Below, piece after piece: positions 1 through 60,359 of a stretch of DNA of 60,359 bases. Each line of letters opens with the position of its first letter. Within the stretch, counting starts at the first letter, position 1. Origin of the DNA: Elusimicrobiota bacterium (GTDB taxonomy: Bacteria; Elusimicrobiota; Elusimicrobia; UBA1565; UBA9628); the NCBI GenBank assembly GCA_027451985.1, contig DAIDHS010000016.1:1-60359 (forward strand). The letters run 5' to 3'. The notes below the pieces were generated by a model. That model was not told the DNA's origin. It saw only the letters and a list, made by a program, of their open reading frames with translations, and did not search any database. Position numbers and translations under genes: made by a program.

Positions 1-1605
1 CTCCCAAGCCTCGAGATTATTGGGCTGGGACACCATCACCTTGTTGGCCAAGTCCAAGGCCAGGCGGTACTGCCGGTCTCGGATGGCGTCATCGGCCCGG
101 GTCAAAGTCGCGGCGACGTCCTGCGACTCGACCGGCGCCGCCTTGGCAACTTCGGTGATGCCGGTCAAGCGCTGGAGCTCCTCAAAGAACACACGCAAGC
201 CTTGGTCGTCCGGCCGAATGGCCAGAGCGCGGGACACGTCCTCGATGGCGGTGCGGTCGTCCCCGCTCACATAGGCCAGCACACCCTGGTGAAGCTCTAC
301 CTGCTCCGGATCGGTCTTATAGTCGGGCAGAACGGGGTAGAGCTGGGCCACAAAATGCAACCGGCCGAACTCACGCAGCAGATTCGGATCCGAGGGCGCG
401 ATGGCCATGGCCTGGCTCAAGGTGTCGACGGCCTTCTTATACTCGGCCGAGGCCTCCGCCTGGCGCGCCTGGGCCAGCAAATCGTTGAGCTTAGCCTGGT
501 CTTCCGCGCTCAACCCCTGGGACGACGCGGTCAAAATCGCACTCTTGCCCTCGCGCAGGCGCTCCATAGCTTCCAGCACCATCTCAACCGACTCTTCCTC
601 TTCGGAGGGCTTGCCGAAGCGGAACGTCAGCGCGATGCGCTGATCACCGGCCGTGCCCGAGACGCTGTTTATTGGCATGTCAAAGGCGTAGTCCGCCTCG
701 AAACGCGTCGTACGGTAGGAAATACCGGCCGCGAACTGGGTGAAGCTGGGCGTCCCCAGGCTTAAAGCGCCGCGGATGCCGAAATCTCCGAAGAAGCGGA
801 TGGGGAACCAGCGCTCGGCCGCCAAAGTGCCGATGGATTCGCGGGTGAAATAAGGCGAAGCCTCGTTGTCGTACTCCACGACCACGTTCGAAATGAGGCT
901 GCGGTAGTCCACACCCGCTTTCCACGCCATCGGCAAGGTCTCCGGGTTATTCGGGTCGTAGGCGACGTTTGGCTGGTTGACGTTGGTCGCCTCCGCGCCG
1001 AAGGAATAGTGCCGCGCGAAATTATAGAGGACGCCCAAATCTCCGGAGAAGGCGCTTTGCACGCTGGAGCCGTTCAAAATCGAATTTTGCGCGCTGTATT
1101 GGCCAGAGCTATCCAGAAGATTGCCCCCAAAGCTTCCAAACGAGCTGCGCAGGTACTTAAGGCTGCCTCCCAAATAAAGATCGCCGCCGAAGGGATAATA
1201 CGGAAGCTGGCGGCCGTAGGACAGATAAAAGCTGTCATCCCGGTAAAGGGAATTATTCAAGGAGAACGAATTCCAAGCCAAGCCCAACGTCCCCTCGCTC
1301 GCCTTTTTCCACGCCAGCGGCTGCGCATAACCCAAGAACGAAGTGCCGAGACTCGAACCGTCCGTCAGGCCGACATCCAGAAGCGAATAAGACGCCCCCA
1401 GGCTGGGCCGGCTCAGAGTGGCTAAGCCGGCCGGGTTGTAGTAGATGTCGTAGACGTCGTCCGCGACGGATACGAAGGCGCCGCCCATGCCGGGCGCGCG
1501 CGCCCCGGCGCCCAAATCATCGAAAGCGGCCAGGGCCGAAACGGGGGCTAGGACTGCCAAGCCTAGGGCCAAGACCACGCTTCGCCGACCGCTCGCGGTT
1601 TTCAT
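1..1605 (-). CDS. PorV/PorQ (UPF0164)-type outer-membrane protein with TPR domain, partial
   Basis: The start codon overlaps the stop of the upstream FN3 gene by one base (TGATG), and the reading frame stays open to the window edge, so the C-terminus is missing (535 codons seen). A signal peptide of about 26 residues ends in SALA. It is followed by the family signature around residues 30-60: GARAPGMGGAFVSVADD then YYNPAGLA, typical of PorV/PorQ/UPF0164 beta-barrels. Barrel-like beta-rich sequence runs to about residue 340. After that come helical TPR units (for example residues containing KKAVDTLSQAMAIAPSDPN, and again at the cut end). In Bacteroidetes PorV shuttles type IX secretion cargo; whether this one does is inference from its neighbour, which has a sorting-like C-terminus. 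The family call is strong, the secretion role weak. Confidence 0.8.
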   Translation of the reverse strand, partial: MKTASGRRSVVLALGLAVLAPVSALAAFDDLGAGARAPGMGGAFVSVADDVYDIYYNPAGLATLSRPSLGASYSLLDVGLTDGSSLGTSFLGYAQPLAWKKASEGTLGLAWNSFSLNNSLYRDDSFYLSYGRQLPYYPFGGDLYLGGSLKYLRSSFGSFGGNLLDSSGQYSAQNSILNGSSVQSAFSGDLGVLYNFARHYSFGAEATNVNQPNVAYDPNNPETLPMAWKAGVDYRSLISNVVVEYDNEASPYFTRESIGTLAAERWFPIRFFGDFGIRGALSLGTPSFTQFAAGISYRTTRFEADYAFDMPINSVSGTAGDQRIALTFRFGKPSEEEESVEMVLEAMERLREGKSAILTASSQGLSAEDQAKLNDLLAQARQAEASAEYKKAVDTLSQAMAIAPSDPNLLREFGRLHFVAQLYPVLPDYKTDPEQVELHQGVLAYVSGDDRTAIEDVSRALAIRPDDQGLRVFFEELQRLTGITEVAKAAPVESQDVAATLTRADDAIRDRQYRLALDLANKVMVSQPNNLEAWE

Positions 1606-4067
1606 CAGCGGATCACCACCACGGTCCCGGTCCAGGTCTGGCCGCCGACCTTGATTTCATAAATGTAGACGCCTCGCGCCACGATTTCGCCATTGGAGCC
1701 GCGCCCATCCCAGGTCAGACACACCTTAAAAGTTCCTAGGCCGCCTCCGTTAGAGCACCCGGTATTACCCATGTCCGCGACGTGGAATCCGCGCACGTCA
1801 TAAATCTCACCGGAATAATTCAGATCCTGCGGATTGCCAAAATTAAATTCCACGTGGTCGTCGCAGCCGTGCTCGGAATTATTGGAACGCCACGAGCAGC
1901 TCTCCACGGTGGGCGTGATGACCTTTGTGGACATGTCGGAACTGGGATCAAACGAAGCGTCCGCAGGCGCCACGTAGGACTGCAGGCGGAAATCTCCCAA
2001 CATACCCACCTGGCCGGTCACTTCCTGATTAACGGTGTCCACGGTTCCGTCGGCGTTGATGTTTTGCTGTCCGTTGTACCAGAAAAGCCCCAAGGGGACG
2101 TTGGACACGGACAGAGGCGCCGAGCGGGCAACGCCCTCGGCCACGATTTGGCCGTTCTGCACCTGATAGCCGAGGGCCAAATCAAACATGGCATTGGACG
2201 GCAGAGCCATGTTCTTGACCTCCTCATTGGACGGAGCTTGATAAGGCTCAAAATTCACGGATTTGAATATATAAGGAGAAGCAACGATATCCTGGGGCTG
2301 ATCCACGGCGCGGATTAAAAGAGGCTCACCAGATGAGTTGCCGTTGGGCTGAACCATGTTGGCGATGTTCGCGGGAATCTCAATGCGCGTAATGTTGTCC
2401 GAATCAAGCGCGTAGAGATTGCCCTCCGTATCCACGGCCATCGCGGCGTCCGTAGTTTCCCCGGGGAAGGAATCCCGAGAGACAATTTTGTAGTAGTAGA
2501 CCAGCCCAGCCGGCGCCATGGCCTCTTGGTCGCTGACGGCGCTGGCCGGCAGGGTCGAAACCAGGACCCAGCTCGGCCTGATCAGTCCCGTCGAGCGATA
2601 CACGTCATAGCCGCTCAGAGCCCAGCCATCTGGCGCCGACGGATCCGGGAACATTGTCCCATCGGTCTTGGACTTGACCTGCGCCCAGGTGATGGTCATG
2701 GAACTCGCGCTCGGATTGATGGTCGCGGCCATGCCCGCCGGCGCCAAGGGCGGCAGATCCAGCGCCGCCGAGGTCGTCACGCCGATGGAATAAGCATTCA
2801 GAGTATTTTCGCTATAGATGCCGAAATATTCCGTCGCATCAAGCGTCAGGCCTGCTTTCATAAACGACGGCGTCGAGATTAGCACGCCTGCGGCCAAGCC
2901 CGTTTCAGTTGAAGCCACGACCGAGCCGTCCGCAAGAACGTCGCCCGGCGCGTAGGCCTGGCCGTTGACCGGCGAGGCCGAAATGGGCATGCTGCTGACC
3001 AGCACCAGCGCGCCATTCTGGTTGGGCGGCGTCGGGCTGAACCACGTCCAAGTCAAAGTGATGGTCCGCGCCAGCGGCGCCGATGAAACCGAGACCAAAT
3101 TCACGGGCTGGATGCTCTCCGCCGGCGTCACCGTCTCAATGACCGTCTCGAAATTCGCCAAGCCCTGCCAATTTAGGCTGGCCAAGTTAAAGTAATAAGT
3201 TCCGCCTGGCAAAAGGCCGCTCACGGTCAACTGCAAAGTTCCCCCATTGGAAGTCATCGCGGAATTGACGACGGGACCGTTGTATAGCTGGGCTGTCTGG
3301 CTGGCGGCCGTCACTTCGAATGCCGCGGCAGTCCCGGATGCGGCGGGGAAAGACCAGGTGAAAGTCGCGCTCGTGTAGGACACGCCGGCCAAGACGGGCG
3401 AGACCGGCAGATTGGCCAAAGTCGAATAGGACGCGGTCGACGAAGTCTCCGCGAAAAACTTAGTCTCGTCGCCGAGGTAAACCTTGGCGTAATAGGTCGT
3501 GTTGGGAGCGAGATTTTGCAGGGTGTAGGATTGGGCTTGGCCCGCCGCTGTCGCGGTCGGGAATTGCACCACGAAGGCGTAATTGGTCGTCGCGGTCGGG
3601 CCGAACTGAGCCTCTTGGGCCGGATCCGAGGAGTAGTCGATGCGGTAATAGCCGCTCTCCGTGGTTCCAGACACGCCGCCGTCAAAGCCCGGCGCGGTCC
3701 ACGTCAGCATCAGGGTGCCGGTAGATGTGGAGAGAGCGGCCGTGGAAATCGCCGTCACACTGCCCGGCTGGGAGAAGACATTTTCCAGCCCGGGACCGAA
3801 AGAATAGCTGGAGGAAGAAGAGTAAGGATCCGTCGACACCCCGAACTCGCCCATGGATCCGTCGAGAACATAAGAGCCTCCGGAAGAAATTCCGCCCGCG
3901 TTGGCGATCAGGTTGCGAGGGATGTCATCGGTCGAGCCGATCATTTTCTGCCCGGCCCGCGCCGAGGAAACGCTAAAAAACATGGCGAAAAGCGCGAAAA
4001 CGAAAAGCCCTTTCCCCGTGCCGGGAAGCACGGCAGAAAAGGGATTCCCGTTTCCGCGCTGGTTCAT
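1605..4067 (-). CDS. Secreted fibronectin type III repeat protein with FlgD-like C-terminal domain
   Basis: 820 residues. The N-terminus has a signal peptide (hydrophobic FVFALFAMFF, then SSARAG). A short region around residues 45-95 (GGSYVLDGSMGEFG) resembles the start of many exported surface proteins. At least four FN3-like units follow, roughly residues 100-215, 218-320, 320-435 and 445-545, with repeated LTWT, NTTYYAKV and YYYKIVSRD motifs. The last 75 residues (YDVRGF, LTWDGRGSNG, ARGVYIYEI) match the FlgD-Ig / gliding-associated C-terminal fold used as a sorting signal in type IX secretion. It starts immediately after the receiver gene stop and overlaps the PorV-like start by one base, so the three are one operon. 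Ligand unknown; adhesin or surface enzyme scaffold is possible. Confidence 0.8.
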   Translation of the reverse strand: MNQRGNGNPFSAVLPGTGKGLFVFALFAMFFSVSSARAGQKMIGSTDDIPRNLIANAGGISSGGSYVLDGSMGEFGVSTDPYSSSSSYSFGPGLENVFSQPGSVTAISTAALSTSTGTLMLTWTAPGFDGGVSGTTESGYYRIDYSSDPAQEAQFGPTATTNYAFVVQFPTATAAGQAQSYTLQNLAPNTTYYAKVYLGDETKFFAETSSTASYSTLANLPVSPVLAGVSYTSATFTWSFPAASGTAAAFEVTAASQTAQLYNGPVVNSAMTSNGGTLQLTVSGLLPGGTYYFNLASLNWQGLANFETVIETVTPAESIQPVNLVSVSSAPLARTITLTWTWFSPTPPNQNGALVLVSSMPISASPVNGQAYAPGDVLADGSVVASTETGLAAGVLISTPSFMKAGLTLDATEYFGIYSENTLNAYSIGVTTSAALDLPPLAPAGMAATINPSASSMTITWAQVKSKTDGTMFPDPSAPDGWALSGYDVYRSTGLIRPSWVLVSTLPASAVSDQEAMAPAGLVYYYKIVSRDSFPGETTDAAMAVDTEGNLYALDSDNITRIEIPANIANMVQPNGNSSGEPLLIRAVDQPQDIVASPYIFKSVNFEPYQAPSNEEVKNMALPSNAMFDLALGYQVQNGQIVAEGVARSAPLSVSNVPLGLFWYNGQQNINADGTVDTVNQEVTGQVGMLGDFRLQSYVAPADASFDPSSDMSTKVITPTVESCSWRSNNSEHGCDDHVEFNFGNPQDLNYSGEIYDVRGFHVADMGNTGCSNGGGLGTFKVCLTWDGRGSNGEIVARGVYIYEIKVGGQTWTGTVVVIR

Positions 4068-4451
4068 TTAGTTGGGCCTCAAGGACACTTTCAGAATGGA
4101 ACGGATGCGGGCGACCAAAACCCTCGGGCTCACCGGCTTGAACAAATAATCCTCCGCGCCCACGTCGAGCCCACGCACACGCTCGGCCACGTCGCGGGCA
4201 TGGCCGGTCAAGATGATGACCGGCACGCTTTTCGCGATGGGATCCGCCTTCAGCCCGCGGCAAACGTCGAACCCACTCATATCCGGCAGATTGACGTCTA
4301 GGAGAATCAAATCGGGACGATAAGTTTTGACGCCCTGAAGGCCGGAAGCGCCGTCGGGGCAGAGAAAAACCTCGAAACCGTCCGCTTTGAGCACGTCGCG
4401 GAACGTCTGTCTGAGAATCTCGTCGTCTTCAACCACCATAATCCGGTACAT
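4068..4451 (-). CDS. Single-domain response regulator (receiver only)
   Basis: 127 residues forming one complete receiver domain. The acidic pair D9/D10, phospho-acceptor D52 (ILLDVNLP), T82 (IILTGH) and K105 (FKP) are all present, so it should be phosphorylatable. There is no output domain. It is the first gene of the minus-strand surface-protein operon; its stop codon abuts the FN3 gene start. A very strong Shine-Dalgarno (GGAGGAGGG, 4463-4455) precedes the ATG. No histidine kinase is adjacent, so its partner is unknown; the kinase at 38.5 kb is only a candidate. The association of a receiver with surface-protein genes suggests signal-dependent control, but this is inference. Confidence 0.9.
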   Translation of the reverse strand: MYRIMVVEDDEILRQTFRDVLKADGFEVFLCPDGASGLQGVKTYRPDLILLDVNLPDMSGFDVCRGLKADPIAKSVPVIILTGHARDVAERVRGLDVGAEDYLFKPVSPRVLVARIRSILKVSLRPN

Positions 4452-4490
4452 GCGCCCTCCTCCATTCTGCGGCTGACTGAATCTTTCATA

Positions 4491-4518
4491 TATATAGATG
4501 TTTTCGGTTGCACCACAA
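4491..4518 (-). promoter_or_regulatory. Promoter of the receiver/FN3/PorV-like operon
   Basis: On the minus strand TTGTGG (4518-4513) is followed after 16 nt by TATATA (4496-4491), then a leader of about 35 nt carrying the strong Shine-Dalgarno of the receiver gene. This is a conventional, leadered arrangement, unlike the divergent gene at 4659. Confidence 0.5.
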
Positions 4519-4529
4519 TTTCACAAGAG

Positions 4530-4643
4530 AAACTAATTTGTAACATTTATAAGCAAAAATAATATTAAAATAATAAATGTATTTTTATTATTTGCATTTA
4601 ATATTTATAATTAAATTTCCTTGAATATCAGCTATTTTTACGG
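4530..4643. promoter_or_regulatory. AT-rich island with nested inverted repeat between divergent regulator genes
   Basis: Positions 4561-4620 contain only 5 G/C in 60 bases, in an otherwise GC-rich window. Inside is a perfect 10-bp inverted repeat, AAATAATAAA (4568-4577) and TTTATTATTT (4584-4593), flanked by an outer pair AATATTAA (4561-4568) and TTAATATT (4598-4605). The island lies between the promoters of the two divergent regulator genes. It may be an operator, a nucleoid-protein site, or UP-element DNA. No gene is seen here. Confidence 0.55.
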
Positions 4644-4649
4644 TAAGAT
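4621..4649 (+). promoter_or_regulatory. Promoter of the OmpR-type regulator, probably leaderless
   Basis: TTGAAT (4621-4626), 17-nt spacer, TAAGAT (4644-4649). The ATG follows after only 9 nt, so transcription should begin at or next to the start codon; there is no Shine-Dalgarno. Confidence 0.6.
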
Positions 4650-4658
4650 TTTGACGCT

Positions 4659-5372
4659 ATGAGTCGGCAACTTCTACTCATTGGGCTGATGCCCGAAGAT
4701 CAAGAGACTGGCCGCGCGGCCGCGGCGGCGGCCGGCTATTCCGCGTCCTCGTGCCCCACCGGCGTGGAGGCCGCGAAAATCATGCTGGAAAAAACCGCAG
4801 CGGGGCGCGCGGGGGTTGAACTGGCCCTTCTGGAAAAAGATCTTCCCGACATGTCCGCGCCCGCCTGGATTTCCATGATCCGAAAGACCAGGTTCGCGGA
4901 AAACCTTCCGGTCGTCGTGCTCAGCCGCGGCAATTGTCCGGAGAGCCGCATTGTGGAGATGTTCGACGCGGGAGCCGACGACTTCATCCAAATGCCTTGC
5001 GCGCCGCAGGAGTTGGCCGCCCGCATCCGGGCGGTCGTGCGCCGCAGGCAAGCTCACGGCGAGGAAAGTCCCGTGCTGGAAATCGGGCCCATTCTCCTCG
5101 ATCCTGGCGCCCGGCAATGCCGAGTGCGCGGAAAAATCGCCCAATTGCGGCCGCGCGAGTTTGAACTTCTGGATTTATTGATGAGAAAAGCCGGGCGCAC
5201 GCTCAGCCGCCCCTACCTTCTGGAAACGATTTGGGGCATGGACAAAACCGCGAACACCCGCGCCATTGACGTGGGCGTCAGCCGCTTGCGCCAAGCCCTT
5301 GGCGTGCGCGCGGGACGCTGGATTGAGACCGTCGAGCGCTACGGCTACCGTTTCAAGCTTCCCGGAGATTGA
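4659..5372 (+). CDS. OmpR/PhoB-family DNA-binding regulator with degenerate receiver domain
   Basis: 237 residues: a receiver-like domain (about 1-130) and an OmpR-type winged helix (about 140-237, LRPREFELLDLLMRKAG, then RAIDVGVSRLRQAL and ERYGYRFKL). The winged helix looks fully functional. The receiver does not: the acidic pocket after beta-1 is absent (LLLIGLMPED), the phospho-acceptor is Glu (E59 in LLEKDLPD), and the conserved Lys of the KP motif is Met (M112 in FIQMPC). Ser at position 89 is kept. It is therefore likely to act without phosphorylation, with E59 possibly mimicking a phosphorylated state. It faces the receiver/FN3 operon across an AT-rich island and may control it; that is inference. 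Confidence 0.88.
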   Translation: MSRQLLLIGLMPEDQETGRAAAAAAGYSASSCPTGVEAAKIMLEKTAAGRAGVELALLEKDLPDMSAPAWISMIRKTRFAENLPVVVLSRGNCPESRIVEMFDAGADDFIQMPCAPQELAARIRAVVRRRQAHGEESPVLEIGPILLDPGARQCRVRGKIAQLRPREFELLDLLMRKAGRTLSRPYLLETIWGMDKTANTRAIDVGVSRLRQALGVRAGRWIETVERYGYRFKLPGD

Positions 5373-5374
5373 CT

Positions 5375-5758
5375 TTAGGCAGGCGGCAGGGGTCGGCGTC
5401 CGGTAAAGCCGTCCTCGATGCCGTGGTAGTAGCTAATCTTCTTTTCGCCGGCGCTCCAGCACAAGTAAACCTCTTCGCGGTCCATGCGAAACGGAAAATC
5501 CACAAGCGGCGGATTGTAGCCCTTGGGCAGGGCCCCGGTGTCGGCAATCTTTTGAAAAAGCGCGTCAATTTGTCCCGCCAAGAACCGGATTTGGGCCTTC
5601 TCAATTTCCAACTCCGCGGGACGGCCCTGAGACTGCTCCAGTCGCCCCGCAAGCTCGGCCTTAGCCTCGGCGCGATCCGCCAGCGCCGCGATGTCCGAAA
5701 AAATCCGTTCAAACTCCGGGATCAGGGCTTCAGCTTGCTCCACGGTAAAATATTTCAC
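5375..5758 (-). CDS. DUF2203 family protein
   Basis: 127 residues, matching the DUF2203 pattern: N-terminal YFTVEQAEALIPEFERIFSD, a long amphipathic helix, then DFPFRMDREEVYLCW and a C-terminal YYHGIEDGFTGRRPL. The last part (ligand-like Tyr/His/Gly-Arg) is the conserved end of the family. Function is unknown. The ATG overlaps the stop of the GGQ protein gene by four bases (ATGA), making it the last gene of the sdh-region transcript. It ends two bases from the stop of the convergent regulator. Confidence 0.75.
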   Translation of the reverse strand: MKYFTVEQAEALIPEFERIFSDIAALADRAEAKAELAGRLEQSQGRPAELEIEKAQIRFLAGQIDALFQKIADTGALPKGYNPPLVDFPFRMDREEVYLCWSAGEKKISYYHGIEDGFTGRRPLPPA

Positions 5759-6138
5759 GCCAGGGAACTCTCTTCCGCGTATTTTGCCGCCGATCTTTGG
5801 CGGTGCCGCGCCTTACGCCGCCTCTGGCGCGCGATCTCCTTGAACTTACGGGATGTATGCGGCGAGAGCTTCATTTCAATCTGATCCACCAATTCGCGCA
5901 AGGCCAAAAAACGGTTGAGGCCCCGGCTTCTCTCCCGCTGAACCCGCACCGACAATCCCAGCGGCGCGTAGCTTAGCCTGACGCAATTGGAAGTCTTGTT
6001 GATTTTTTGTCCGCCCGGCCCGCCGCCCCGCGAAAAGGATTCCGCAATGACGGACGCATCGACGCCCAGTCGCTTCATGCGGGACAAGACGTCCTGGAGC
6101 TTGGCCGGAGCCACGCCGAAGTTTTCCCGCAGCTCCAT
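5755..6138 (-). CDS. Peptide chain release factor-like (RF1 domain, GGQ) protein
   Basis: 127 residues from the ATG at 6138, which lies just after the sdhB stop at 6155; a longer reading exists but would run into sdhB. Residues about 36-50 carry SRGGGPGGQKINKTSN, with the GGQ tripeptide (42-44) that catalyses peptidyl-tRNA hydrolysis in class I release factors. The C-terminus is very basic (KFKEIARQRRRKARHRQRS), as in ArfB/YaeJ and PrfH-like ribosome-rescue proteins, which bind the mRNA channel with such a tail. There is no codon-recognition domain. Likely role: hydrolysis of peptidyl-tRNA on stalled ribosomes; exact subfamily not settled. Confidence 0.78.
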   Translation of the reverse strand: MELRENFGVAPAKLQDVLSRMKRLGVDASVIAESFSRGGGPGGQKINKTSNCVRLSYAPLGLSVRVQRERSRGLNRFLALRELVDQIEMKLSPHTSRKFKEIARQRRRKARHRQRSAAKYAEESSLA

Positions 6139-6154
6139 GCGGACAGACCCGGCC

Positions 6155-6954
6155 TCAGCTCTTGCCGGACTCGGCGTGATCCGCGAAGAAGAGGGCCGCG
6201 CGCGCATATTCCCTATTCAGGCGCGCGATATTGGACACGCTGATGCCCTTGGGGCAAGCGGCTTCACACTCGTACTCGTTGGAACAGTTCCCAAAACCCT
6301 CCGCATCCATGGCCTTGCGCATCGCCAAAACCCGGCGCTCCCGCTCGGGCTGTCCCTGCGGCAGCAGCGCCATATGGGAAACTTTGGCCGCGACGAAGAG
6401 CATGGCCGCCGCGTTGGGGCAGGCTGCGACGCAGGCGCCGCAGCCGATGCAGGTCGCCGCGTCCATCGCCGCGTCCGCCTTCGGCTTGGGCACGGGAACG
6501 GAATTGGCCTCGGGCGCCGACCCGGTGTTGGTTGAAATGAAGCCTCCCGCGGCCATAATGCGGTCGAACGCCGAGCGGTCCACCGCCAAATCCCGAAGCG
6601 CCGGGAACGCGCGGGCCCGGAAAGGCTCGACGGTAATGGTGTCTCCGCTTTGGAACCGGCGCATGTAGAGCTGGCAGGCGGTGGTGTTCTTGTCCGGACC
6701 GTGCGCTTGGCCGTTGATGACCAGGCTGCACATGCCGCAGATGCCCTCGCGGCAGTCGTGATCGAAAGCGACGGCCTCATCCCCTTTGGCGATGAGCCCC
6801 TCATTGAGCAGATCGAGCATCTCGAGGAAAGACATGTCGGGGGAGACGCCCGAGACTTCATAGGACACGAAGCGGCCCGCGTCCTTGGCGCTTTTCTGGC
6901 GCCAAATTTTTAGGGTGAAATGCATCGTCCCCGCGCTTCCGGCTTGCCCTGCGC

Positions 6955-6958
<4 letters not shown>
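6155..6958 (-). CDS. sdhB: Succinate dehydrogenase / fumarate reductase iron-sulfur subunit
   Basis: 267 residues. The [2Fe-2S] ligands are in [15 protein letters not shown] and the following C of TTACQ. The C-terminal ferredoxin domain has [12 protein letters not shown] and [15 protein letters not shown] for the [4Fe-4S] and [3Fe-4S] clusters. It passes electrons between the flavoprotein and the membrane quinone site. The start ATG overlaps the sdhA stop by four bases. The sequence type (long linker between the two cysteine sets, C-terminal [10 protein letters not shown]) fits the non-proteobacterial, Bacteroidetes/Chlorobi-like type B enzyme, in agreement with the single five-helix cytochrome subunit. 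Confidence 0.95.
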
Positions 6959-8864
<1,906 letters not shown>

Positions 8865-8868
<4 letters not shown>

Positions 8869-9509
8869 CGCGCGCCTCCTGCGACCAGAGCCCAAACGGG
8901 CAAAAAAGCGAAGCCCGCCGCGAGCAGGACGGCGACGACCACGCTTGTGCGCTTAATCCACGGCGTGTAGCGCGGGTGGTTCACCCCGAAAGTCTGGAAA
9001 GCGCTTTGAATGCCATGGCTTAAATGCAGCGCCAGCGCGCCCATGGCCAGGACGTAGAAGCCGACATAGTATTTATTCTGAAAATCCTTCATAACGAGAG
9101 CGTAGAGATCGCTCCGGTCCGAAGCGAAGCGGAACGACTTCAGATGGACGATTAAAAAAGCTAGGAGAAGCAGCGCCGTTGCCGTCATGCTCCGGGATCC
9201 CCAAGTCCGCCCGCCCTTAGCGCGCTGGCTCTGATAACCCTCCGGCCGGGCTTTGCGGTTCTGCGCCCGGGTCACCAGCGCTGCGGCTATGTGCCATAGA
9301 AAAAGCGCGGCCAGAAGGATTTCGGCCGCGGGCAAAAGGGGATTGTTCGCCAAATGCTCGGCATACCCGTTGAAAGCCTGGGGACCTTCAAGGAGAAAAA
9401 GGTTGCCCGCCAGATGAACGGCGAGAAATCCCACGAGCAGAATTCCGGCCAGAGCCACGCTGATTTTTTTCGCGATGGACGACTCAAGCAGATCCACAAG
9501 ACAACGCAT
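8865..9509 (-). CDS. sdhC: Succinate dehydrogenase cytochrome b subunit, type B (b558 family)
   Basis: 214 residues with five hydrophobic helices: about 14-36, 58-78, 104-124, 145-170 and 185-208. Histidines placed in helices ([36 protein letters not shown]) are the candidate haem ligands. The single five-helix subunit without a separate SdhD defines the type B, di-haem enzymes of Bacteroidetes and related phyla. It is the first gene of sdhC-sdhA-sdhB; the ATG has a good Shine-Dalgarno (AGGAG). The transcript probably starts at the shared divergent promoter near 9561-9567. Confidence 0.92.
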
Positions 9510-9560
9510 ATCGATATCTCCTGGATTTAAAAGAACGGCGGCGCCATTCTACCATTTTGG

Positions 9561-9567
9561 TTATAAT
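9561..9567. promoter_or_regulatory. Shared divergent -10 element: sdhCAB and phospholipase D gene
   Basis: The core TTATAA is its own reverse complement. On the plus strand it reads TATAAT (9562-9567), ending 9 nt before the GTG at 9577; on the minus strand it reads TATAAC (9566-9561), about 50 nt before sdhC. No clear -35 element is visible on either side. Confidence 0.55.
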
Positions 9568-9576
9568 TCAATCACG

Positions 9577-10749
9577 GTGGAGAACGGAAAGCTGCGGCCC
9601 CTCCTGCGGCGCGCGCCGCCCGGCTCGGGGATTTTCACCCGCCGCCCCGACCGATACCAGCCGGGCAACGAGATCGACATTTTTCCCGGCGGCGCTCCGG
9701 CTTTCGGTGCCATGATGGGCGCCATCGACGACGCCCAAAAAACGGTCCACCTGGAATCCTACATTTTCGACGGCGGCGTTTCCCGCCAGTTCGCCGCCCG
9801 CTTGGCCGCGGCGGCGCTGCGGGGAGTTTCCGTGAGACTCATCTACGACTCACTTGGCTCGCTCGCCCTCGATCGGCGCTTGCTCGAAGATCTGCGCATC
9901 GCCGGCGTCCGAATCCTGGAGTACCATCCGGTCGCTCCCTGGCGCGCCCGCTGGTCCTGGTGGCGCCGGGACCACCGCAAAATCCTGGCCGTAGACGGAA
10001 GGATTGCCTTTACCGGAGGGGTCAACATCTCAGACGTTTATCTTCCCCAAGATTCCGGAAGTTCCGGCTGGCGCGACCTGCATTTCCGCGTCTCCGGGCC
10101 GGCCGCTCACGAGTTGGATCGGCTCTTCCGAAACGTGTGGTTCAAAGAAACCGGATCCTATTTTTCTCTCATCGAGCCCGAACAGCCCCGGTTCCCGGAA
10201 AAATCCTTGGTCTGGGTCGCCGCCAACCAGGAGTTCCTGCACCGCACCATCATCCGCGGCGCCTACCTGCGCGCCATCCGGGCGGCGCGGGAAGAAATTC
10301 TCATCGCCCACTCCTACTTTCTTCCCGAGCGGCGGCTCAGGAGAGCCCTGGCGGCGGCGGCTCGGCGCGGCGTGCGCGTAAAGCTGCTCGCGCCGGGAAC
10401 CTCCGATATTTCTTCCGTCTGGCTGGCGGCGCGCAGCCGCTATGATTATCTTTTGAGCCGGGGCGTCCGGATCTTTGAATGGGGCGGACCCCTGCTCCAC
10501 GAAAAAGCCGCGGTGGTGGACGAACGTTGGAGCGCGGTCGGATCTTATAATATGGATCGCCGCAGCCTGCTGCACAACCTCGAAGTCAATCTGCACGTTC
10601 TTGATCCGGATTTTTCCAGCCGCCTTGCAGGCATCCTTTCAACCGACATGGCCAATTCGCGCGAAATACGCCTGGACGAATGGCGGCGGCGGCCGCTCCG
10701 GGAAAAGATTCTGGAGCGCGTCTTTTTCCGGCTGCGCTATTTTTTGTAG
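9577..10749 (+). CDS. Cardiolipin synthase-like phospholipase D family protein
   Basis: 390 residues from a GTG at 9577. An ATG at 9475 is in frame but lies inside sdhC and upstream of the TATAAT box, so the GTG is preferred. Two HKD motifs are present: RDHRKILAVDG with GGVNISDVYL downstream, and LLHEKAAVVDERWSAVGSYNMDRRS. This two-HKD architecture is shared by ClsA/B/C cardiolipin synthases. No N-terminal membrane segments are present, as in ClsB. It probably condenses phosphatidylglycerol or acts as a related phosphatidyltransferase. SixA follows after nine bases and is likely co-transcribed. Confidence 0.85.
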   Translation: MENGKLRPLLRRAPPGSGIFTRRPDRYQPGNEIDIFPGGAPAFGAMMGAIDDAQKTVHLESYIFDGGVSRQFAARLAAAALRGVSVRLIYDSLGSLALDRRLLEDLRIAGVRILEYHPVAPWRARWSWWRRDHRKILAVDGRIAFTGGVNISDVYLPQDSGSSGWRDLHFRVSGPAAHELDRLFRNVWFKETGSYFSLIEPEQPRFPEKSLVWVAANQEFLHRTIIRGAYLRAIRAAREEILIAHSYFLPERRLRRALAAAARRGVRVKLLAPGTSDISSVWLAARSRYDYLLSRGVRIFEWGGPLLHEKAAVVDERWSAVGSYNMDRRSLLHNLEVNLHVLDPDFSSRLAGILSTDMANSREIRLDEWRRRPLREKILERVFFRLRYFL

Positions 10750-10758
10750 GCTAGCGGC

Positions 10759-11223
10759 ATGTTCATCTACCTGCTACGTCACGGCCACGCCTTGTCGGCC
10801 CAGGAAGCTGGGGTCGCAACGGACGCCGAGCGCCCCATCTCCAAATCGGGCAAGGCCGAAATCAAGGCCAGCATTGATGAGCTCTTGCGCCGGGGAGGGC
10901 GGCCGCAGCTCATCCTGCACAGTCCTCTGCTTCGCGCGCGACAGACGGCGGAAATCGCGAACGCGGCCCTGCCGAAGCCCCATGCCTTGCGGCTCTATGA
11001 GCCCCTGGGCAACGTGCTCACGGCGGAAGAACTCGAGCCGCTCTTAAAAAAAGAAGGCCGCGGCTTGGATCAAATTCTGGCCGTCGGGCACCAGCCCCAA
11101 CTCGGCGAACTCGCCTCCCTATTTTCCGGCCGGAACTTCGAGATACGAACCGGCGGCTTGGTGGCCATCGAAGCAGGAGAAACCGGAGCCACGCAGGCTC
11201 TCTGGAGCTACAATCCCGGCTGA
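10759..11223 (+). CDS. sixA: Phosphohistidine phosphatase SixA-like (histidine phosphatase family)
   Basis: 154 residues. The catalytic RHG (R7-H8-G9 in YLLRHGHA) is at the very N-terminus. The second part of the pocket is in SPLLRARQTAE, and the second catalytic His is in LAVGHQPQLGEL. Length and motif order fit the short SixA branch, which removes phosphate from histidine phosphotransfer domains. Given several two-component proteins in the window, a signalling role is plausible but not shown. The 3' end overlaps the convergent rsmD gene by 16 bases. Confidence 0.85.
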   Translation: MFIYLLRHGHALSAQEAGVATDAERPISKSGKAEIKASIDELLRRGGRPQLILHSPLLRARQTAEIANAALPKPHALRLYEPLGNVLTAEELEPLLKKEGRGLDQILAVGHQPQLGELASLFSGRNFEIRTGGLVAIEAGETGATQALWSYNPG

Positions 11224-11798
11224 GGCCGGCCCGGTCGGAAAAATTCAAGGATCGTATCCCCGTATTTTTCACGCCTGATTCGAACGAGACCGTCGGGAGC
11301 GGCGACCTTCTCTTTGATGTGATGCTGGCAGACGACAACCGCCCGAGGCGATAAAATTCCGGCGCGCACGACCTGAGCCAGCGCCGGAGAAGAATAGGCC
11401 AGCGGCCTTTTCTCCTCATCCTTATACGGAGGCCCCAAAAAAACAATGTCGAACGCGGAAACTCCCGCACGAAACGGAATCCACGATAAGTCCTCCAAAA
11501 CATTCCCCGGCCAGACCCTAGCCCTGGCCGCAAGGCCGGCTCTCTGAAGGTTCGTTTCAATCGCATCGCGGCACACCTTATTTTTCTCCACGAAAAAGGC
11601 CGACTCAGCGCCCCGGGATAGAGCCTCCAAGCCCACGGCTCCGCTGCCGGCGAAAAGATCCAAAAACTTGGCGCCCGGGATCATTCCCTTCAAAATGTCA
11701 AAAAGGGATTTTTTGATGCGGGCCGAAATCGGCCGCAGGCCGGGATTATTCGGGGCGCTCAAATGGCGGCCTCGAACGGCTCCGGAAATAACTCGCAT
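11208..11798 (-). CDS. rsmD: 16S rRNA (guanine966-N2)-methyltransferase family protein, altered motif IV
   Basis: 196 residues from the ATG at 11798; in-frame codons further upstream would run through the divergent promoter. It begins MRVISGAVRGRHL and has the RsmD-typical RPISARIKKSLFDIL. The SAM-binding motif I is FLDLFAGSGAVGLEALSRGA. Motif IV, normally (D/N)PPY in N2-guanine methyltransferases, reads GPPY (G122, codon GGG at 11435-11433). The first residue of that motif contacts the target amino group, so activity may be reduced or changed. Everything else looks intact. Confidence 0.85.
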   Translation of the reverse strand: MRVISGAVRGRHLSAPNNPGLRPISARIKKSLFDILKGMIPGAKFLDLFAGSGAVGLEALSRGAESAFFVEKNKVCRDAIETNLQRAGLAARARVWPGNVLEDLSWIPFRAGVSAFDIVFLGPPYKDEEKRPLAYSSPALAQVVRAGILSPRAVVVCQHHIKEKVAAPDGLVRIRREKYGDTILEFFRPGRPQPGL

Positions 11799-11832
11799 AT
11801 TTTGTCCCGGCCGCGGACGGCCGAGTTCATTT

Positions 11833-11840
11833 ATTATAAG
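11833..11840. promoter_or_regulatory. Shared divergent -10 element: rsmD and receiver-MBL gene
   Basis: ATTATAAG reads as TATAAG on plus (11835-11840, 10 nt before the ATG at 11851) and as TATAAT on minus (11838-11833, about 34 nt before rsmD). Same symmetric TTATAA core as at 9561. Confidence 0.5.
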
Positions 11841-11850
11841 ATAGAGCCGC

Positions 11851-13119
11851 ATGGCCGGTAAAATCATCATCGTGGACGACGACGACATCGCCGGGGACCT
11901 CTCCCGCGCCCTGCTCAAGGACGCCGGCTTCGAGGTCGAGCTCCTGACCGAGAGCCGCGCGGCCCTGGGCCGTATCCGGCAAGCACAGCCGGACGCCGTC
12001 GTGCTAGACATCCTGATGCCCGGCATAGACGGCCTGAGCCTCTGCCGACAAATCAAAAGCGATCCGTCATTGCCCGGGGTCAAGATCGCCATCGTCTCGG
12101 CTAAATCCTTCAGCGCGGACCGAACACGGGCCAAGGAATCCGGCGCCGATCTCTTTATTTCCAAACCCTACGATGTCGAGACATTTTCCTCGCAGATCGG
12201 CGCGCTTCTTTCTCCCAAGGAACACGCGCCTTTTTTAGCCGGTCCGGAAGCCCTCTCCGATGCGCCCGACCCGATTTTCCGCGTTTCAATCTGGGGAAGC
12301 CGGAGCCGCTCCGAAACGGAGCGAGCGCCTTCCGCCTACGGAAGAAATACCCCCTGCGTGGGAGTCGAGGTCACCGGGCGCACGCTCCTCTTCGACGCCG
12401 GGACCGGCGCGATCGCCGCGGGACGGGAGTTGGAGTCGTCCGGGGAACGCAAAGAAATATGGGTCTTCCTTTCGCACTTTCACGCCGCCCACGTCCAAGG
12501 GTTGGCCGAGCTTGCTCCTCTCGCCATCTCGGAATCGGTGGTACACCTGTGCGGCGCGCCGGAGACGGACAAAAGCCTAGCCGATCTCCTGCGGCCGATC
12601 CTGGAAGCCGCGGGACGCCGCAATGGACCTCGAATCCGGGCGAAAATGGACCTTTATGAACTACGCGGCGAACGCTACGAGATTTTCCCCGGCGTTGCCA
12701 TGACCTCTTTTTACGCCAATCATCCCGGCACCACTCTGGGCTTCATCTTGGAGTCGGCCGGCCGGAAAATAGCCTATTGTCCCGACGACGAAATCAACGG
12801 AACCCGCGCTCAGGCCCTACAGGACCACGACGAAAAAATCGCCAGGATTTACGCCGGTGCCGACTTGGTCATCCACAACGCGCGCTACACTTCCGAAGAC
12901 TACCCCCATTTCGAAGGCAGCGGCCACTCCAACTTCATGGACACGGTCGATCTCGCTGGCTCCTGCAGGGTTAAAAGACTCATCCTATTTCACCAAGACG
13001 CGCGCTATTCCGATCAAGAAATCGACGAAATGGGTGCCGCCGCCGCTTCAAGGGCGAAAGAAAAGGGTTACCCGACCCAAGTCGTGGTCGCGCGCGAAGG
13101 CCTGCGCGTCGCCGTTTAG
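11851..13119 (+). CDS. Response regulator fused to a degenerate metallo-beta-lactamase-fold domain
   Basis: 422 residues. Residues 1-120 form an intact receiver: acidic DDDD at 9-12, phospho-acceptor D53 (VVLDILMP), S83, and K105 (ISKP). Residues 140-420 are a metallo-beta-lactamase fold of the RNase Z / cyclic-nucleotide phosphodiesterase type (VSIWGSRS, TGRTLLFDAGTGA, SHFHAAHVQGL, NHPGTTLGF, HNARYTSEDY, GHSNFMDTVDLA). Several metal ligands are replaced: HxHxDH reads HFHAAH (A213), the usual bridging Asp of HDAxY is N343, and HHDP reads HQDA (Q382). It probably works as a phospho-controlled binding module rather than a hydrolase. It overlaps the convergent nfo-like gene by the tetranucleotide TTAG. 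Confidence 0.85.
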   Translation: MAGKIIIVDDDDIAGDLSRALLKDAGFEVELLTESRAALGRIRQAQPDAVVLDILMPGIDGLSLCRQIKSDPSLPGVKIAIVSAKSFSADRTRAKESGADLFISKPYDVETFSSQIGALLSPKEHAPFLAGPEALSDAPDPIFRVSIWGSRSRSETERAPSAYGRNTPCVGVEVTGRTLLFDAGTGAIAAGRELESSGERKEIWVFLSHFHAAHVQGLAELAPLAISESVVHLCGAPETDKSLADLLRPILEAAGRRNGPRIRAKMDLYELRGERYEIFPGVAMTSFYANHPGTTLGFILESAGRKIAYCPDDEINGTRAQALQDHDEKIARIYAGADLVIHNARYTSEDYPHFEGSGHSNFMDTVDLAGSCRVKRLILFHQDARYSDQEIDEMGAAAASRAKEKGYPTQVVVAREGLRVAV

Positions 13120-13967
13120 CGCCCGCTCTCCCTTTTGCGGGCCAGACGGCGCACGTACGCCAAGTTCCTCGCATCCGCGCCCGGCTCCTTGGGCGTCTCT
13201 AAAATCGCCGCAACGCTTTCGTAGCCCGCGCGGGCCAGAAGGAACGCGATTCCCGTCCCGCCCGAAAGGCGCCCTTGCCCCCAATGCCAGTGGCTCTCCA
13301 ATCGGGATCCTCTTTCGGCGAGAGTGTCGTTGAGATGAAAGAGCCGTATTGCGGACGCTCCCGCCAAGCTTTCGGCACGGCTCATAAAATCGTCGGCGCC
13401 ACCTTCTAAGGAAAGATCGTATCCCGCAGCCCAGGCATGAGCCGTGTCCAGGCAAAGGCCGCTGGAAATTCCAAGCCGACGCAGAGATTCCAAGAGCCGC
13501 GCCAGTTCCTCAAGTTCTGCGCCCATCCGACGCCCGCCCCCGGGAACGTTCTCTAGAAGAATCGGGAAAGTCGCCTCCGCCGTTGAAACGGCCTCGCGGA
13601 CGGCTTGAGCCAGGCGCAAACCGGCCGCCTCCGGCGAATCTCCCGTAGAATAGGCGCCGGCGTGGAGCACATAGCACTCGGCTGCCAGCGACCCAGCCAG
13701 CGCCAACTCCTGGGACAAAAGCTCTATCGAGCGCCGGCGGCGCTCCGAATCGCCGGAGCCCAAGCTGGGCACGAAGCGGGAATGAACGATGAGGCGCGAG
13801 ACACCCGCCTTTTCGCGCGCTTTTCGAAACTGGGCGAGTTCCTCGGCCCCTGGGATATGGTGGCGTCGGTAAGGCAGAATCTGAAGCGTGGAGACGCCCA
13901 GGGGCCGCGATTCGGACAAGGATTCCAGCAGCCCGTTGCGGACGGAGGCGTGGATGCCGAAAATCAC
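13116..13967 (-). CDS. nfo: Endonuclease IV-like (AP endonuclease / xylose isomerase-like TIM barrel) protein
   Basis: 283 residues from a GTG at 13967, four bases after the aldehyde dehydrogenase stop; an ATG ten codons earlier lies inside that gene. Motifs of the Nfo family are present in order: GIHASVRNGLLESL, LIVHSRF, CYVLHAGAY, ILLENVPG, GLCLDTAHAWAAGYDL, FHLNDT, ESHWHWGQGRL and ILETP. The third-metal motif, DRH in Escherichia coli, is ESH here: the acidic ligand is kept as Glu and the His retained. Likely role: cleavage at abasic sites in base-excision repair. Assignment to Nfo rather than another sugar-phosphate TIM barrel is fairly safe. Confidence 0.8.
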   Translation of the reverse strand: MIFGIHASVRNGLLESLSESRPLGVSTLQILPYRRHHIPGAEELAQFRKAREKAGVSRLIVHSRFVPSLGSGDSERRRRSIELLSQELALAGSLAAECYVLHAGAYSTGDSPEAAGLRLAQAVREAVSTAEATFPILLENVPGGGRRMGAELEELARLLESLRRLGISSGLCLDTAHAWAAGYDLSLEGGADDFMSRAESLAGASAIRLFHLNDTLAERGSRLESHWHWGQGRLSGGTGIAFLLARAGYESVAAILETPKEPGADARNLAYVRRLARKRESGR

Positions 13968-13971
13968 CGCG

Positions 13972-15408
13972 TCACCGCGGGCGCAGGCCGCGGCCAATTA
14001 GGGACAAAAGCCGCGTCTTCCACGGGGCGGAAGGGAAGTACCACACATCCGCAGCGTCCTTGGGCCATTCATGGACGAGAACCGATTGCGGCCAGCAAAA
14101 CTGCCTCAGCCCCTCATCGGAGTGGCGCCGTCCGAAGCCACTGGATTTTATGCCCGAAAAAGGCAAGGACGGCACCGCATAATGGATCGCGGTCTCGTTG
14201 ACGCCGACCATGCCCGCTTCGAGCGCGGCGCCCAGTTTTTCCGCTTTCTTTACATCCCGGCTCCAGACGCTGGCCGCAAGCCCGAACCTGCCGCGATTAA
14301 CCAGCGCGGCCGCTTCTTCTCCGCTTTTCACGCGCACCAGCGCAATCACCGGCCCGAACACTTCTTCCTCCACCGCGCGCAGGCCGGCCTTCGCCTCAAA
14401 AACGATCGCGGGGCGCACGAGCCCCGACTCTTCATCAGAAATCTCTCCGCCCTCGATGCGCGCTCCGGAGGCGGCCGCCTCTTCGAGAATCTCGCGGATA
14501 ACGCGCGCGTAGGCGGGAATCGCGAGGCGCCCGAAATCGGCCCACGCCTTGTTTTGCAGCTCTTTTAATTCCGCCACGAGGCCGCTGGAGAATTCCTCGT
14601 AAGCGTCCTCTTCCACGAAAATCCGCCCGACGCCGGTGCAGACTTGGCCGCAATTGGAGAACCCGCTCCAAATCGCCGCCTTGACGGCTCTTTTAAGCGG
14701 GGCATCCTTAAGCACGATCATCGACTGTTTCCCGCCCAACTCCAAAACGACAGGCTTAAGCGTCCGGGCGCACGCCTCGGCCACGCGCCGTCCGTTCTCC
14801 AGCGAGCCCGTGAAGACGACCATATCCGCCGCGCTCACGACGGCTTCCCCGGTCGGGATGCCTCCGGTCACGACCGTAAAAAGACCCTTGGGCAAAAGCC
14901 CCGTGGCGTCGACGAGGCGCGCAAGCCGGCGGGCCGCGCGCGAGGCCCTCTCCGAAGGCTTAAGCAAAACGGCGTTGCCCGCCAAGAGCGCCGGGACGGC
15001 GTCTCCCCAGGGGATAAGGAGAGGCATGTTCCACGGCGCGATAATTCCGATGACGCCCCGGGGATGATGGCGGACATAGGCGCGCTTGTGGCTAAGGAAC
15101 CATGGGCGCCGTGCCGGCGCGTCGTCCAAAATCCGGCGTGCATTGGAGGTGAAATAGGAGACAACGGTTTCCAAAGCCGGCATTTCCATCGTTTCAACCT
15201 CGAGGGCCGGTTTCCCCGTTTCCTCATGAATAATCTGCGCGAACTCCGCGCCCTTGGCCCGGATTTCTTTCCAAATTCTTGAGACGATTTCGACGCGCTC
15301 CCGGATGGAATAGCCCCGCCAACGGGCGAAAGCGTTGCGGCATTCTTCGGCGGCGCGCGCGACGTCTTCGGCGGAGTTTTCCTGGACTAAAAGAGAAGAA
15401 TCGTCCAT
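13972..15408 (-). CDS. Aldehyde dehydrogenase family protein
   Basis: 478 residues. Catalytic Cys lies in SNCGQVCTGVGRIF, the general-base Glu in VLELGGK, and the Rossmann and oxyanion Asn in IAPWNMPLLIPWGD. C-terminal EVFGPVIALVRV and SLPFSGIKSSGFGRRHSDEGLRQFC are classical for the superfamily. The KPSE motif (LLKPSERASRAARRL) has Ser-Glu typical of NADP- or dual-cofactor use. Resembles coniferyl/succinic-semialdehyde type enzymes. It is divergent from the homogentisate cluster, so an aromatic or semialdehyde substrate is possible but unproven. A short dyad CGGGT-G-ACCCG (15411-15421) sits in the leader just before the ATG. Confidence 0.9.
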   Translation of the reverse strand: MDDSSLLVQENSAEDVARAAEECRNAFARWRGYSIRERVEIVSRIWKEIRAKGAEFAQIIHEETGKPALEVETMEMPALETVVSYFTSNARRILDDAPARRPWFLSHKRAYVRHHPRGVIGIIAPWNMPLLIPWGDAVPALLAGNAVLLKPSERASRAARRLARLVDATGLLPKGLFTVVTGGIPTGEAVVSAADMVVFTGSLENGRRVAEACARTLKPVVLELGGKQSMIVLKDAPLKRAVKAAIWSGFSNCGQVCTGVGRIFVEEDAYEEFSSGLVAELKELQNKAWADFGRLAIPAYARVIREILEEAAASGARIEGGEISDEESGLVRPAIVFEAKAGLRAVEEEVFGPVIALVRVKSGEEAAALVNRGRFGLAASVWSRDVKKAEKLGAALEAGMVGVNETAIHYAVPSLPFSGIKSSGFGRRHSDEGLRQFCWPQSVLVHEWPKDAADVWYFPSAPWKTRLLSLIGRGLRPR

Positions 15409-15410
15409 AG

Positions 15411-15421
15411 CGGGTGACCCG
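15411..15421. promoter_or_regulatory. Small inverted repeat in the leader of the aldehyde dehydrogenase gene
   Basis: CGGGT-G-ACCCG lies between the minus-strand -10 box (TATAAT, 15432-15427) and the ATG at 15408. Placed where a repressor would block transcription start. Could be chance in GC-rich DNA. Confidence 0.3.
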
Positions 15422-15426
15422 AACGC

Positions 15427-15432
15427 ATTATA
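15427..15432 (-). promoter_or_regulatory. -10 box of the aldehyde dehydrogenase gene
   Basis: Perfect TATAAT on the minus strand (15432-15427), 18 nt before the ATG at 15408. This leaves a leader of roughly 10 nt with no Shine-Dalgarno. Confidence 0.5.
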
Positions 15433-15440
15433 TCATCCGC

Positions 15441-15470
15441 TTGAGGCCTTTCCAAAAAAAGGGCTATACT
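15441..15470 (+). promoter_or_regulatory. Promoter of the homogentisate cluster, probably leaderless
   Basis: TTGAGG (15441-15446), 18-nt spacer, TATACT (15465-15470), then 7 nt to the GTG start at 15478. With transcription starting 6-8 nt after the -10 box, the mRNA would begin at the GTG. Confidence 0.6.
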
Positions 15471-15477
15471 GCTCACC

Positions 15478-16527
15478 GTGAAGCTCGTCACATTCGAGGT
15501 GAAAACCGCCTTGGGTTCCTTCGAGCGCCTGGGCGCGCTCTCAGGCAGTCTTACCGTCGATTTGAACGCCGCCTACGCCTCGTCGCTAAAGGAAAAGGGC
15601 GAGACCTCTCCTGCGAAGCTTGCGGACGCGCTCCTGCCCTCGGATATGCTTGGATTCCTCGATTTGGGCGAAACTGCCCGCCGCGCAGCGCAAGACGCCC
15701 TAAATTTCATCCAACGGTTGGGCGGCGGTGCCGAGAAGGCTGCCGGCCAGAAAAACGAAAAGATTGTCTACCGCGAAAATGAAATCCGCCTGTTGGCGCC
15801 CCTGCCCCGGCCGCGCGCTCTTCGCGACTTTTTCGCTTTCGAAGATCACGCCTTGCAGGGCTCCAAACGCCGCGGCGAACCCCTATCCGAAGCCTGGTAC
15901 GACCAGCCCGTCTACTATAAAGGAAACCATCGCGAGATCTACGGTCCCGGGGACACGGTGCCTTGGCCCAGCTACACGCGCCGCTTCGACTTCGAACTGG
16001 AAATCGCCTGCGTGGTGGGCAAGAAGGGGCGCGATCTGACGCCGCAGGAGGCCGCCGGGCATATCGCGGGCTACTGCATCATGAACGACTTCTCCGCTCG
16101 CGACATCCAAAAAAACGAGATGATCTGCCGCATGGGCCCGGCCAAGGGCAAGGATTTCGCCACAGGCTTGGGGCCGTGCCTCGTCACCGCAGACGAACTG
16201 CCCGATCCGGACAATCTGGCCATGGCCGCGTTCGTCAACGGCGAAAAGTGGAGCGAAGGGAACTCCTCCGGGCGCTATTGGAGCTTCCCCATCATGCTCT
16301 CGCACATCTCCCAAGAAGAAACCGTTTACCCCGGCGACGTCCTCGGTTCCGGCACCTATTACCGCGGCTGCGGCCTCGACCTCGATCGCTGGGTCAAGCC
16401 CGGCGACGTCATTGAGCTGGAGGTGGAAAAGCTGGGACGGTTGCGGCAGACGGCGGGAACTCCGAAATCTCAAAAGCATCTAAAATATTCCAAAGCCGAG
16501 GCCCGAATCAATGGCGCTCATCCTTAA
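15478..16527 (+). CDS. Fumarylacetoacetate hydrolase family protein
   Basis: 349 residues from a GTG start. The FAH catalytic core is clear: FFAFEDHAL, DFELEIACVVGKKGRDL with the E-x-E metal ligands, NDFSARDIQ with the metal Asp, and GSGTYYRGCGLDLDRWVKPGDVIELEVEKLG. The length and the N-terminal domain (VTFEVKTALGSFERLGAL) fit the two-domain fumarylacetoacetase-like branch. Hydrolysis of fumarylacetoacetate to fumarate and acetoacetate is the expected last step of tyrosine degradation. It is the first gene of the plus-strand cluster and overlaps the next gene, a homogentisate dioxygenase, by 17 bases, which supports the pathway assignment. Confidence 0.85.
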   Translation: MKLVTFEVKTALGSFERLGALSGSLTVDLNAAYASSLKEKGETSPAKLADALLPSDMLGFLDLGETARRAAQDALNFIQRLGGGAEKAAGQKNEKIVYRENEIRLLAPLPRPRALRDFFAFEDHALQGSKRRGEPLSEAWYDQPVYYKGNHREIYGPGDTVPWPSYTRRFDFELEIACVVGKKGRDLTPQEAAGHIAGYCIMNDFSARDIQKNEMICRMGPAKGKDFATGLGPCLVTADELPDPDNLAMAAFVNGEKWSEGNSSGRYWSFPIMLSHISQEETVYPGDVLGSGTYYRGCGLDLDRWVKPGDVIELEVEKLGRLRQTAGTPKSQKHLKYSKAEARINGAHP

Positions 16528-17746
16528 GCGGGGACAGCTTCCAAAGACGCCCCACACGGAGTTTTACGCCAAGCCGGGCATTTTGGCTCTTGAGGAGATC
16601 CACGGCAGCTACGGATTTTCCGGCGCCTACTCCCGAAAAATGCACGTGCGGCGCTACCCGACGGAAATCGTCGCGCCTCCCGCGCCCGCCGCTTTTAATC
16701 TGTCGCCCAAGCCAGCGCGCAAGGCGCCGCTCCAGCCCTATCACATCAGGACCGCCCGGCTTCCCTACGGAGGTGATTTCGTCCGGTCGCGCAAAACCTT
16801 GCTTTGGGGCCCGGCGACCGCCATTGCGGTCTCGAAACCGTCGCGCTCCATGCCGGAAAAAGAATTTTTCCGCAACGGGGAGAACCACGAAGCGATCTTC
16901 GTCCAAGAAGGAGAAGGCGTTCTGGCCTCCGAGTACGGCGAAGTCCCCTTCGGCCCGGAGGATTATCTCCTTATCCCGAAAGGAACGACCGTCCAGTGGC
17001 GGCTCAAGAGCCCCCGGGCGTTCTTTCTTATCATGGAGTCCCTCTACCCTCTTCACTTCGCGCCGCACTACCTCAATTCTCACGGCCAGGCGACGCTCAT
17101 GGCTCCGGTTGTGGAGACGGAAATCACCGCGCCGCGCTTCGTCGATCCCGTAGACAAGGAGGGCCGGCACGCCATCTGGACCAAGCACGGTGGCGGACGC
17201 GTCACCAAGCTCGTTTTAGGCCATCATCCCTTCGATTTGTCCGGCTGGGAGGGCGCGCTCTATCCTTTCGCCTTCGCCAGTTCCGCTCACCATTCCATCG
17301 CCAGGGAAATCCACACGGCGCCGCCGGCTCGGCAGACCTTCCAGGCCGGTCAGGCCCCCTACAACGGCTTTTCCGTCTGCACGTTTCGGTCCCAGGTCGA
17401 AGGCTGGCACCCCAAGGACATTCCCGCCCCCTACGCCCATTACAATGTCGATTGCGACGAGGCGATGTTTTTCTCCAACACGGCCTACGGAGCCCGGCGC
17501 GGCGTCATCGAGCCCGGCTCGCTGACCTTCCACCCCGGGGCTCTGCCTCACAGCCCGCAAGGCAACGCCGCCCTGGAATCCCGAAAGGCGCGCGGCAAAA
17601 TTTCCTCCTACTTGGCGGTGATGCTGGACACCTATTTTGAAAGCCTGCAACCGACGAAAGAAGCGCTCGCGGTCAGCGACAAAGCTTACGCGCTGAGTTG
17701 GCACCGAATGGCGAAAACCGCACGCTCGGAGACGGCCTCGGCTTAA
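16511..17746 (+). CDS. hmgA: Homogentisate 1,2-dioxygenase
   Basis: 411 residues, a bicupin of the HGD family. Recognisable blocks: GFSGAYSRKMH, FFRNGENHEAIFVQEGEG, GPEDYLLIPKGTTVQW, and in the C-terminal cupin the iron-ligand region AHYNVDCDEAMFF (His and Glu ligands) followed by LTFHPGALPHSPQG (last His). The enzyme opens the ring of homogentisate to maleylacetoacetate. The gene starts inside the end of the FAH gene and is followed after six bases by the flavin reductase-like gene. No maleylacetoacetate isomerase is seen in the window; spontaneous or distant isomerisation would be needed. Confidence 0.9.
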   Translation: MALILKRGQLPKTPHTEFYAKPGILALEEIHGSYGFSGAYSRKMHVRRYPTEIVAPPAPAAFNLSPKPARKAPLQPYHIRTARLPYGGDFVRSRKTLLWGPATAIAVSKPSRSMPEKEFFRNGENHEAIFVQEGEGVLASEYGEVPFGPEDYLLIPKGTTVQWRLKSPRAFFLIMESLYPLHFAPHYLNSHGQATLMAPVVETEITAPRFVDPVDKEGRHAIWTKHGGGRVTKLVLGHHPFDLSGWEGALYPFAFASSAHHSIAREIHTAPPARQTFQAGQAPYNGFSVCTFRSQVEGWHPKDIPAPYAHYNVDCDEAMFFSNTAYGARRGVIEPGSLTFHPGALPHSPQGNAALESRKARGKISSYLAVMLDTYFESLQPTKEALAVSDKAYALSWHRMAKTARSETASA

Positions 17747-17752
17747 AACCCC

Positions 17753-18367
17753 ATGGACCTGGACCCGCGAACCCTGAGCGCGCGCGAGCGCTACGCCCTG
17801 CTGATTCAAACCATCGTGCCCCGGCCCATCGCCTGGGTTTCCACCATCGGCGCCCAGGGCGCCTTAAACTTGGCCCCGTTCAGCTTTTTTACGGGCATCG
17901 CGGCCGAGCCCATGAGCGTGTGCTTCGCCCCGGTCAACAACCGGCACGGCGCGGAAAAAGACACGCTCGTCAACATCCGGCAGACCGGAGAATTCGTGGT
18001 CAACTCCGTCAGCGAGGAGAACGCCGCGCGCATGAACGAGACCTCGGCCGAATATCCCCACGGGGTCAGTGAATTCGAGAAGGCGGGGCTCACGCCCGTG
18101 CCCAGCGCGGCGGTCAAGCCGCCGCGCGTCAAGGAATCGCCGATTCAAATGGAGTGCCGTCTCCTGCAGATCGTGACGCTGAGCTCCGGCCCCCTGGGCG
18201 GGCACCTGGTCATCGGCGAGGTCGTCCATTTCCACGCAGCCGAGCCGCCCTGGGACGGACGAGCCATCGGCCGGGAAAAGTTCAAGGCCGTCGGCCGCAT
18301 GGGCGGCGCGTGGTACGCCCGAACGGGAGACTGCTTTGAAATGAAGCGTCCGGAGGCCCTGCGATGA
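17753..18367 (+). CDS. Flavin reductase-like (FMN-binding split-barrel) protein
   Basis: 204 residues. The N-terminus has the family signature: IVPRPIAWVSTIGAQGALNLAPFSFFTGIAAEPMSVCF (seen in two parts around residues 20-60), a classic FMN-binding split barrel of the flavoredoxin/HpaC type. Central CRLLQIVTL and GGHLVIGEVVHFH and C-terminal VGRMGGAWYARTGDCFEM are also typical. Such proteins either supply reduced flavin to a monooxygenase or use FMN directly. It is embedded in the homogentisate cluster and overlaps the next gene by ATGA. No flavin monooxygenase is nearby, so its partner or substrate is unknown. Confidence 0.85.
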   Translation: MDLDPRTLSARERYALLIQTIVPRPIAWVSTIGAQGALNLAPFSFFTGIAAEPMSVCFAPVNNRHGAEKDTLVNIRQTGEFVVNSVSEENAARMNETSAEYPHGVSEFEKAGLTPVPSAAVKPPRVKESPIQMECRLLQIVTLSSGPLGGHLVIGEVVHFHAAEPPWDGRAIGREKFKAVGRMGGAWYARTGDCFEMKRPEALR

Positions 18368-19125
18368 AAAAGCCGTTCCAAAACCTAGTCGTCGATCACA
18401 TGACCTTCCTGGTTGAGCCGCGCTTCTATAAAGTCGCCTACGCCCTGTTTAGGATTATTTTCGGCGTCGATTCCGGAGACATTCTCTACGAGAAGCGGAG
18501 CCGTTGGCCCGGGGCCTCAAAAGAGGAATCCATGACCTTCGCCGCGCGCATTGGAGAAGCCGAGAAAACGCGCGGCCTGGGGCAGAGCATCATCGCCGTG
18601 GTGCAGCCCAGCGAGCCCAGGGGCCAGAAATCCCACGTGAGGGACATGCTCAAGAACCGCGGCGGCAGCGCCCATTGGCAGCACATCGCGCTACGCACCC
18701 CGGATTTGCTGGCCTTTCACCGCCATGCTTCAGAGAGGGGCGTCAACTTCATCACGCCCATCCTCAAAGATGCCGAGGAGGATCTCATCCAGGTCTTCAG
18801 CGGCGAATGGATTCTCCCCGGGCGCGCGCCGTCCGGAATCTTCTTCGAGTTCGTTCAGCGCAGCCCCGGACGCGGTCTTCTTAAAAAATTGGCGGCGGCC
18901 AATCGGCAATCCTGGTTCCGAGACAAGACTTTTCTGGGCCTTTATCAAGAAAAAGAGACCGAATACCGAAGCGGGAAAGTCGTCCCATTCATCGATCCGG
19001 AGCTTTTCTCGCGCATCGAAAAAATCCTGGCCCCCAAACCGCTTTGGAAAATTTCCAAGGCCGACCTGGCCCGGGTGGAGCGGGAAATGAAGCGCTTCGC
19101 GAAAAAACGCAAACGCGGGAACTAA
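18364..19125 (+). CDS. Half-size 4-hydroxyphenylpyruvate dioxygenase-like (VOC) protein
   Basis: 253 residues. The sequence matches only the C-terminal, catalytic half of HPPD (Pseudomonas-type enzymes are about 357 residues). All three Fe(II) ligands have clear counterparts: H12 (LVVDHMTFLV), H107 (HWQHIALRTPDLL) and E162 (GIFFEFVQR). The usual N-terminal domain is missing; the start ATG overlaps the previous stop (ATGA), so no upstream part was lost to misannotation. The last 60 residues are a basic helical tail. Position next to homogentisate dioxygenase suggests it makes homogentisate from 4-hydroxyphenylpyruvate; a related VOC dioxygenase is the alternative. Confidence 0.75.
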   Translation: MKKPFQNLVVDHMTFLVEPRFYKVAYALFRIIFGVDSGDILYEKRSRWPGASKEESMTFAARIGEAEKTRGLGQSIIAVVQPSEPRGQKSHVRDMLKNRGGSAHWQHIALRTPDLLAFHRHASERGVNFITPILKDAEEDLIQVFSGEWILPGRAPSGIFFEFVQRSPGRGLLKKLAAANRQSWFRDKTFLGLYQEKETEYRSGKVVPFIDPELFSRIEKILAPKPLWKISKADLARVEREMKRFAKKRKRGN

Positions 19126-19129
19126 CCCC

Positions 19130-19948
19130 ATGGAAGAACAGGACTCAGAACAAACGTCTGCGCCCAAACGCCGCACAGGCGCTCCTCTCGCCCTGGCCGC
19201 CGCCGTGGCCGCCCTGGTCTCTTTGGCCGTCTACGGCCGCTACCGCCAAGAAATGCGAAACTCCTCCAAGACCAACCTCAGCGGGTTCGACATCGCGCAA
19301 AGCCAGATGCCGGCCTCGACGCCTCCTCCCCTTGCCCCCCCGCCCGAAGCGGCGCAGCCTCCCGCCAGCGGCGGTCTGTCCTTAATCAGAGGAGGATTCC
19401 AAGCGCCCCCGCGAAACACCGCGGCTTCGCCCGCCCAGCGGGTCAACGAGTCGCTCACGGCCGCCTGCCGCGCTCACGAAAGCGAGGTGAGGGCGCTGGC
19501 CATAGCCTACACCAAGAAATATCCGATCATCGCTCAATACGGCCGCGACTGGATGAGTTACCCGGATTTGCGGAAGCTCGACTACAACTACATGAACAAC
19601 CACGATCCCGTCGCCTTTATCAGGGGCGTCGCGGCCTCTCCCAATTTTCGCATTCTGGTGCGCAAATACGCGGGCCAGCCCGCCATCCAGTCTTTTGCCA
19701 AGGACGTCGTCACTCATGCGCCCGCGGATGTTCTCGCGGCCGCCTCCAACTACCTAAACAACAACCAAAACATGACGTCGGTGGCCAACATGGTTCTAAC
19801 GGCGCTGGGACTCCCGCCGGGGCTCATCGGCGCAAACGGCTCCGGCGCGCCGCAAATCGACGCCGGGGCGATGATTCAATCCATCCTCAACAATCCGCCC
19901 GGCCAGCCGCAGCAACAAGGCGGCACCCCGACCCTGTCGCAGCCTTAA
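19130..19948 (+). CDS. Membrane-anchored protein of unknown function
   Basis: 272 residues, not recognised. Residues about 18-38 (APLALAAAVAALVSLAVYG) form one transmembrane or signal-anchor segment. A proline-rich linker (TPPPLAPPPEAAQPP) follows, then a helical domain with SLTAACRAHESEVRALAIAYTKKYP and a C-terminal Gln/Pro/Gly-rich tail. The segment IAQYGRDWMSYPDLRKL, then NNHDPVAFIRGVAASPNF, may be the functional core. It begins four bases after the HPPD-like gene and is probably the last gene of that transcript; a link to aromatic degradation is not evident. The stop lies 15 bases from that of the convergent small lipoprotein gene. Confidence 0.7.
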   Translation: MEEQDSEQTSAPKRRTGAPLALAAAVAALVSLAVYGRYRQEMRNSSKTNLSGFDIAQSQMPASTPPPLAPPPEAAQPPASGGLSLIRGGFQAPPRNTAASPAQRVNESLTAACRAHESEVRALAIAYTKKYPIIAQYGRDWMSYPDLRKLDYNYMNNHDPVAFIRGVAASPNFRILVRKYAGQPAIQSFAKDVVTHAPADVLAAASNYLNNNQNMTSVANMVLTALGLPPGLIGANGSGAPQIDAGAMIQSILNNPPGQPQQQGGTPTLSQP

Positions 19949-19963
19949 TCCGGAGCGTCCAAG

Positions 19964-20245
19964 CTACTGATTCGCCGGGCACTGCCCGTTAGCCGGCATA
20001 TTTGGGTTCGAACTGCAGGTCCATTGGCAGTTCGTCTGGCTCTGGCAGGCAACTGTGTGCTCCTGAGTGCACTGATTGATGACGGATTGCGGCGGGGTTG
20101 AAGAGGATGCGGGCGGCATGCAACTGACGCCTCCCTGGCTGCATCCTCCGGAACAGCCGGCAATCCCGGTCGTCATTCCCATGCAGGCGATGCTTAAAAG
20201 AAACAAAAAAGTGCTCCCCATCAAAAGCCTTTTCTTTAGATTCAT
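19964..20245 (-). CDS. Small cysteine-rich lipoprotein
   Basis: 93 residues, unrecognised. A signal peptide with charged MNLKKRLL and a hydrophobic core ends in the lipobox IAGC (C31). Nine cysteines in all (21, 31, 35, 42, 59, 67, 73, 77, 89), seven of them after the lipidated one, suggest disulfide bonds in the periplasm or metal binding. The remainder is rich in Ser, Gln, Pro and Asn. Strong Shine-Dalgarno (AAGGGAG) seven bases before the ATG, and a near-consensus promoter upstream, indicate high expression. It is monocistronic. Confidence 0.75.
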   Translation of the reverse strand: MNLKKRLLMGSTFLFLLSIACMGMTTGIAGCSGGCSQGGVSCMPPASSSTPPQSVINQCTQEHTVACQSQTNCQWTCSSNPNMPANGQCPANQ

Positions 20246-20272
20246 AAATCTCCCTTCCTGCCCATGACTATT

Positions 20273-20301
20273 AGTTTATGGCCGCTTATCCTGATTGTCA
20301 A
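20273..20301 (-). promoter_or_regulatory. Promoter of the small cysteine-rich lipoprotein gene
   Basis: Consensus TTGACA (20301-20296), 17-nt spacer, TAAACT (20278-20273) on the minus strand; leader of about 25 nt containing the Shine-Dalgarno. One of the two best sigma70-type promoters in the window. Confidence 0.7.
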
Positions 20302-20341
20302 TCCTCACCGCCGCTTTTATCCGAATTTTTACCGCCCGGCC

Positions 20342-21262
20342 CTAAAGATTCCTTAAAAACTTATCCGCCACGTAGCGCGGCAACCAAAAAAGATTGACGA
20401 TGGACGAGTAGTGCCCGAAAGGCACCCAAACCTGCCGGCTGTCCGGGAAAGCATATTTGAGCTTGCGGGCGTAGATTCTGGGGATAATCTCGTCGAACCA
20501 CCCGTTCATTAGGAATACTTTTTTTCCTTTGTTCTGCGCGCGGTAGTCAATGGGATCGAGTCCAGGCCACTCCCTGGACAGTTCTTCCGGTGTCACCTTG
20601 AGCTTGCGGATGAATGCCCGCGTCATGGCACTGTGTTCTATCAAGTGCGGGAAATCAGCGCCACCTAAAAGAAAGACCGCGTATTTCGGGATTGGATCTA
20701 CCGAATAAACCGTCGCGCCGACCAAAGAGCCCAAGCTGATACCGAAAATTCCGATGCGATGCGGATCCACGAAAGGGTTTTTGCGAATCCACGCCAGCGT
20801 CCGCCTGGCATCGAGGACCGATTCCCGGAAATTGAACGCCAGCTCGCGCGCGCTGTGGGCCAAAAAGACCTGGCCGCTGGGGACCAGCGGCGCCGGGCGG
20901 CGATGGAACTGATAGGGCATCTCGATCCACATTACCGCGAAGCCGTCTTTGCGGAACCGCTTCATGAACTGATTCTCAATCCAAATATTCGGCTCTGCCA
21001 TGCCCGGCAGAACCAGGATGCACGGATAGCGCTTGCCGACGGGGCCGTTGGGAACGAAAAAATGCCCCCAGACCGTGTTGTTCGGCTTGAACAGGCTCTT
21101 GAGCGCGGTCGGATATTTGACGAGATATTCCGTATCCATTGGCCCGCGCTTGACCATCGTAACGGCCGCGGAAAAGGGTTTGTTCGGGTAATCCAGCGGG
21201 CCGGCCCAGAGCCGCGCGCTCATTCCCGACGCGAAAAGAATAGCCAGAGCTATCCGAAGCAT
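20342..21262 (-). CDS. Secreted alpha/beta hydrolase (dienelactone/prolyl-oligopeptidase-like)
   Basis: 306 residues with a signal peptide (LRIALAILFASGMSARLWAG). The fold markers are FFVPNGPVGKRYPCILVLPGMAEP (oxyanion strand), the nucleophile elbow GIFGISLGSLVG (Ser in GISLG), an acid in NGWFDEIIPR, and the catalytic His in PFGHYSSI. Residues DPHRIGIFG before the elbow are typical of acetyl-xylan-esterase and prolyl-oligopeptidase relatives. Substrate unknown; probably an ester. Its ATG overlaps the stop of the porin-like gene (TGATG), so the two are translated together, and the hydrolase may act on a compound the porin admits. This is inference. Confidence 0.82.
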   Translation of the reverse strand: MLRIALAILFASGMSARLWAGPLDYPNKPFSAAVTMVKRGPMDTEYLVKYPTALKSLFKPNNTVWGHFFVPNGPVGKRYPCILVLPGMAEPNIWIENQFMKRFRKDGFAVMWIEMPYQFHRRPAPLVPSGQVFLAHSARELAFNFRESVLDARRTLAWIRKNPFVDPHRIGIFGISLGSLVGATVYSVDPIPKYAVFLLGGADFPHLIEHSAMTRAFIRKLKVTPEELSREWPGLDPIDYRAQNKGKKVFLMNGWFDEIIPRIYARKLKYAFPDSRQVWVPFGHYSSIVNLFWLPRYVADKFLRNL

Positions 21263-22803
21263 CAGAATCCCACCACAAACGAAAGGGCTGTCTGATAGAC
21301 GTTAATCCGGCCCAAGGAATTCGGCAGGCTCGCCAGAACGGAATTTGTCTCGGCCGTTGAATTTCCCGGAGCATAAACATTTCCATCCGAGGCGCGGCCA
21401 AGGACCCAGTAAGATCCCTCTAATTTCAGCCAAAAATGATCAGAAATTTGGTAGTTCAGCGCGGCAGTATATTTATCCATCTGCGTGGTGACCCGCGGTC
21501 CCGTAGGGCTAAGCGCATCCAAGGAAGAATACTCCGTGCCGTTAGCATACTGATTTAAAAATAAATCCAATGCTGGGCCTCGGCGCCACATCTGATTAAA
21601 CACCACAATTCCCGTCAGCCTTTTTCCAAAGGGCGGCTTTTTCATCACAGGAAACGCCGCCTGCACGTAGTAACCCTGATTAATCTCAAAATCCTCTCCC
21701 AGCGATACCGTTGTGTTGGAAGTGTCGCTCCCGAAAGAACCTTGGGTTATTTCTATCGGAGCCAAAAACTGATTCAGGCTGTAAACATACTCACTCGCGA
21801 ATTTTATTCCTTTATAGTCGAAAGTCAGGTCGGCATCGTATATCTGGTAGTTCAAGTTCTGCTCCAGATTGTATTCCCCCCCCATGGCGGACAGGCCCAA
21901 ATTCACGCCGTTTAAATTGGACTCGTTTTCCGGGATGGGCCACGGCAGCCGCAAATCCCCGAGGGCGAAAACCACGCGCGCTCCGGGCGACTTTGAGTTG
22001 TTGTTGTCCGCCAAATTATTGTCCTGATGGCCGAAATCGATGTTCGTGCCGTCTCCGGGGATGGGAGGAACGCCGAGATTGTCCGTGTTGGGGAAGGTCC
22101 TCAGGCGATTATTTTCCTCTCCCAAGCCGTTGACTACGAAAAACGTGATTTCATCGGGAATCCACGACTTGTCGATGGGCGGGTAATAGCTGATTCGTCC
22201 GCCCAGGTCGGTATAACCAACCGTCAACGGCGGGCGCGGAGAATTGAGACGAACCACCAAGTCCAAGCTGTCAGGAGAGGCAAATAAGAGAGGCCGCGTG
22301 ACGGTTAAAAAATCGTCTGGCCGGTAAAGCTCGTTGTAGCGCCCGAATGGAACCAAAAATTTGCCCGCCTGGATACGGGTGTGCGGCAGACGGTCGTATT
22401 CGGCGTTGAGCTGGCTCAACTGGATTTGACCCTGGCTGGACGTCGGCATGTTCCACTCGATGAGAAAGGGGACATTGTCCGCGATGGGCCCGCCGATCCC
22501 GAAATACATGTCCGCCAGATACACCTCGTCTTGGATCTGGGCCTCGTATTGAGGATAGCGCGGCCCCACGTTGCGCCAATTGAAGGATGCGCTGCCCTCC
22601 AAGTCCATTTCGGAGAGGCGCTTAAAAAACGACGCTAGTTTAGGATGAATGGAGACAGCGCTTGAAAATTTGTTTAAGGAAAAACTGGAGGAAGAAGCGC
22701 TGACTTCGGGCGTTGCGGCCCGAGATGAAAATGAAAGGAGTGCCGCCGCCACAAAGGCTAGGATCGCGCATTGACAGGATCGGGCAAAAAAGCTAGCATT
22801 CAT
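21262..22803 (-). CDS. Porin-like outer-membrane protein
   Basis: 513 residues from the ATG at 22803; another in-frame ATG lies four codons upstream, inside the -10 region. Signal peptide to about residue 30. A short helical stretch (HPKLASFFKRLSEMDLEGSA) precedes a long beta-rich body with repeated aromatic-ended strands (IQAGKFLVPFGRYNELYRPDDFL, GYYVQAAFPVM, FWLKLEGSYWVLG) and a terminal Phe (ALSFVVGF), the usual C-terminal barrel signal. The motif AGKFLVPFG is shared by phosphate-selective and related porins. Substrate unknown. Co-transcribed with the hydrolase downstream. Confidence 0.8.
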   Translation of the reverse strand: MNASFFARSCQCAILAFVAAALLSFSSRAATPEVSASSSSFSLNKFSSAVSIHPKLASFFKRLSEMDLEGSASFNWRNVGPRYPQYEAQIQDEVYLADMYFGIGGPIADNVPFLIEWNMPTSSQGQIQLSQLNAEYDRLPHTRIQAGKFLVPFGRYNELYRPDDFLTVTRPLLFASPDSLDLVVRLNSPRPPLTVGYTDLGGRISYYPPIDKSWIPDEITFFVVNGLGEENNRLRTFPNTDNLGVPPIPGDGTNIDFGHQDNNLADNNNSKSPGARVVFALGDLRLPWPIPENESNLNGVNLGLSAMGGEYNLEQNLNYQIYDADLTFDYKGIKFASEYVYSLNQFLAPIEITQGSFGSDTSNTTVSLGEDFEINQGYYVQAAFPVMKKPPFGKRLTGIVVFNQMWRRGPALDLFLNQYANGTEYSSLDALSPTGPRVTTQMDKYTAALNYQISDHFWLKLEGSYWVLGRASDGNVYAPGNSTAETNSVLASLPNSLGRINVYQTALSFVVGF

Positions 22804-22813
22804 GCGCAGCCGC

Positions 22814-22819
22814 ATTTTA
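22814..22819 (-). promoter_or_regulatory. -10 box of the porin-like gene, probably leaderless
   Basis: TAAAAT (22819-22814, minus strand) ends 10 nt before the ATG at 22803; no Shine-Dalgarno is seen between. Its position favours this start over the ATG at 22815. Confidence 0.45.
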
Positions 22820-22847
22820 GCACTTTTACCGAAGGGAGAACGGCGAA

Positions 22848-23162
22848 ATGGCTTACGTAATCACGGATAAATGCCTCGGCGAAGTCTACGCCGACTGCGT
22901 GGAAGTTTGCCCGGTCGAATGCATTCACCCCGGCCAATACAAGAACGAAGGCTTCATGATCATCGACCCGGAGGTCTGCATCGACTGCGGCGTCTGCCTT
23001 CCGGAGTGTCCCATTGGCGCCATCGTGGGCTCCACCGACGAGAGCCCGGAGTGGGCAAAAATCAACGCCGAGCTGGCGCCTGCCTTCAAGAACAACGCCA
23101 AGGTCACGCCCAGGCCGGCCAACGATCCGCCGCGGAAACCCGAAAACAAGCTCGTTCGCTAG
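22848..23162 (+). CDS. fdxA: 7Fe-8S ferredoxin
   Basis: 104 residues. Two cluster motifs: C-x7-C-x3-CP in the first (DKCLGEVYADCVEVCPVECI) and CIDCGVCLPECPIGAI in the second. The altered first motif with the eight-residue insert is that of FdxA-type seven-iron ferredoxins carrying one [3Fe-4S] and one [4Fe-4S] cluster. The C-terminal extension (SPEWAKINAELAPAF) is also typical. It is a low-potential electron carrier in the cytoplasm. A strong Shine-Dalgarno (AAGGGAG) precedes the ATG. It heads a long plus-strand run up to the aconitase gene. Confidence 0.92.
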   Translation: MAYVITDKCLGEVYADCVEVCPVECIHPGQYKNEGFMIIDPEVCIDCGVCLPECPIGAIVGSTDESPEWAKINAELAPAFKNNAKVTPRPANDPPRKPENKLVR

Positions 23163-23179
23163 GCCGCCTTTTCGGCGCG

Positions 23180-25120
23180 TTGCTGTTTTTCCGGCTTCTG
23201 GCATTGCCGGCGAAGTCCGGTTTCTGCATGTCCTACACCATCGTCCACAGGACTCCGCTCGACGTTGCACGCGACAGCGTTGCGGGGTTGACGGCTGTCC
23301 CATTCTCGGAAGGCCTATTCAAAACCACCGGAACGGCCGCTGAACTCGTCTCTCCCGCTCTGAACCCGCCCGAACCCTTTGACCGGCTCGTCGGTTCTTG
23401 GAACGCCGCCATTCCATCCTCGGGCACGCTGATTCTACAGGCAAAAATTTTTCTAACCGGACCGGGCAAGCGCGCCTGGTCCCCCTGGTTTGAGCTTGGG
23501 CGCCGGGAGAACGGCCAATTCCAGTCTCCGGGACGCCAAGAGAACTCCTACGGTTTTGTGAACGCGGATACCCTGACGCTCCCAAGGCCAGCCTCGGCTT
23601 TCCGTTATCGAGTGATCCTCCGGCAGCCGGCTTCGGCTAGCGCCCTTTTAAAGCTCGTTGCGATCAGCGTGTCGGATGGGAAAATGGCCGCGGAAAAGCC
23701 GTTTTTTCAGGGGCCGTGGGTCCGCGAGATCCACGTCGCACCGCGCTCCCAAATGACGGTGCAATCGAAATATAGCCGCGACATCTGCAGTCCGACCTCC
23801 CTAGCCATGGTGCTCTCGCATTGGGGCGAAACCCTGCCGACCCGCAAGGTCGCCGAACTCGTCCAAGACAAAACCTCGGAGATATTTGGCGATTGGACGT
23901 TCAATACCGCCTTCGCGGGCTCCGGAAGGTTGATGGGCTATTTTTCGTATTTAGATTCGCTACGCGCGCTTCAAGACGAAATTGCCGCGGGACGCCCGGT
24001 CGTCACCAGCATCTCGTTTAGTTCGGGCGAGCTCTCCGGCGCGCCCATTCCAAAAACCAATGGGCACTTGGTTCTCGTCGTCGGATTTACCCGCACGGGA
24101 GACGTCATCGCGCTCGATCCTGCGGCTCCAAACGCAAAAAGTGCGCGCCGCATTTATCGCCGCCGACAGTTCCGAAAGGTTTGGCTCCTGCATAAAAGAG
24201 GCGCCGCCTACCTCATCGGTCCGCTGGGAAACCTCCGGATGTACATCGGCGTGACGGCCGCCGATCTCGTGGCTGCGCCGGAAACCCATTCCACATTAAA
24301 CCGCCACGACTCTCGGCGGCTCTCCCAGGTCATTTACGGTGAGCCCGTACTGGTGCGCGCCGTTCGGGACAATTGGGCCCAAGTAAACGTGGAGGACCAG
24401 CTCCATTTTTCCAAAAACCGCTGGATTGGATACCCCGGGTGGGTTCGCGCGCAAAGCCTCGAGTACGCGGCGGCGCCGCCCAGCAACCGCATAGTGAAAA
24501 CCAGAGCCGTGAACGGAATTTCCAGCGGTCGGAATGTCGCGTTCTCCCTCGGGACCGAACTGGACGCCGTGGCCACAAGCGGCCGCACAACGACCGTCCG
24601 TCTGCTCAACTCGCAAACAGCCCAAGTTCCCGCTGCGGCGCTGGAAACCCTGTCACCCACCGGCAGCAACAGCAAACGGAAGCGAATCCTCGACGCCGCA
24701 TCTCGTTTCCTGGGACTGCGCTATGTTTGGGGCGGGCGCTCGGGCGTACAGGCGAAACCGTCCTGGGGCGTGGACTGCTCCGGCCTCGCCAGTCTGGCCT
24801 ACCGCGTCGCCGGACTCGCGATTCCTCGAGACGCGGCGGATCAAAAAAGACGCGCACAGCCCGTCTCCGCGAAAAGCATGAAGCCCGGAGACCTGGTTTT
24901 CCTAAGCGCGCCCGGCGACGCGGCGCGCATCATCCACGTGATGATTTACGCGGGAAAAGATTCCTTCCTTGAAAGCCGCGCGCGCCGAGGCGCGCACCGC
25001 GGAACTTTCTCTGCTCGGTTCGGCGTCCCACTTTCCGATTTAAAACAAGGGCAGGCGGTCCTGGATCGCGCGCTGACCCCGCCGCGCACGCGCCGGATTT
25101 ATTTCGGGACTTACTTCTAG
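23180..25120 (+). CDS. Exported two-protease protein: C39-like peptidase plus NlpC/P60 hydrolase
   Basis: Numbering is from the ATG at 23228 (630 residues); a TTG at 23180 adds MLFFRLLALPAKSGFC, a plausible signal sequence, and is preferred because the protein should be exported. About residues 170-340 are a C39_2-like papain fold: nucleophile C187 (RDICSPTSLAMVLSHWG), His in NGHLVLVVGF, Asp in VIALDPAAPN. An SH3-like stretch (about 380-500) leads to an NlpC/P60 domain with C517 (VDCSGLASLAY), the GRSGV loop and His in RIIHVMIYAG. Both should cut peptides, the second the peptidoglycan stem. The next gene is an amidase, so a cell-wall-remodelling pair is likely. The double-protease fusion is unusual. 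Confidence 0.82.
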   Translation: MLFFRLLALPAKSGFCMSYTIVHRTPLDVARDSVAGLTAVPFSEGLFKTTGTAAELVSPALNPPEPFDRLVGSWNAAIPSSGTLILQAKIFLTGPGKRAWSPWFELGRRENGQFQSPGRQENSYGFVNADTLTLPRPASAFRYRVILRQPASASALLKLVAISVSDGKMAAEKPFFQGPWVREIHVAPRSQMTVQSKYSRDICSPTSLAMVLSHWGETLPTRKVAELVQDKTSEIFGDWTFNTAFAGSGRLMGYFSYLDSLRALQDEIAAGRPVVTSISFSSGELSGAPIPKTNGHLVLVVGFTRTGDVIALDPAAPNAKSARRIYRRRQFRKVWLLHKRGAAYLIGPLGNLRMYIGVTAADLVAAPETHSTLNRHDSRRLSQVIYGEPVLVRAVRDNWAQVNVEDQLHFSKNRWIGYPGWVRAQSLEYAAAPPSNRIVKTRAVNGISSGRNVAFSLGTELDAVATSGRTTTVRLLNSQTAQVPAAALETLSPTGSNSKRKRILDAASRFLGLRYVWGGRSGVQAKPSWGVDCSGLASLAYRVAGLAIPRDAADQKRRAQPVSAKSMKPGDLVFLSAPGDAARIIHVMIYAGKDSFLESRARRGAHRGTFSARFGVPLSDLKQGQAVLDRALTPPRTRRIYFGTYF

Positions 25121-25138
25121 ACTTCCTTAATAAAGAGG

Positions 25139-25144
25139 TAAGAT
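25139..25144 (+). promoter_or_regulatory. Possible -10 box before the amidase gene
   Basis: TAAGAT (25139-25144) ends 6 nt before the ATG at 25151. A GAGGT at 25135-25139 could instead be a Shine-Dalgarno with long spacing, so leaderless or leadered expression cannot be decided. Confidence 0.3.
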
Positions 25145-25150
25145 TACAGA

Positions 25151-27061
25151 ATGTTCGCGCCTCTTTTTTTCCTCCTAGCCGCCCCGCAAATCGCGTCCGC
25201 CGCGCCATTCGACTTCCCGACGCCGGCACCGTCGACCGCGCCTATCTCAGTCATTCATCCCACGGAAGGAGTGATTCTTCCGACCATGGGGCACGAGTTC
25301 ATCATCGGCTCCGTCTCCGATCCCAACGGACGTTTAACCATCAACAATCAGGCCGTCCCCATCTACAAAGACGGAGCGTTCGTCTCCTGGCTTCCGGTCA
25401 GCACGGGAAGCTTCACCTTTCATTGCCGACTCCTAACTTCCGCCACAACCTTCGCTTATGACAGGCACGTCATCGTGACTCCTCCGCCGCAGCCACTGCC
25501 GCTCAGCCCGCTGGCCATCGTCTCTTCGTCGCTGTCTCCCGGTGAAAACGAGGTCCTCCGTCCCGGAGACTGGCTTGTGGCGCGCATGCAGGCGACGCCG
25601 CGGCAAAAAGCCGCGTTTTGGGTTCCAACGGTCGGCTGGCTTCCCATGAGCGACCCCAGCGGAGAGGGATTTTATGCGGGCGCTTATCAAGTACGGCCGG
25701 GCGATCGGGCATCGCCCTTCACGGTACGGTTCCGCATCGGCGGCTTCTGGTCGGGCGCCTCGGCGCGCTCCATGGGTACGGTCACGTTTGCCGAGGCTCC
25801 TCCGCGCATTGCCGTGGCCACGGACAGCGAGGACGTCATCGTCAAGACCGGCCCCGATGAAGGCAATGTTTTTCCAGTTCTCAAAGGGATGCCTTTCGTC
25901 ATAGTAGGCCGCAAAGGCATTTGGGACAAGATTTGGCTTTCTCCATCCGAAGACGGCTGGCTTGAGGACGCCCATCTGCAGGATTTGCCCAAGGGAACCC
26001 CTCCGCCCAGCGCGCAACTCAGCGCCATCTCCACGCGCCCGTCTGCGGAAGGGACATCCGTTCTTTTTTCGCTTGACACCCGCGTGCCGTTCCAAGTCGA
26101 CGAGGCGGACGATTTGCGGAGCCTCACTCTGAAGTTTTACTACACCCACGCCCACAACAATTGGATCATTTATCGCCCGGACGACGAGATGGTTTCCTCC
26201 ATCAGCTTCCGGCAAGCCGCCTCGGACGTGGCGGAGGCGCGCATCAATTTCAAGCGCAGCGCGATCCTATGGGGTTATCACGTGGACTACGAGGGCCCCT
26301 ACGTTCGGATCGACCTGCGCCAAGCGCCACCCATTGCCGCCCCGCCGCGCTCGCCGCTCTCCGGCCTGCGCGTATTCTTAGATCCCGGACACATGCCCTC
26401 CGCTCCCGGCGCCATCGGGCCTCTGGGCACGCGGGAGATGGACGTCAATTTCGCCATCGCGGAGGAAGCCGCGGCCCTGCTTAAAAAGCAGGGAGCCGTT
26501 CCTCTAATGAGCCGCCCCAACGACCAGGACGAGACGCAGCTCGTCACGCGTCCCGAGGAAGCCTTGGCCGAGAACGCGGACATCTTCGTCAGCATTCACA
26601 ACAACAACACCTCGGATGGGGAAAACCCTTACGACTATCCTCATGGCTACTCCGTTTTCTATTATCATCCCCAAAGCTTGGCGCTAGCTCGCGACATCTA
26701 CGCGGCTTACGGAAAAACGCTGCCCATTCCGGGAGAGGACGTGCGCTTCGGCAATCTCCTGGTCATCCGCATGACGAGCCAGATTCCCGCAGTGCTTAGC
26801 GAATCGGCGTACATGACGCTGCCCGATCAGGAAGCGCTGCTCCGTACCCGGTCTTTCCGCAAGGAAATCGCCGAGGGCATCGTATTGGGGCTGAAGAATT
26901 TCGCAAGTTCCGTCCGTAGAAAAGAGCTGGCGGACGCGCGCGGCACGGCGCGAAAAATAAAACCTGAAACTGATAAGCCGGCGTCCAGGCCGCGGAAAGA
27001 TGCTTCCCGGGCCCGGGGACGAGTGCGCGCGCGGTACCGCGCGCGCCGGAGGCGCCGATGA
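25151..27061 (+). CDS. N-acetylmuramoyl-L-alanine amidase (Amidase_3) with Arg-rich tail
   Basis: 636 residues. Signal peptide (MFAPLFFLLAAPQIASAAP). Beta-rich, SH3-like segments (about 25-330) precede the catalytic domain at about 405-590: zinc ligands H (VFLDPGHMPSAPG), E (GTREMDVNFAIAEE), H (FVSIHNNNTSD), and the catalytic E (AVLSESAYMTLP). It should cleave the amide bond between MurNAc and L-Ala. The last 35 residues are extremely basic (PRKDASRARGRVRARYR, then four more Arg), possibly for binding the negatively charged wall. The tail codons also contain a long DNA palindrome (27025-27046). The stop overlaps the next start (ATGA). Confidence 0.9.
   Translation: MFAPLFFLLAAPQIASAAPFDFPTPAPSTAPISVIHPTEGVILPTMGHEFIIGSVSDPNGRLTINNQAVPIYKDGAFVSWLPVSTGSFTFHCRLLTSATTFAYDRHVIVTPPPQPLPLSPLAIVSSSLSPGENEVLRPGDWLVARMQATPRQKAAFWVPTVGWLPMSDPSGEGFYAGAYQVRPGDRASPFTVRFRIGGFWSGASARSMGTVTFAEAPPRIAVATDSEDVIVKTGPDEGNVFPVLKGMPFVIVGRKGIWDKIWLSPSEDGWLEDAHLQDLPKGTPPPSAQLSAISTRPSAEGTSVLFSLDTRVPFQVDEADDLRSLTLKFYYTHAHNNWIIYRPDDEMVSSISFRQAASDVAEARINFKRSAILWGYHVDYEGPYVRIDLRQAPPIAAPPRSPLSGLRVFLDPGHMPSAPGAIGPLGTREMDVNFAIAEEAAALLKKQGAVPLMSRPNDQDETQLVTRPEEALAENADIFVSIHNNNTSDGENPYDYPHGYSVFYYHPQSLALARDIYAAYGKTLPIPGEDVRFGNLLVIRMTSQIPAVLSESAYMTLPDQEALLRTRSFRKEIAEGIVLGLKNFASSVRRKELADARGTARKIKPETDKPASRPRKDASRARGRVRARYRARRRRR
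27025..27046. repeat. 22-bp perfect palindrome just upstream of the GAF-PAS gene
   Basis: Each base from 27025 to 27035 pairs with its mirror from 27046 back to 27036, centred on GGTACC. It encodes part of the Arg-rich amidase tail and lies immediately before the GGAGG Shine-Dalgarno (27048-27052) of the next gene. It may form a strong RNA hairpin influencing coupled translation. Confidence 0.6.
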
Positions 27062-27942
27062 GCGGATCAGGCGGCTTCCTGCCCGCGCTCTACGACATCC
27101 TGGATTTCCTCGCCCAAATCAAGGACGGCGACGACGACTCAAAAATTTGGGGGCGCATCGCGGAAAAGCTCTGTGTGACGCTCGACGCCGAGGCCGCCAC
27201 GTATTACAGCTACCTGCCGGCCAAGCGCCAACTCCTGCCGCGCTACAGCCTGGGCGTCGCGGCCCAAGACCTGCACGGGACGGCGGTGGATTTGCGCACG
27301 GGCCTCTGCGGCTGGACCGCGCTTCACCGGGAGCCGCTCATTGTCAACGACGCCTACAAGGACCCTCGCTTCCTGAAGGAAGTCGACGCGCTGACCGGAT
27401 TCAAGACCGTTTCCGTCCTGGCCCTGCCGCTCATCGACAGGCTGGATCTTCTGGGCGTTCTTGAAATCATCAACAAGCGCGACGGGGAGTTCTCCGCTGA
27501 GGACCTCAAGTTCGCACAGGCCGCCTGCCGGGCCGCGGTGACCGCGCTGCGCGCCGCCTGGCTGGAGGCCCGCGTCGACCGAATGGCGGCCAAGAACGCC
27601 AGCATCATCGAGAATTTGGGCGGAGGATTTCTGGCGGTCGACGCCAAGGGCTGCGTCATGCTCTGCAACCCCTCCGCCCGGCGCATCCTGGGCCTCTCCC
27701 CGGAAATGCCCCTACACCTGCCGGTCGAGGAGGCCGTCGGCCACGTTCCGAAAATCACTGAAATTCTACTGGAGACACTGGCGATGCGGCGCACCGTCGC
27801 GCGGCAGGAATTCAAGGCCGTCATCGGCGGACGCGAGCGCCTGCTGGGATACAGCACCATCCTCATCCAGGACCCGCAGGGTGAGATGACCGGCGCCGGC
27901 ATCACGTTCCAGGACATCACCGAAGCAAGGAGGCCCGCATGA
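27058..27942 (+). CDS. GAF-PAS sensor protein without transmitter domain
   Basis: 294 residues. A GAF domain (about 25-165; AVDLRTGLCGWTALHREPLIVNDAYKD in two parts, then VLALPLIDRLDLLGVLEIINKRDG) is followed by a short coiled segment and a PAS domain (about 178-290; IIENLGGGFLAVDAKGCVMLCNPSARRILGL). The protein stops at [13 protein letters not shown], precisely where a histidine kinase would begin its HisKA helix. No kinase or output domain follows, and the next gene overlaps by ATGA. The GAF-PAS part resembles that of the kinase at 38.5 kb, so it may signal by protein contact or be a truncated kinase. Confidence 0.82.
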   Translation: MSGSGGFLPALYDILDFLAQIKDGDDDSKIWGRIAEKLCVTLDAEAATYYSYLPAKRQLLPRYSLGVAAQDLHGTAVDLRTGLCGWTALHREPLIVNDAYKDPRFLKEVDALTGFKTVSVLALPLIDRLDLLGVLEIINKRDGEFSAEDLKFAQAACRAAVTALRAAWLEARVDRMAAKNASIIENLGGGFLAVDAKGCVMLCNPSARRILGLSPEMPLHLPVEEAVGHVPKITEILLETLAMRRTVARQEFKAVIGGRERLLGYSTILIQDPQGEMTGAGITFQDITEARRPA

Positions 27943-28466
27943 ACCTCGGCGACTCGGCTCCCGATTTTTCACTAAAAGGAACGGACGAGAAGACCTACTC
28001 CCTCACGAGCTTCAAGGACGCGAAGGCTCTGGTCGTCGTCTTTTCCTGCAACCATTGCCCCTATGTCCAGGCTTATGAAGATCGGATGGTCGAGATTCAG
28101 CGGGACTATCTAGGCCTCGGCGTCCGCCTTGTGGCCATCAACGCCAACGATGCGCGCAATTACCCGGAAGACGGATTCCAGGAAATGAAAAAACGCGCGG
28201 AACAAAAGAGATTCAACTTCCCCTACCTGCGCGACGAATCCCAGGACGCGGCCAAGCGCTACGGCGCCACGCACACGCCGCATCTCTTCGTGTTCGACTC
28301 CCGGCGCAAGCTCGCCTATACCGGAAAAATCGACGACAACTGGCAGGACCCGGCCGCGGTCCGGCGGCACTACCTCCGGGAAGCGCTCGACGATCTTTTG
28401 TCCGGGAAAGCTCCGGCGACACCCGAAACCCATGCCATCGGCTGCACCATCAAGTGGAAAAAATGA
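27939..28466 (+). CDS. Thioredoxin-fold redoxin family protein
   Basis: 175 residues. AhpC/TSA-like start ([20 protein letters not shown]) and active-site C37-N-H-C40 in [48 protein letters not shown], read in two parts, carries the cis-Pro loop (HTPHLFVF), and [13 protein letters not shown] the following strand. This CNHCPY subgroup occurs widely as soluble thiol-disulfide proteins of unknown partner. No signal peptide is seen, so the protein is cytoplasmic. Its ATG has an AGGAGG Shine-Dalgarno inside the preceding gene; its stop overlaps the YjbQ start (ATGA). Confidence 0.88.
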
Positions 28467-28873
28467 AATCCTTGACCGAATACCTGTTTTTTCACACCCC
28501 CAAGCGCCGCGAGCTGGTCAACATCACCCAGAAAATCGCCGATCTTGTCTCCAAGAGCGAGGTGCGCGAGGGGCTCTGCCTGGTCAGCGCCATGCACATC
28601 ACCGCCGGCATCTGGGTCAACGACGATGAGTCGGGCCTCAAGCAGGATTTCCTGGAATTGCTTGATCGGCTGGCGCCGGAGGGAGACTACCGCCACCACC
28701 AGACAGGCGAGGACAACGGCGACGCGCATTTAAAGCGCACGCTCGTCGGCCACCAAACGACTTTTCCCATCACCGAAGGCCGCCTGGACCTGGGGCCCTG
28801 GGAGCAGATCTTCTACGCCGAATTCGACGGCCGCCGGCAAAAGCGGGTCGTAGTCAAAATCATCGGAGAATAA
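28463..28873 (+). CDS. yjbQ: YjbQ/UPF0047 family protein
   Basis: 136 residues from the ATG that overlaps the redoxin stop (ATGA). Family blocks: [59 protein letters not shown] and [21 protein letters not shown]. The conserved His and Glu/Asp set (MH, HH, DNGDAHL, GH) builds the presumed active site of this trimeric fold. Enzymatic role is not settled; thiamine phosphate synthase activity has been proposed for some members. It lies six bases before aconitase. The connection is probably housekeeping. Confidence 0.9.
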
Positions 28874-28878
28874 CCGCC

Positions 28879-31609
<2,731 letters not shown>

Positions 31610-31620
<11 letters not shown>

Positions 31621-32749
31621 AGCGGGAAATCCGGAAGCGGTGGAGATTAATCTCCGGCTTGCGATCCTGCGCCAGGTCTGCCAAGGCTCCACCAATCACG
31701 GGCCCAAGCCCGAAGCCCTTGCCGGAAAATCCGCAGGCCACGAAAGAGTTGGGCGCTCCGGGCAGTCGGTCGACCACGAAGTCTCCGTCTTTGCCTGAAA
31801 CGTAATACCCAATCGAGCTTTCGCTTTCGGTGAAGCGCTCAAGCTCGGGAATGAAGCGCCCCAGAAACTTCCGGCATTTTTTCTCGAAAACCGTACCGGC
31901 ATCTTTGGCCGCGGCCGGATCGGGCTTTTTCTCCAGCGGCCCGCGGCGATCGTCCACGAATTTCAGGAAGCCGTGGATGTGCAGAGGAAAGCCGTAAAAA
32001 CCGGCGCTTTTGACGGAAAAGACGGGGAAGTGTTGGGGACGATAGCGGCCTGAATTCAGAAGCGGGCGCACGTAAATTTGCGCTTGGCGAGTGACGCGCA
32101 CGGGCAGCCGCCACTGGGCAAGAAGCTTCGGCGTCCAGCATCCCCCGGCGAAAATGAAGCGCTCCCCCTCCCAGGAATGGCCCGCGGCGTCGCGTAGGCA
32201 ACGGATACCGTTTTTGTCCTTAACGATCTCGGTGATGCGGACGTGCGGCCTGACCTTTGCCCCCTGCTTTTGAGCCAAGGACGCCAGCGCTTGAACCGCG
32301 CGGAAAGCCCAAATGATGCCGCCATCCTTGTGGAAAAGCCCCCAGCGGACGGCGCGCGTGTTGATCATCGGATAGAGCTTGGCGATGTGCTTTTTTTCCA
32401 GGCGCTGCGCCGGCACGCGCATGTCTTTAAGGACGCGCAGGCTGTCCTCTTCGTATCCGTGCTCGGCCTCGGCCAAATCCAGCATGCCGTGCGCGCAAAA
32501 AACCTCGGCCCCGCTTTCCTTGTTAAGAACGCGCCAAAACGCCAGGGCCTTGGCGGACATTTCGGAGTAAAACGCGTCCCGCCCGTGCGTGAGGCCGAAA
32601 AGCTGCAGATGATCGCCGGAAGCGGACCAGCGGTTGGGCACCTCGTACTGATCGAGAAGGGTGACCGGGATGCGGTTTTTGGACAGCCAGTACGCCGCAG
32701 AGACGCCGACGATGCCGCCGCCGACTATGACTACGCCCTGTTTTGCCAT
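31610..32749 (-). CDS. FAD-dependent amine/sarcosine oxidase-like oxidoreductase (DAO family)
   Basis: 379 residues from the ATG at 32749. Dinucleotide-binding start QGVVIVGGGIVGVSAAYWLSK, then an acid LLDQ. The segment WSASGDHLQLF corresponds to the flavin-contact loop of monomeric sarcosine oxidases, and the C-terminal DFVVDRLPGAPNSFVACGFSGKGFGLGP is typical of that family. The Cys that binds FAD covalently in sarcosine oxidase is replaced (SIGYYV), so FAD is probably non-covalent. Substrate is likely a secondary amine or N-methyl amino acid. A TAGACT box lies 7 nt before the ATG without a Shine-Dalgarno. Confidence 0.82.
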
Positions 32750-32756
32750 GCGGAAT

Positions 32757-32762
32757 AGTCTA
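32757..32762 (-). promoter_or_regulatory. -10 box of the flavoprotein gene, probably leaderless
   Basis: TAGACT (32762-32757, minus strand) ends 7 nt before the ATG at 32749; no convincing -35 is seen at normal spacing. Confidence 0.35.
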
Positions 32763-32830
32763 TCTAATTTTTTCGGCGCGCGCTTTTCCGAGTCAAAAGA
32801 ATCGTAAGCCACCCCCCAATTCAAGGACCC

Positions 32831-32859
32831 TTGACAAGTCAAGGTGGCATCTTTACTAT
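32831..32859 (+). promoter_or_regulatory. Promoter of the TPR-pseudokinase gene
   Basis: Consensus TTGACA (32831-32836), 17-nt spacer, TACTAT (32854-32859), then a short leader with an AGAGAGG Shine-Dalgarno before the ATG at 32875. A conventional strong promoter. Confidence 0.7.
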
Positions 32860-32874
32860 CCCAGAGAGGCCCCC

Positions 32875-35058
32875 ATGAAAACCGTGGTCGCCACCGTCGT
32901 CGCCGGCATTCTTTTCGCCTCCCCGCCGCTCCTTCGCGGACAGGCATTTGACGAAGCGGCGCCGGAAGAGACGTCCCTTTCCCCGCAAGCCTCCATGGCC
33001 CTTTCAGCCATCGGCTCCGAGCGCGCGGGCTGGGCCGGAATTCCCGAGATGGCCTCTTTTGGATCCGATTTCGAAAACATCGAAAACACTCTACCCCATT
33101 TATCCCCGGGCTCACGCGCCGCCGCCGTGCGCACGGCAGCCTCGTCCCTCGGCTCGGACGTGCGCAGCGCGGAGGCCGCTTCCGCCCAAATTCCCGAAGC
33201 CCTCCAGCAGGACATGGCCGATCTCGACAATGCCGTGGGCAATTGGCAGGACGCGCACGGCTTCGCCCGGCAAATCATCGCGAAGAATCCAAAAAGTTCT
33301 TCGGCTTGGCTGAGCGCCTCTCAAGCGGATTTGGGACTTGGACGGCCCCAACAGGCGCTCATCTCCGCCCAACGCTCGGCAGCGCTTTCTCCAAGAAATT
33401 CCGAGGCATGGCGGAACGAAGCCCTGGCTTTTGCGGCCATGGGGAAGCGCGGCGCCGCCAAGGGCGCGGCGCGCCGCGCCTTTGAGATTGATCCCTCAAA
33501 CAAAGCCGCCGCGGCCCTTCTGGGTCTCCTAAGCCAAAAAAGCGCCCGCTTTCACCTCGGGAAAATAACGCTCGCCTGGGACACGCCCTCCGCGGGTTTT
33601 TTGGCCGCGGCTTCCGCTCGTGGAGCAGTGGCGCAAGGAAACTCTTCCGCTGCCCCGAGGCAGGGCTTCGGCGCTTGGGCGATGCGTCCCCAAGGCGCCG
33701 GTTCGGCGCTCTCCCGCGCCAGCGGGCTTCTTCAGGACGCCGCGGGCAAAATTGCCGTGGCGGATTACTCCTCCGCCCTCAGCGACGCCGTCAAGGCCGC
33801 GGAGCTCGATCCGAAAAATCCCGCCGCCTACTATTACCAGGCCGCCGCGGACAACATGCGCGGGCATTACCGCTCCGCCATCGCCAACGCGACCCGCGGT
33901 CTGGCCGTTAATCCAGCTTATATTCTGCTGCGCGACGAACGCGGCTGGGCTTTCAACCGCCTGGGCCGGGCGCGCGACGCCATCGCGGACGCGAACGCCT
34001 CGTTGGAAAGCGACCCGCGCGACGCCTATGCCTACGCGAATCTCAGCCGAGCCGACGAGCAAGAGGGAAACATCCGTTCCGCCTTAGCGGATCTGCGGCA
34101 GGCCTCCGCCATCAATCCCGATTTTATTCCGCCTTATCATGTAGCGTTGCAACGCTACGGGATCATCCCAGCGCCAAGCCGGAACGAAAGCGCGCCCGGA
34201 CCCTGGCAAGACGGACGCGGCCTCGCCTTTCTAATGGTTTTGACCAGTTCGCTGGCGGGCGGCCTGCTGGTCGGCGCCGGAATTTTGCGGCTGATTCGCC
34301 CGGACGGCGCTGCGGCTCCGGGCGCCGCCTTGGGCGGCGGCTTCTGGCCCGCGCCGGAAGGGATCAGCCTGGAGGCCGCCCTTGATTTCCCAGGACTCGG
34401 AGAGGCCTACGCCGGCTGGGACAAGGCATTGGAACGCGAAGTCAGCGTCAAACCGCTCTTCAGCGTCTCCGGATTTTCCGCCGCGGAGCGCAGCAGAATC
34501 TTAAGCGACATGCGCGTCCTCTCGGACATCCATCATCCCGCCCTCATCAAAATTTATTCCGTCGCCGAAAGCAAAGACCAGGTTTTTCTTATTTTCGAGG
34601 CTTTAAAAGGCCGTCCGCTGGGTGAGGTGTTGCGCGAAAAAGGCGCTCTTAAACCCGCGCAAATTCGCGGCATCATGGGCGAACTGGGCGGAGCCCTGCG
34701 CGAAGCTCTGGCGCGCGGCGTCGGCTACCCCTATCTCAAGGCCGAAAACATCCTGTTAAGCCGGGATGGCACGGTCAAAATCCTTGATTTTGGCCTAGCG
34801 TCAAGTTCAGGCGGGCCGGGCCTGAATCGCGAAACGTCGCCGGGCGCCTTGGGCTCGGCGGTTCCCGTGCCTCAAGGCGCGGCCGAGCGCGAAAAAGAGG
34901 CGGTCGCCGCGCTGGCCCTTTGCTTCTTGGAAATAAGCGGATACGGCCGCGGCGCAGAAGCTGTCGCCTGGGCGCACGACGCCGCCGAACGCTACGCCAC
35001 CCTCAATAGTTTCCTGCAGGCCCTCGACTCGCGGACGACCCTGCGCGCCGCCGCTTAG
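32875..35058 (+). CDS. Periplasmic TPR protein with cytoplasmic pseudokinase domain
   Basis: 727 residues from the ATG at 32875, which follows a good promoter; the frame is open further upstream without a promoter. A signal peptide (MKTVVATVVAGILFASPPLL) leads to TPR units at about 120-230 and 285-430 (WLSASQADLGLGRPQQAL, KNPAAYYYQAAADNMRGHY). One membrane helix at about 449-474 (LAFLMVLTSSLAGGLLVGAG) is followed by a Ser/Thr kinase-like domain to the end. Its ATP-binding Lys (VSVKPLF) and DFG (LDFGLASS) are kept. The catalytic HRD is YPY (Asp replaced by Y620 in GYPYLKAENILL), so it should not phosphorylate. TPRs may sense periplasmic partners. Confidence 0.82.
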   Translation: MKTVVATVVAGILFASPPLLRGQAFDEAAPEETSLSPQASMALSAIGSERAGWAGIPEMASFGSDFENIENTLPHLSPGSRAAAVRTAASSLGSDVRSAEAASAQIPEALQQDMADLDNAVGNWQDAHGFARQIIAKNPKSSSAWLSASQADLGLGRPQQALISAQRSAALSPRNSEAWRNEALAFAAMGKRGAAKGAARRAFEIDPSNKAAAALLGLLSQKSARFHLGKITLAWDTPSAGFLAAASARGAVAQGNSSAAPRQGFGAWAMRPQGAGSALSRASGLLQDAAGKIAVADYSSALSDAVKAAELDPKNPAAYYYQAAADNMRGHYRSAIANATRGLAVNPAYILLRDERGWAFNRLGRARDAIADANASLESDPRDAYAYANLSRADEQEGNIRSALADLRQASAINPDFIPPYHVALQRYGIIPAPSRNESAPGPWQDGRGLAFLMVLTSSLAGGLLVGAGILRLIRPDGAAAPGAALGGGFWPAPEGISLEAALDFPGLGEAYAGWDKALEREVSVKPLFSVSGFSAAERSRILSDMRVLSDIHHPALIKIYSVAESKDQVFLIFEALKGRPLGEVLREKGALKPAQIRGIMGELGGALREALARGVGYPYLKAENILLSRDGTVKILDFGLASSSGGPGLNRETSPGALGSAVPVPQGAAEREKEAVAALALCFLEISGYGRGAEAVAWAHDAAERYATLNSFLQALDSRTTLRAAA

Positions 35059-36338
35059 AGCGCGTTCAAGGCCCGGCCGAGCGCCTTCAGGGTCTGTTCG
35101 CGAACCCACGCGTCGTGCGCCGTGGACAGGAACGCGGCCTCGAACTGCGCCGGCGGGAAATAGACGCCCGCCGCTAAGAGTCCGTTGAAAAATTTGCCGT
35201 AGCGCTTCGCGTCGGCCCGCTTGGCTTGAAGGAAATTTGTCACCGGCGACTCCGCGAAAAAAATGGTGAACATCGACGCCGCCCTGTTGATGGTCACGGG
35301 AACCCCCGCTTTTTGGGCCGCGGCCTCGGCCTCGCGCACGAACCCGCGCGCCGCGGCGTCCAGCGCAGGGTAGGGATTGCCCCGGCGCAGCAGTTCCAGG
35401 CACTTGCGTCCGGCGGCGACGGCGACCGGATTGCCGGAGAGCGTGCCGGCCTGGTAGACCGGGCCAAGCGGCGCCAGAAGCTCCATAATGTCCCGGCGGC
35501 CGCCGAAGGCCGCCAAAGGGAAGCCTCCGCCCACGATTTTGCCCAGGCACGTCAAATCCGGCCTGATGCCGTAGAGTCCCTGCGCGCCGCCCAAACCCAG
35601 GCGAAATCCCGTGATCACCTCGTCGAAAATCAAAAGCGCCTTATGCCTGGCGGTTTGCGCCTTTAACGCCTGGAGAAATCCGGGCTCCGGCAAGACCACG
35701 CCCATATTGCCGGCGACCGGCTCGACGATGACCGCCGCGATGTCTCCGCCCCATTGGGCGAACGCCCCGGCCACGGCCTGAGAGTCGTTATAAGGAAGAA
35801 CAATCGTGGTCTTCGCCCAAGCCTTCGGAACGCCGGCGGAATCGGGCAGCCCTAAAGTGGCGGCGGCGGATCCGGCGCCCACGAGCAGGCTGTCCACGTG
35901 GCCGTGGTAGGATCCGGCGAATTTGACGACGAGGGTGCGCCCCGTAAAAGCGCGGGCCAAGCGCAGCGCGGAGAAAACCGCCTCGGTCCCGGAGCTGGTC
36001 AGACGCACCAAGTCGATGGAGGGAACGGCCTTCTTGATGGCTTCCGCCAAGAGCATCTCACCCTCGGTCGCCGCGCCGAAAGTCGTGCCGTTCTTCATCG
36101 CGGCCTGCGCCGCAAAGACGATTTCTTTCCGGGCGTGTCCAAAAATCAGCGGGCCCCAGGATAGGCAAAAATCGGCGTAGCGACGCCCGTCCGGATCGAA
36201 GAGGTAGGCGCCCGCGCCGCGCGCCGCGAACACCGGCGTTCCGCCGACGGCCTTGAAGGCGCGGACCGGAGAGTTGACGCCGCCGGGTATCGCTCTTTGG
36301 GCGCGGGCGAAGAGCCGGCGGGATTTTATGCCAGCCAA
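35055..36338 (-). CDS. hemL: Glutamate-1-semialdehyde 2,1-aminomutase
   Basis: 427 residues. Starts with the family motif [21 protein letters not shown] and [11 protein letters not shown]. The PLP Lys is in [41 protein letters not shown] supplies the cofactor Asp; and [16 protein letters not shown] is the phosphate-binding turn. It converts glutamate-1-semialdehyde to 5-aminolevulinate in the C5 haem route. It overlaps hemB by 13 bases, so hemB-hemL is an operon, and its stop overlaps the convergent pseudokinase gene by TTAG. Confidence 0.97.
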
Positions 36339-37297
36339 CGAGCGGCCTCCAGGGCATGATAGGTCAGGATGAAATCGGCCCCGGCGCGCTTAATCGCGGT
36401 CAAGGCCTCCAGAACCGCCTTTTTTTCATCCAGCCATCCCGCCTTGGCCGCCGCCTTGATCATGGAAAATTCGCCGGACACGTTGTAGGCCGAGACCGGA
36501 AGCGAACAGCGTTGGCGTACCGCCGAAAGCACGTCCAAATAAGGCAGCGCGGGCTTGACCATGATCATGTCGGCGCCTTCTTGGACGTCCAGCGCGGCTT
36601 CGCGCAGCGCTTCGCGGGCGTTGGCCGGATCCATCTGGTAGGACGCGCGGTCGCCGAATTGGGGGGGTGATTCCGCCGCGTCGCGAAAAGGGCCGTAGAA
36701 GGCGCTGGCGTACTTCGCCGCATAGGCGAGGATTGGCGTGTCTGAAAAGCCTTCGGCGTCCAGCCCTTTTCGGATGGCCGCGACCTGGCCGTCCATCATG
36801 CCGCTGGGCGCCACGACGTCGACGCCCGCCTTGGCCTGCGACACCGCAGTGCGCGCGTAAAACTCAAGCGTCTCGTCATTATCCACGCGCCCCTTGCGGA
36901 CGATGCCGCAATGGCCGTGGTCCGTGTACTCGCAAAAGCACAGATCCGCAATGACGACTAAATCCGGATACTTCGTCTTGGCCGCGGCCGCCGCGCGCTG
37001 GATGATGCCGTCCTTGGCCCAGGCTCCAGTGCCGCGCGCGTCTTTCTCATCGGGGATGCCGAAAAGGATGACGGCCGGAATTCCCGCGGAAACCACGGCC
37101 GAAAGCGCCTTAACGAACTCGTCGCAGGAATACTGAAAATGCCCCGGCATGGAGGAGATGGGCCGCTTTTGGCCCCTCCCGGGACGGATGAAAAACGGCA
37201 GCACGAAATCGTCCGGCGCCAACGCGGTTTCCCGGACTAGGCGCCGCAAGCCCGGGCTTTGCCTCAATCGACGGGGACGCTCAATCGGAAACGCCAC
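36326..37297 (-). CDS. hemB: Porphobilinogen synthase (delta-aminolevulinate dehydratase), zinc type
   Basis: 323 residues from a GTG with an AGGA Shine-Dalgarno. Zinc-type metal site [14 protein letters not shown] contains the three-cysteine cluster, in contrast to the Asp-rich magnesium types. Schiff-base lysines are in [19 protein letters not shown] (region) and [36 protein letters not shown] opens the protein. It condenses two 5-aminolevulinates to porphobilinogen. It follows the RNase P RNA gene on the same strand after about 14 bases, so it may be transcribed from the same unit. Confidence 0.97.
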
Positions 37298-37310
37298 GTT
37301 CTTTTCCTAA

Positions 37311-37705
37311 ATCAGAGGAGGCGGCCTGTACCCCGAATTCTGTCTGGCCCCGCCGCTTGCGCGGACGCGGGGCGAGGGAATCATTTCTCTGATGCGGCCA
37401 CCGGGCGGCCGCCTCGTCTATCACCCGAGGTTGCGCGGGCCGCGCGAACCGCCCTACTGCCTTGCTCCCGGCGGGGTTTGCCTGGACCTTCTGCCTCGCG
37501 GCAGAAGCGGTGAGCTCTTGCCTCGCCTTTTCACCCTTGCCCGTCCCGGCAAAGCCGGAACCGGCGGTTTGTTTCTGTGGCACTTTCCATCGCCCGGGCC
37601 TTTCGCCCCGGGCGTCCCGCCTTTCGGCGGGCGCCGCGCCCTGTGGAGTTCGGAGGTTCCTCCCCGCCGCGAAACGCGGCGAAGCGACTCCCCGGCCGCC
37701 TCCCA
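37311..37705 (-). ncRNA. rnpB: RNase P RNA (bacterial class A)
   Basis: About 395 nt on the minus strand. P1 is closed by GGAGGCGGCC (37703-37694) and GGCCGCCTCC (37326-37317). Hallmarks read in order: GGGGAGGAACCTCCGAACTC near the 5' end (P4 5' strand), GAAAGTGCCACAGAAACAAA, GGGTGAAA, GAGCTCACCG, AAACCCC, GGGTGATAGACGAGG, and near the 3' end CAGACAGAATTCGGGGTACAG (P4 3' strand, read as two pieces). P4 has the unusual pair CCGAA with TTCGG instead of the common CCGGG/CCCGG, showing covariation. There is no good promoter; it lies about 20 nt after the zinc-ribbon gene stop and before hemB, so it may be cut from a longer transcript. The stretch holds no real coding gene. Confidence 0.93.
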
Positions 37706-37727
37706 AAATCATGATTCTCTGCGCCGC

Positions 37728-38462
37728 TCAGGCGGCTTGGGCCGCCAAGGACTCCGGGCGGTATAAAATCCGCTGGCAATTCTCGCAGGTAACGACTTGG
37801 CTGGCCCTGGTCAAATCTACGATGACTTGCGGCGCCAGCGCGATCCGGCAGGCGCCGCAGTGGCCGCCGTCCGTCGGCACGACGGCGTCAAGTTTGCCGC
37901 GGCCGCGGATCTGCTCGTAAAGCTTGACCGCATTTGCATCCGCCGCGCTTGCAGACTCGTTACGCTGCGCCTGCGCCGCGTCGAACCGACCCCTGATCTC
38001 GGCCAGCTTCGCCTCGGCTTGTGAAATCTGGCCGACCAGTCCTTTTTCCACGGCCACGATGTCTCCTGCGAGAGCTTTTTCCTCGCGGCGGGCCGCGTCA
38101 ATTTGCTCCATGACTTCCAAAATCTTTGTTTCGATCTCTCCGGCCTCCGCCTTAGCCTTGTCGATTTCGGCCTGCAGGGCCTTGAAGGCCTCGTTGGTCT
38201 TGACCGCGTTAAGATCCCGCGCGTGCTTCTGCGCCGACTCCTCTTTTTGCGCAAGCTCGAGCTCTTTTTCTTTCTTTTTCTTTTCCAAATCGACGGTTTT
38301 GGCTTTCGCGGAGGCGGCCCTGGATTTTTCCGCCTCGATTCTCCCCCGCAAGCCGGCAATTTCCTCCGGAACAGCGGCCATATCCGCACGCAAGGCGTCT
38401 AGAATCTTGTCGCGCTCCTGAAGCGCGATGAGGCCCTTGAGGGACTCTTTGGAGAGAAGCAT
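37728..38462 (-). CDS. Coiled-coil zinc-ribbon protein (C4-type, DUF164/zf-RING_7 family)
   Basis: 244 residues. A long heptad-rich coiled coil (about 1-185; EIAGLRGRIEAEKSRAASAK and LEKKKKEKELELAQKEES) precedes a C4 zinc ribbon: HCGACRIALAPQ then VTCENCQRILYRPE. This architecture belongs to the widespread CT398-like family that has been connected with flagellar, transcription or secretion factors; its role here is unclear. The start has a TATAAT box only 8 nt upstream and no Shine-Dalgarno, suggesting leaderless translation. The rnpB gene follows on the same strand. Confidence 0.85.
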   Translation of the reverse strand: MLLSKESLKGLIALQERDKILDALRADMAAVPEEIAGLRGRIEAEKSRAASAKAKTVDLEKKKKEKELELAQKEESAQKHARDLNAVKTNEAFKALQAEIDKAKAEAGEIETKILEVMEQIDAARREEKALAGDIVAVEKGLVGQISQAEAKLAEIRGRFDAAQAQRNESASAADANAVKLYEQIRGRGKLDAVVPTDGGHCGACRIALAPQVIVDLTRASQVVTCENCQRILYRPESLAAQAA

Positions 38463-38470
38463 CTTTTGTT

Positions 38471-38478
38471 ATTATACA
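38471..38478. promoter_or_regulatory. Shared divergent -10 element: zinc-ribbon and histidine kinase genes
   Basis: ATTATACA reads TATAAT on minus (38476-38471, 8 nt before the zinc-ribbon ATG) and TATACA on plus (38473-38478), which would give a leader of about 60 nt before the kinase ATG at 38544. Confidence 0.5.
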
Positions 38479-38543
38479 ATGAAAATGCCGACGATGAAAC
38501 ATCCCCAGCTTTCCCAAGCCGCAGTGCGGAACCGCTAAAAGCC

Positions 38544-40118
38544 ATGCCCTTCTCACCCGAAGCCTTGGAAAGCCTCTTCGAGATCGGAAGACTTCTGTCC
38601 TCAAAACTGGACTTGGACGAACTTTTGCGTACCATTGTGGAAACCGCCTCGCGTGTGGTTGAATCTCAAAACGCCTCACTCCTGCTCCGCGACGAAAATA
38701 CGGATGAACTTTATTTCCACGTGGCGCTGGGCCTGGGGAACGCCGCCGCGCGGGTGCGATTAAAACCCGGCCAGGGAATCGCCGGATCCGTGGCCCAGAG
38801 CCGCAGAAGCGAAATCATCCCGGATGTCCGGACGGACGCGCGCTGGTCCCCGGAGATGGACGCCCAGTCCGGCTTCGTCACTCAATCGATTTTGGCCGTG
38901 CCGCTCGTCATCCGCGGGCGCCTGCTCGGCGTCCTTGAAGCCATCAACAAGATCGGCGGCGGGTTTTCCATGGAAGACCTGCGCGGCTTCGAAGCCTTCG
39001 CCTCCCAAGCCAGCGTCGCCATCGAAAACGCACGGCTTTTCACGTCTCTTAAAGAAGAAAAGGCCAAGCTGGACCTTGTCTTTGCGGAAATGGCCGACGG
39101 CGTCATCCTTTCGGACCCCGAAGGCCGGCTTCTTTTGGCCAATCCCGCGGCCAAAAAGCTTTTGGGCCTGGCCTCCTCGAACGGCGCGCTAGCCGCGGCC
39201 TGGGAGGGATTCTCCCTGTCTCATTCGCTTGAGGAGTTGATGGCCGCGCCGCAAAACGCGCCGTTCGAGGCGCGGAGGGACTCCCCTCAAACCCTCATTC
39301 TGGGCGGGGCCGTCGCCCCTTTTCCAGCGCCGACGGGCAAAACCGCCGCGGACGCCCGGCAAAGCCGGCTCTGGATTTTTCGGGACGAAACCGAGGCGCG
39401 GCAGAAAGATCGGCTCAAGCGCACCTTCCTCTCCCTGATTTCACACAAGCTCCGGACGCCGCTCACCGCGGTCATCGGCTATTCGGAAATACTCCTGCGT
39501 GACTTGGAGGACCGAAAGTCGAACCCGGATCAACAAAAGGCCCTGGAAGCCATCTCCGTCCAAGGGCGCAAGATCGCCGAACTCGTCGATCGCTTGGTAC
39601 GCTACGTGACCCTGGAAGCTCCGGAAGGCGCGCCGCCACCGAGTGCGCCCTGCTCGCTCGATAAAGCCGTCGACGAGGCGTTGCGCGGGCTCGCGGAAAA
39701 AATTCCTTCCGCGGCCCACATCGACTACCGAGCGCCTTCTCGCGACGTCCTGATTCGCGGGAACCGGGAGCAAATCATCGAAGCGGTGAAAAACCTGGTG
39801 GACAACGCCGTCAAATTCAATGGCAAGCCGGAGAAGCGCGTCGACATCAGCATCACGCGGGACGCCGACTGGGCGGTGCTCGTGGTCTCGGATGACGGCC
39901 CCGGAATCCCTCCCGAGGACCGGGGAAAAATATTCAGCCAATTCCATCAGGTCGAGGCGTCTTTTACTGGACAGGTAGAGGGATGGGGGTTGGGGCTGCC
40001 GTTCGTCAAAAAAGTCGCGGAAATGCACGGCGGGCGCGTAGAGCTTGAGTCCAGCCTCGGCCGCGGCACGAGCGTCCGCGTGATCTTTCCCGCCCTTGAG
40101 GAGGCGCAAAAACAATGA
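38544..40118 (+). CDS. Soluble GAF-PAS histidine kinase
   Basis: 524 residues from the ATG at 38544, where conserved sequence begins; an in-frame ATG at 38466 would add 26 unrelated residues and start inside the -10 region. GAF domain at about 8-168 (EIGRLLSSKLDLDELLRTIVE region, AVPLVIRGRLLGVLEAINK), PAS-like at about 172-285 (VILSDPEGRLLLANPAAKKLLGL), then HisKA with H301 in SHKLRTPLTAVIGYSEIL, and HATPase with NLVDNAVKFN, DDGPGIP and GWGLGLPFVKKV. The residue after the phospho-His is Lys rather than the usual acid. No membrane segment is seen. The cognate regulator is unknown; orphan receivers exist elsewhere in the window. It overlaps tldD (ATGA). Confidence 0.88.
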   Translation: MPFSPEALESLFEIGRLLSSKLDLDELLRTIVETASRVVESQNASLLLRDENTDELYFHVALGLGNAAARVRLKPGQGIAGSVAQSRRSEIIPDVRTDARWSPEMDAQSGFVTQSILAVPLVIRGRLLGVLEAINKIGGGFSMEDLRGFEAFASQASVAIENARLFTSLKEEKAKLDLVFAEMADGVILSDPEGRLLLANPAAKKLLGLASSNGALAAAWEGFSLSHSLEELMAAPQNAPFEARRDSPQTLILGGAVAPFPAPTGKTAADARQSRLWIFRDETEARQKDRLKRTFLSLISHKLRTPLTAVIGYSEILLRDLEDRKSNPDQQKALEAISVQGRKIAELVDRLVRYVTLEAPEGAPPPSAPCSLDKAVDEALRGLAEKIPSAAHIDYRAPSRDVLIRGNREQIIEAVKNLVDNAVKFNGKPEKRVDISITRDADWAVLVVSDDGPGIPPEDRGKIFSQFHQVEASFTGQVEGWGLGLPFVKKVAEMHGGRVELESSLGRGTSVRVIFPALEEAQKQ

Positions 40119-41503
40119 AGCTGCTGGCACTGCCCCGGACCGAAGACTTCGCCATGCTCCTCTCCGGCTTGGACTACGGGGAATTTTTTCTGGAGGCCAC
40201 GGACAATCTTTCCGTTCTTTTCGAAGACTCCAAGGTCGAATCCGTCGGCCAAGGTTCCGACGCCGGCATGTCCCTACGCTTTCTCAAGCGCGGAGGCGGC
40301 AGCGTTCAAACCTTGATGTCGAGCGCCAAAGGCACCGACGCCGATACGGCGGCGCGCCTGCGCAAAAACCTTCTTGGCGACCAGGCCCCGGGACGCCCCG
40401 TCGCCTTGGAGCCTTGGTCGTTTTTCCGGCCGCCCATCCGCATCGCGCCCGAAGAAAAATCTCTCGACGAAAAAATAGCGCTCCTGCGCTCGCTGGACGT
40501 CCTGATCCGCGCCGAGTTTCCCCACATCCGCCAAGTCAGCCTCAGCTACGGCGAGGGCCGCCGGAACCTGGCTCTCCTTAATTCCGAGGGGCAATGCCGT
40601 TTCCAGGAGCGGACGGCCGTCATTTTCTCCGTCGCGGTCATCGTGGAGAAAGACGGCGTGCTGCAGACGGGCCGCGAGGTCGCGGGTGCTCTTAAGGGCT
40701 ACGAGATATTGGAAGACCAAGATCCCCGGACGCTCGCGCGTCTGGCCGCGCGCCGGGCGCTGGCCAAGCTGGAAGCGCCCAAGGCCAAGGCCGGAGAGAT
40801 GCCCGTCATCCTGGCCAGCTCCGCCGGCGGAACATTCATCCACGAGGCCATCGGGCATTCCCTGGAGGCGGACCACGTCCAAGAAGGAAGCTCCCCCGCC
40901 TACAAAGGCAAAATCGGCAAGACCGTCGCTCCGGAAAACCTGTCCGTCATCGACGATCCGACGGTTCCTTTTGCTCGGGGGAGCTTCGGATTCGATGACG
41001 AAGGCGTCGCGGCCGCGCCGACCGTCCTGGTCAAGAACGGGGTGCTCCAAGGCTACCTGCACAGCCGCGCGACGGCCATGGAAGAAGGCATGGCCTCCAA
41101 CGGCCACGGCCGCCGCGAGTCCTATGCCGCAACGCCGATTCCCCGCATGTCGAACCTCTACATCGCCCCTGGCCCGGACAATCCCGCTCAAATCGTGAAG
41201 AGCCTCAAGTCCGGTCTTCTAGTCACCCGGATGGGCGGCGGCGAGGTCAACACCGCGACCGGCGATTTCGTGTTCGAAGTGGACGAAGGATACCGGATCG
41301 AAAACGGAGTCAAGAAGCACCTCGTCAGAGACGCCAATCTTTTGGGCGTAGGACCCGAGACACTGGGCTCCATCGATAAAATCGGCTGGGACATCGGCTG
41401 GGGCATCGGGACCTGCGGAAAAAACGGCCAGGGAGTTCCCGTCTCAGATGCCCAGCCGACCATTCGCATTCCCAAGCTGCTGGTCGGGGGCGCCCATGAA
41501 TAA
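40115..41503 (+). CDS. tldD: TldD-family metalloprotease
   Basis: 462 residues. Zinc motif HEAIGHSLEAD (H243, E244, H247) preceded by SSAGGTFI. Further family blocks are RSLDVLIRAEFPHIRQVSLSY, the substrate part GHGRRESYAATPIPRMSNLY and MGGGEVNTATGDFVFEV. TldD normally acts with TldE (PmbA) as a heterodimer cleaving leader peptides or unfolded chains; no TldE partner is present next to it, so the partner must lie elsewhere or the protein works alone. It overlaps the kinase gene upstream and the lipoprotein gene downstream, so all three are translated together. Confidence 0.93.
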   Translation: MKLLALPRTEDFAMLLSGLDYGEFFLEATDNLSVLFEDSKVESVGQGSDAGMSLRFLKRGGGSVQTLMSSAKGTDADTAARLRKNLLGDQAPGRPVALEPWSFFRPPIRIAPEEKSLDEKIALLRSLDVLIRAEFPHIRQVSLSYGEGRRNLALLNSEGQCRFQERTAVIFSVAVIVEKDGVLQTGREVAGALKGYEILEDQDPRTLARLAARRALAKLEAPKAKAGEMPVILASSAGGTFIHEAIGHSLEADHVQEGSSPAYKGKIGKTVAPENLSVIDDPTVPFARGSFGFDDEGVAAAPTVLVKNGVLQGYLHSRATAMEEGMASNGHGRRESYAATPIPRMSNLYIAPGPDNPAQIVKSLKSGLLVTRMGGGEVNTATGDFVFEVDEGYRIENGVKKHLVRDANLLGVGPETLGSIDKIGWDIGWGIGTCGKNGQGVPVSDAQPTIRIPKLLVGGAHE

Positions 41504-41963
41504 AGTCCTCACGGCCTTTTCCGCGGTATCTCTCTTCGCCCTGTGCGCATGCGCAGAAACGCTCGGGCGGCACGGGCCCTCCCCCTCGTCCCTCACTCCC
41601 GTGGCCCGGTGGCAGGGCTCTTTTTCTTCCGTCACCAAGCCCGAAGAAGAAATCGTCACAGACGCCGGCGCGTGGGCCGCTCTTTGGCGCAAAATCGGCC
41701 AAGCCGCCCCCAATGTGGACATGTCGCGAAGCTTCGCGGTCGCCGTCTTTCTGGGAACCCGGCCGACCGGCGGATACGGCGTCGTGTTCCTGCCGCCGTC
41801 CATTGAGCAGGGGGGGATCGTCATCGCCTACAGAGAGAAGAAGCCCTCGGGCATGACGTTTGAAGCGCTGACCCAGCCTTACGCCGTGCAGCTCTATCCC
41901 AAAACCGGACTTCCCGTCCGTCTCGAAAACGCGGCCGGCGAAAAGACCAGGACGCGCCGATGA
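41496..41963 (+). CDS. PrcB-like lipoprotein
   Basis: 155 residues from the ATG at 41496, overlapping the tldD stop. A signal peptide NKVLTAFSAVSLFALCAC ends in a lipobox-like LCAC, so it is probably a lipoprotein. The rest resembles the PrcB C-terminal domain: TDAGAWAALWRKIG, RSFAVAVFLGTRPTGGYGVVF, and VQLYPKTGLPV. Members of this domain are linked to proteases (PrcA/PrtP) of spirochaetes, but often occur alone. It could assist a periplasmic or surface protease. Confidence 0.72.
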   Translation: MNKVLTAFSAVSLFALCACAETLGRHGPSPSSLTPVARWQGSFSSVTKPEEEIVTDAGAWAALWRKIGQAAPNVDMSRSFAVAVFLGTRPTGGYGVVFLPPSIEQGGIVIAYREKKPSGMTFEALTQPYAVQLYPKTGLPVRLENAAGEKTRTRR

Positions 41964-43192
41964 AACGCGCGTCCATCTTGATGGCCCTGGCCCTCGCCTC
42001 GGCTGGTCTCGCGTCCGCGCAAAACAACCCAGAGAGCCAGGGCTCCTCTTCTAATGCCTGGAATTTCAAGTCCAAGCATACCGCCGTGGTCGATCAAACG
42101 AAGGGCATTTATAAGGACGGCAAGACCGCCTCCGGGATTAACGGCGGCATGCGCCCCGAGGAGCAGGCCGAAATCCTGAGCAACATGTTCGAGGGCCAGA
42201 GCGCCGACATCCGGAAAATCATCACGCCCCAAGCTTCAAACTCGAAAGCTTCGGCGGCTTCCGGCCCCGAAGCCGCGGGATATCTCGACCTCCTAAGCCT
42301 CTCCAACCTGACGGGGTATTCGCCGAAAATCCAGGCTCTGCAGAGCCGCCTCAATGCCCAGGCTTCCGGCATTCCCGGCGCACCCAGCCTCAAGGAGACT
42401 GGGAAACTCGATTACGAGACGCTGAGCTATCCGCGCTACGTCTTCCGCTACGATTTGGCGCAAATGGAAACACGCTTCAACGCGGAGCGACTCGCCGCCG
42501 GAGGCGCTCCGCCCGCCTCATCGTCCCTAAACAATCAAGGACAAGTCCTGGCGCGCGCCGAATCAGCCGTCGCCTCTTTCGAGCAGACCGCGAAAGCGGC
42601 CCAGGCTCCCCACGAGATCACCGCTTCCCTGCTCCGTTCTCTCAGCGCCAAGCAGAAAGAGGCCTCCCGATGGATTTCCGAAGCCGCCCTGCTGCAGGAG
42701 AAGTCCAGCGCGATCGAGCGGCAAGGAGCTTTCAGCCCGGCCCTCCACGCCCTGGTTCTATCGGCGCCCGTGGGTGACGGCGTCAAAAGAGCCTACATCG
42801 AGCGCGGAAACAGCTTTCTTTCCTCTTTGAGGGAGCTGGCGTCCGAGGACGGTCGCGCGGCGCAGTTGCTCGAGTCGAAATCCTGGGAGTCGTCCCTGCC
42901 CGCCGTGGCGCAAATCGAATCGCGCAACGCCGCCCTGAGCGCAAGCCTGTCCCGCTATCTTCCGGACTACGTCAGGACCCCCTATCTTCTGGACGCCGCT
43001 TCCAAGCAGAATCCCGCGCCCGGACTTTGGGACAAAATTTCGGCGTGGATTTTTTCCGCTGGTTCGCAAACCGAGAGCGCCTCCCGGCAAAAGACGGATC
43101 AACTGACTCAGGCATTCAAAGACATCGCCGCGGGCAATTTCGAAGCGGCCCACGTCGTTCTAATGGTTGCGGCGGCGCACTCGGAGCCTTAG
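41960..43192 (+). CDS. Exported helical protein of unknown function
   Basis: 410 residues, not recognised. Signal peptide MKRASILMALALASAGLASA, then a Ser/Asn-rich segment and a mostly alpha-helical body rich in Ala, Ser, Gln and Glu (LARAESAVASFEQTAKAA, SLLRSLSAKQKEASRWISEA). No catalytic motif is evident. It is the last gene of the kinase-tldD-PrcB transcript, starting within the stop of the PrcB-like gene (ATGA). It overlaps the convergent solenoid/HEAT gene by TTAG. A scaffold or envelope role is a guess. Confidence 0.7.
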   Translation: MKRASILMALALASAGLASAQNNPESQGSSSNAWNFKSKHTAVVDQTKGIYKDGKTASGINGGMRPEEQAEILSNMFEGQSADIRKIITPQASNSKASAASGPEAAGYLDLLSLSNLTGYSPKIQALQSRLNAQASGIPGAPSLKETGKLDYETLSYPRYVFRYDLAQMETRFNAERLAAGGAPPASSSLNNQGQVLARAESAVASFEQTAKAAQAPHEITASLLRSLSAKQKEASRWISEAALLQEKSSAIERQGAFSPALHALVLSAPVGDGVKRAYIERGNSFLSSLRELASEDGRAAQLLESKSWESSLPAVAQIESRNAALSASLSRYLPDYVRTPYLLDAASKQNPAPGLWDKISAWIFSAGSQTESASRQKTDQLTQAFKDIAAGNFEAAHVVLMVAAAHSEP

Positions 43193-46100
43193 CCCCCGAT
43201 CTGCGCCGCGGCCCTGGCCGCGGCCGATCTGACCTCCGCCGCGGGATCATCGTTTTTCAGCCGGAGAAGAAGCGGCAGGAGCTTACGGCGCGCGGCCATG
43301 GCGGGGTAGGTCGCGATCGAGAGATCGGAGACGGCCGCCAAGCGCACGCGCTCGTCCGGATCCGAAAGCGCCTTACGTAAAAGAAGAAACAGCCGCGGAT
43401 CCCAGCTGTGCGCGGCAGCCAAGGCCGCCCCTTCCTTCTGCGCCCGGCCCCCCGATTTAAGAAGACGCGATATTTCTCCGAACGCCGCGACGCCCATCTT
43501 CCCCAAAGCGAAGGCGGCCGCGACGCGGATTGCCGCCCGCCTGGAAGTCAAAAAGCGGGAAATTTTCGCGGCGTCGCGAGAACGCCCCATGCCGCCCAGG
43601 GCCAAAAGGGCCGCAGTGCGCACCTCCGGGCTCGGGTCCAGCAAGGCGCGCGCAAGCGCCCGGCGACCGCGGCCCTCCCAACTCAGCGCGGCGTCGATTT
43701 GCCGCTGGAACGCCCGGGCATTCTGCCTCGGATGGACGCGGATTTGGCGCGCGAACTCCGCCGCCGCCGGGCCGCCGGCGGAATCGAAAGGATTGGAAGC
43801 CTTGAAGGCCAGGGCCATCTTGTCCGCCAGGGAAAATGCGGGATTAAGCGAGAGCAGGGCGTAATAATCCCCAAGCGTTCTGCGGCCGAGTTCGTCGGAT
43901 TCATCGGCCGAGAGCGGCGCCGTCGAGAGCGCGACGGCCTTCGCCAAATCCAAAAACCCTAGGCGCCCCATCTCTTCCCCTTTCTCACGGTCAAGCCAAT
44001 AGCCGACGGTCGCGGCGGCCTGCGCGCGCGCGCGCCAGTCCGGATCGCCTCTCAACACCGCCAAGGCGGCGTTCCAAGAAGATTTGCTTGGCGCGGACTC
44101 CAGCAGGTCCAGAAGCAGCGCCTTCTTGAGTCCGCGTGCGCGCGCCAAAGCCTTCAAGTCGGCCGAGACCAAGCGTCCGCCTTGAGCCTGAGCGGCCAAT
44201 CGAATCCAAAGAAGCTCGTCGAAATTTTTCGGAGAGAGGAGTCCGGGTAGGCGTGATGCCTCCATCGGACCAAAGGACAGCAGGCGGATCATCGCCTGTC
44301 CCGCCGTGGCGCCGTCCAAATTCGCGGCGGATAAGACAAAGAGGCAGTTGCGCAGCGCGTCCGGCCGCGCGATCCCGGAGCCGGCCAGCGCGGCCTCCAA
44401 CGCGACTCTTTCCCGGTTTAAGGCGCGCGCGCGTAATTGCGGATTTTCGGGCCACTGCGGCGCTGGCAGACCCGGACCGGAAGCGATGAGCAATCGTCCC
44501 GAAGAGATCGCGGCGCCCCATGGCCCGAAGCGGAGTGCGGCGGGGCCGCGAATCACCTGTGGTCCCCACGGTTCTTCAAGGAGGTTGTCGCGGCCAGAAA
44601 TGTCGGCCAGGACATAACTGGGGCCGTCACGGCCTGCCGCTCCGAAGCCGAAGTCATGAAGGTCTAGAATGTTGCGGTTTCCCGCGATTCGAACGAGGGC
44701 CTCGCCGTTGACTTGGGCGCTGGCCGAGGCCCATTGCGCGTAAAGCGTATTGGAATCTCCCTCAACCGAAAAATTACCGATGCCTCGATCCCATCCGAAG
44801 CCCGGCCCGACGCCCCAATTGTCAATTGAGTTGCCGTTTCCTTTTATAGACAAGCTGCCTACGGCCATATGGATTCCCGAGCCTTGACCGTAGCGTCGCG
44901 CCAACAGCCGGTTTTTATCCCCGGAAACCATAAATCCTCCGAAACCGTGCCAATAGCCGCTTCCTTGGGAGTTGTAGCTCGCCTCAACGTGCGAGCCGGA
45001 GCCCTCGAGGACCGCCAAACCGACGCCGCCGGCCGCAAAAGCTCTCGGTCCGTAACCGACGCCTTGGCAGAGGCTCAAAAACGCCTTGTCCTCGTGGCCG
45101 TCCGGATCGGCAAAGCCGCAGGAAAGCCGCGCGCCATTTCCCTGTAAACGGAACAATCCAGCGCCCGCGGTAAACCCGAAGCCTTCGGCGGCGAAATCCG
45201 CGGACAAAGACGCGGACGATCCGCGGGCGAGGAAAATTCCCGCGCCGAAAGCTCCGGCGCCTTGGGAGAAGCTGCCGGTCTTAATCCGGAGAGGTCCGCC
45301 GCCGGCCTGGAGCGTCCCCACGCCGAACAAGCCGGCGCCCGCGGAAAAATTTCCCGCCGAAATCGTCTTGCGTCCGGAGCCCGGCAGGAACATCATTCCC
45401 ACGCCCAAAATGCCGCTCCCCGCCGCCGGACCCGAACTCTTCACGACGGCGTTTTCACCTAAATCGATGACGACGCGGATTCGGCCGGGCCCTGCGGCCG
45501 CTGCGGGACCGCGGTAGACGTCTCCATTCCCAAAATCAACAATCACATTTGCGGTTGACAAATCCTCCGGCCCATACTGATCCAAGTCCAGACCGGAGAC
45601 AATCAGCGCGCCGCCGGGGAACTTCAACCGTGTCCTTGGAAATCCCTTCATCCGGCCTGCCTCCCGCCGCAAAACCGGAATTTCCCGTTCCACGGCGGCG
45701 GATATAATCGAAGCCGCGGCGAACATCTCCGCCCTGTCGAACTTGGCCGCGGCCTTGTAATAGGCAGCCCGCGGCCGCGCGGCAGGCCGATTCGTGAGGA
45801 TCGCGGAGAAAAAACCGAGCGCGGCGGCGCGATCTGAGCCCGAAAGAGAGCGTCCCGCCTGAGCGACGAGAACCTGCGCGACAGAAACGGCGCCGCAAAT
45901 CCTGCCGAGAGGCCGCGCCAGGCGCGGGGGTAGTTTTTCGCTCAAATCTTGGCGGATCGCTTCCTCGGATGCGCCGGGCGCGCCCCGGGTCGAGGCCGCC
46001 ACGGATGAAACGCTCAAAATCCACCGTGCCGTATTCAAGGCCGCCGAGAGCCCCGAAGCCTGGTCAAGGCCGGCAAGCCACGCGCCCGAACGGTCGGGAA

Positions 46101-46320
46101 TTTCCAACGGATCAGCAAGCATCGATTCGACCTCTGGAACAGCCATGGACGCCGGCCAGCGAGACGGAATCTCGTTCCAATCGGCGCGGGAAACGTCCAA
46201 AGCCGCGAGGCCGCGTCTCAAATCCCCGGCGGGCCATCCGGTTTTTTTTCCGGCGGGAGCCGCGCCAGCCGAGGCGGCAAGAATCGTCAGAGCCGCGGCC
46301 GCCAGCGCAGCGGACTTCAT
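43189..46320 (-). CDS. Secreted glycine-rich beta-solenoid fused to HEAT repeats
   Basis: 1043 residues from the ATG at 46320, which overlaps the upstream patatin stop (ATGA). Signal peptide MKSAALAAAALTILAASAGA. Residues about 25-290 are helical and unrecognised. About 299-557 contain eight imperfect repeats of some 26-32 residues, with the pattern (S/G)QGxGxxxxGxGxxxxxGxxNxLxA: for example SAGAGLFGVGTLQAGGG, SQGAGAFGAGIFLARG, SQGSGYWHGFGGFMVSGDKN, GQGSGIHMAVGSLSIKGNGN, GPGFGWDRGIGNFSVEGDSN. This looks like a beta-solenoid. The rest is helical, ending with HEAT repeats at about 770-1043 (SPEVRTAALLALGGMG, AAIRVAAAFALGKMG). The combination is unfamiliar to me. Role unknown, probably envelope scaffold. 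Confidence 0.8.
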   Translation of the reverse strand: MKSAALAAAALTILAASAGAAPAGKKTGWPAGDLRRGLAALDVSRADWNEIPSRWPASMAVPEVESMLADPLEIPDRSGAWLAGLDQASGLSAALNTARWILSVSSVAASTRGAPGASEEAIRQDLSEKLPPRLARPLGRICGAVSVAQVLVAQAGRSLSGSDRAAALGFFSAILTNRPAARPRAAYYKAAAKFDRAEMFAAASIISAAVEREIPVLRREAGRMKGFPRTRLKFPGGALIVSGLDLDQYGPEDLSTANVIVDFGNGDVYRGPAAAAGPGRIRVVIDLGENAVVKSSGPAAGSGILGVGMMFLPGSGRKTISAGNFSAGAGLFGVGTLQAGGGPLRIKTGSFSQGAGAFGAGIFLARGSSASLSADFAAEGFGFTAGAGLFRLQGNGARLSCGFADPDGHEDKAFLSLCQGVGYGPRAFAAGGVGLAVLEGSGSHVEASYNSQGSGYWHGFGGFMVSGDKNRLLARRYGQGSGIHMAVGSLSIKGNGNSIDNWGVGPGFGWDRGIGNFSVEGDSNTLYAQWASASAQVNGEALVRIAGNRNILDLHDFGFGAAGRDGPSYVLADISGRDNLLEEPWGPQVIRGPAALRFGPWGAAISSGRLLIASGPGLPAPQWPENPQLRARALNRERVALEAALAGSGIARPDALRNCLFVLSAANLDGATAGQAMIRLLSFGPMEASRLPGLLSPKNFDELLWIRLAAQAQGGRLVSADLKALARARGLKKALLLDLLESAPSKSSWNAALAVLRGDPDWRARAQAAATVGYWLDREKGEEMGRLGFLDLAKAVALSTAPLSADESDELGRRTLGDYYALLSLNPAFSLADKMALAFKASNPFDSAGGPAAAEFARQIRVHPRQNARAFQRQIDAALSWEGRGRRALARALLDPSPEVRTAALLALGGMGRSRDAAKISRFLTSRRAAIRVAAAFALGKMGVAAFGEISRLLKSGGRAQKEGAALAAAHSWDPRLFLLLRKALSDPDERVRLAAVSDLSIATYPAMAARRKLLPLLLRLKNDDPAAEVRSAAARAAAQIGG

Positions 46321-48371
46321 TCCGGAACGATGGGGCTCGCCAGACGCAGCGGGACTTGGCATGAATCGGAAAAAAACGGGAGCAAAGACTTAATCTTCGG
46401 CAGATACTGCTCCGCCGCGCGCTCGCCCTCCTCGATGAGCGCCTTGGCTTTATCCAGCTGGGTCCATGAAAAGCCGGCCAATTCCGGACGTATGACGACG
46501 TCCGCTAAACCTAGGCGAGCCTGGGCCACCCAAGTTTCCATAGTGAAGAACATTTGAGAAAAGGTTCGGAACATGGAGGGGGCCTTAAGCGCGCCCGGCA
46601 AGGACAGGCTCTCCAGAATGGCGGCGCCGGCCGCCGAGACACCATCTTCCTTTTGGGTGAGGGCCCGTCCCGCGGAAGCGTTAATCGGGCCGATAACCTC
46701 CGAGGCGATGAAGATGTCCGCCTCCAAAGACGGCAGCACGCTCACCGGGACGGGATTAACTAGTCCGCCATCGACCAAATAGCGTCCGGAAAGGCGGTAC
46801 GGGGAAAAAATCATGGGGATGCCGCAGCTGGCCCGGACGGATTCGGCCACCCGGCCATCCCTGAGGACGATCTCCTCTCCGTTTTCAATGTCGGTAGCGA
46901 CGCAGGCGAACGGCGTGGGGAGATCCCTGAATTCTTTGGACCCGAAGTAAGACCTCAGCAGACGCAAAAGCGTTTCACCGGCGAAGAAGCCCGAGCGGGG
47001 AACGGTCAAGTCCCACAGAAGGTTCTCGTAAACCCATCCCCGATCGATGGAACAGGCGATCTCCTCCATCTCCTCCGGATCTATTCCCAGCGCGAACAGG
47101 CCGCCCAAAAACGAACCCATTGAAGATCCGGAAACCGCATCGACCGGGATCCCATGCCTCTTAAACACCTTAAGGATTCCGATGTGCGCGAAGCCGAACG
47201 CCGCCCCGGAGCCCAGCGCCAAGCCGACCCTCAGTCCCGAAAGTCCCCGCGCCAGACGGCCGATGGCGTTCTTGGCCGGCGGGCAGCAGTCCAAGGCGGC
47301 ATAGGGGGACTTTGTCCTCGCATATTCCGCGGCGATGGCTTGTGGCCAGGGAAAAACCTGAGGAAGCGTCTCGGCGGCGGCGTCCTGGGGCTCCAGGTCT
47401 CCCAGCCAAATCCGCACAATCCTCCTAGCGCCTGCGGCGGGAATCATCTGTCCCTCCATCTGCCGGTATTGGGACTTGCAGGAGGAGGATCCCGCCAAAA
47501 GCACCGCATCCGCTTCGGACAAGACGGCCTTTTGCGCGGCGCTCGTTCCAACGCCGGAGCAGACTAGGACGTAGTCGTGCGACTCACGCAGAATGTTGAG
47601 GAAAAGATAGATCGCCTGCTCGCGAAATTCATCGAAAACTGCCGCAGGAAGATTAAGGATCTTAAGTCCCGAGGCATGCTGCTGGATCATGGTCTTGATG
47701 AGCCTGGGATCGCGGAAATTGGCCTCCAAAAGCATGCTGCGGCTGACTAGGAGCGGCGCAATCCCCAAAGCCTTGGCGATGCCTCCCGCTCCGACGGACA
47801 TGTCGACCAAGACAACGCTGCGGCGGCTCTGCTCCAGAAGCTCCAGCGCCAGGTGCAGGCAGAAAAGCAGCCGATCGCTGTCCTCTAAAGCGGCGTTTAG
47901 AGAGACCAGCTGGCTGTGCACCCGGCCCGCCTCGCCTCCCGCGCCGCCGGCCGGCACCAGGCGGCGCGCCAAAACCCGGGAGATATGCAGCAAAACCGAC
48001 GGCCGGTCGCGGAGCATCTGCTCAAAGTCCTTGCGCACCATCTTAAGAAACTCGCACGTCGTCAGAAGCTTGACCGTCATCGATCGGGGCTCTCCGGTCA
48101 GAAGTCCTCCTTCGCCGATGATTTCTCCCCGCCCCAGCACCGCAACCATGCTCTCCGACTCGCCAAAAGCATGGAGGATGCCCACTTGGCCCGAAGTGAT
48201 GATGTAAAAAGCGTCCGGGTCGTCGCCGGGCCTGAAGAGAACGGAACCCTTGGACAGGGAAACGGGCTGCAGGCAGGCCGCGATGGAGGCGATGTCCTCC
48301 GAGGGGAGCCCGGAAAAAAACGGGATGCGCTTTAAAAAAGGCTCCTGAAGGGAAATCTCCTCGGGTGTCAT
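46317..48371 (-). CDS. cNMP-binding / ParA-like / patatin phospholipase fusion
   Basis: 684 residues from the ATG at 48371. Residues 15-140 form a cyclic-nucleotide-binding domain (FFSGLPSEDIASIAACLQ, GSVLFRPGDDPDAFYIITSG, GRGEIIGEGGLLTGEPRS). Residues about 160-340 resemble a ParA/MinD/CpaE fold without P-loop (SVVLVDMSVGAGGIAKALGI, YVLVCSGVGTSAAQ). Residues 380-570 are a patatin domain: oxyanion turn GSGAAFGFAHIG, nucleophile S417 in SGSSMGSFLGG, and catalytic DGG in YLVDGGLVNPVP. This order recalls bacterial NTE-type lysophospholipases. The first gene of its operon, with TATTAT 6 nt before the ATG. Confidence 0.88.
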   Translation of the reverse strand: MTPEEISLQEPFLKRIPFFSGLPSEDIASIAACLQPVSLSKGSVLFRPGDDPDAFYIITSGQVGILHAFGESESMVAVLGRGEIIGEGGLLTGEPRSMTVKLLTTCEFLKMVRKDFEQMLRDRPSVLLHISRVLARRLVPAGGAGGEAGRVHSQLVSLNAALEDSDRLLFCLHLALELLEQSRRSVVLVDMSVGAGGIAKALGIAPLLVSRSMLLEANFRDPRLIKTMIQQHASGLKILNLPAAVFDEFREQAIYLFLNILRESHDYVLVCSGVGTSAAQKAVLSEADAVLLAGSSSCKSQYRQMEGQMIPAAGARRIVRIWLGDLEPQDAAAETLPQVFPWPQAIAAEYARTKSPYAALDCCPPAKNAIGRLARGLSGLRVGLALGSGAAFGFAHIGILKVFKRHGIPVDAVSGSSMGSFLGGLFALGIDPEEMEEIACSIDRGWVYENLLWDLTVPRSGFFAGETLLRLLRSYFGSKEFRDLPTPFACVATDIENGEEIVLRDGRVAESVRASCGIPMIFSPYRLSGRYLVDGGLVNPVPVSVLPSLEADIFIASEVIGPINASAGRALTQKEDGVSAAGAAILESLSLPGALKAPSMFRTFSQMFFTMETWVAQARLGLADVVIRPELAGFSWTQLDKAKALIEEGERAAEQYLPKIKSLLPFFSDSCQVPLRLASPIVPE

Positions 48372-48940
48372 TTTGATATAATATGCGCCGGGCCCCAAAA
48401 AGCGCAGGCTAAGAGCCCAATCACCGTTTTGGAATCCTTGATCTTCCCTTCGCGCACGAGCCGCAACGCCCGGCGGAAAGAGACGATTTCAACCGAGAGG
48501 AACTCGTCGTCGTCGCACGCGGGTTTCCCGGATGAGAGCCCGCGGGCCGCGAAAATATGAATCACCTCGTTGGCGAAAGCCGGGGTCGGATAAAAAGCGA
48601 TCAGCTTTTGGATGGTCCGCGCCCGGTAACCCGTCTCCTCGGCCAGCTCGCGACGGACGCAGGACAAGGGACCCTCCCCGCGATCCAGCTTGCCGGCTGG
48701 AATCTCCAGGGTCGTCTCGCCGACGGGGTAGCGGTATTGGCGCACGAGGACGATGTTTTTTTCGTCCACGAACGGGACCACGGCGGCAGCGCCGGGATGA
48801 TCGAGGTACTGCCGCTCGGCACGGCGCCCGTTGGGCAAAAGGACCTGGTCCACGCAGAAGTCGACGCTGCCCCGATAGAGCCTGCGGCGCCGGACCGGAG
48901 TCTCAAGGAAGGACGCTGGCCCGCTGTTGTGTTTTGTCAA
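48368..48940 (-). CDS. NUDIX hydrolase (ADP-ribose pyrophosphatase type)
   Basis: 190 residues from a TTG at 48940 with an AAGGGG Shine-Dalgarno; the in-frame ATG at 49000 would lie within dnaE. The NUDIX box is GKLDRGEGPLSCVRRELAEE followed by TG (G-x5-E-x7-REUxEExGU). Upstream VRQYRYPVGETTLEIPAG and the N-terminal LYRGSVDFCVDQVLLPNG identify the ADP-sugar pyrophosphatase branch. It likely hydrolyses ADP-ribose or a related nucleotide sugar. Its stop overlaps the start of the patatin fusion gene by four bases, so both may be made from one transcript, in addition to a separate patatin promoter. Confidence 0.85.
   Translation of the reverse strand: MTKHNSGPASFLETPVRRRRLYRGSVDFCVDQVLLPNGRRAERQYLDHPGAAAVVPFVDEKNIVLVRQYRYPVGETTLEIPAGKLDRGEGPLSCVRRELAEETGYRARTIQKLIAFYPTPAFANEVIHIFAARGLSSGKPACDDDEFLSVEIVSFRRALRLVREGKIKDSKTVIGLLACAFWGPAHIISK
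48378..48383 (-). promoter_or_regulatory. -10 box of the patatin fusion gene, probably leaderless
   Basis: TATTAT (48383-48378, minus strand) ends 6 nt before the ATG at 48371. The box is inside the last codons of the NUDIX gene. No Shine-Dalgarno is present. Confidence 0.4.
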
Positions 48941-48967
48941 ATTCGCCCCTTGATTCGGCCGCGCCCC

Positions 48968-48975
48968 ATTATAAA
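48968..48975. promoter_or_regulatory. Shared divergent -10 element: dnaE and NUDIX gene
   Basis: ATTATAAA reads TATAAA on plus (48970-48975), 9 nt before the dnaE ATG, and TATAAT on minus (48973-48968), about 27 nt before the NUDIX TTG. Symmetric TTATAA core as at 9561 and 11833. Confidence 0.55.
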
Positions 48976-48984
48976 ACAATCGCC

Positions 48985-51900
48985 ATGAGCGCCGCCACAC
49001 CCACCAAGCCCGAATTCGTCCACCTGCACAACCATTCCGAGTACTCGCTGATGGACGGCCTCATCCGCATGAGTTCACGCGACGGCAAGCCCTCGGAAAC
49101 GCTTAAGAATTTGGCCTCCAAGAAAACCAGAGCCATCGCGTTGACCGACCACGGTAACATGTACGGCGCCGTTGAGTTTTACCAGCAGTGCTCTGCCGTC
49201 GGCGTGAACCCCATCATCGGCTGCGAGATGTACCTTTCCAAGGGTTCGCGCATGGACCGCGGCCACTCGCAGAAAGAAAATTGCCACCTGACCGTCCTGG
49301 CACGGAACTTGGAAGGATACAAGAACCTGATGAAGCTTTCCTCCATCGGGTTCTTGGAGGGCTATTACTACGACCCCCGCATCGATAAGGACGCGCTGGC
49401 CAAATACGGCAAAGGGCTCATTGTCCTCTCCGGCTGCCTCAAGTCCGAGATAAGCCAGGCCATAACCTCCGGGGACTTGGCCCAAGCCGAGAAACTGGCC
49501 GTGCGTTTTCGAGACAGCCTGGAGCCCGAATGCTTCTACTTGGAAATCATGGATCACGGACTAGAGAAGCAGCGCCAAGTGACGGCCGGGCTCCTTGAAA
49601 TCCACCAGCGGACCGGCATTCCGCTGGTGGCCACCAACGATTGCCACTATGCCCACAAGGACGATTTCGAGGCCCATGACGCGCGCGTGTGCATTTCCAC
49701 CGGACGCAAGATCGCGGACACAGACCGTCTGCGCTTCGAGAGCCACGAGTTTTATCTCAAAACTCCGGAAGAAATGGCCGCTCTCTTTAATTTCGCGCCC
49801 GAGGCCCTTTCCCACACGCTTAAAATCGCCGAGATGTGCCACATCCAGATTCCCCTCGATCAGACGATTCTTCCGGACTTCGACGTCCCCAAAGGCCACA
49901 CCCAAGACTCCTATCTTGAATTTCTCTGCTTGGAGGGCCTCAAGGAGCGTTTGGGCGGCGTCAAGCCCGAATACCGCGAGCGCTTGAACTACGAACTCTC
50001 CGTCATCAAGCGCATGGGGTTTTCCGCCTACTTTCTCATCGTTTGGGACTTCATCAACTACGCCCGCGCCAACGGCGTTCCCGTCGGGCCCGGCCGCGGA
50101 TCGGGCGCTGGATCGCTGGTCGCCTTCGCGCTCAAGATCACGAGCCTCGATCCGCTCAAGCATGGCCTGCTCTTCGAGAGGTTCCTCAACCCCGACCGGA
50201 AATCCATGCCCGACCTCGACATCGACTTCGCGGACACCGGGCGCGAGAAAGTCATTGAGTACGTCCGCGGCAAGTACGGCGCGGAAAGCGTGGCGCAAAT
50301 CATCACCTTCGGCTCCTTGGGCGCCAAACTGGTCGTGCGCGACGTCGGCCGCGTCATGGGGCTGCCCGTTTCCGAGGCCGACCGCATCGCCAAGCTCATC
50401 CCCGGCGGCCCCAACGTCAGCCTCTACGAATCCATGAAGAGTCCCGAGATGGTCGCTGCCGCCAAAGACCCGCACATCAAGAAGCTCCTTGATCTTTCGC
50501 TGCGGCTCGAAGGCTTGAAGCGCCACACCGGCGTGCACGCGGCCGGAACCGTCATTACCCGCGATCCCGTGGCCAACCACGCGCCCCTGGCCAAGAGCGC
50601 GCGCTCGGATGTGGTCACGACCCAGTACGACGGCGACGTGCTGCCCAAGCTGGGCCTTTTGAAAATCGACTTTCTGGGCCTGCGCACGCTCTCCATCATC
50701 TCGGACGCCGTGGATTACGTGCGCGCGCGGCAGAATCCCTCCTTTAACATCGACGCGATCCCGATGGACGACACCAAAACATTCGAGCTTTTGCGCTCTG
50801 CCAAGGCCCTTGCGGTGTTCCAGCTGGACAGCCAGGGCATGCGCGACTTGCTCTTCCGCATGCAGCCCTCGGCCTTCAGCGACATCGTCTCCCTCATCGC
50901 CTTGTTCCGCCCGGGTCCCATGCAGTCGGGCATGCTCGACATGTTCGTCGAGCGCAAGCACGGCAAGAAGAAGGTCGTCTACGACCACGCGTTCATGGAG
51001 CCCATCCTTAAGGATACCTACGGCTGCATCGTATTCCAAGAACAGGTCATGGAAATCTCCAAGACCCTGGCGGGGTTCACGCCCGGGCAGGCCGACGGGC
51101 TGCGCAAGGCCATGGGAAAGAAAATCCCCGAAGAACTGGAGAAGATGCGCGACACCTTCGTCAAAGGCGCCGCGGAACGGAAAATTTCCGGCAAGCTCGC
51201 CAACAAGATTTACGATCAGATGGTGCAGTTCGGAGGCTACGGCTTCAACAAATCCCATTCCGCGGCCTACGGAGTCCTGGCCTATCAGACCGCGTACCTG
51301 AAGGCCAATTATCCGGTCGAGTTCATGACTGCGGTGCTCTCCTCGGAAATCGGCCACTCGGCCGTGGACGTCGAGGGCAAAGAAAACAAAATGGTGACCT
51401 ACCTCGATGAAGCCAAGAGCATGGGCATCCCCATTTTGCCGCCGGACGTGCAGAAATCCGCAGCGCGCTTTTCCATCGAAGATTCAGGCGCCATCCGCTT
51501 CGGCTTGGTGGCCGTCAAGAACGTCGGCTCCGGCGCGGCGGAGTCCATCATCGCGGCACGCCGGCAGGAGCCATTTAAGAGCCTGAACGATTTTTGCGAG
51601 CGCATCGATGTGCACGCCGCCAACCGCAAGGCCATCGAATCGCTCATCAAAGCGGGCGCGTTGGACTCCCTGCTGCCCAGCCAGCCCGCGGGCGCAACGC
51701 GCGGACGATTGTTGTCCGCGGTAGAACCGGTTCTCGAACGCTCGGCTCGCCGCCGGCAGGACATCGAGGCGGGCCAAGGACTGCTGTTCGAGGCCTTCGG
51801 CCCCGAATCGCCGGTCGCGGATCTTCCGGCGGGCAAGCCGCTCAACGACTCCGAGGTGCTTAAGAATGAGAAGGAAGTCCTGGGCTTTTATTTCTCGGGC

Positions 51901-52521
51901 CACCCGCTTTTGAGCGTCAAGGACAGGCTAGCCTGCGCCGCGACCCACGACGTCGCCAGCTTGAAGCCGGACATCGCCGGCCCGGTGCGCCTAGCCGGGC
52001 TCCTGGTCCAGGTCAAGCGCATGGTCACGAAGTCTAAGGGCGAGAACATGGCCAAGGCCAAGCTGGAGGATCTTTCGGGAGAAATCGACCTCCTAATCTT
52101 TCCCAAGGCCTATGCCGCAGGCCTGGGGGAACGCCTCAAAGTCGGGGAATTCGTGGCCGTCTCGGGGCGTGTAAGCTTCCGCGGCGAAGGGCCGGGAGGC
52201 AAAACCGACGGGCCGAGCCTCGAAGGTTCGGCCGAAATCATCGTGGATGACATTCTCCCATTGGATGCCGCCTTGGTGCGCTTCGGCAGGCGCCTTCGCC
52301 TCTTCCCCGGCGCCAAAGCCGCCGATGCCGACGCCTTGGAAGAGCTCAAAAACGCCCTGGAAAAATCCCATGGATCGTGCCACGTTCTCTTGGAGCAGCG
52401 CACGGCGGAAGGCGTCGCGTGGCTGGAAACCGATTACCGCGTACGGCCAGAACAAAATTTGCTAAAATCCATCGAAAGAATTTTTGGGGAAAAATCATGG
52501 CGGATAGAAAGCGCATCCTAA
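48985..52521 (+). CDS. dnaE: DNA polymerase III alpha subunit
   Basis: 1178 residues from the ATG at 48985; an open frame upstream exists but is antisense to the NUDIX gene and lies before the promoter. The PHP domain begins at once (FVHLHNHSEYSLMDG, ALTDHGNMYGAVEF). The polymerase active site has PDLDIDFADTGREKVIEYV, with the catalytic Asp triad completed in the FLGLRTLSIISDAVDYV region. The fingers, FMTAVLSSE helix and HhH (NVGSGAAESIIAARR) follow, then the OB fold (VRLAGLLVQVKRMVTKSKGE). This is the replicative polymerase of DnaE1 type. The -10 box is 9 nt before the ATG and there is no Shine-Dalgarno. Confidence 0.97.
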   Translation: MSAATPTKPEFVHLHNHSEYSLMDGLIRMSSRDGKPSETLKNLASKKTRAIALTDHGNMYGAVEFYQQCSAVGVNPIIGCEMYLSKGSRMDRGHSQKENCHLTVLARNLEGYKNLMKLSSIGFLEGYYYDPRIDKDALAKYGKGLIVLSGCLKSEISQAITSGDLAQAEKLAVRFRDSLEPECFYLEIMDHGLEKQRQVTAGLLEIHQRTGIPLVATNDCHYAHKDDFEAHDARVCISTGRKIADTDRLRFESHEFYLKTPEEMAALFNFAPEALSHTLKIAEMCHIQIPLDQTILPDFDVPKGHTQDSYLEFLCLEGLKERLGGVKPEYRERLNYELSVIKRMGFSAYFLIVWDFINYARANGVPVGPGRGSGAGSLVAFALKITSLDPLKHGLLFERFLNPDRKSMPDLDIDFADTGREKVIEYVRGKYGAESVAQIITFGSLGAKLVVRDVGRVMGLPVSEADRIAKLIPGGPNVSLYESMKSPEMVAAAKDPHIKKLLDLSLRLEGLKRHTGVHAAGTVITRDPVANHAPLAKSARSDVVTTQYDGDVLPKLGLLKIDFLGLRTLSIISDAVDYVRARQNPSFNIDAIPMDDTKTFELLRSAKALAVFQLDSQGMRDLLFRMQPSAFSDIVSLIALFRPGPMQSGMLDMFVERKHGKKKVVYDHAFMEPILKDTYGCIVFQEQVMEISKTLAGFTPGQADGLRKAMGKKIPEELEKMRDTFVKGAAERKISGKLANKIYDQMVQFGGYGFNKSHSAAYGVLAYQTAYLKANYPVEFMTAVLSSEIGHSAVDVEGKENKMVTYLDEAKSMGIPILPPDVQKSAARFSIEDSGAIRFGLVAVKNVGSGAAESIIAARRQEPFKSLNDFCERIDVHAANRKAIESLIKAGALDSLLPSQPAGATRGRLLSAVEPVLERSARRRQDIEAGQGLLFEAFGPESPVADLPAGKPLNDSEVLKNEKEVLGFYFSGHPLLSVKDRLACAATHDVASLKPDIAGPVRLAGLLVQVKRMVTKSKGENMAKAKLEDLSGEIDLLIFPKAYAAGLGERLKVGEFVAVSGRVSFRGEGPGGKTDGPSLEGSAEIIVDDILPLDAALVRFGRRLRLFPGAKAADADALEELKNALEKSHGSCHVLLEQRTAEGVAWLETDYRVRPEQNLLKSIERIFGEKSWRIESAS

Positions 52522-52889
52522 TCGCGGACGACGATCCGGATCTTCTGGATCTGCTCCAGACCTACCTGACTCACCAGGGCTACGATGTCATCGCCGCGGC
52601 CAACGGCAAGGACGCGCTCAAGCTGGCGCTCACCGAGACCGTGGATCTCATCATGCTCGACGTCATGATGCCCTACATCGACGGCTACCATGTGGCCTAC
52701 GAAGTCAGCAACAAGCTGGGTGAGAAGGCGCCTCGCATCGTCATCGTAACCAGCCGCAACACCAGCCGCGAGCAGGGCATCGCGCTCATGAGCGGCGCCT
52801 ACGAGATCATCCAGAAACCTTTCGATATGAACCAGCTTTCAACCCGCGTGGCCCAAATCATCGCCGGTTCCTCCGGCGCGGCAAAGTAA
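52497..52889 (+). CDS. Single-domain response regulator
   Basis: 130 residues from the ATG at 52497, which is 25 bases inside dnaE, with a GGGGA Shine-Dalgarno. Complete receiver: acidic DDD at 11-13, phospho-acceptor D55 (IMLDVMMP), T85 (VIVTSRN) and K107 (IQKPFD). No output domain. Being coupled to dnaE 3' end is probably positional. It may act in a phosphorelay or bind another protein; the kinase at 38.5 kb is one candidate. Confidence 0.9.
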   Translation: MADRKRILIADDDPDLLDLLQTYLTHQGYDVIAAANGKDALKLALTETVDLIMLDVMMPYIDGYHVAYEVSNKLGEKAPRIVIVTSRNTSREQGIALMSGAYEIIQKPFDMNQLSTRVAQIIAGSSGAAK

Positions 52890-52895
52890 AATCCC

Positions 52896-53726
52896 ATGGG
52901 GCGGACGCGTGCCGTCGCTCTTCTTTTGGTCCTGGGGCTTTGCGCCGGCGTCCGCGCCCAGTCCGGCGTCGCGGCGCCGGCCCCGACCGGGGAAAGCGCT
53001 CAGAAGCCCTACATCCCCATCCGGCCCCTCAATCCTGGGCAGAACCCGGACATCGCGGCGGGAGAAGGGAACCCGGTGCTGGATGTCATCGACGCGCCCA
53101 CGGCCGCCGCGCTCGACCAGGGCTCCTTTTACAGCCGTAGCCGCTTTTATTCCTCGGGCGGGCTTCTGCAGTACCTCTCTTTCGGCGTCATCGATGGGCT
53201 GAACATCGGAGCCTCGCTTTCCATGGATAATCTCGTTGGGAGACAGAGCCCCATTCGCGTGCGCGCTCCGGAGGCGCAAATCAAATACCGCTTCTATGAC
53301 GGCGGGCGTTTCGTGCCCGCCATGGCCGTGGGCTACGACGGGCAGGGCTACGACTACGACCAAGTCACGAAAAGCTACAACGAGAACCGCCGCGGCATCT
53401 ATTGGGTGGCGAGCCAAGAACTGGGAATTCCCGGCCTAGAGGTGCACCCCTCGGTCAATCTCTCCGATTTCAACTCCAATTCCTTCGGCGGCTCCATTCC
53501 TCTCACCTACACCTACCGCGATCGCGTCGCCGGAATGATCGAGTGGGACAACATCAACAGCTTGATGGCGCAGAGCCGCTTAAACGTCGGCGTGCGCTTT
53601 TTCGTGACGCCCTCTCTCGACATCGATTTCGCCGTGCGGGGCATCGGCCAAAAAGGCCGCTTCCCGGACGGAACCCACCGGGGTACCGAGCGAGTCATCC
53701 AGCTCGTCTACACCGGTTCGTTTTAA
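52896..53726 (+). CDS. Outer-membrane beta-barrel protein, unknown function
   Basis: 276 residues. Signal peptide GRTRAVALLLVLGLCAGVRAQ, then a Pro-rich segment and a domain rich in beta strands ending in aromatic residues (GGLLQYLSFGVIDGLNIGASLS, read in part; AQIKYRFYDGGRFVPAMAVGYDGQG; LNVGVRFFVTPSLDIDFAVRGIG), with a terminal Phe (LVYTGSF). The pattern of short strands resembles YjbH-type or small transport barrels. It stands six bases after the receiver gene and 33 before the aldolase gene. Role unknown. Confidence 0.75.
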   Translation: MGRTRAVALLLVLGLCAGVRAQSGVAAPAPTGESAQKPYIPIRPLNPGQNPDIAAGEGNPVLDVIDAPTAAALDQGSFYSRSRFYSSGGLLQYLSFGVIDGLNIGASLSMDNLVGRQSPIRVRAPEAQIKYRFYDGGRFVPAMAVGYDGQGYDYDQVTKSYNENRRGIYWVASQELGIPGLEVHPSVNLSDFNSNSFGGSIPLTYTYRDRVAGMIEWDNINSLMAQSRLNVGVRFFVTPSLDIDFAVRGIGQKGRFPDGTHRGTERVIQLVYTGSF

Positions 53727-53745
53727 GCCGCGGCTAAAACCGCGC
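53721..53745. promoter_or_regulatory. Palindrome and alternative hairpin before the aldolase gene
   Basis: AGCCGCGGCT (53726-53735) is a perfect palindrome, bordered by TTTTA and AAAA. CGCGG inside it can also pair with CCGCG at 53740-53744. The site is just before the AAGGAG Shine-Dalgarno of the aldolase. An operator or a translational switch is possible. Confidence 0.3.
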
Positions 53746-53759
53746 AAGGAGAAATCTTT

Positions 53760-54839
53760 ATGACGCCGACCGCCGCCGAAAAGCCGACCCAAGCCCGCGC
53801 GCACTTCCAAAATCTCTCCGCCGGCAAGCTCATGGGCCTGCGGCAGATCACGGACGCCGAAGGCCGCTTCAAGGTCCTGGCCTTGGATCAGTCCAATTCG
53901 TTCAAGAAGGCGCTGCGCGCCATGCACGAGCGCTCGGGACGTCCGGCCGAACCTTCCTACGAGGAAATCAGGGACGCCAAGCTGGAAATGACGCGCCTCT
54001 TAAGCCCTTTGGCCAGCGCGGTTCTGCTAGACGTCAACTACGGCGCGCGCCAAGCCGTCAACTCTTTCTCGCTGCCCAAGGGCGTCGGGCTCATCGTGCG
54101 CGTCGAGGCCTCCAAGGACGCTGGAACCCCCTCAGATTACGAGCCGGGGTGGTCGGTGGGGCAAATCAAGGCGATGGGCGCCTCCGCCGTCAAGCTCCTG
54201 GTCTACCTGGACATGGAAGATACGGCCAACGTCAAGGCTCAAATCGGATTCGTCGAGCAGGTTTCGCAGGAATGCCGCCGCCACGACATCTTGCTCATGA
54301 CCGAGGAGCTTTCTTTCCCCAGAAAGGGAGAGGACAAGAGCTCCCCTTCCTACAAAACCCGCAAGGTTTCCAACATATTCAAGGCGGCAGAACTCCTGGG
54401 GCCGCTCACGGACATCCTCAAGCTGGAGTTTCCGGGGGACATCCACAACGACGCGGAGGGCCTGCTCAAAGACAACCTCGCCAAGCTCGACGGCATCGCC
54501 ATCCGCCCCTGGGTGCTGCTCTCCGCCGGAGAAAAGTTCGATCTATTCTCCAAGCAGGCCGCTCTCGCGATGTCCGCAGGCTGCTCCGGCTACATGGCCG
54601 GGCGCGCCATCTTCAACGAGTATTTCGAGCAACCCACGCCGCAGGCCCGGCACGCGTTCCTGGAAGGAATCGGCGCCGGCCGCATGCGTGCGCTCAACAA
54701 AATCGTGGAGGGCAAGGCGCGCAGCTGGATGAAGCGCTACGATCTCAAGGTTTCCGACTTGGCCGCGGCGGTCGCTGCGGACTGGTACGCGGGCGGGAAG
54801 CTCAAAAAAACGGCTCCGGCCTCCTCCGGAGACTATTAA
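53760..54839 (+). CDS. LacD-type class I tagatose/fructose 1,6-bisphosphate aldolase
   Basis: 359 residues. Family features of LacD: KLMGLRQITDAEGRFKVLALDQSNSF near the N-terminus (read in part), RDAKLEMTRLLSPLASAVLLD, ASAVKLLVYLDMED with the Schiff-base Lys in VKLL, FPRKGEDKSSPSYK, DILKLEFPGDIH, and PWVLLSAGEKFDLF. LacD cleaves tagatose 1,6-bisphosphate and also fructose 1,6-bisphosphate. It is followed directly (one base) by a phosphofructokinase gene, so its natural substrate here is likely fructose 1,6-bisphosphate, as the glycolytic aldolase. No tagatose or galactose genes are near. Confidence 0.85.
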   Translation: MTPTAAEKPTQARAHFQNLSAGKLMGLRQITDAEGRFKVLALDQSNSFKKALRAMHERSGRPAEPSYEEIRDAKLEMTRLLSPLASAVLLDVNYGARQAVNSFSLPKGVGLIVRVEASKDAGTPSDYEPGWSVGQIKAMGASAVKLLVYLDMEDTANVKAQIGFVEQVSQECRRHDILLMTEELSFPRKGEDKSSPSYKTRKVSNIFKAAELLGPLTDILKLEFPGDIHNDAEGLLKDNLAKLDGIAIRPWVLLSAGEKFDLFSKQAALAMSAGCSGYMAGRAIFNEYFEQPTPQARHAFLEGIGAGRMRALNKIVEGKARSWMKRYDLKVSDLAAAVAADWYAGGKLKKTAPASSGDY

Positions 54840-54840
54840 G

Positions 54841-55905
54841 ATGCCTAAAAGGGTCGGCCTCTTAACCGGCGGCGGCGACTGCCCGGGCTTGAATCCCGCC
54901 ATCCGCGCGGCCGTGATGCGGGCCCTGGGCCTCGGTTGGGAATGCGTCGCCATCCCCGAAGGGTGGAAGGGGCTCTTGGAGGCGCAGTCCTGGCCCCTGC
55001 ATTTGGAGGCGGTCGAGGACATCGTCGGACGGGGCGGCACCATTTTGGGGACGTCACGAACCAACCCGTACAAAAAAGACGGCGGCCCGCAAGCCGCGAT
55101 GGTGGCGTTCAAAAAACTGGGCCTGGACGCGCTCATCGCCATGGGTGGAGAGGACACTCTCGGCGTCGCGGCCAAGCTGCATCGCGACTTCAAGGCCCCA
55201 GTCGTGGGCGTACCCAAGACCATGGACAACGACTTGTCCGCCACGGACTACACCTTTGGGTTCGACACCTCGGTCACCATCGCCATGGACGCGGCCCAGC
55301 GCCTCTTGGACACCGGGCGCAGCCACCGCCGCATCATGGTTCTGGAAGTCATGGGGCGCCACGCCGGCTGGGTAGCGCTCTACACCGGCATTGCCTCGGG
55401 CGCGGACGCCGTCTGCCTGCCCGAGCGGCCCGTGGACGCAAAGAATCTCGGCGAAGCGCTCCGGTCCGCCCACCAGCGCAAGGGAGTGGCTTTAGTGGTG
55501 ACCTCGGAGGCCGTCGAATTCGCCGGGGAGGACAAGGAAGACGAAGCTCTTGACGAGTTCGGGCACATGATTTTGAAGGAGCGCGGCGTGGGCGAGAAGC
55601 TGGCCGGGCTCATCCAGAAGCAGACCGGCATTGAGACGCGCGCGGCCGTCATCGGCCACATTCAGCGTGGCGGGCCGCCGACCCTTTTCGACCGCATGCT
55701 GGCGACCCGCGCGGGATTAAAGGCCATGGACCTCGCGCACGATGGGCGCTTTGGACTCATGGCGGCGCTCAAGGGTAACGACATGGCCGCGGTGCCCTTG
55801 GCGGAAGCGACGTCCAAGCTCAAGACCGTGACTCCGGAGTGGCTTTCGCTGCTCGATCAACTCTGCGCGCCCCGCGCCGCAGCGGCGGCAGGAAGCCCGT
55901 CATGA
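54841..55905 (+). CDS. pfp: 6-phosphofructokinase, pyrophosphate-type signature
   Basis: 354 residues of the PFK fold: GGGDCPGLNPAIRAAV at the phosphate donor site, MDNDLSATDYTFGFDTSV with the catalytic base D129, and VMGRHAGWVAL. The two donor-specificity positions are Asp (D105 in GGEDTLG; Gly104 in the Escherichia coli ATP enzyme) and Lys (K126 in VPKTMDND; Gly124 in E. coli). Asp plus Lys is the known signature of PPi-dependent enzymes, so the reaction should be reversible. It is coupled with the LacD-type aldolase upstream, and its stop overlaps the HAMP gene (ATGA). Confidence 0.85.
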   Translation: MPKRVGLLTGGGDCPGLNPAIRAAVMRALGLGWECVAIPEGWKGLLEAQSWPLHLEAVEDIVGRGGTILGTSRTNPYKKDGGPQAAMVAFKKLGLDALIAMGGEDTLGVAAKLHRDFKAPVVGVPKTMDNDLSATDYTFGFDTSVTIAMDAAQRLLDTGRSHRRIMVLEVMGRHAGWVALYTGIASGADAVCLPERPVDAKNLGEALRSAHQRKGVALVVTSEAVEFAGEDKEDEALDEFGHMILKERGVGEKLAGLIQKQTGIETRAAVIGHIQRGGPPTLFDRMLATRAGLKAMDLAHDGRFGLMAALKGNDMAAVPLAEATSKLKTVTPEWLSLLDQLCAPRAAAAAGSPS

Positions 55906-56471
55906 CCGAAGCGGCGCCTAAATTCCAGCGGCGCAAGGTTCTGGTCAAGCACTGGCTGCAGTTTCGCTATATGTCGCTGGTTTTTTTCAGCGTGCTGCTC
56001 CTCTGCGCCATCGTCTGGATGGATGCCTACTACACCATGTTGCGCATGGCCCTGGCGAGCAACCCGGGCCTAAGCCCGCTTCTCCTCCAGTTCAACGACA
56101 TTCTCATCGCCAAAATGTTCATCTATTTGGCCATGATTCTGCTCATTTCCCTATACATCTCCCACCGCTTTGCCGGACCCATCTACCGCTTTGAGAAAAG
56201 CGCCGACATCGTGGCTGAGGGAGATCTGACCCACCGCGTCAGCCTGCGCACCGGAGATGAACTCAAGGAACTCCAGGACAAGTTCAATGCCATGCTGGCC
56301 GCGTTGCAGTCACTGGTTCTCAAGGACAGAAGCCTCGCTCGGGGCCTTTCCGAACGGCTGGCTGCGGCAATCCAGAGACTCCCCCGAACTGCGGAAGCCC
56401 AAGCAGTACGCGAGGAGCTTGCGTCGCTGGAGAAGGACATTGAGCGATTAACCGGATCATTCAAGGCCTGA
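55902..56471 (+). CDS. Membrane protein with HAMP domain and no output domain
   Basis: 189 residues from the ATG overlapping the pfp stop. Two transmembrane helices at about 24-46 (SLVFFSVLLLCAIVWMDAYY) and 66-88 (KMFIYLAMILLISLYISHRF). A HAMP domain at about 90-142 has the GPIYRFEKSADIVAEGDLTHRVSLRTGDELKEL motif (read in two parts), followed by a coiled coil and an end helix (LASLEKDIERLTGSF). No kinase, methyl-accepting or cyclase domain is present. The small loop between the helices leaves little for sensing. Function unknown; it may modulate another membrane protein. TolC follows three bases later. Confidence 0.8.
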   Translation: MTEAAPKFQRRKVLVKHWLQFRYMSLVFFSVLLLCAIVWMDAYYTMLRMALASNPGLSPLLLQFNDILIAKMFIYLAMILLISLYISHRFAGPIYRFEKSADIVAEGDLTHRVSLRTGDELKELQDKFNAMLAALQSLVLKDRSLARGLSERLAAAIQRLPRTAEAQAVREELASLEKDIERLTGSFKA

Positions 56472-56474
56472 CCC

Positions 56475-57785
56475 ATGCGAAATCTCTTCTTGCCGTGCGC
56501 CGGACCGCTCCTCGCGCTCTGCGTTGCCCTGCCGGCTGCGGCGCAGATGCCTTTGGATAAAACCTTCACTCTAGATGACGCCGTAAGACTAGCCCAGATC
56601 AATAACGCCGATTTGCTATCGGCGCGCCAGGGAGAGGTCATCGCCCAGGAACGCGTCAAGGAGGCGGAACTCCTATTCCTGCCCGAGGTCGGCCTCCAGG
56701 CCACCGCCACTCACTACGATGCCCGCTATCCTTTCGCGCCGACCGGCAACGACATCATCCTATTCCCGAACCAGTTCCTCAACCAGCCCGGCATTGAGGG
56801 CATCCCTACCGGGAATATTTATTCCGGCTACGGGTATTTGACCATGTCACTCTACGAGGGTGGGCGCACGCTCAATACGTTGCGCATGGCGGAAGCCGCG
56901 GAAAAACAGGCTTTCAACAATGAGGAATCCGTGAAGATGCGCGTCATCCTAGAAACCAAGAAGGTGTTCTACCGTCTCCTTCTGGCCCAAGAGACGGCCG
57001 CCGCCTGGGAAGATTACGCCGAGCGGGCGCAGAAGCTGTCCTCCACGGATCGGAATGTATCTTGGAAAAGCCTGGAGGCGCGGGCCGACGCCGAGTACGC
57101 CCGCGCCCAGGCCTCGTCCGCTAAGCACGCGCTGGATTTGGCGCGCCTGACCTTTCTAAAAAGCCTCAATCTAGAGATGGACACGTCTTTTACGGTGGAA
57201 GGCTCTCTGGAAACCAAACCCGTCTCAATCGACATCGAGCGGGCGGTGCTTTGGGCCCTAGAACTGCGCCCGGAACTTCAAGCCCAAACGTATCAAGCCC
57301 AGATGGACGCCATCTCCGTCAACCTTGCCCTTGCCCGCCGCAGCCCCACCATCTTCGTGGCCGGCGACTACGGCGTGACCGGCTTCGATTTCCCTCTTCA
57401 AATGAACAACTGGGACACGACGCTCGGCGTGCGCATACCCTTCACCTACGACTACTGGAGCCAAATCAAGGAAAAGCAGGCGGAGCAGCGCCAGGGAGAA
57501 ATCCAGCGCTCCGCGATGCAGGACAAGGTCCGCGTCGAGGTGCGCAGGGCCTATGAAAATCTTCAGTATTGGCAGAAGGAGTACCCCCTCCGCGAGAGCG
57601 AATACCAAAAATTTCAGGAACTCTACACCCGGCTGGAAAAAATCAGCCCCCAAGACGTTCCGGACCGCATCGAGGCGCTGAAAAATCTTACCGAGATGCG
57701 CCTCTCCTACCTGGACGCCGTGACCAGCCACATCCTGGCCAAGGCCGAATTGGAGCGCGCCGTGGGCCGGACCATCACGCAGTGA
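56475..57785 (+). CDS. TolC-family outer-membrane efflux protein
   Basis: 436 residues. Signal peptide RNLFLPCAGPLLALCVALPAAAQ. TolC/OEP features: a first helical hairpin (LDDAVRLAQINNADLLSARQ, VIAQERVKEAELLFLPEVGLQ), beta strands (YSGYGYLTMSLYEGGRTL), and a second equivalent (SIDIERAVLWALELRPELQAQ, ALARRSPTIFVAGDYGVTG). The two-fold internal repeat of the family is visible. No inner-membrane pump or adaptor is next to it, so its partner is unknown. It overlaps the following patatin gene by four bases (GTGA). Confidence 0.9.
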   Translation: MRNLFLPCAGPLLALCVALPAAAQMPLDKTFTLDDAVRLAQINNADLLSARQGEVIAQERVKEAELLFLPEVGLQATATHYDARYPFAPTGNDIILFPNQFLNQPGIEGIPTGNIYSGYGYLTMSLYEGGRTLNTLRMAEAAEKQAFNNEESVKMRVILETKKVFYRLLLAQETAAAWEDYAERAQKLSSTDRNVSWKSLEARADAEYARAQASSAKHALDLARLTFLKSLNLEMDTSFTVEGSLETKPVSIDIERAVLWALELRPELQAQTYQAQMDAISVNLALARRSPTIFVAGDYGVTGFDFPLQMNNWDTTLGVRIPFTYDYWSQIKEKQAEQRQGEIQRSAMQDKVRVEVRRAYENLQYWQKEYPLRESEYQKFQELYTRLEKISPQDVPDRIEALKNLTEMRLSYLDAVTSHILAKAELERAVGRTITQ

Positions 57786-58759
57786 ATCGCCGGCTCCTTG
57801 GCGCCGCCCTGGGAGCGCTTCTCGTGTTCCCCGCCAGAGCCAAGGCGGCGCTCGATCTTTCCCAGGACGGCTTGTTGCGCAACCATCTTTGGAACGAATT
57901 TCTGTCCCTCCCCAAAGACCGGCGCCCGGTCATGGGCGTAGCCCTTTCGGCGGGCTCCGTGCGCGGCTTGGCTCACATCGGCGTGCTCCAGGTGCTCGAC
58001 GACGCCGGTTTTCCCATCGACGTCGTCGCCGGAACCTCGATGGGATCCGTCGTCGGATCCGTTTACGCTTCGGGCCTCTCCGCCCGCCGCGCCAAGGAAC
58101 TCCTTGAAAACGCCGATCTGCGCTCCATCGCGAACCTCGGGACCTTCAGCCTCCTGCGCCTGATCATTTCGGACAAGCTTCTCTCTTCCCAAAGCGTGGC
58201 TTTGACGCTCAACCGCTACCTCAACGGCGAGCAATTCGAAAACCTACCCAAGCGCTTCGCCTGCGTCTCCATGGATCTCAACTCCGGAGAAGCCATCTTA
58301 TTTCGGCACGGCAATGTCGGCGAAGCCGTACGGGCCAGCATGAACCTGCCCGGCGTTTTCGCGCCCGTGGAGTATCGGCAGCGCTACCTGGTCGACGGCG
58401 GGGTCGTAGACTACGTTCCCATCGACGCCGCGCGCATCTTGGGGGCGCAGTGGGTCCTGGCCTCCGTCACCAAGCCGGACTACACGCTCGCCCGCCCCAA
58501 AAACGTCCTGCAAAACCTGGATCAGGTCATCGACATCCGCAGTTCTCTCATGGCCGACGAACAGGCAAAAAACGCAAACTTTGTCATCTCTCCCGGCTCG
58601 GACGGCATCACCATGTTCCAGTTCAGCCGCGCCGATGAGGCCGTCGATCAGGGCATCATCGCGGCGCACAAACATGTAGGCGCGGCCGAGGAAAACCTCA
58701 TTCTTTTCGCCTTGAACGACATCCTCCCGGGCCTCTCCGGGAAGGCGGCCAAGCCATGA
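57782..58759 (+). CDS. Exported patatin-like phospholipase
   Basis: 325 residues from a GTG overlapping the tolC stop. Signal peptide NRRLLGAALGALLVFPARAKA. Patatin domain at about 50-280: the oxyanion region VALSAGSVRGLAHIGVL, nucleophile S86 in AGTSMGSVVGSVYASGLS, and catalytic Asp in YLVDGGVVDYVP. The usual GGGxRG is SAGSVRG, so the first Gly is lost but Arg is kept. Unlike the cNMP-patatin at 46.3 kb it has no regulatory domains and should act in the periplasm or outer membrane. TPR gene follows with ATGA overlap. Confidence 0.88.
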   Translation: MNRRLLGAALGALLVFPARAKAALDLSQDGLLRNHLWNEFLSLPKDRRPVMGVALSAGSVRGLAHIGVLQVLDDAGFPIDVVAGTSMGSVVGSVYASGLSARRAKELLENADLRSIANLGTFSLLRLIISDKLLSSQSVALTLNRYLNGEQFENLPKRFACVSMDLNSGEAILFRHGNVGEAVRASMNLPGVFAPVEYRQRYLVDGGVVDYVPIDAARILGAQWVLASVTKPDYTLARPKNVLQNLDQVIDIRSSLMADEQAKNANFVISPGSDGITMFQFSRADEAVDQGIIAAHKHVGAAEENLILFALNDILPGLSGKAAKP

Positions 58760-59715
58760 GGCGCCTTATTTCCTTGCTTTGCATTCTGGCGGCCGCGCGG
58801 CCCGCGCAAGCTTGGTGGTTCGTCCATCCCCGGACTGATCCATTCAAGAAGGCGGAAGCGGCCTACAAGAGCGGCCGCTACGCGGATGTTATCCAAGATC
58901 TCTCCCCCGACTCGCTGCAGGCGGTCTCCTCCAGGCATCAGGAGCGCGCCTACGAGTATCTTGCCGAAAGCGAAATCCGGATGGGCCGTTCGATCGCGGC
59001 TCTGGGAACCTACCAGCTGGCCGTTAAGCTCTTCCCCGAAGATGCCCGCCTCCTCGCCGGACTGGGAGAACTGCTGCATGAAACGGGCTTAAACGAGCAA
59101 GCCAAACCCCTTTTCGACGAAGTGCTGGAACTTAATCCCGGCAATCCCGGGGCCAATCTCGGGGTGGCTGAAATCGACGCGGCTTTGGGTTTTTACCAGC
59201 GCAGCAGGCTCCACTATTTCAAAGCGCTCGAGACAATGAAAGACAACTCCGCGGTCTGGGCGGAATACGCCGAAATTCTTTGGCGGCTCAAGGATTATCC
59301 GACGGCCGAAGAAGCCGCGCAGGAATCGCTGTCCATTTCTTCCGCGACCCAGACGGAAGTTCTTCTCGCCTTCATCCAGCGCTCAAACGGACGCCTCCGC
59401 GAAGCCATCGCGACCCTGGGCCGCGCTTGCGCGCAAAGCCCCGAGCGCACGGATATTGTTTTAGCGCGGGCGCTGTGGATGACGGAAGACGGCGACTGGA
59501 AAGACGCCTTGCGCCTGGATGAGACAATCTTGGCGCGGCACCCCAAAAATCCTCTCGCGCTTTGGATTAGGGCCTCCGTATACCTCCATGCCGGAAAGCG
59601 CCGCGGAGCCCGTGCGGATCTTGAAGCCGCGATGCAGGCTCAAGAAGAGTCTCCTTTTGTCGCGAAAGTCGCCGCGAAAATGCTTTCGGAAATTGGAAGC
59701 TCCTCCGCGCACTGA
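58756..59715 (+). CDS. Exported TPR protein
   Basis: 319 residues. A short signal peptide MRRLISLLCILAAARPAQA, then tandem TPRs over most of the length: AEAAYKSGRYADVIQDLSP, AYEYLAESEIRMGRSIAALGTYQLA, LLAGLGELLHETGLNEQAKPLFDEVLELNPGNPGANLG (read in parts) and LWIRASVYLHAGKRRGARADLEAAM. A protein-binding scaffold, probably periplasmic. It sits between the patatin and dapF and overlaps dapF by one base (TGATG). Specific partner unknown. Confidence 0.82.
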   Translation: MRRLISLLCILAAARPAQAWWFVHPRTDPFKKAEAAYKSGRYADVIQDLSPDSLQAVSSRHQERAYEYLAESEIRMGRSIAALGTYQLAVKLFPEDARLLAGLGELLHETGLNEQAKPLFDEVLELNPGNPGANLGVAEIDAALGFYQRSRLHYFKALETMKDNSAVWAEYAEILWRLKDYPTAEEAAQESLSISSATQTEVLLAFIQRSNGRLREAIATLGRACAQSPERTDIVLARALWMTEDGDWKDALRLDETILARHPKNPLALWIRASVYLHAGKRRGARADLEAAMQAQEESPFVAKVAAKMLSEIGSSSAH

Positions 59716-60359
59716 TGCCGGCTATCCATTTTTTTAAAATGACCGGCGCCGGGAATGATTTCATTCTGGTCAATAGCGGACCTAAGCTCCCCGAAAGCAG
59801 GGCTTTGGCCGCGCGGCTCTGCGATCGCCGCCGCGGCATCGGCGCGGACGGCCTGCTTATTATGGACGCGCGCGGCCGAATACCCCGCGTGTCTTACTTC
59901 AATGCCGACGGCTCGGCAGCTTTCTGCGGCAACGGAACTCGCTGTGCAGCGTGGTGGCTTTATAAGCACGGAAAAGCGCCCTCCGGGGAATTCGTTTTCA
60001 CGGCCTCGGGCACAACCGTGCGCGCGAAAATTGCAGGAAAAGAGCGCGCCGCCGTCCTCATGCCCCGCCCCGGACTTCCTCGATTGGGGCTTAAGGTCCG
60101 CGCGGACGGGCGCGTCCTGCGCGTCCACTGGATTCGCGCGGGCGTCCCCCACGCAATCATCGAGGCGCGAAATCCGGCCGCTGCGCCGTTGGAGCGCCTG
60201 GGACCGCCGCTCCGGCGCCACCGCGCCTTCGGCCGCGATGGCGCCAACGTCGATTTCGCGCGCTACGAAAAAAATCGCGTCGTGCTGCGCACTTATGAGC
60301 GCGGCGTCGAAGCGGAAACCTTGGCGTGCGGCACCGGAGCCGTCGCCGCGGTCTGCGTG
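59715..60359 (+). CDS. dapF: Diaminopimelate epimerase, partial (3' end outside window)
   Basis: 215 codons are visible; the C-terminus is cut. KMTGAGNDFILVN at the start is the family signature. The first catalytic Cys is in FCGNGTRCAA and the second in LACGTGAVAAV. It interconverts LL- and meso-diaminopimelate for lysine and peptidoglycan synthesis, in keeping with a didermic cell wall. The start overlaps the TPR gene stop (TGATG). Confidence 0.95.
   Translation, partial: MPAIHFFKMTGAGNDFILVNSGPKLPESRALAARLCDRRRGIGADGLLIMDARGRIPRVSYFNADGSAAFCGNGTRCAAWWLYKHGKAPSGEFVFTASGTTVRAKIAGKERAAVLMPRPGLPRLGLKVRADGRVLRVHWIRAGVPHAIIEARNPAAAPLERLGPPLRRHRAFGRDGANVDFARYEKNRVVLRTYERGVEAETLACGTGAVAAVCV

Follow-up and report, generated by a model that had tools for sequence, protein, structure and literature searches.

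The window, by which we mean the whole 60,359-nucleotide stretch of Elusimicrobiota DNA that was analysed, contains a real gene at 43189–46320 that runs on the minus strand from an ATG at 46320 to a stop codon ending at 43189 and encodes 1043 residues, with the reading frame, strand and coordinates that the initial annotation had given it. Its parts and its neighbours are collected in Table 1. The AlphaFold2 model of the protein (mean pLDDT 91.8, pTM 0.92, 36 aligned sequences) consists of helices over residues 31–224, a beta-solenoid over residues 230–613 and helices again over residues 627–1042, in agreement with the earlier description of a beta-solenoid sandwiched between a helical N-terminus and HEAT repeats. 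The HEAT assignment itself is borne out both by the all-helical model of the C-terminus and by Pfam, in which PF02985 (E 1.1e-12, 47.4 bits against a cut-off of 23.5) and PF13646 (E 5.7e-10, 39.8 bits against a cut-off of 27.7) match this part, HEAT models being the only ones above cut-off in the protein. The view that the solenoid protein has a signal peptide and the adjoining patatin protein has none is one that we share, the judgement having been made by eye both times. The gene is single-copy in the window genome, where the remaining matches are to HEAT only.

Table 1. Positions of the solenoid gene, its parts and its neighbours in the window.
Feature	Positions	Strand	Basis or remark
Exported beta-helix/HEAT protein gene	43189..46320	-	1043 aa; ORF and AlphaFold2 model
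Probable signal peptide, residues 1-22	46255..46320	-	Hydrophobic N-terminus, by eye
Helical N-terminal domain, residues 31-224	45649..46230	-	Model; conserved with relatives
Beta-solenoid, residues 230-613, about 12 coils	44482..45633	-	Model, coil count, lag test
Putative working site, residues 407-511	44788..45102	-	Conservation (35, 70 and 14 further sequences); register
Putative working-site residues			D407, R409, Q419, R426, Y456, W457, R475, R476, Y477, H484, D511
HEAT-type helical repeats, residues 627-1042	43195..44442	-	Pfam, model, fold alignment
ATGA overlap of start codon with patatin stop codon	46317..46320	-	Sequence
cNMP-binding/patatin gene, upstream neighbour	46317..48398	-	No conserved system with the solenoid gene
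Convergent neighbour gene	41960..43192	+	4-base overlap with the end of the solenoid gene

Strand starts in the model place the coils at about residues 281, 307, 334, 360, 387, 433, 460, 487, 514, 540, 569 and 594. Most are 26–27 residues long, and a single coil of 46 owes its length to an inserted loop that carries D407 and R409. Residue similarity at lags of 27 and 53 is higher than at the best lag of any of 500 shuffles of the solenoid, so that the repeat proposed in the initial annotation is more than chance, while its count of eight copies is too low against the roughly 12 coils of the model. The consensus coil, taken from 124 coils of the members that carry the Asp ladders described below, is GLLIDLSGNDTYLADRFSQGAGIWGGV. 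A profile of a single coil is too short to pick out the window protein well; its best domains on the window protein score 8.8, 8.5 and 6.3 bits, and the best domain of the top-scoring shuffle among 1000 scores 6.7 bits.

As had been suspected, the repeat falls outside any named family in the libraries searched. The window solenoid matches 0 Pfam families at E ≤ 10, and 35 solenoids draw only stray weak matches from Pfam (best E 0.0076, to DUF6440, in two members); 18 solenoids, that of the window not among them, give two stray weak matches in NCBIfam (best E 0.074), and a profile built on these 18 matches no PDB sequence at E ≤ 10. A literature search, conducted at the level of abstracts and with subscription papers mostly beyond reach, found the family named nowhere. 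These solenoid proteins apparently constitute an unnamed and undescribed family of exported bacterial proteins. Related proteins with the solenoid share 29–42% identity with the window protein across the matching region, and for the HEAT fragment of G001, a second genome of the same genus, the figure is 81%. Among 57 genomes of relatives, 25 matched the window protein, several of them by HEAT only; the solenoid is present in 18, and G001 shows the HEAT end alone.

Scanned with a profile of aligned members, the GTDB contigs yield 44 loci. They span Elusimicrobia, Obscuribacterium, deltaproteobacterial genomes, Desulfobacteraceae or Thermodesulfobacteriota, Nitrospinia, TA06 and WOR-3, with one locus labelled plain “bacterium”; the gene calls around family loci are longest-ORF calls rather than annotation. 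By solenoid search, 30 of the 340 genomes searched in the window phylum have the family (19 of 191 among those of high quality), as do 16 of 77 Nitrospinota genomes and 12 of 395 in the deltaproteobacterial sample, which was drawn from the phylum of L083; the sole TA06 genome searched has four family matches, some partial. In the phylum of the WOR-3 genome, a candidate lineage that is still poorly known, the family occurs in 112 of 147 genomes, so that most sampled members of this group carry a solenoid without a name or a solved relative in the libraries searched. Origin from phage, plasmid or viral contigs was considered and set aside, there being no match in any of the three. Several individual cases deserve mention. 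Candidatus Obscuribacterium magneticum (L069) has a name that resembles those of Melainabacteria; NCBI places the genus in Elusimicrobiota, and its family protein groups with Elusimicrobiota in the tree. One Elusimicrobia genome has the gene split into two overlapping frames (L071:5974–8873). Many WOR-3 genomes have two family matches each, and in one of them two nearby family genes (L124:6402–8051 and 10286–11926) lie on distant branches of the tree. The members at Nitrospinota loci L152–L165 are 799–830 residues long, some of them with lipoprotein-like starts and what by eye is a PDZ-like N-terminus.

The fold of the solenoid was approached through a shorter relative, L085, a protein of 671 residues without HEAT that is modelled at pLDDT 86 and pTM 0.88. 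When the whole window model is searched, the list is filled by HEAT matches and thus tests only the HEAT part, of which residues 711–983 align with the alphaRep protein 5dcq_C (Z 17.7, 2.8 angstroms over 157 residues); the window HEAT repeats resemble HEAT and alphaRep proteins in their helical repeats and differ in being fused behind an exported beta-helix. Foldseek alone gave no fold match for the L085 solenoid (best E 0.64), whereas VIA-align matched L085 to Ag43 (7koh; Z 14.3, 5.7 angstroms over 268 residues), VacA p55 (2qv3; Z 12.2) and the P22 tailspike (Z 10.5), all of which we take to be right-handed parallel beta-helices. L085 accordingly falls in the parallel beta-helix class, with a right-handed winding that is implied by the aligned structures. 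The likeness lies in the coil-by-coil parallel beta fold; the family has no sequence match to these proteins, and it has regular 26–27-residue coils, QGxG and, in most members, Asp ladders. Where autotransporters have a C-terminal beta-barrel translocator, the window protein has HEAT repeats. Within what a predicted model can provide, we regard the fold as secure and, like the family itself and the ladder pattern described below, as a firm computational result, whereas the function of the family protein is something that we infer.

The HEAT part is in the same ORF as the solenoid in 39 of the 45 ORFs from loci L052–L095 by a home-made profile, and among WOR-3 members Pfam recognizes HEAT in five that this profile missed and in two that it saw in part. 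Elsewhere the two parts are separate genes. In five WOR-3 loci (L108, L109, L110, L111 and L113), HEAT is missing from the solenoid ORF and a HEAT protein is encoded by the gene that follows on the same strand, and the same arrangement of a solenoid ORF followed by a separate HEAT gene is seen in two genomes of the phylum of L083 (L081/L131 and L134). The separate proteins are 282–362 residues long and are HEAT by Pfam; at L108 and L110 the solenoid and HEAT genes overlap as ATGA. That the solenoid and HEAT parts are fused in some genomes and lie side by side in others provides good evidence that they work together. Counting against this are two solenoid-only members without a HEAT neighbour, L085, whose next gene is a glutamine synthetase, and L127, whose next gene is SpoIID; at the solenoid-only loci L121 and L122, the next genes have no match to the home-made HEAT profile. 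In the TA06 member L139, PDZ takes the place of HEAT by Pfam.

Conservation within the solenoid is concentrated. Across 35 solenoids there are 19 positions other than Gly that are at least 90% conserved, and 16 of them lie within residues 402–530, a stretch that was picked after inspection; of 20000 random draws, 2 place as many as 16 positions in some stretch of 129 residues. Four residues, Q419, R426, H484 and D511, are identical in all of 70 solenoids, deep paralogues included, in a set that omits same-genome duplicates, solenoids shorter than 310 residues and those containing X, and a further six (Q379, Y456, D286, Y269, Q452 and Y477) are 96–99% identical. The same four are also identical in all 14 Nitrospinota solenoids that were added later, a check confined to that phylum and not to be read as independent testing of catalysis. 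Counted from the first strand of the next coil, three successive coils have W457, H484 and D511, respectively, at register -3, most of the conserved glutamines are at register -7 or -8, and R426 is two coils ahead of H484. Because H484 and D511 occupy equal register on adjacent coils, they should stack at about one coil spacing beside an aromatic residue, and their register suggests that they form an Asp-His pair there. That the beta-helix carries a site is well supported by sequence conservation, and the four invariant residues provide a short list of mutations to test.

A second pattern runs the length of the solenoid. In 37 sequences of the main type there are two Asp positions per coil over 12 coils, each 0.81–1.00 conserved, and the motif D..GxD.Y occurs in 8–12 copies in each of 46 sequences (8–11 copies in the 14 later Nitrospinota sequences). 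The motif is absent from 24 Elusimicrobiota sequences, that of the window included, and there are no intermediates. In the first row of these 24, Asp is retained at 262 (18 of 24) and 286 (24 of 24), Asn stands at 314 (16 sequences), positions 365 and 392 are mixed, and 339 and 438 to 574 are mostly V, I, L or F; in the second row, Asn predominates at 267 and in the coils starting at 460 to 569, with V, K, A, S or a mixture at the positions between. Since D262 and D286 persist in the window clade, the loss of the ladders is extensive rather than complete. Mean net charge per 100 residues is -6.6 in the 46 Asp-motif sequences against 0.0 in the 24. The 24 motif-less members make up one side of a branch with support of 100/100 in a solenoid tree that was rooted at midpoint only, and the branch persists with support of 1.0 after the removal of 120 ladder and flanking columns. 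As four other Elusimicrobiota in the tree set have the Asp form, loss in one lineage is the simpler reading. Carboxylates piled at coil spacing need their charge balanced, which makes bound metal likely, and, judged by the Asp pattern only, the ladders are likely to be its binding sites. The all-or-none distribution of the motif offers a comparison, within one family, between beta-helix folding that is probably metal-bridged and folding that is probably metal-free.

Export provides the setting for any function. A simple script finds an export-like hydrophobic N-terminus in 59 of the 64 members whose N-terminus is visible, and several members have lipoprotein boxes; of these the script counts seven, wrongly including L069 and overlooking L091 and L093. 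Together, export-like starts and lipoprotein boxes point to placement in the periplasm or outer membrane. Within the window order, none of the genes immediately flanking the family gene recurs from one genus to another, and conservation of a neighbour between phyla is not seen. Upstream of the family gene, at a distance of two genes, 10 of 15 Nitrospinota loci carry an lpxK-like gene cluster with kdtA/waaA-like genes next to it, both assignments resting on one tested member of each cluster. In one Elusimicrobiota family, a PF00275 (MurA-type) gene lies directly upstream in four of six gene-carrying genomes, a count in which G061 and G058 are not settled and in which the genes beside L059 and L065 were assigned by BLAST clustering with L072 rather than by a Pfam scan of their own. 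The conserved context, where present, concerns the envelope, and this is weak evidence since each such context is confined to one lineage. SpoIID was rejected as a general partner; the gene is in 136 of 147 WOR-3 genomes but, among the matches listed, adjoins the family gene in only two (G761 and G764). In three Elusimicrobiota genomes SpoIID lies one or two genes upstream, which a ruvB–SpoIID gene order may explain. Other neighbours are recorded as observations only: amidohydrolase-like genes, by eye, beside many of the Nitrospinota loci L152–L165, and a MurJ-type gene, to which we give no weight, next and convergent at L083 (by Pfam) and third and convergent at L093.

Our best guess, and a tentative one, is that the protein is an exported factor acting on envelope polysaccharide, whether by catalysis or by binding. 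Coils 5–9 would carry one working site made up of R426, H484 and D511 and ringed by Q419, Y456, W457 and R475-R476-Y477, in which H484 and D511 might work as an acid/base pair of the Asp-His kind and R426 could bind an acidic group. The site may then bind or chemically alter envelope polysaccharide in the periplasm or outer membrane in the manner of beta-helix polysaccharide enzymes, a weaker step of the proposal. The HEAT tail, or PDZ in some members, would dock a partner. The usual form of the solenoid is probably braced by metal along its two Asp ladders, whereas the window clade, in which hydrophobic residues and a partial Asn row replace most of the ladder Asp, probably needs no such metal. 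A bolder version, which we think possible but rather doubtful, is that these proteins represent a new enzyme class, exported beta-helices whose Arg-His-Asp-Gln site is invariant and which are normally braced by two metal-bridged Asp ladders of about 12 steps each; one Elusimicrobiota lineage would have swapped most of the double ladder while keeping the site. If true, nature would here have exchanged one means of holding an entire beta-helix together for another.

Known beta-helix proteins offer partial parallels. The PL6 alginate lyase has a beta-helix with an Asn ladder, its catalytic Lys/Arg lie near a His, and Ca2+ sits at the carboxylate of the substrate (PMC6879350); the 10-step Asn ladder of an alginate lyase beta-helix is there called the longest reported (PMC6879350), and another paper describes an Asn/Asp ladder on the edges of the Hap beta-helix (PMC6605025). 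Our family resembles PL6 in having invariant R426 and H484 and, in the window clade, a partial Asn row, and differs in that the PL6 enzyme described there is single-domain while most family members have helical N-terminal and HEAT parts. The family also differs in having D511 beside H484 and in lacking an invariant Lys; of the catalytic Lys and Arg of PL6, only the Arg has a counterpart in the invariant R426, no Lys being even 85% conserved in the 70 solenoids. None of the 35 solenoids matches PL6 or any other beta-helix enzyme family in Pfam.

The invariant residues could instead hold a ligand or partner rather than catalyse, and a non-catalytic scaffold or adhesin follows close behind the polysaccharide reading as an almost equally tentative alternative. 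The beta-helix would then be a rigid stalk, the invariant residues a partner docking surface and the HEAT or PDZ parts further docking sites, perhaps in outer-membrane assembly. Both domain partners, HEAT and the PDZ of one TA06 member, are protein-binding types, and the nearest solved folds include the non-enzymatic passengers Ag43 and VacA p55, yet R, H, D and Q are strictly identical throughout 70 + 14 sequences, which is unusual for a docking surface, some of these sequences, among the members from outside WOR-3, sharing only 21–25% identity with the window protein when the full alignment is counted. Less probable, indeed unlikely, is that the Asp-ladder form is mainly a calcium-responsive structural element that, like RTX repeats, folds when exported into a medium rich in calcium, the window clade being calcium-independent. 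The two conserved Asp per coil and the charge difference between the two groups are what such an element would lead one to expect, and both the family solenoid and RTX are Asp-rich, Gly-rich repeats in exported proteins; but the coil of 26–27 residues differs from the RTX nonapeptide, the family members scanned have no match to RTX models in Pfam, and the invariant R426, H484 and D511 would be left unexplained.

It is very hard to credit that the solenoid protein and the patatin cooperate in lipid metabolism, the more so as only one of the two looks exported. The ATGA overlap with the cNMP-patatin gene is present at 46320–46317, as the initial annotation stated, and in G001 the solenoid gene adjoins the same 41960 gene on the same side, the contig ending inside the solenoid gene with the patatin side out of view. 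The pair as a meaningful unit does not survive comparison, however, with the two genes adjacent in 0 of the 17 other genomes that carry the solenoid gene (carriers other than G000 and G001). In 14 of these the patatin, whole or, in G010, partial, is on another contig, and the remaining three have a short patatin only, also on another contig; in G036, G037 and G043, whose contigs do not extend upstream of the solenoid gene, the patatin is several kilobases into a different contig. No patatin is found among the genes that neighbour the 18 loci of these genomes; six of the loci are at a contig edge, and three of those (L034, L044 and L045) have the upstream side out of view. Seen from the other gene, a full-length patatin relative is found in 46 of the 57 relatives by reading of the match list, and all 10 patatin regions examined in relatives are without a solenoid gene. 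The orthologue of gene 41960 is on the same side as in the window in six of these ten, with a gap of less than 200 bases between matches in four (G003, G004, G006 and G032), so that the solenoid gene sits in a junction that is uninterrupted in the relatives examined. A conserved solenoid–patatin system is thus already contradicted and the adjacency is most likely a chance insertion; co-transcription of the two genes at present is possible, and a shared function is not indicated.

The neighbouring genes have features of their own. About 250 residues in the middle of the cNMP/patatin protein (46317–48398, minus strand) match no Pfam family above cut-off, and a second, RssA-like patatin is encoded about 10 kb away at 57569–58759 on the plus strand; several relatives preserve both the spacing of the two patatins and the genes between them (NUDIX, dnaE and others). 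The gene at 41960–43192 on the plus strand encodes a protein of 410 residues whose start looks like that of an exported protein and in which no Pfam family passes its cut-off, and the orthologue of this gene adjoins the patatin in several relatives.
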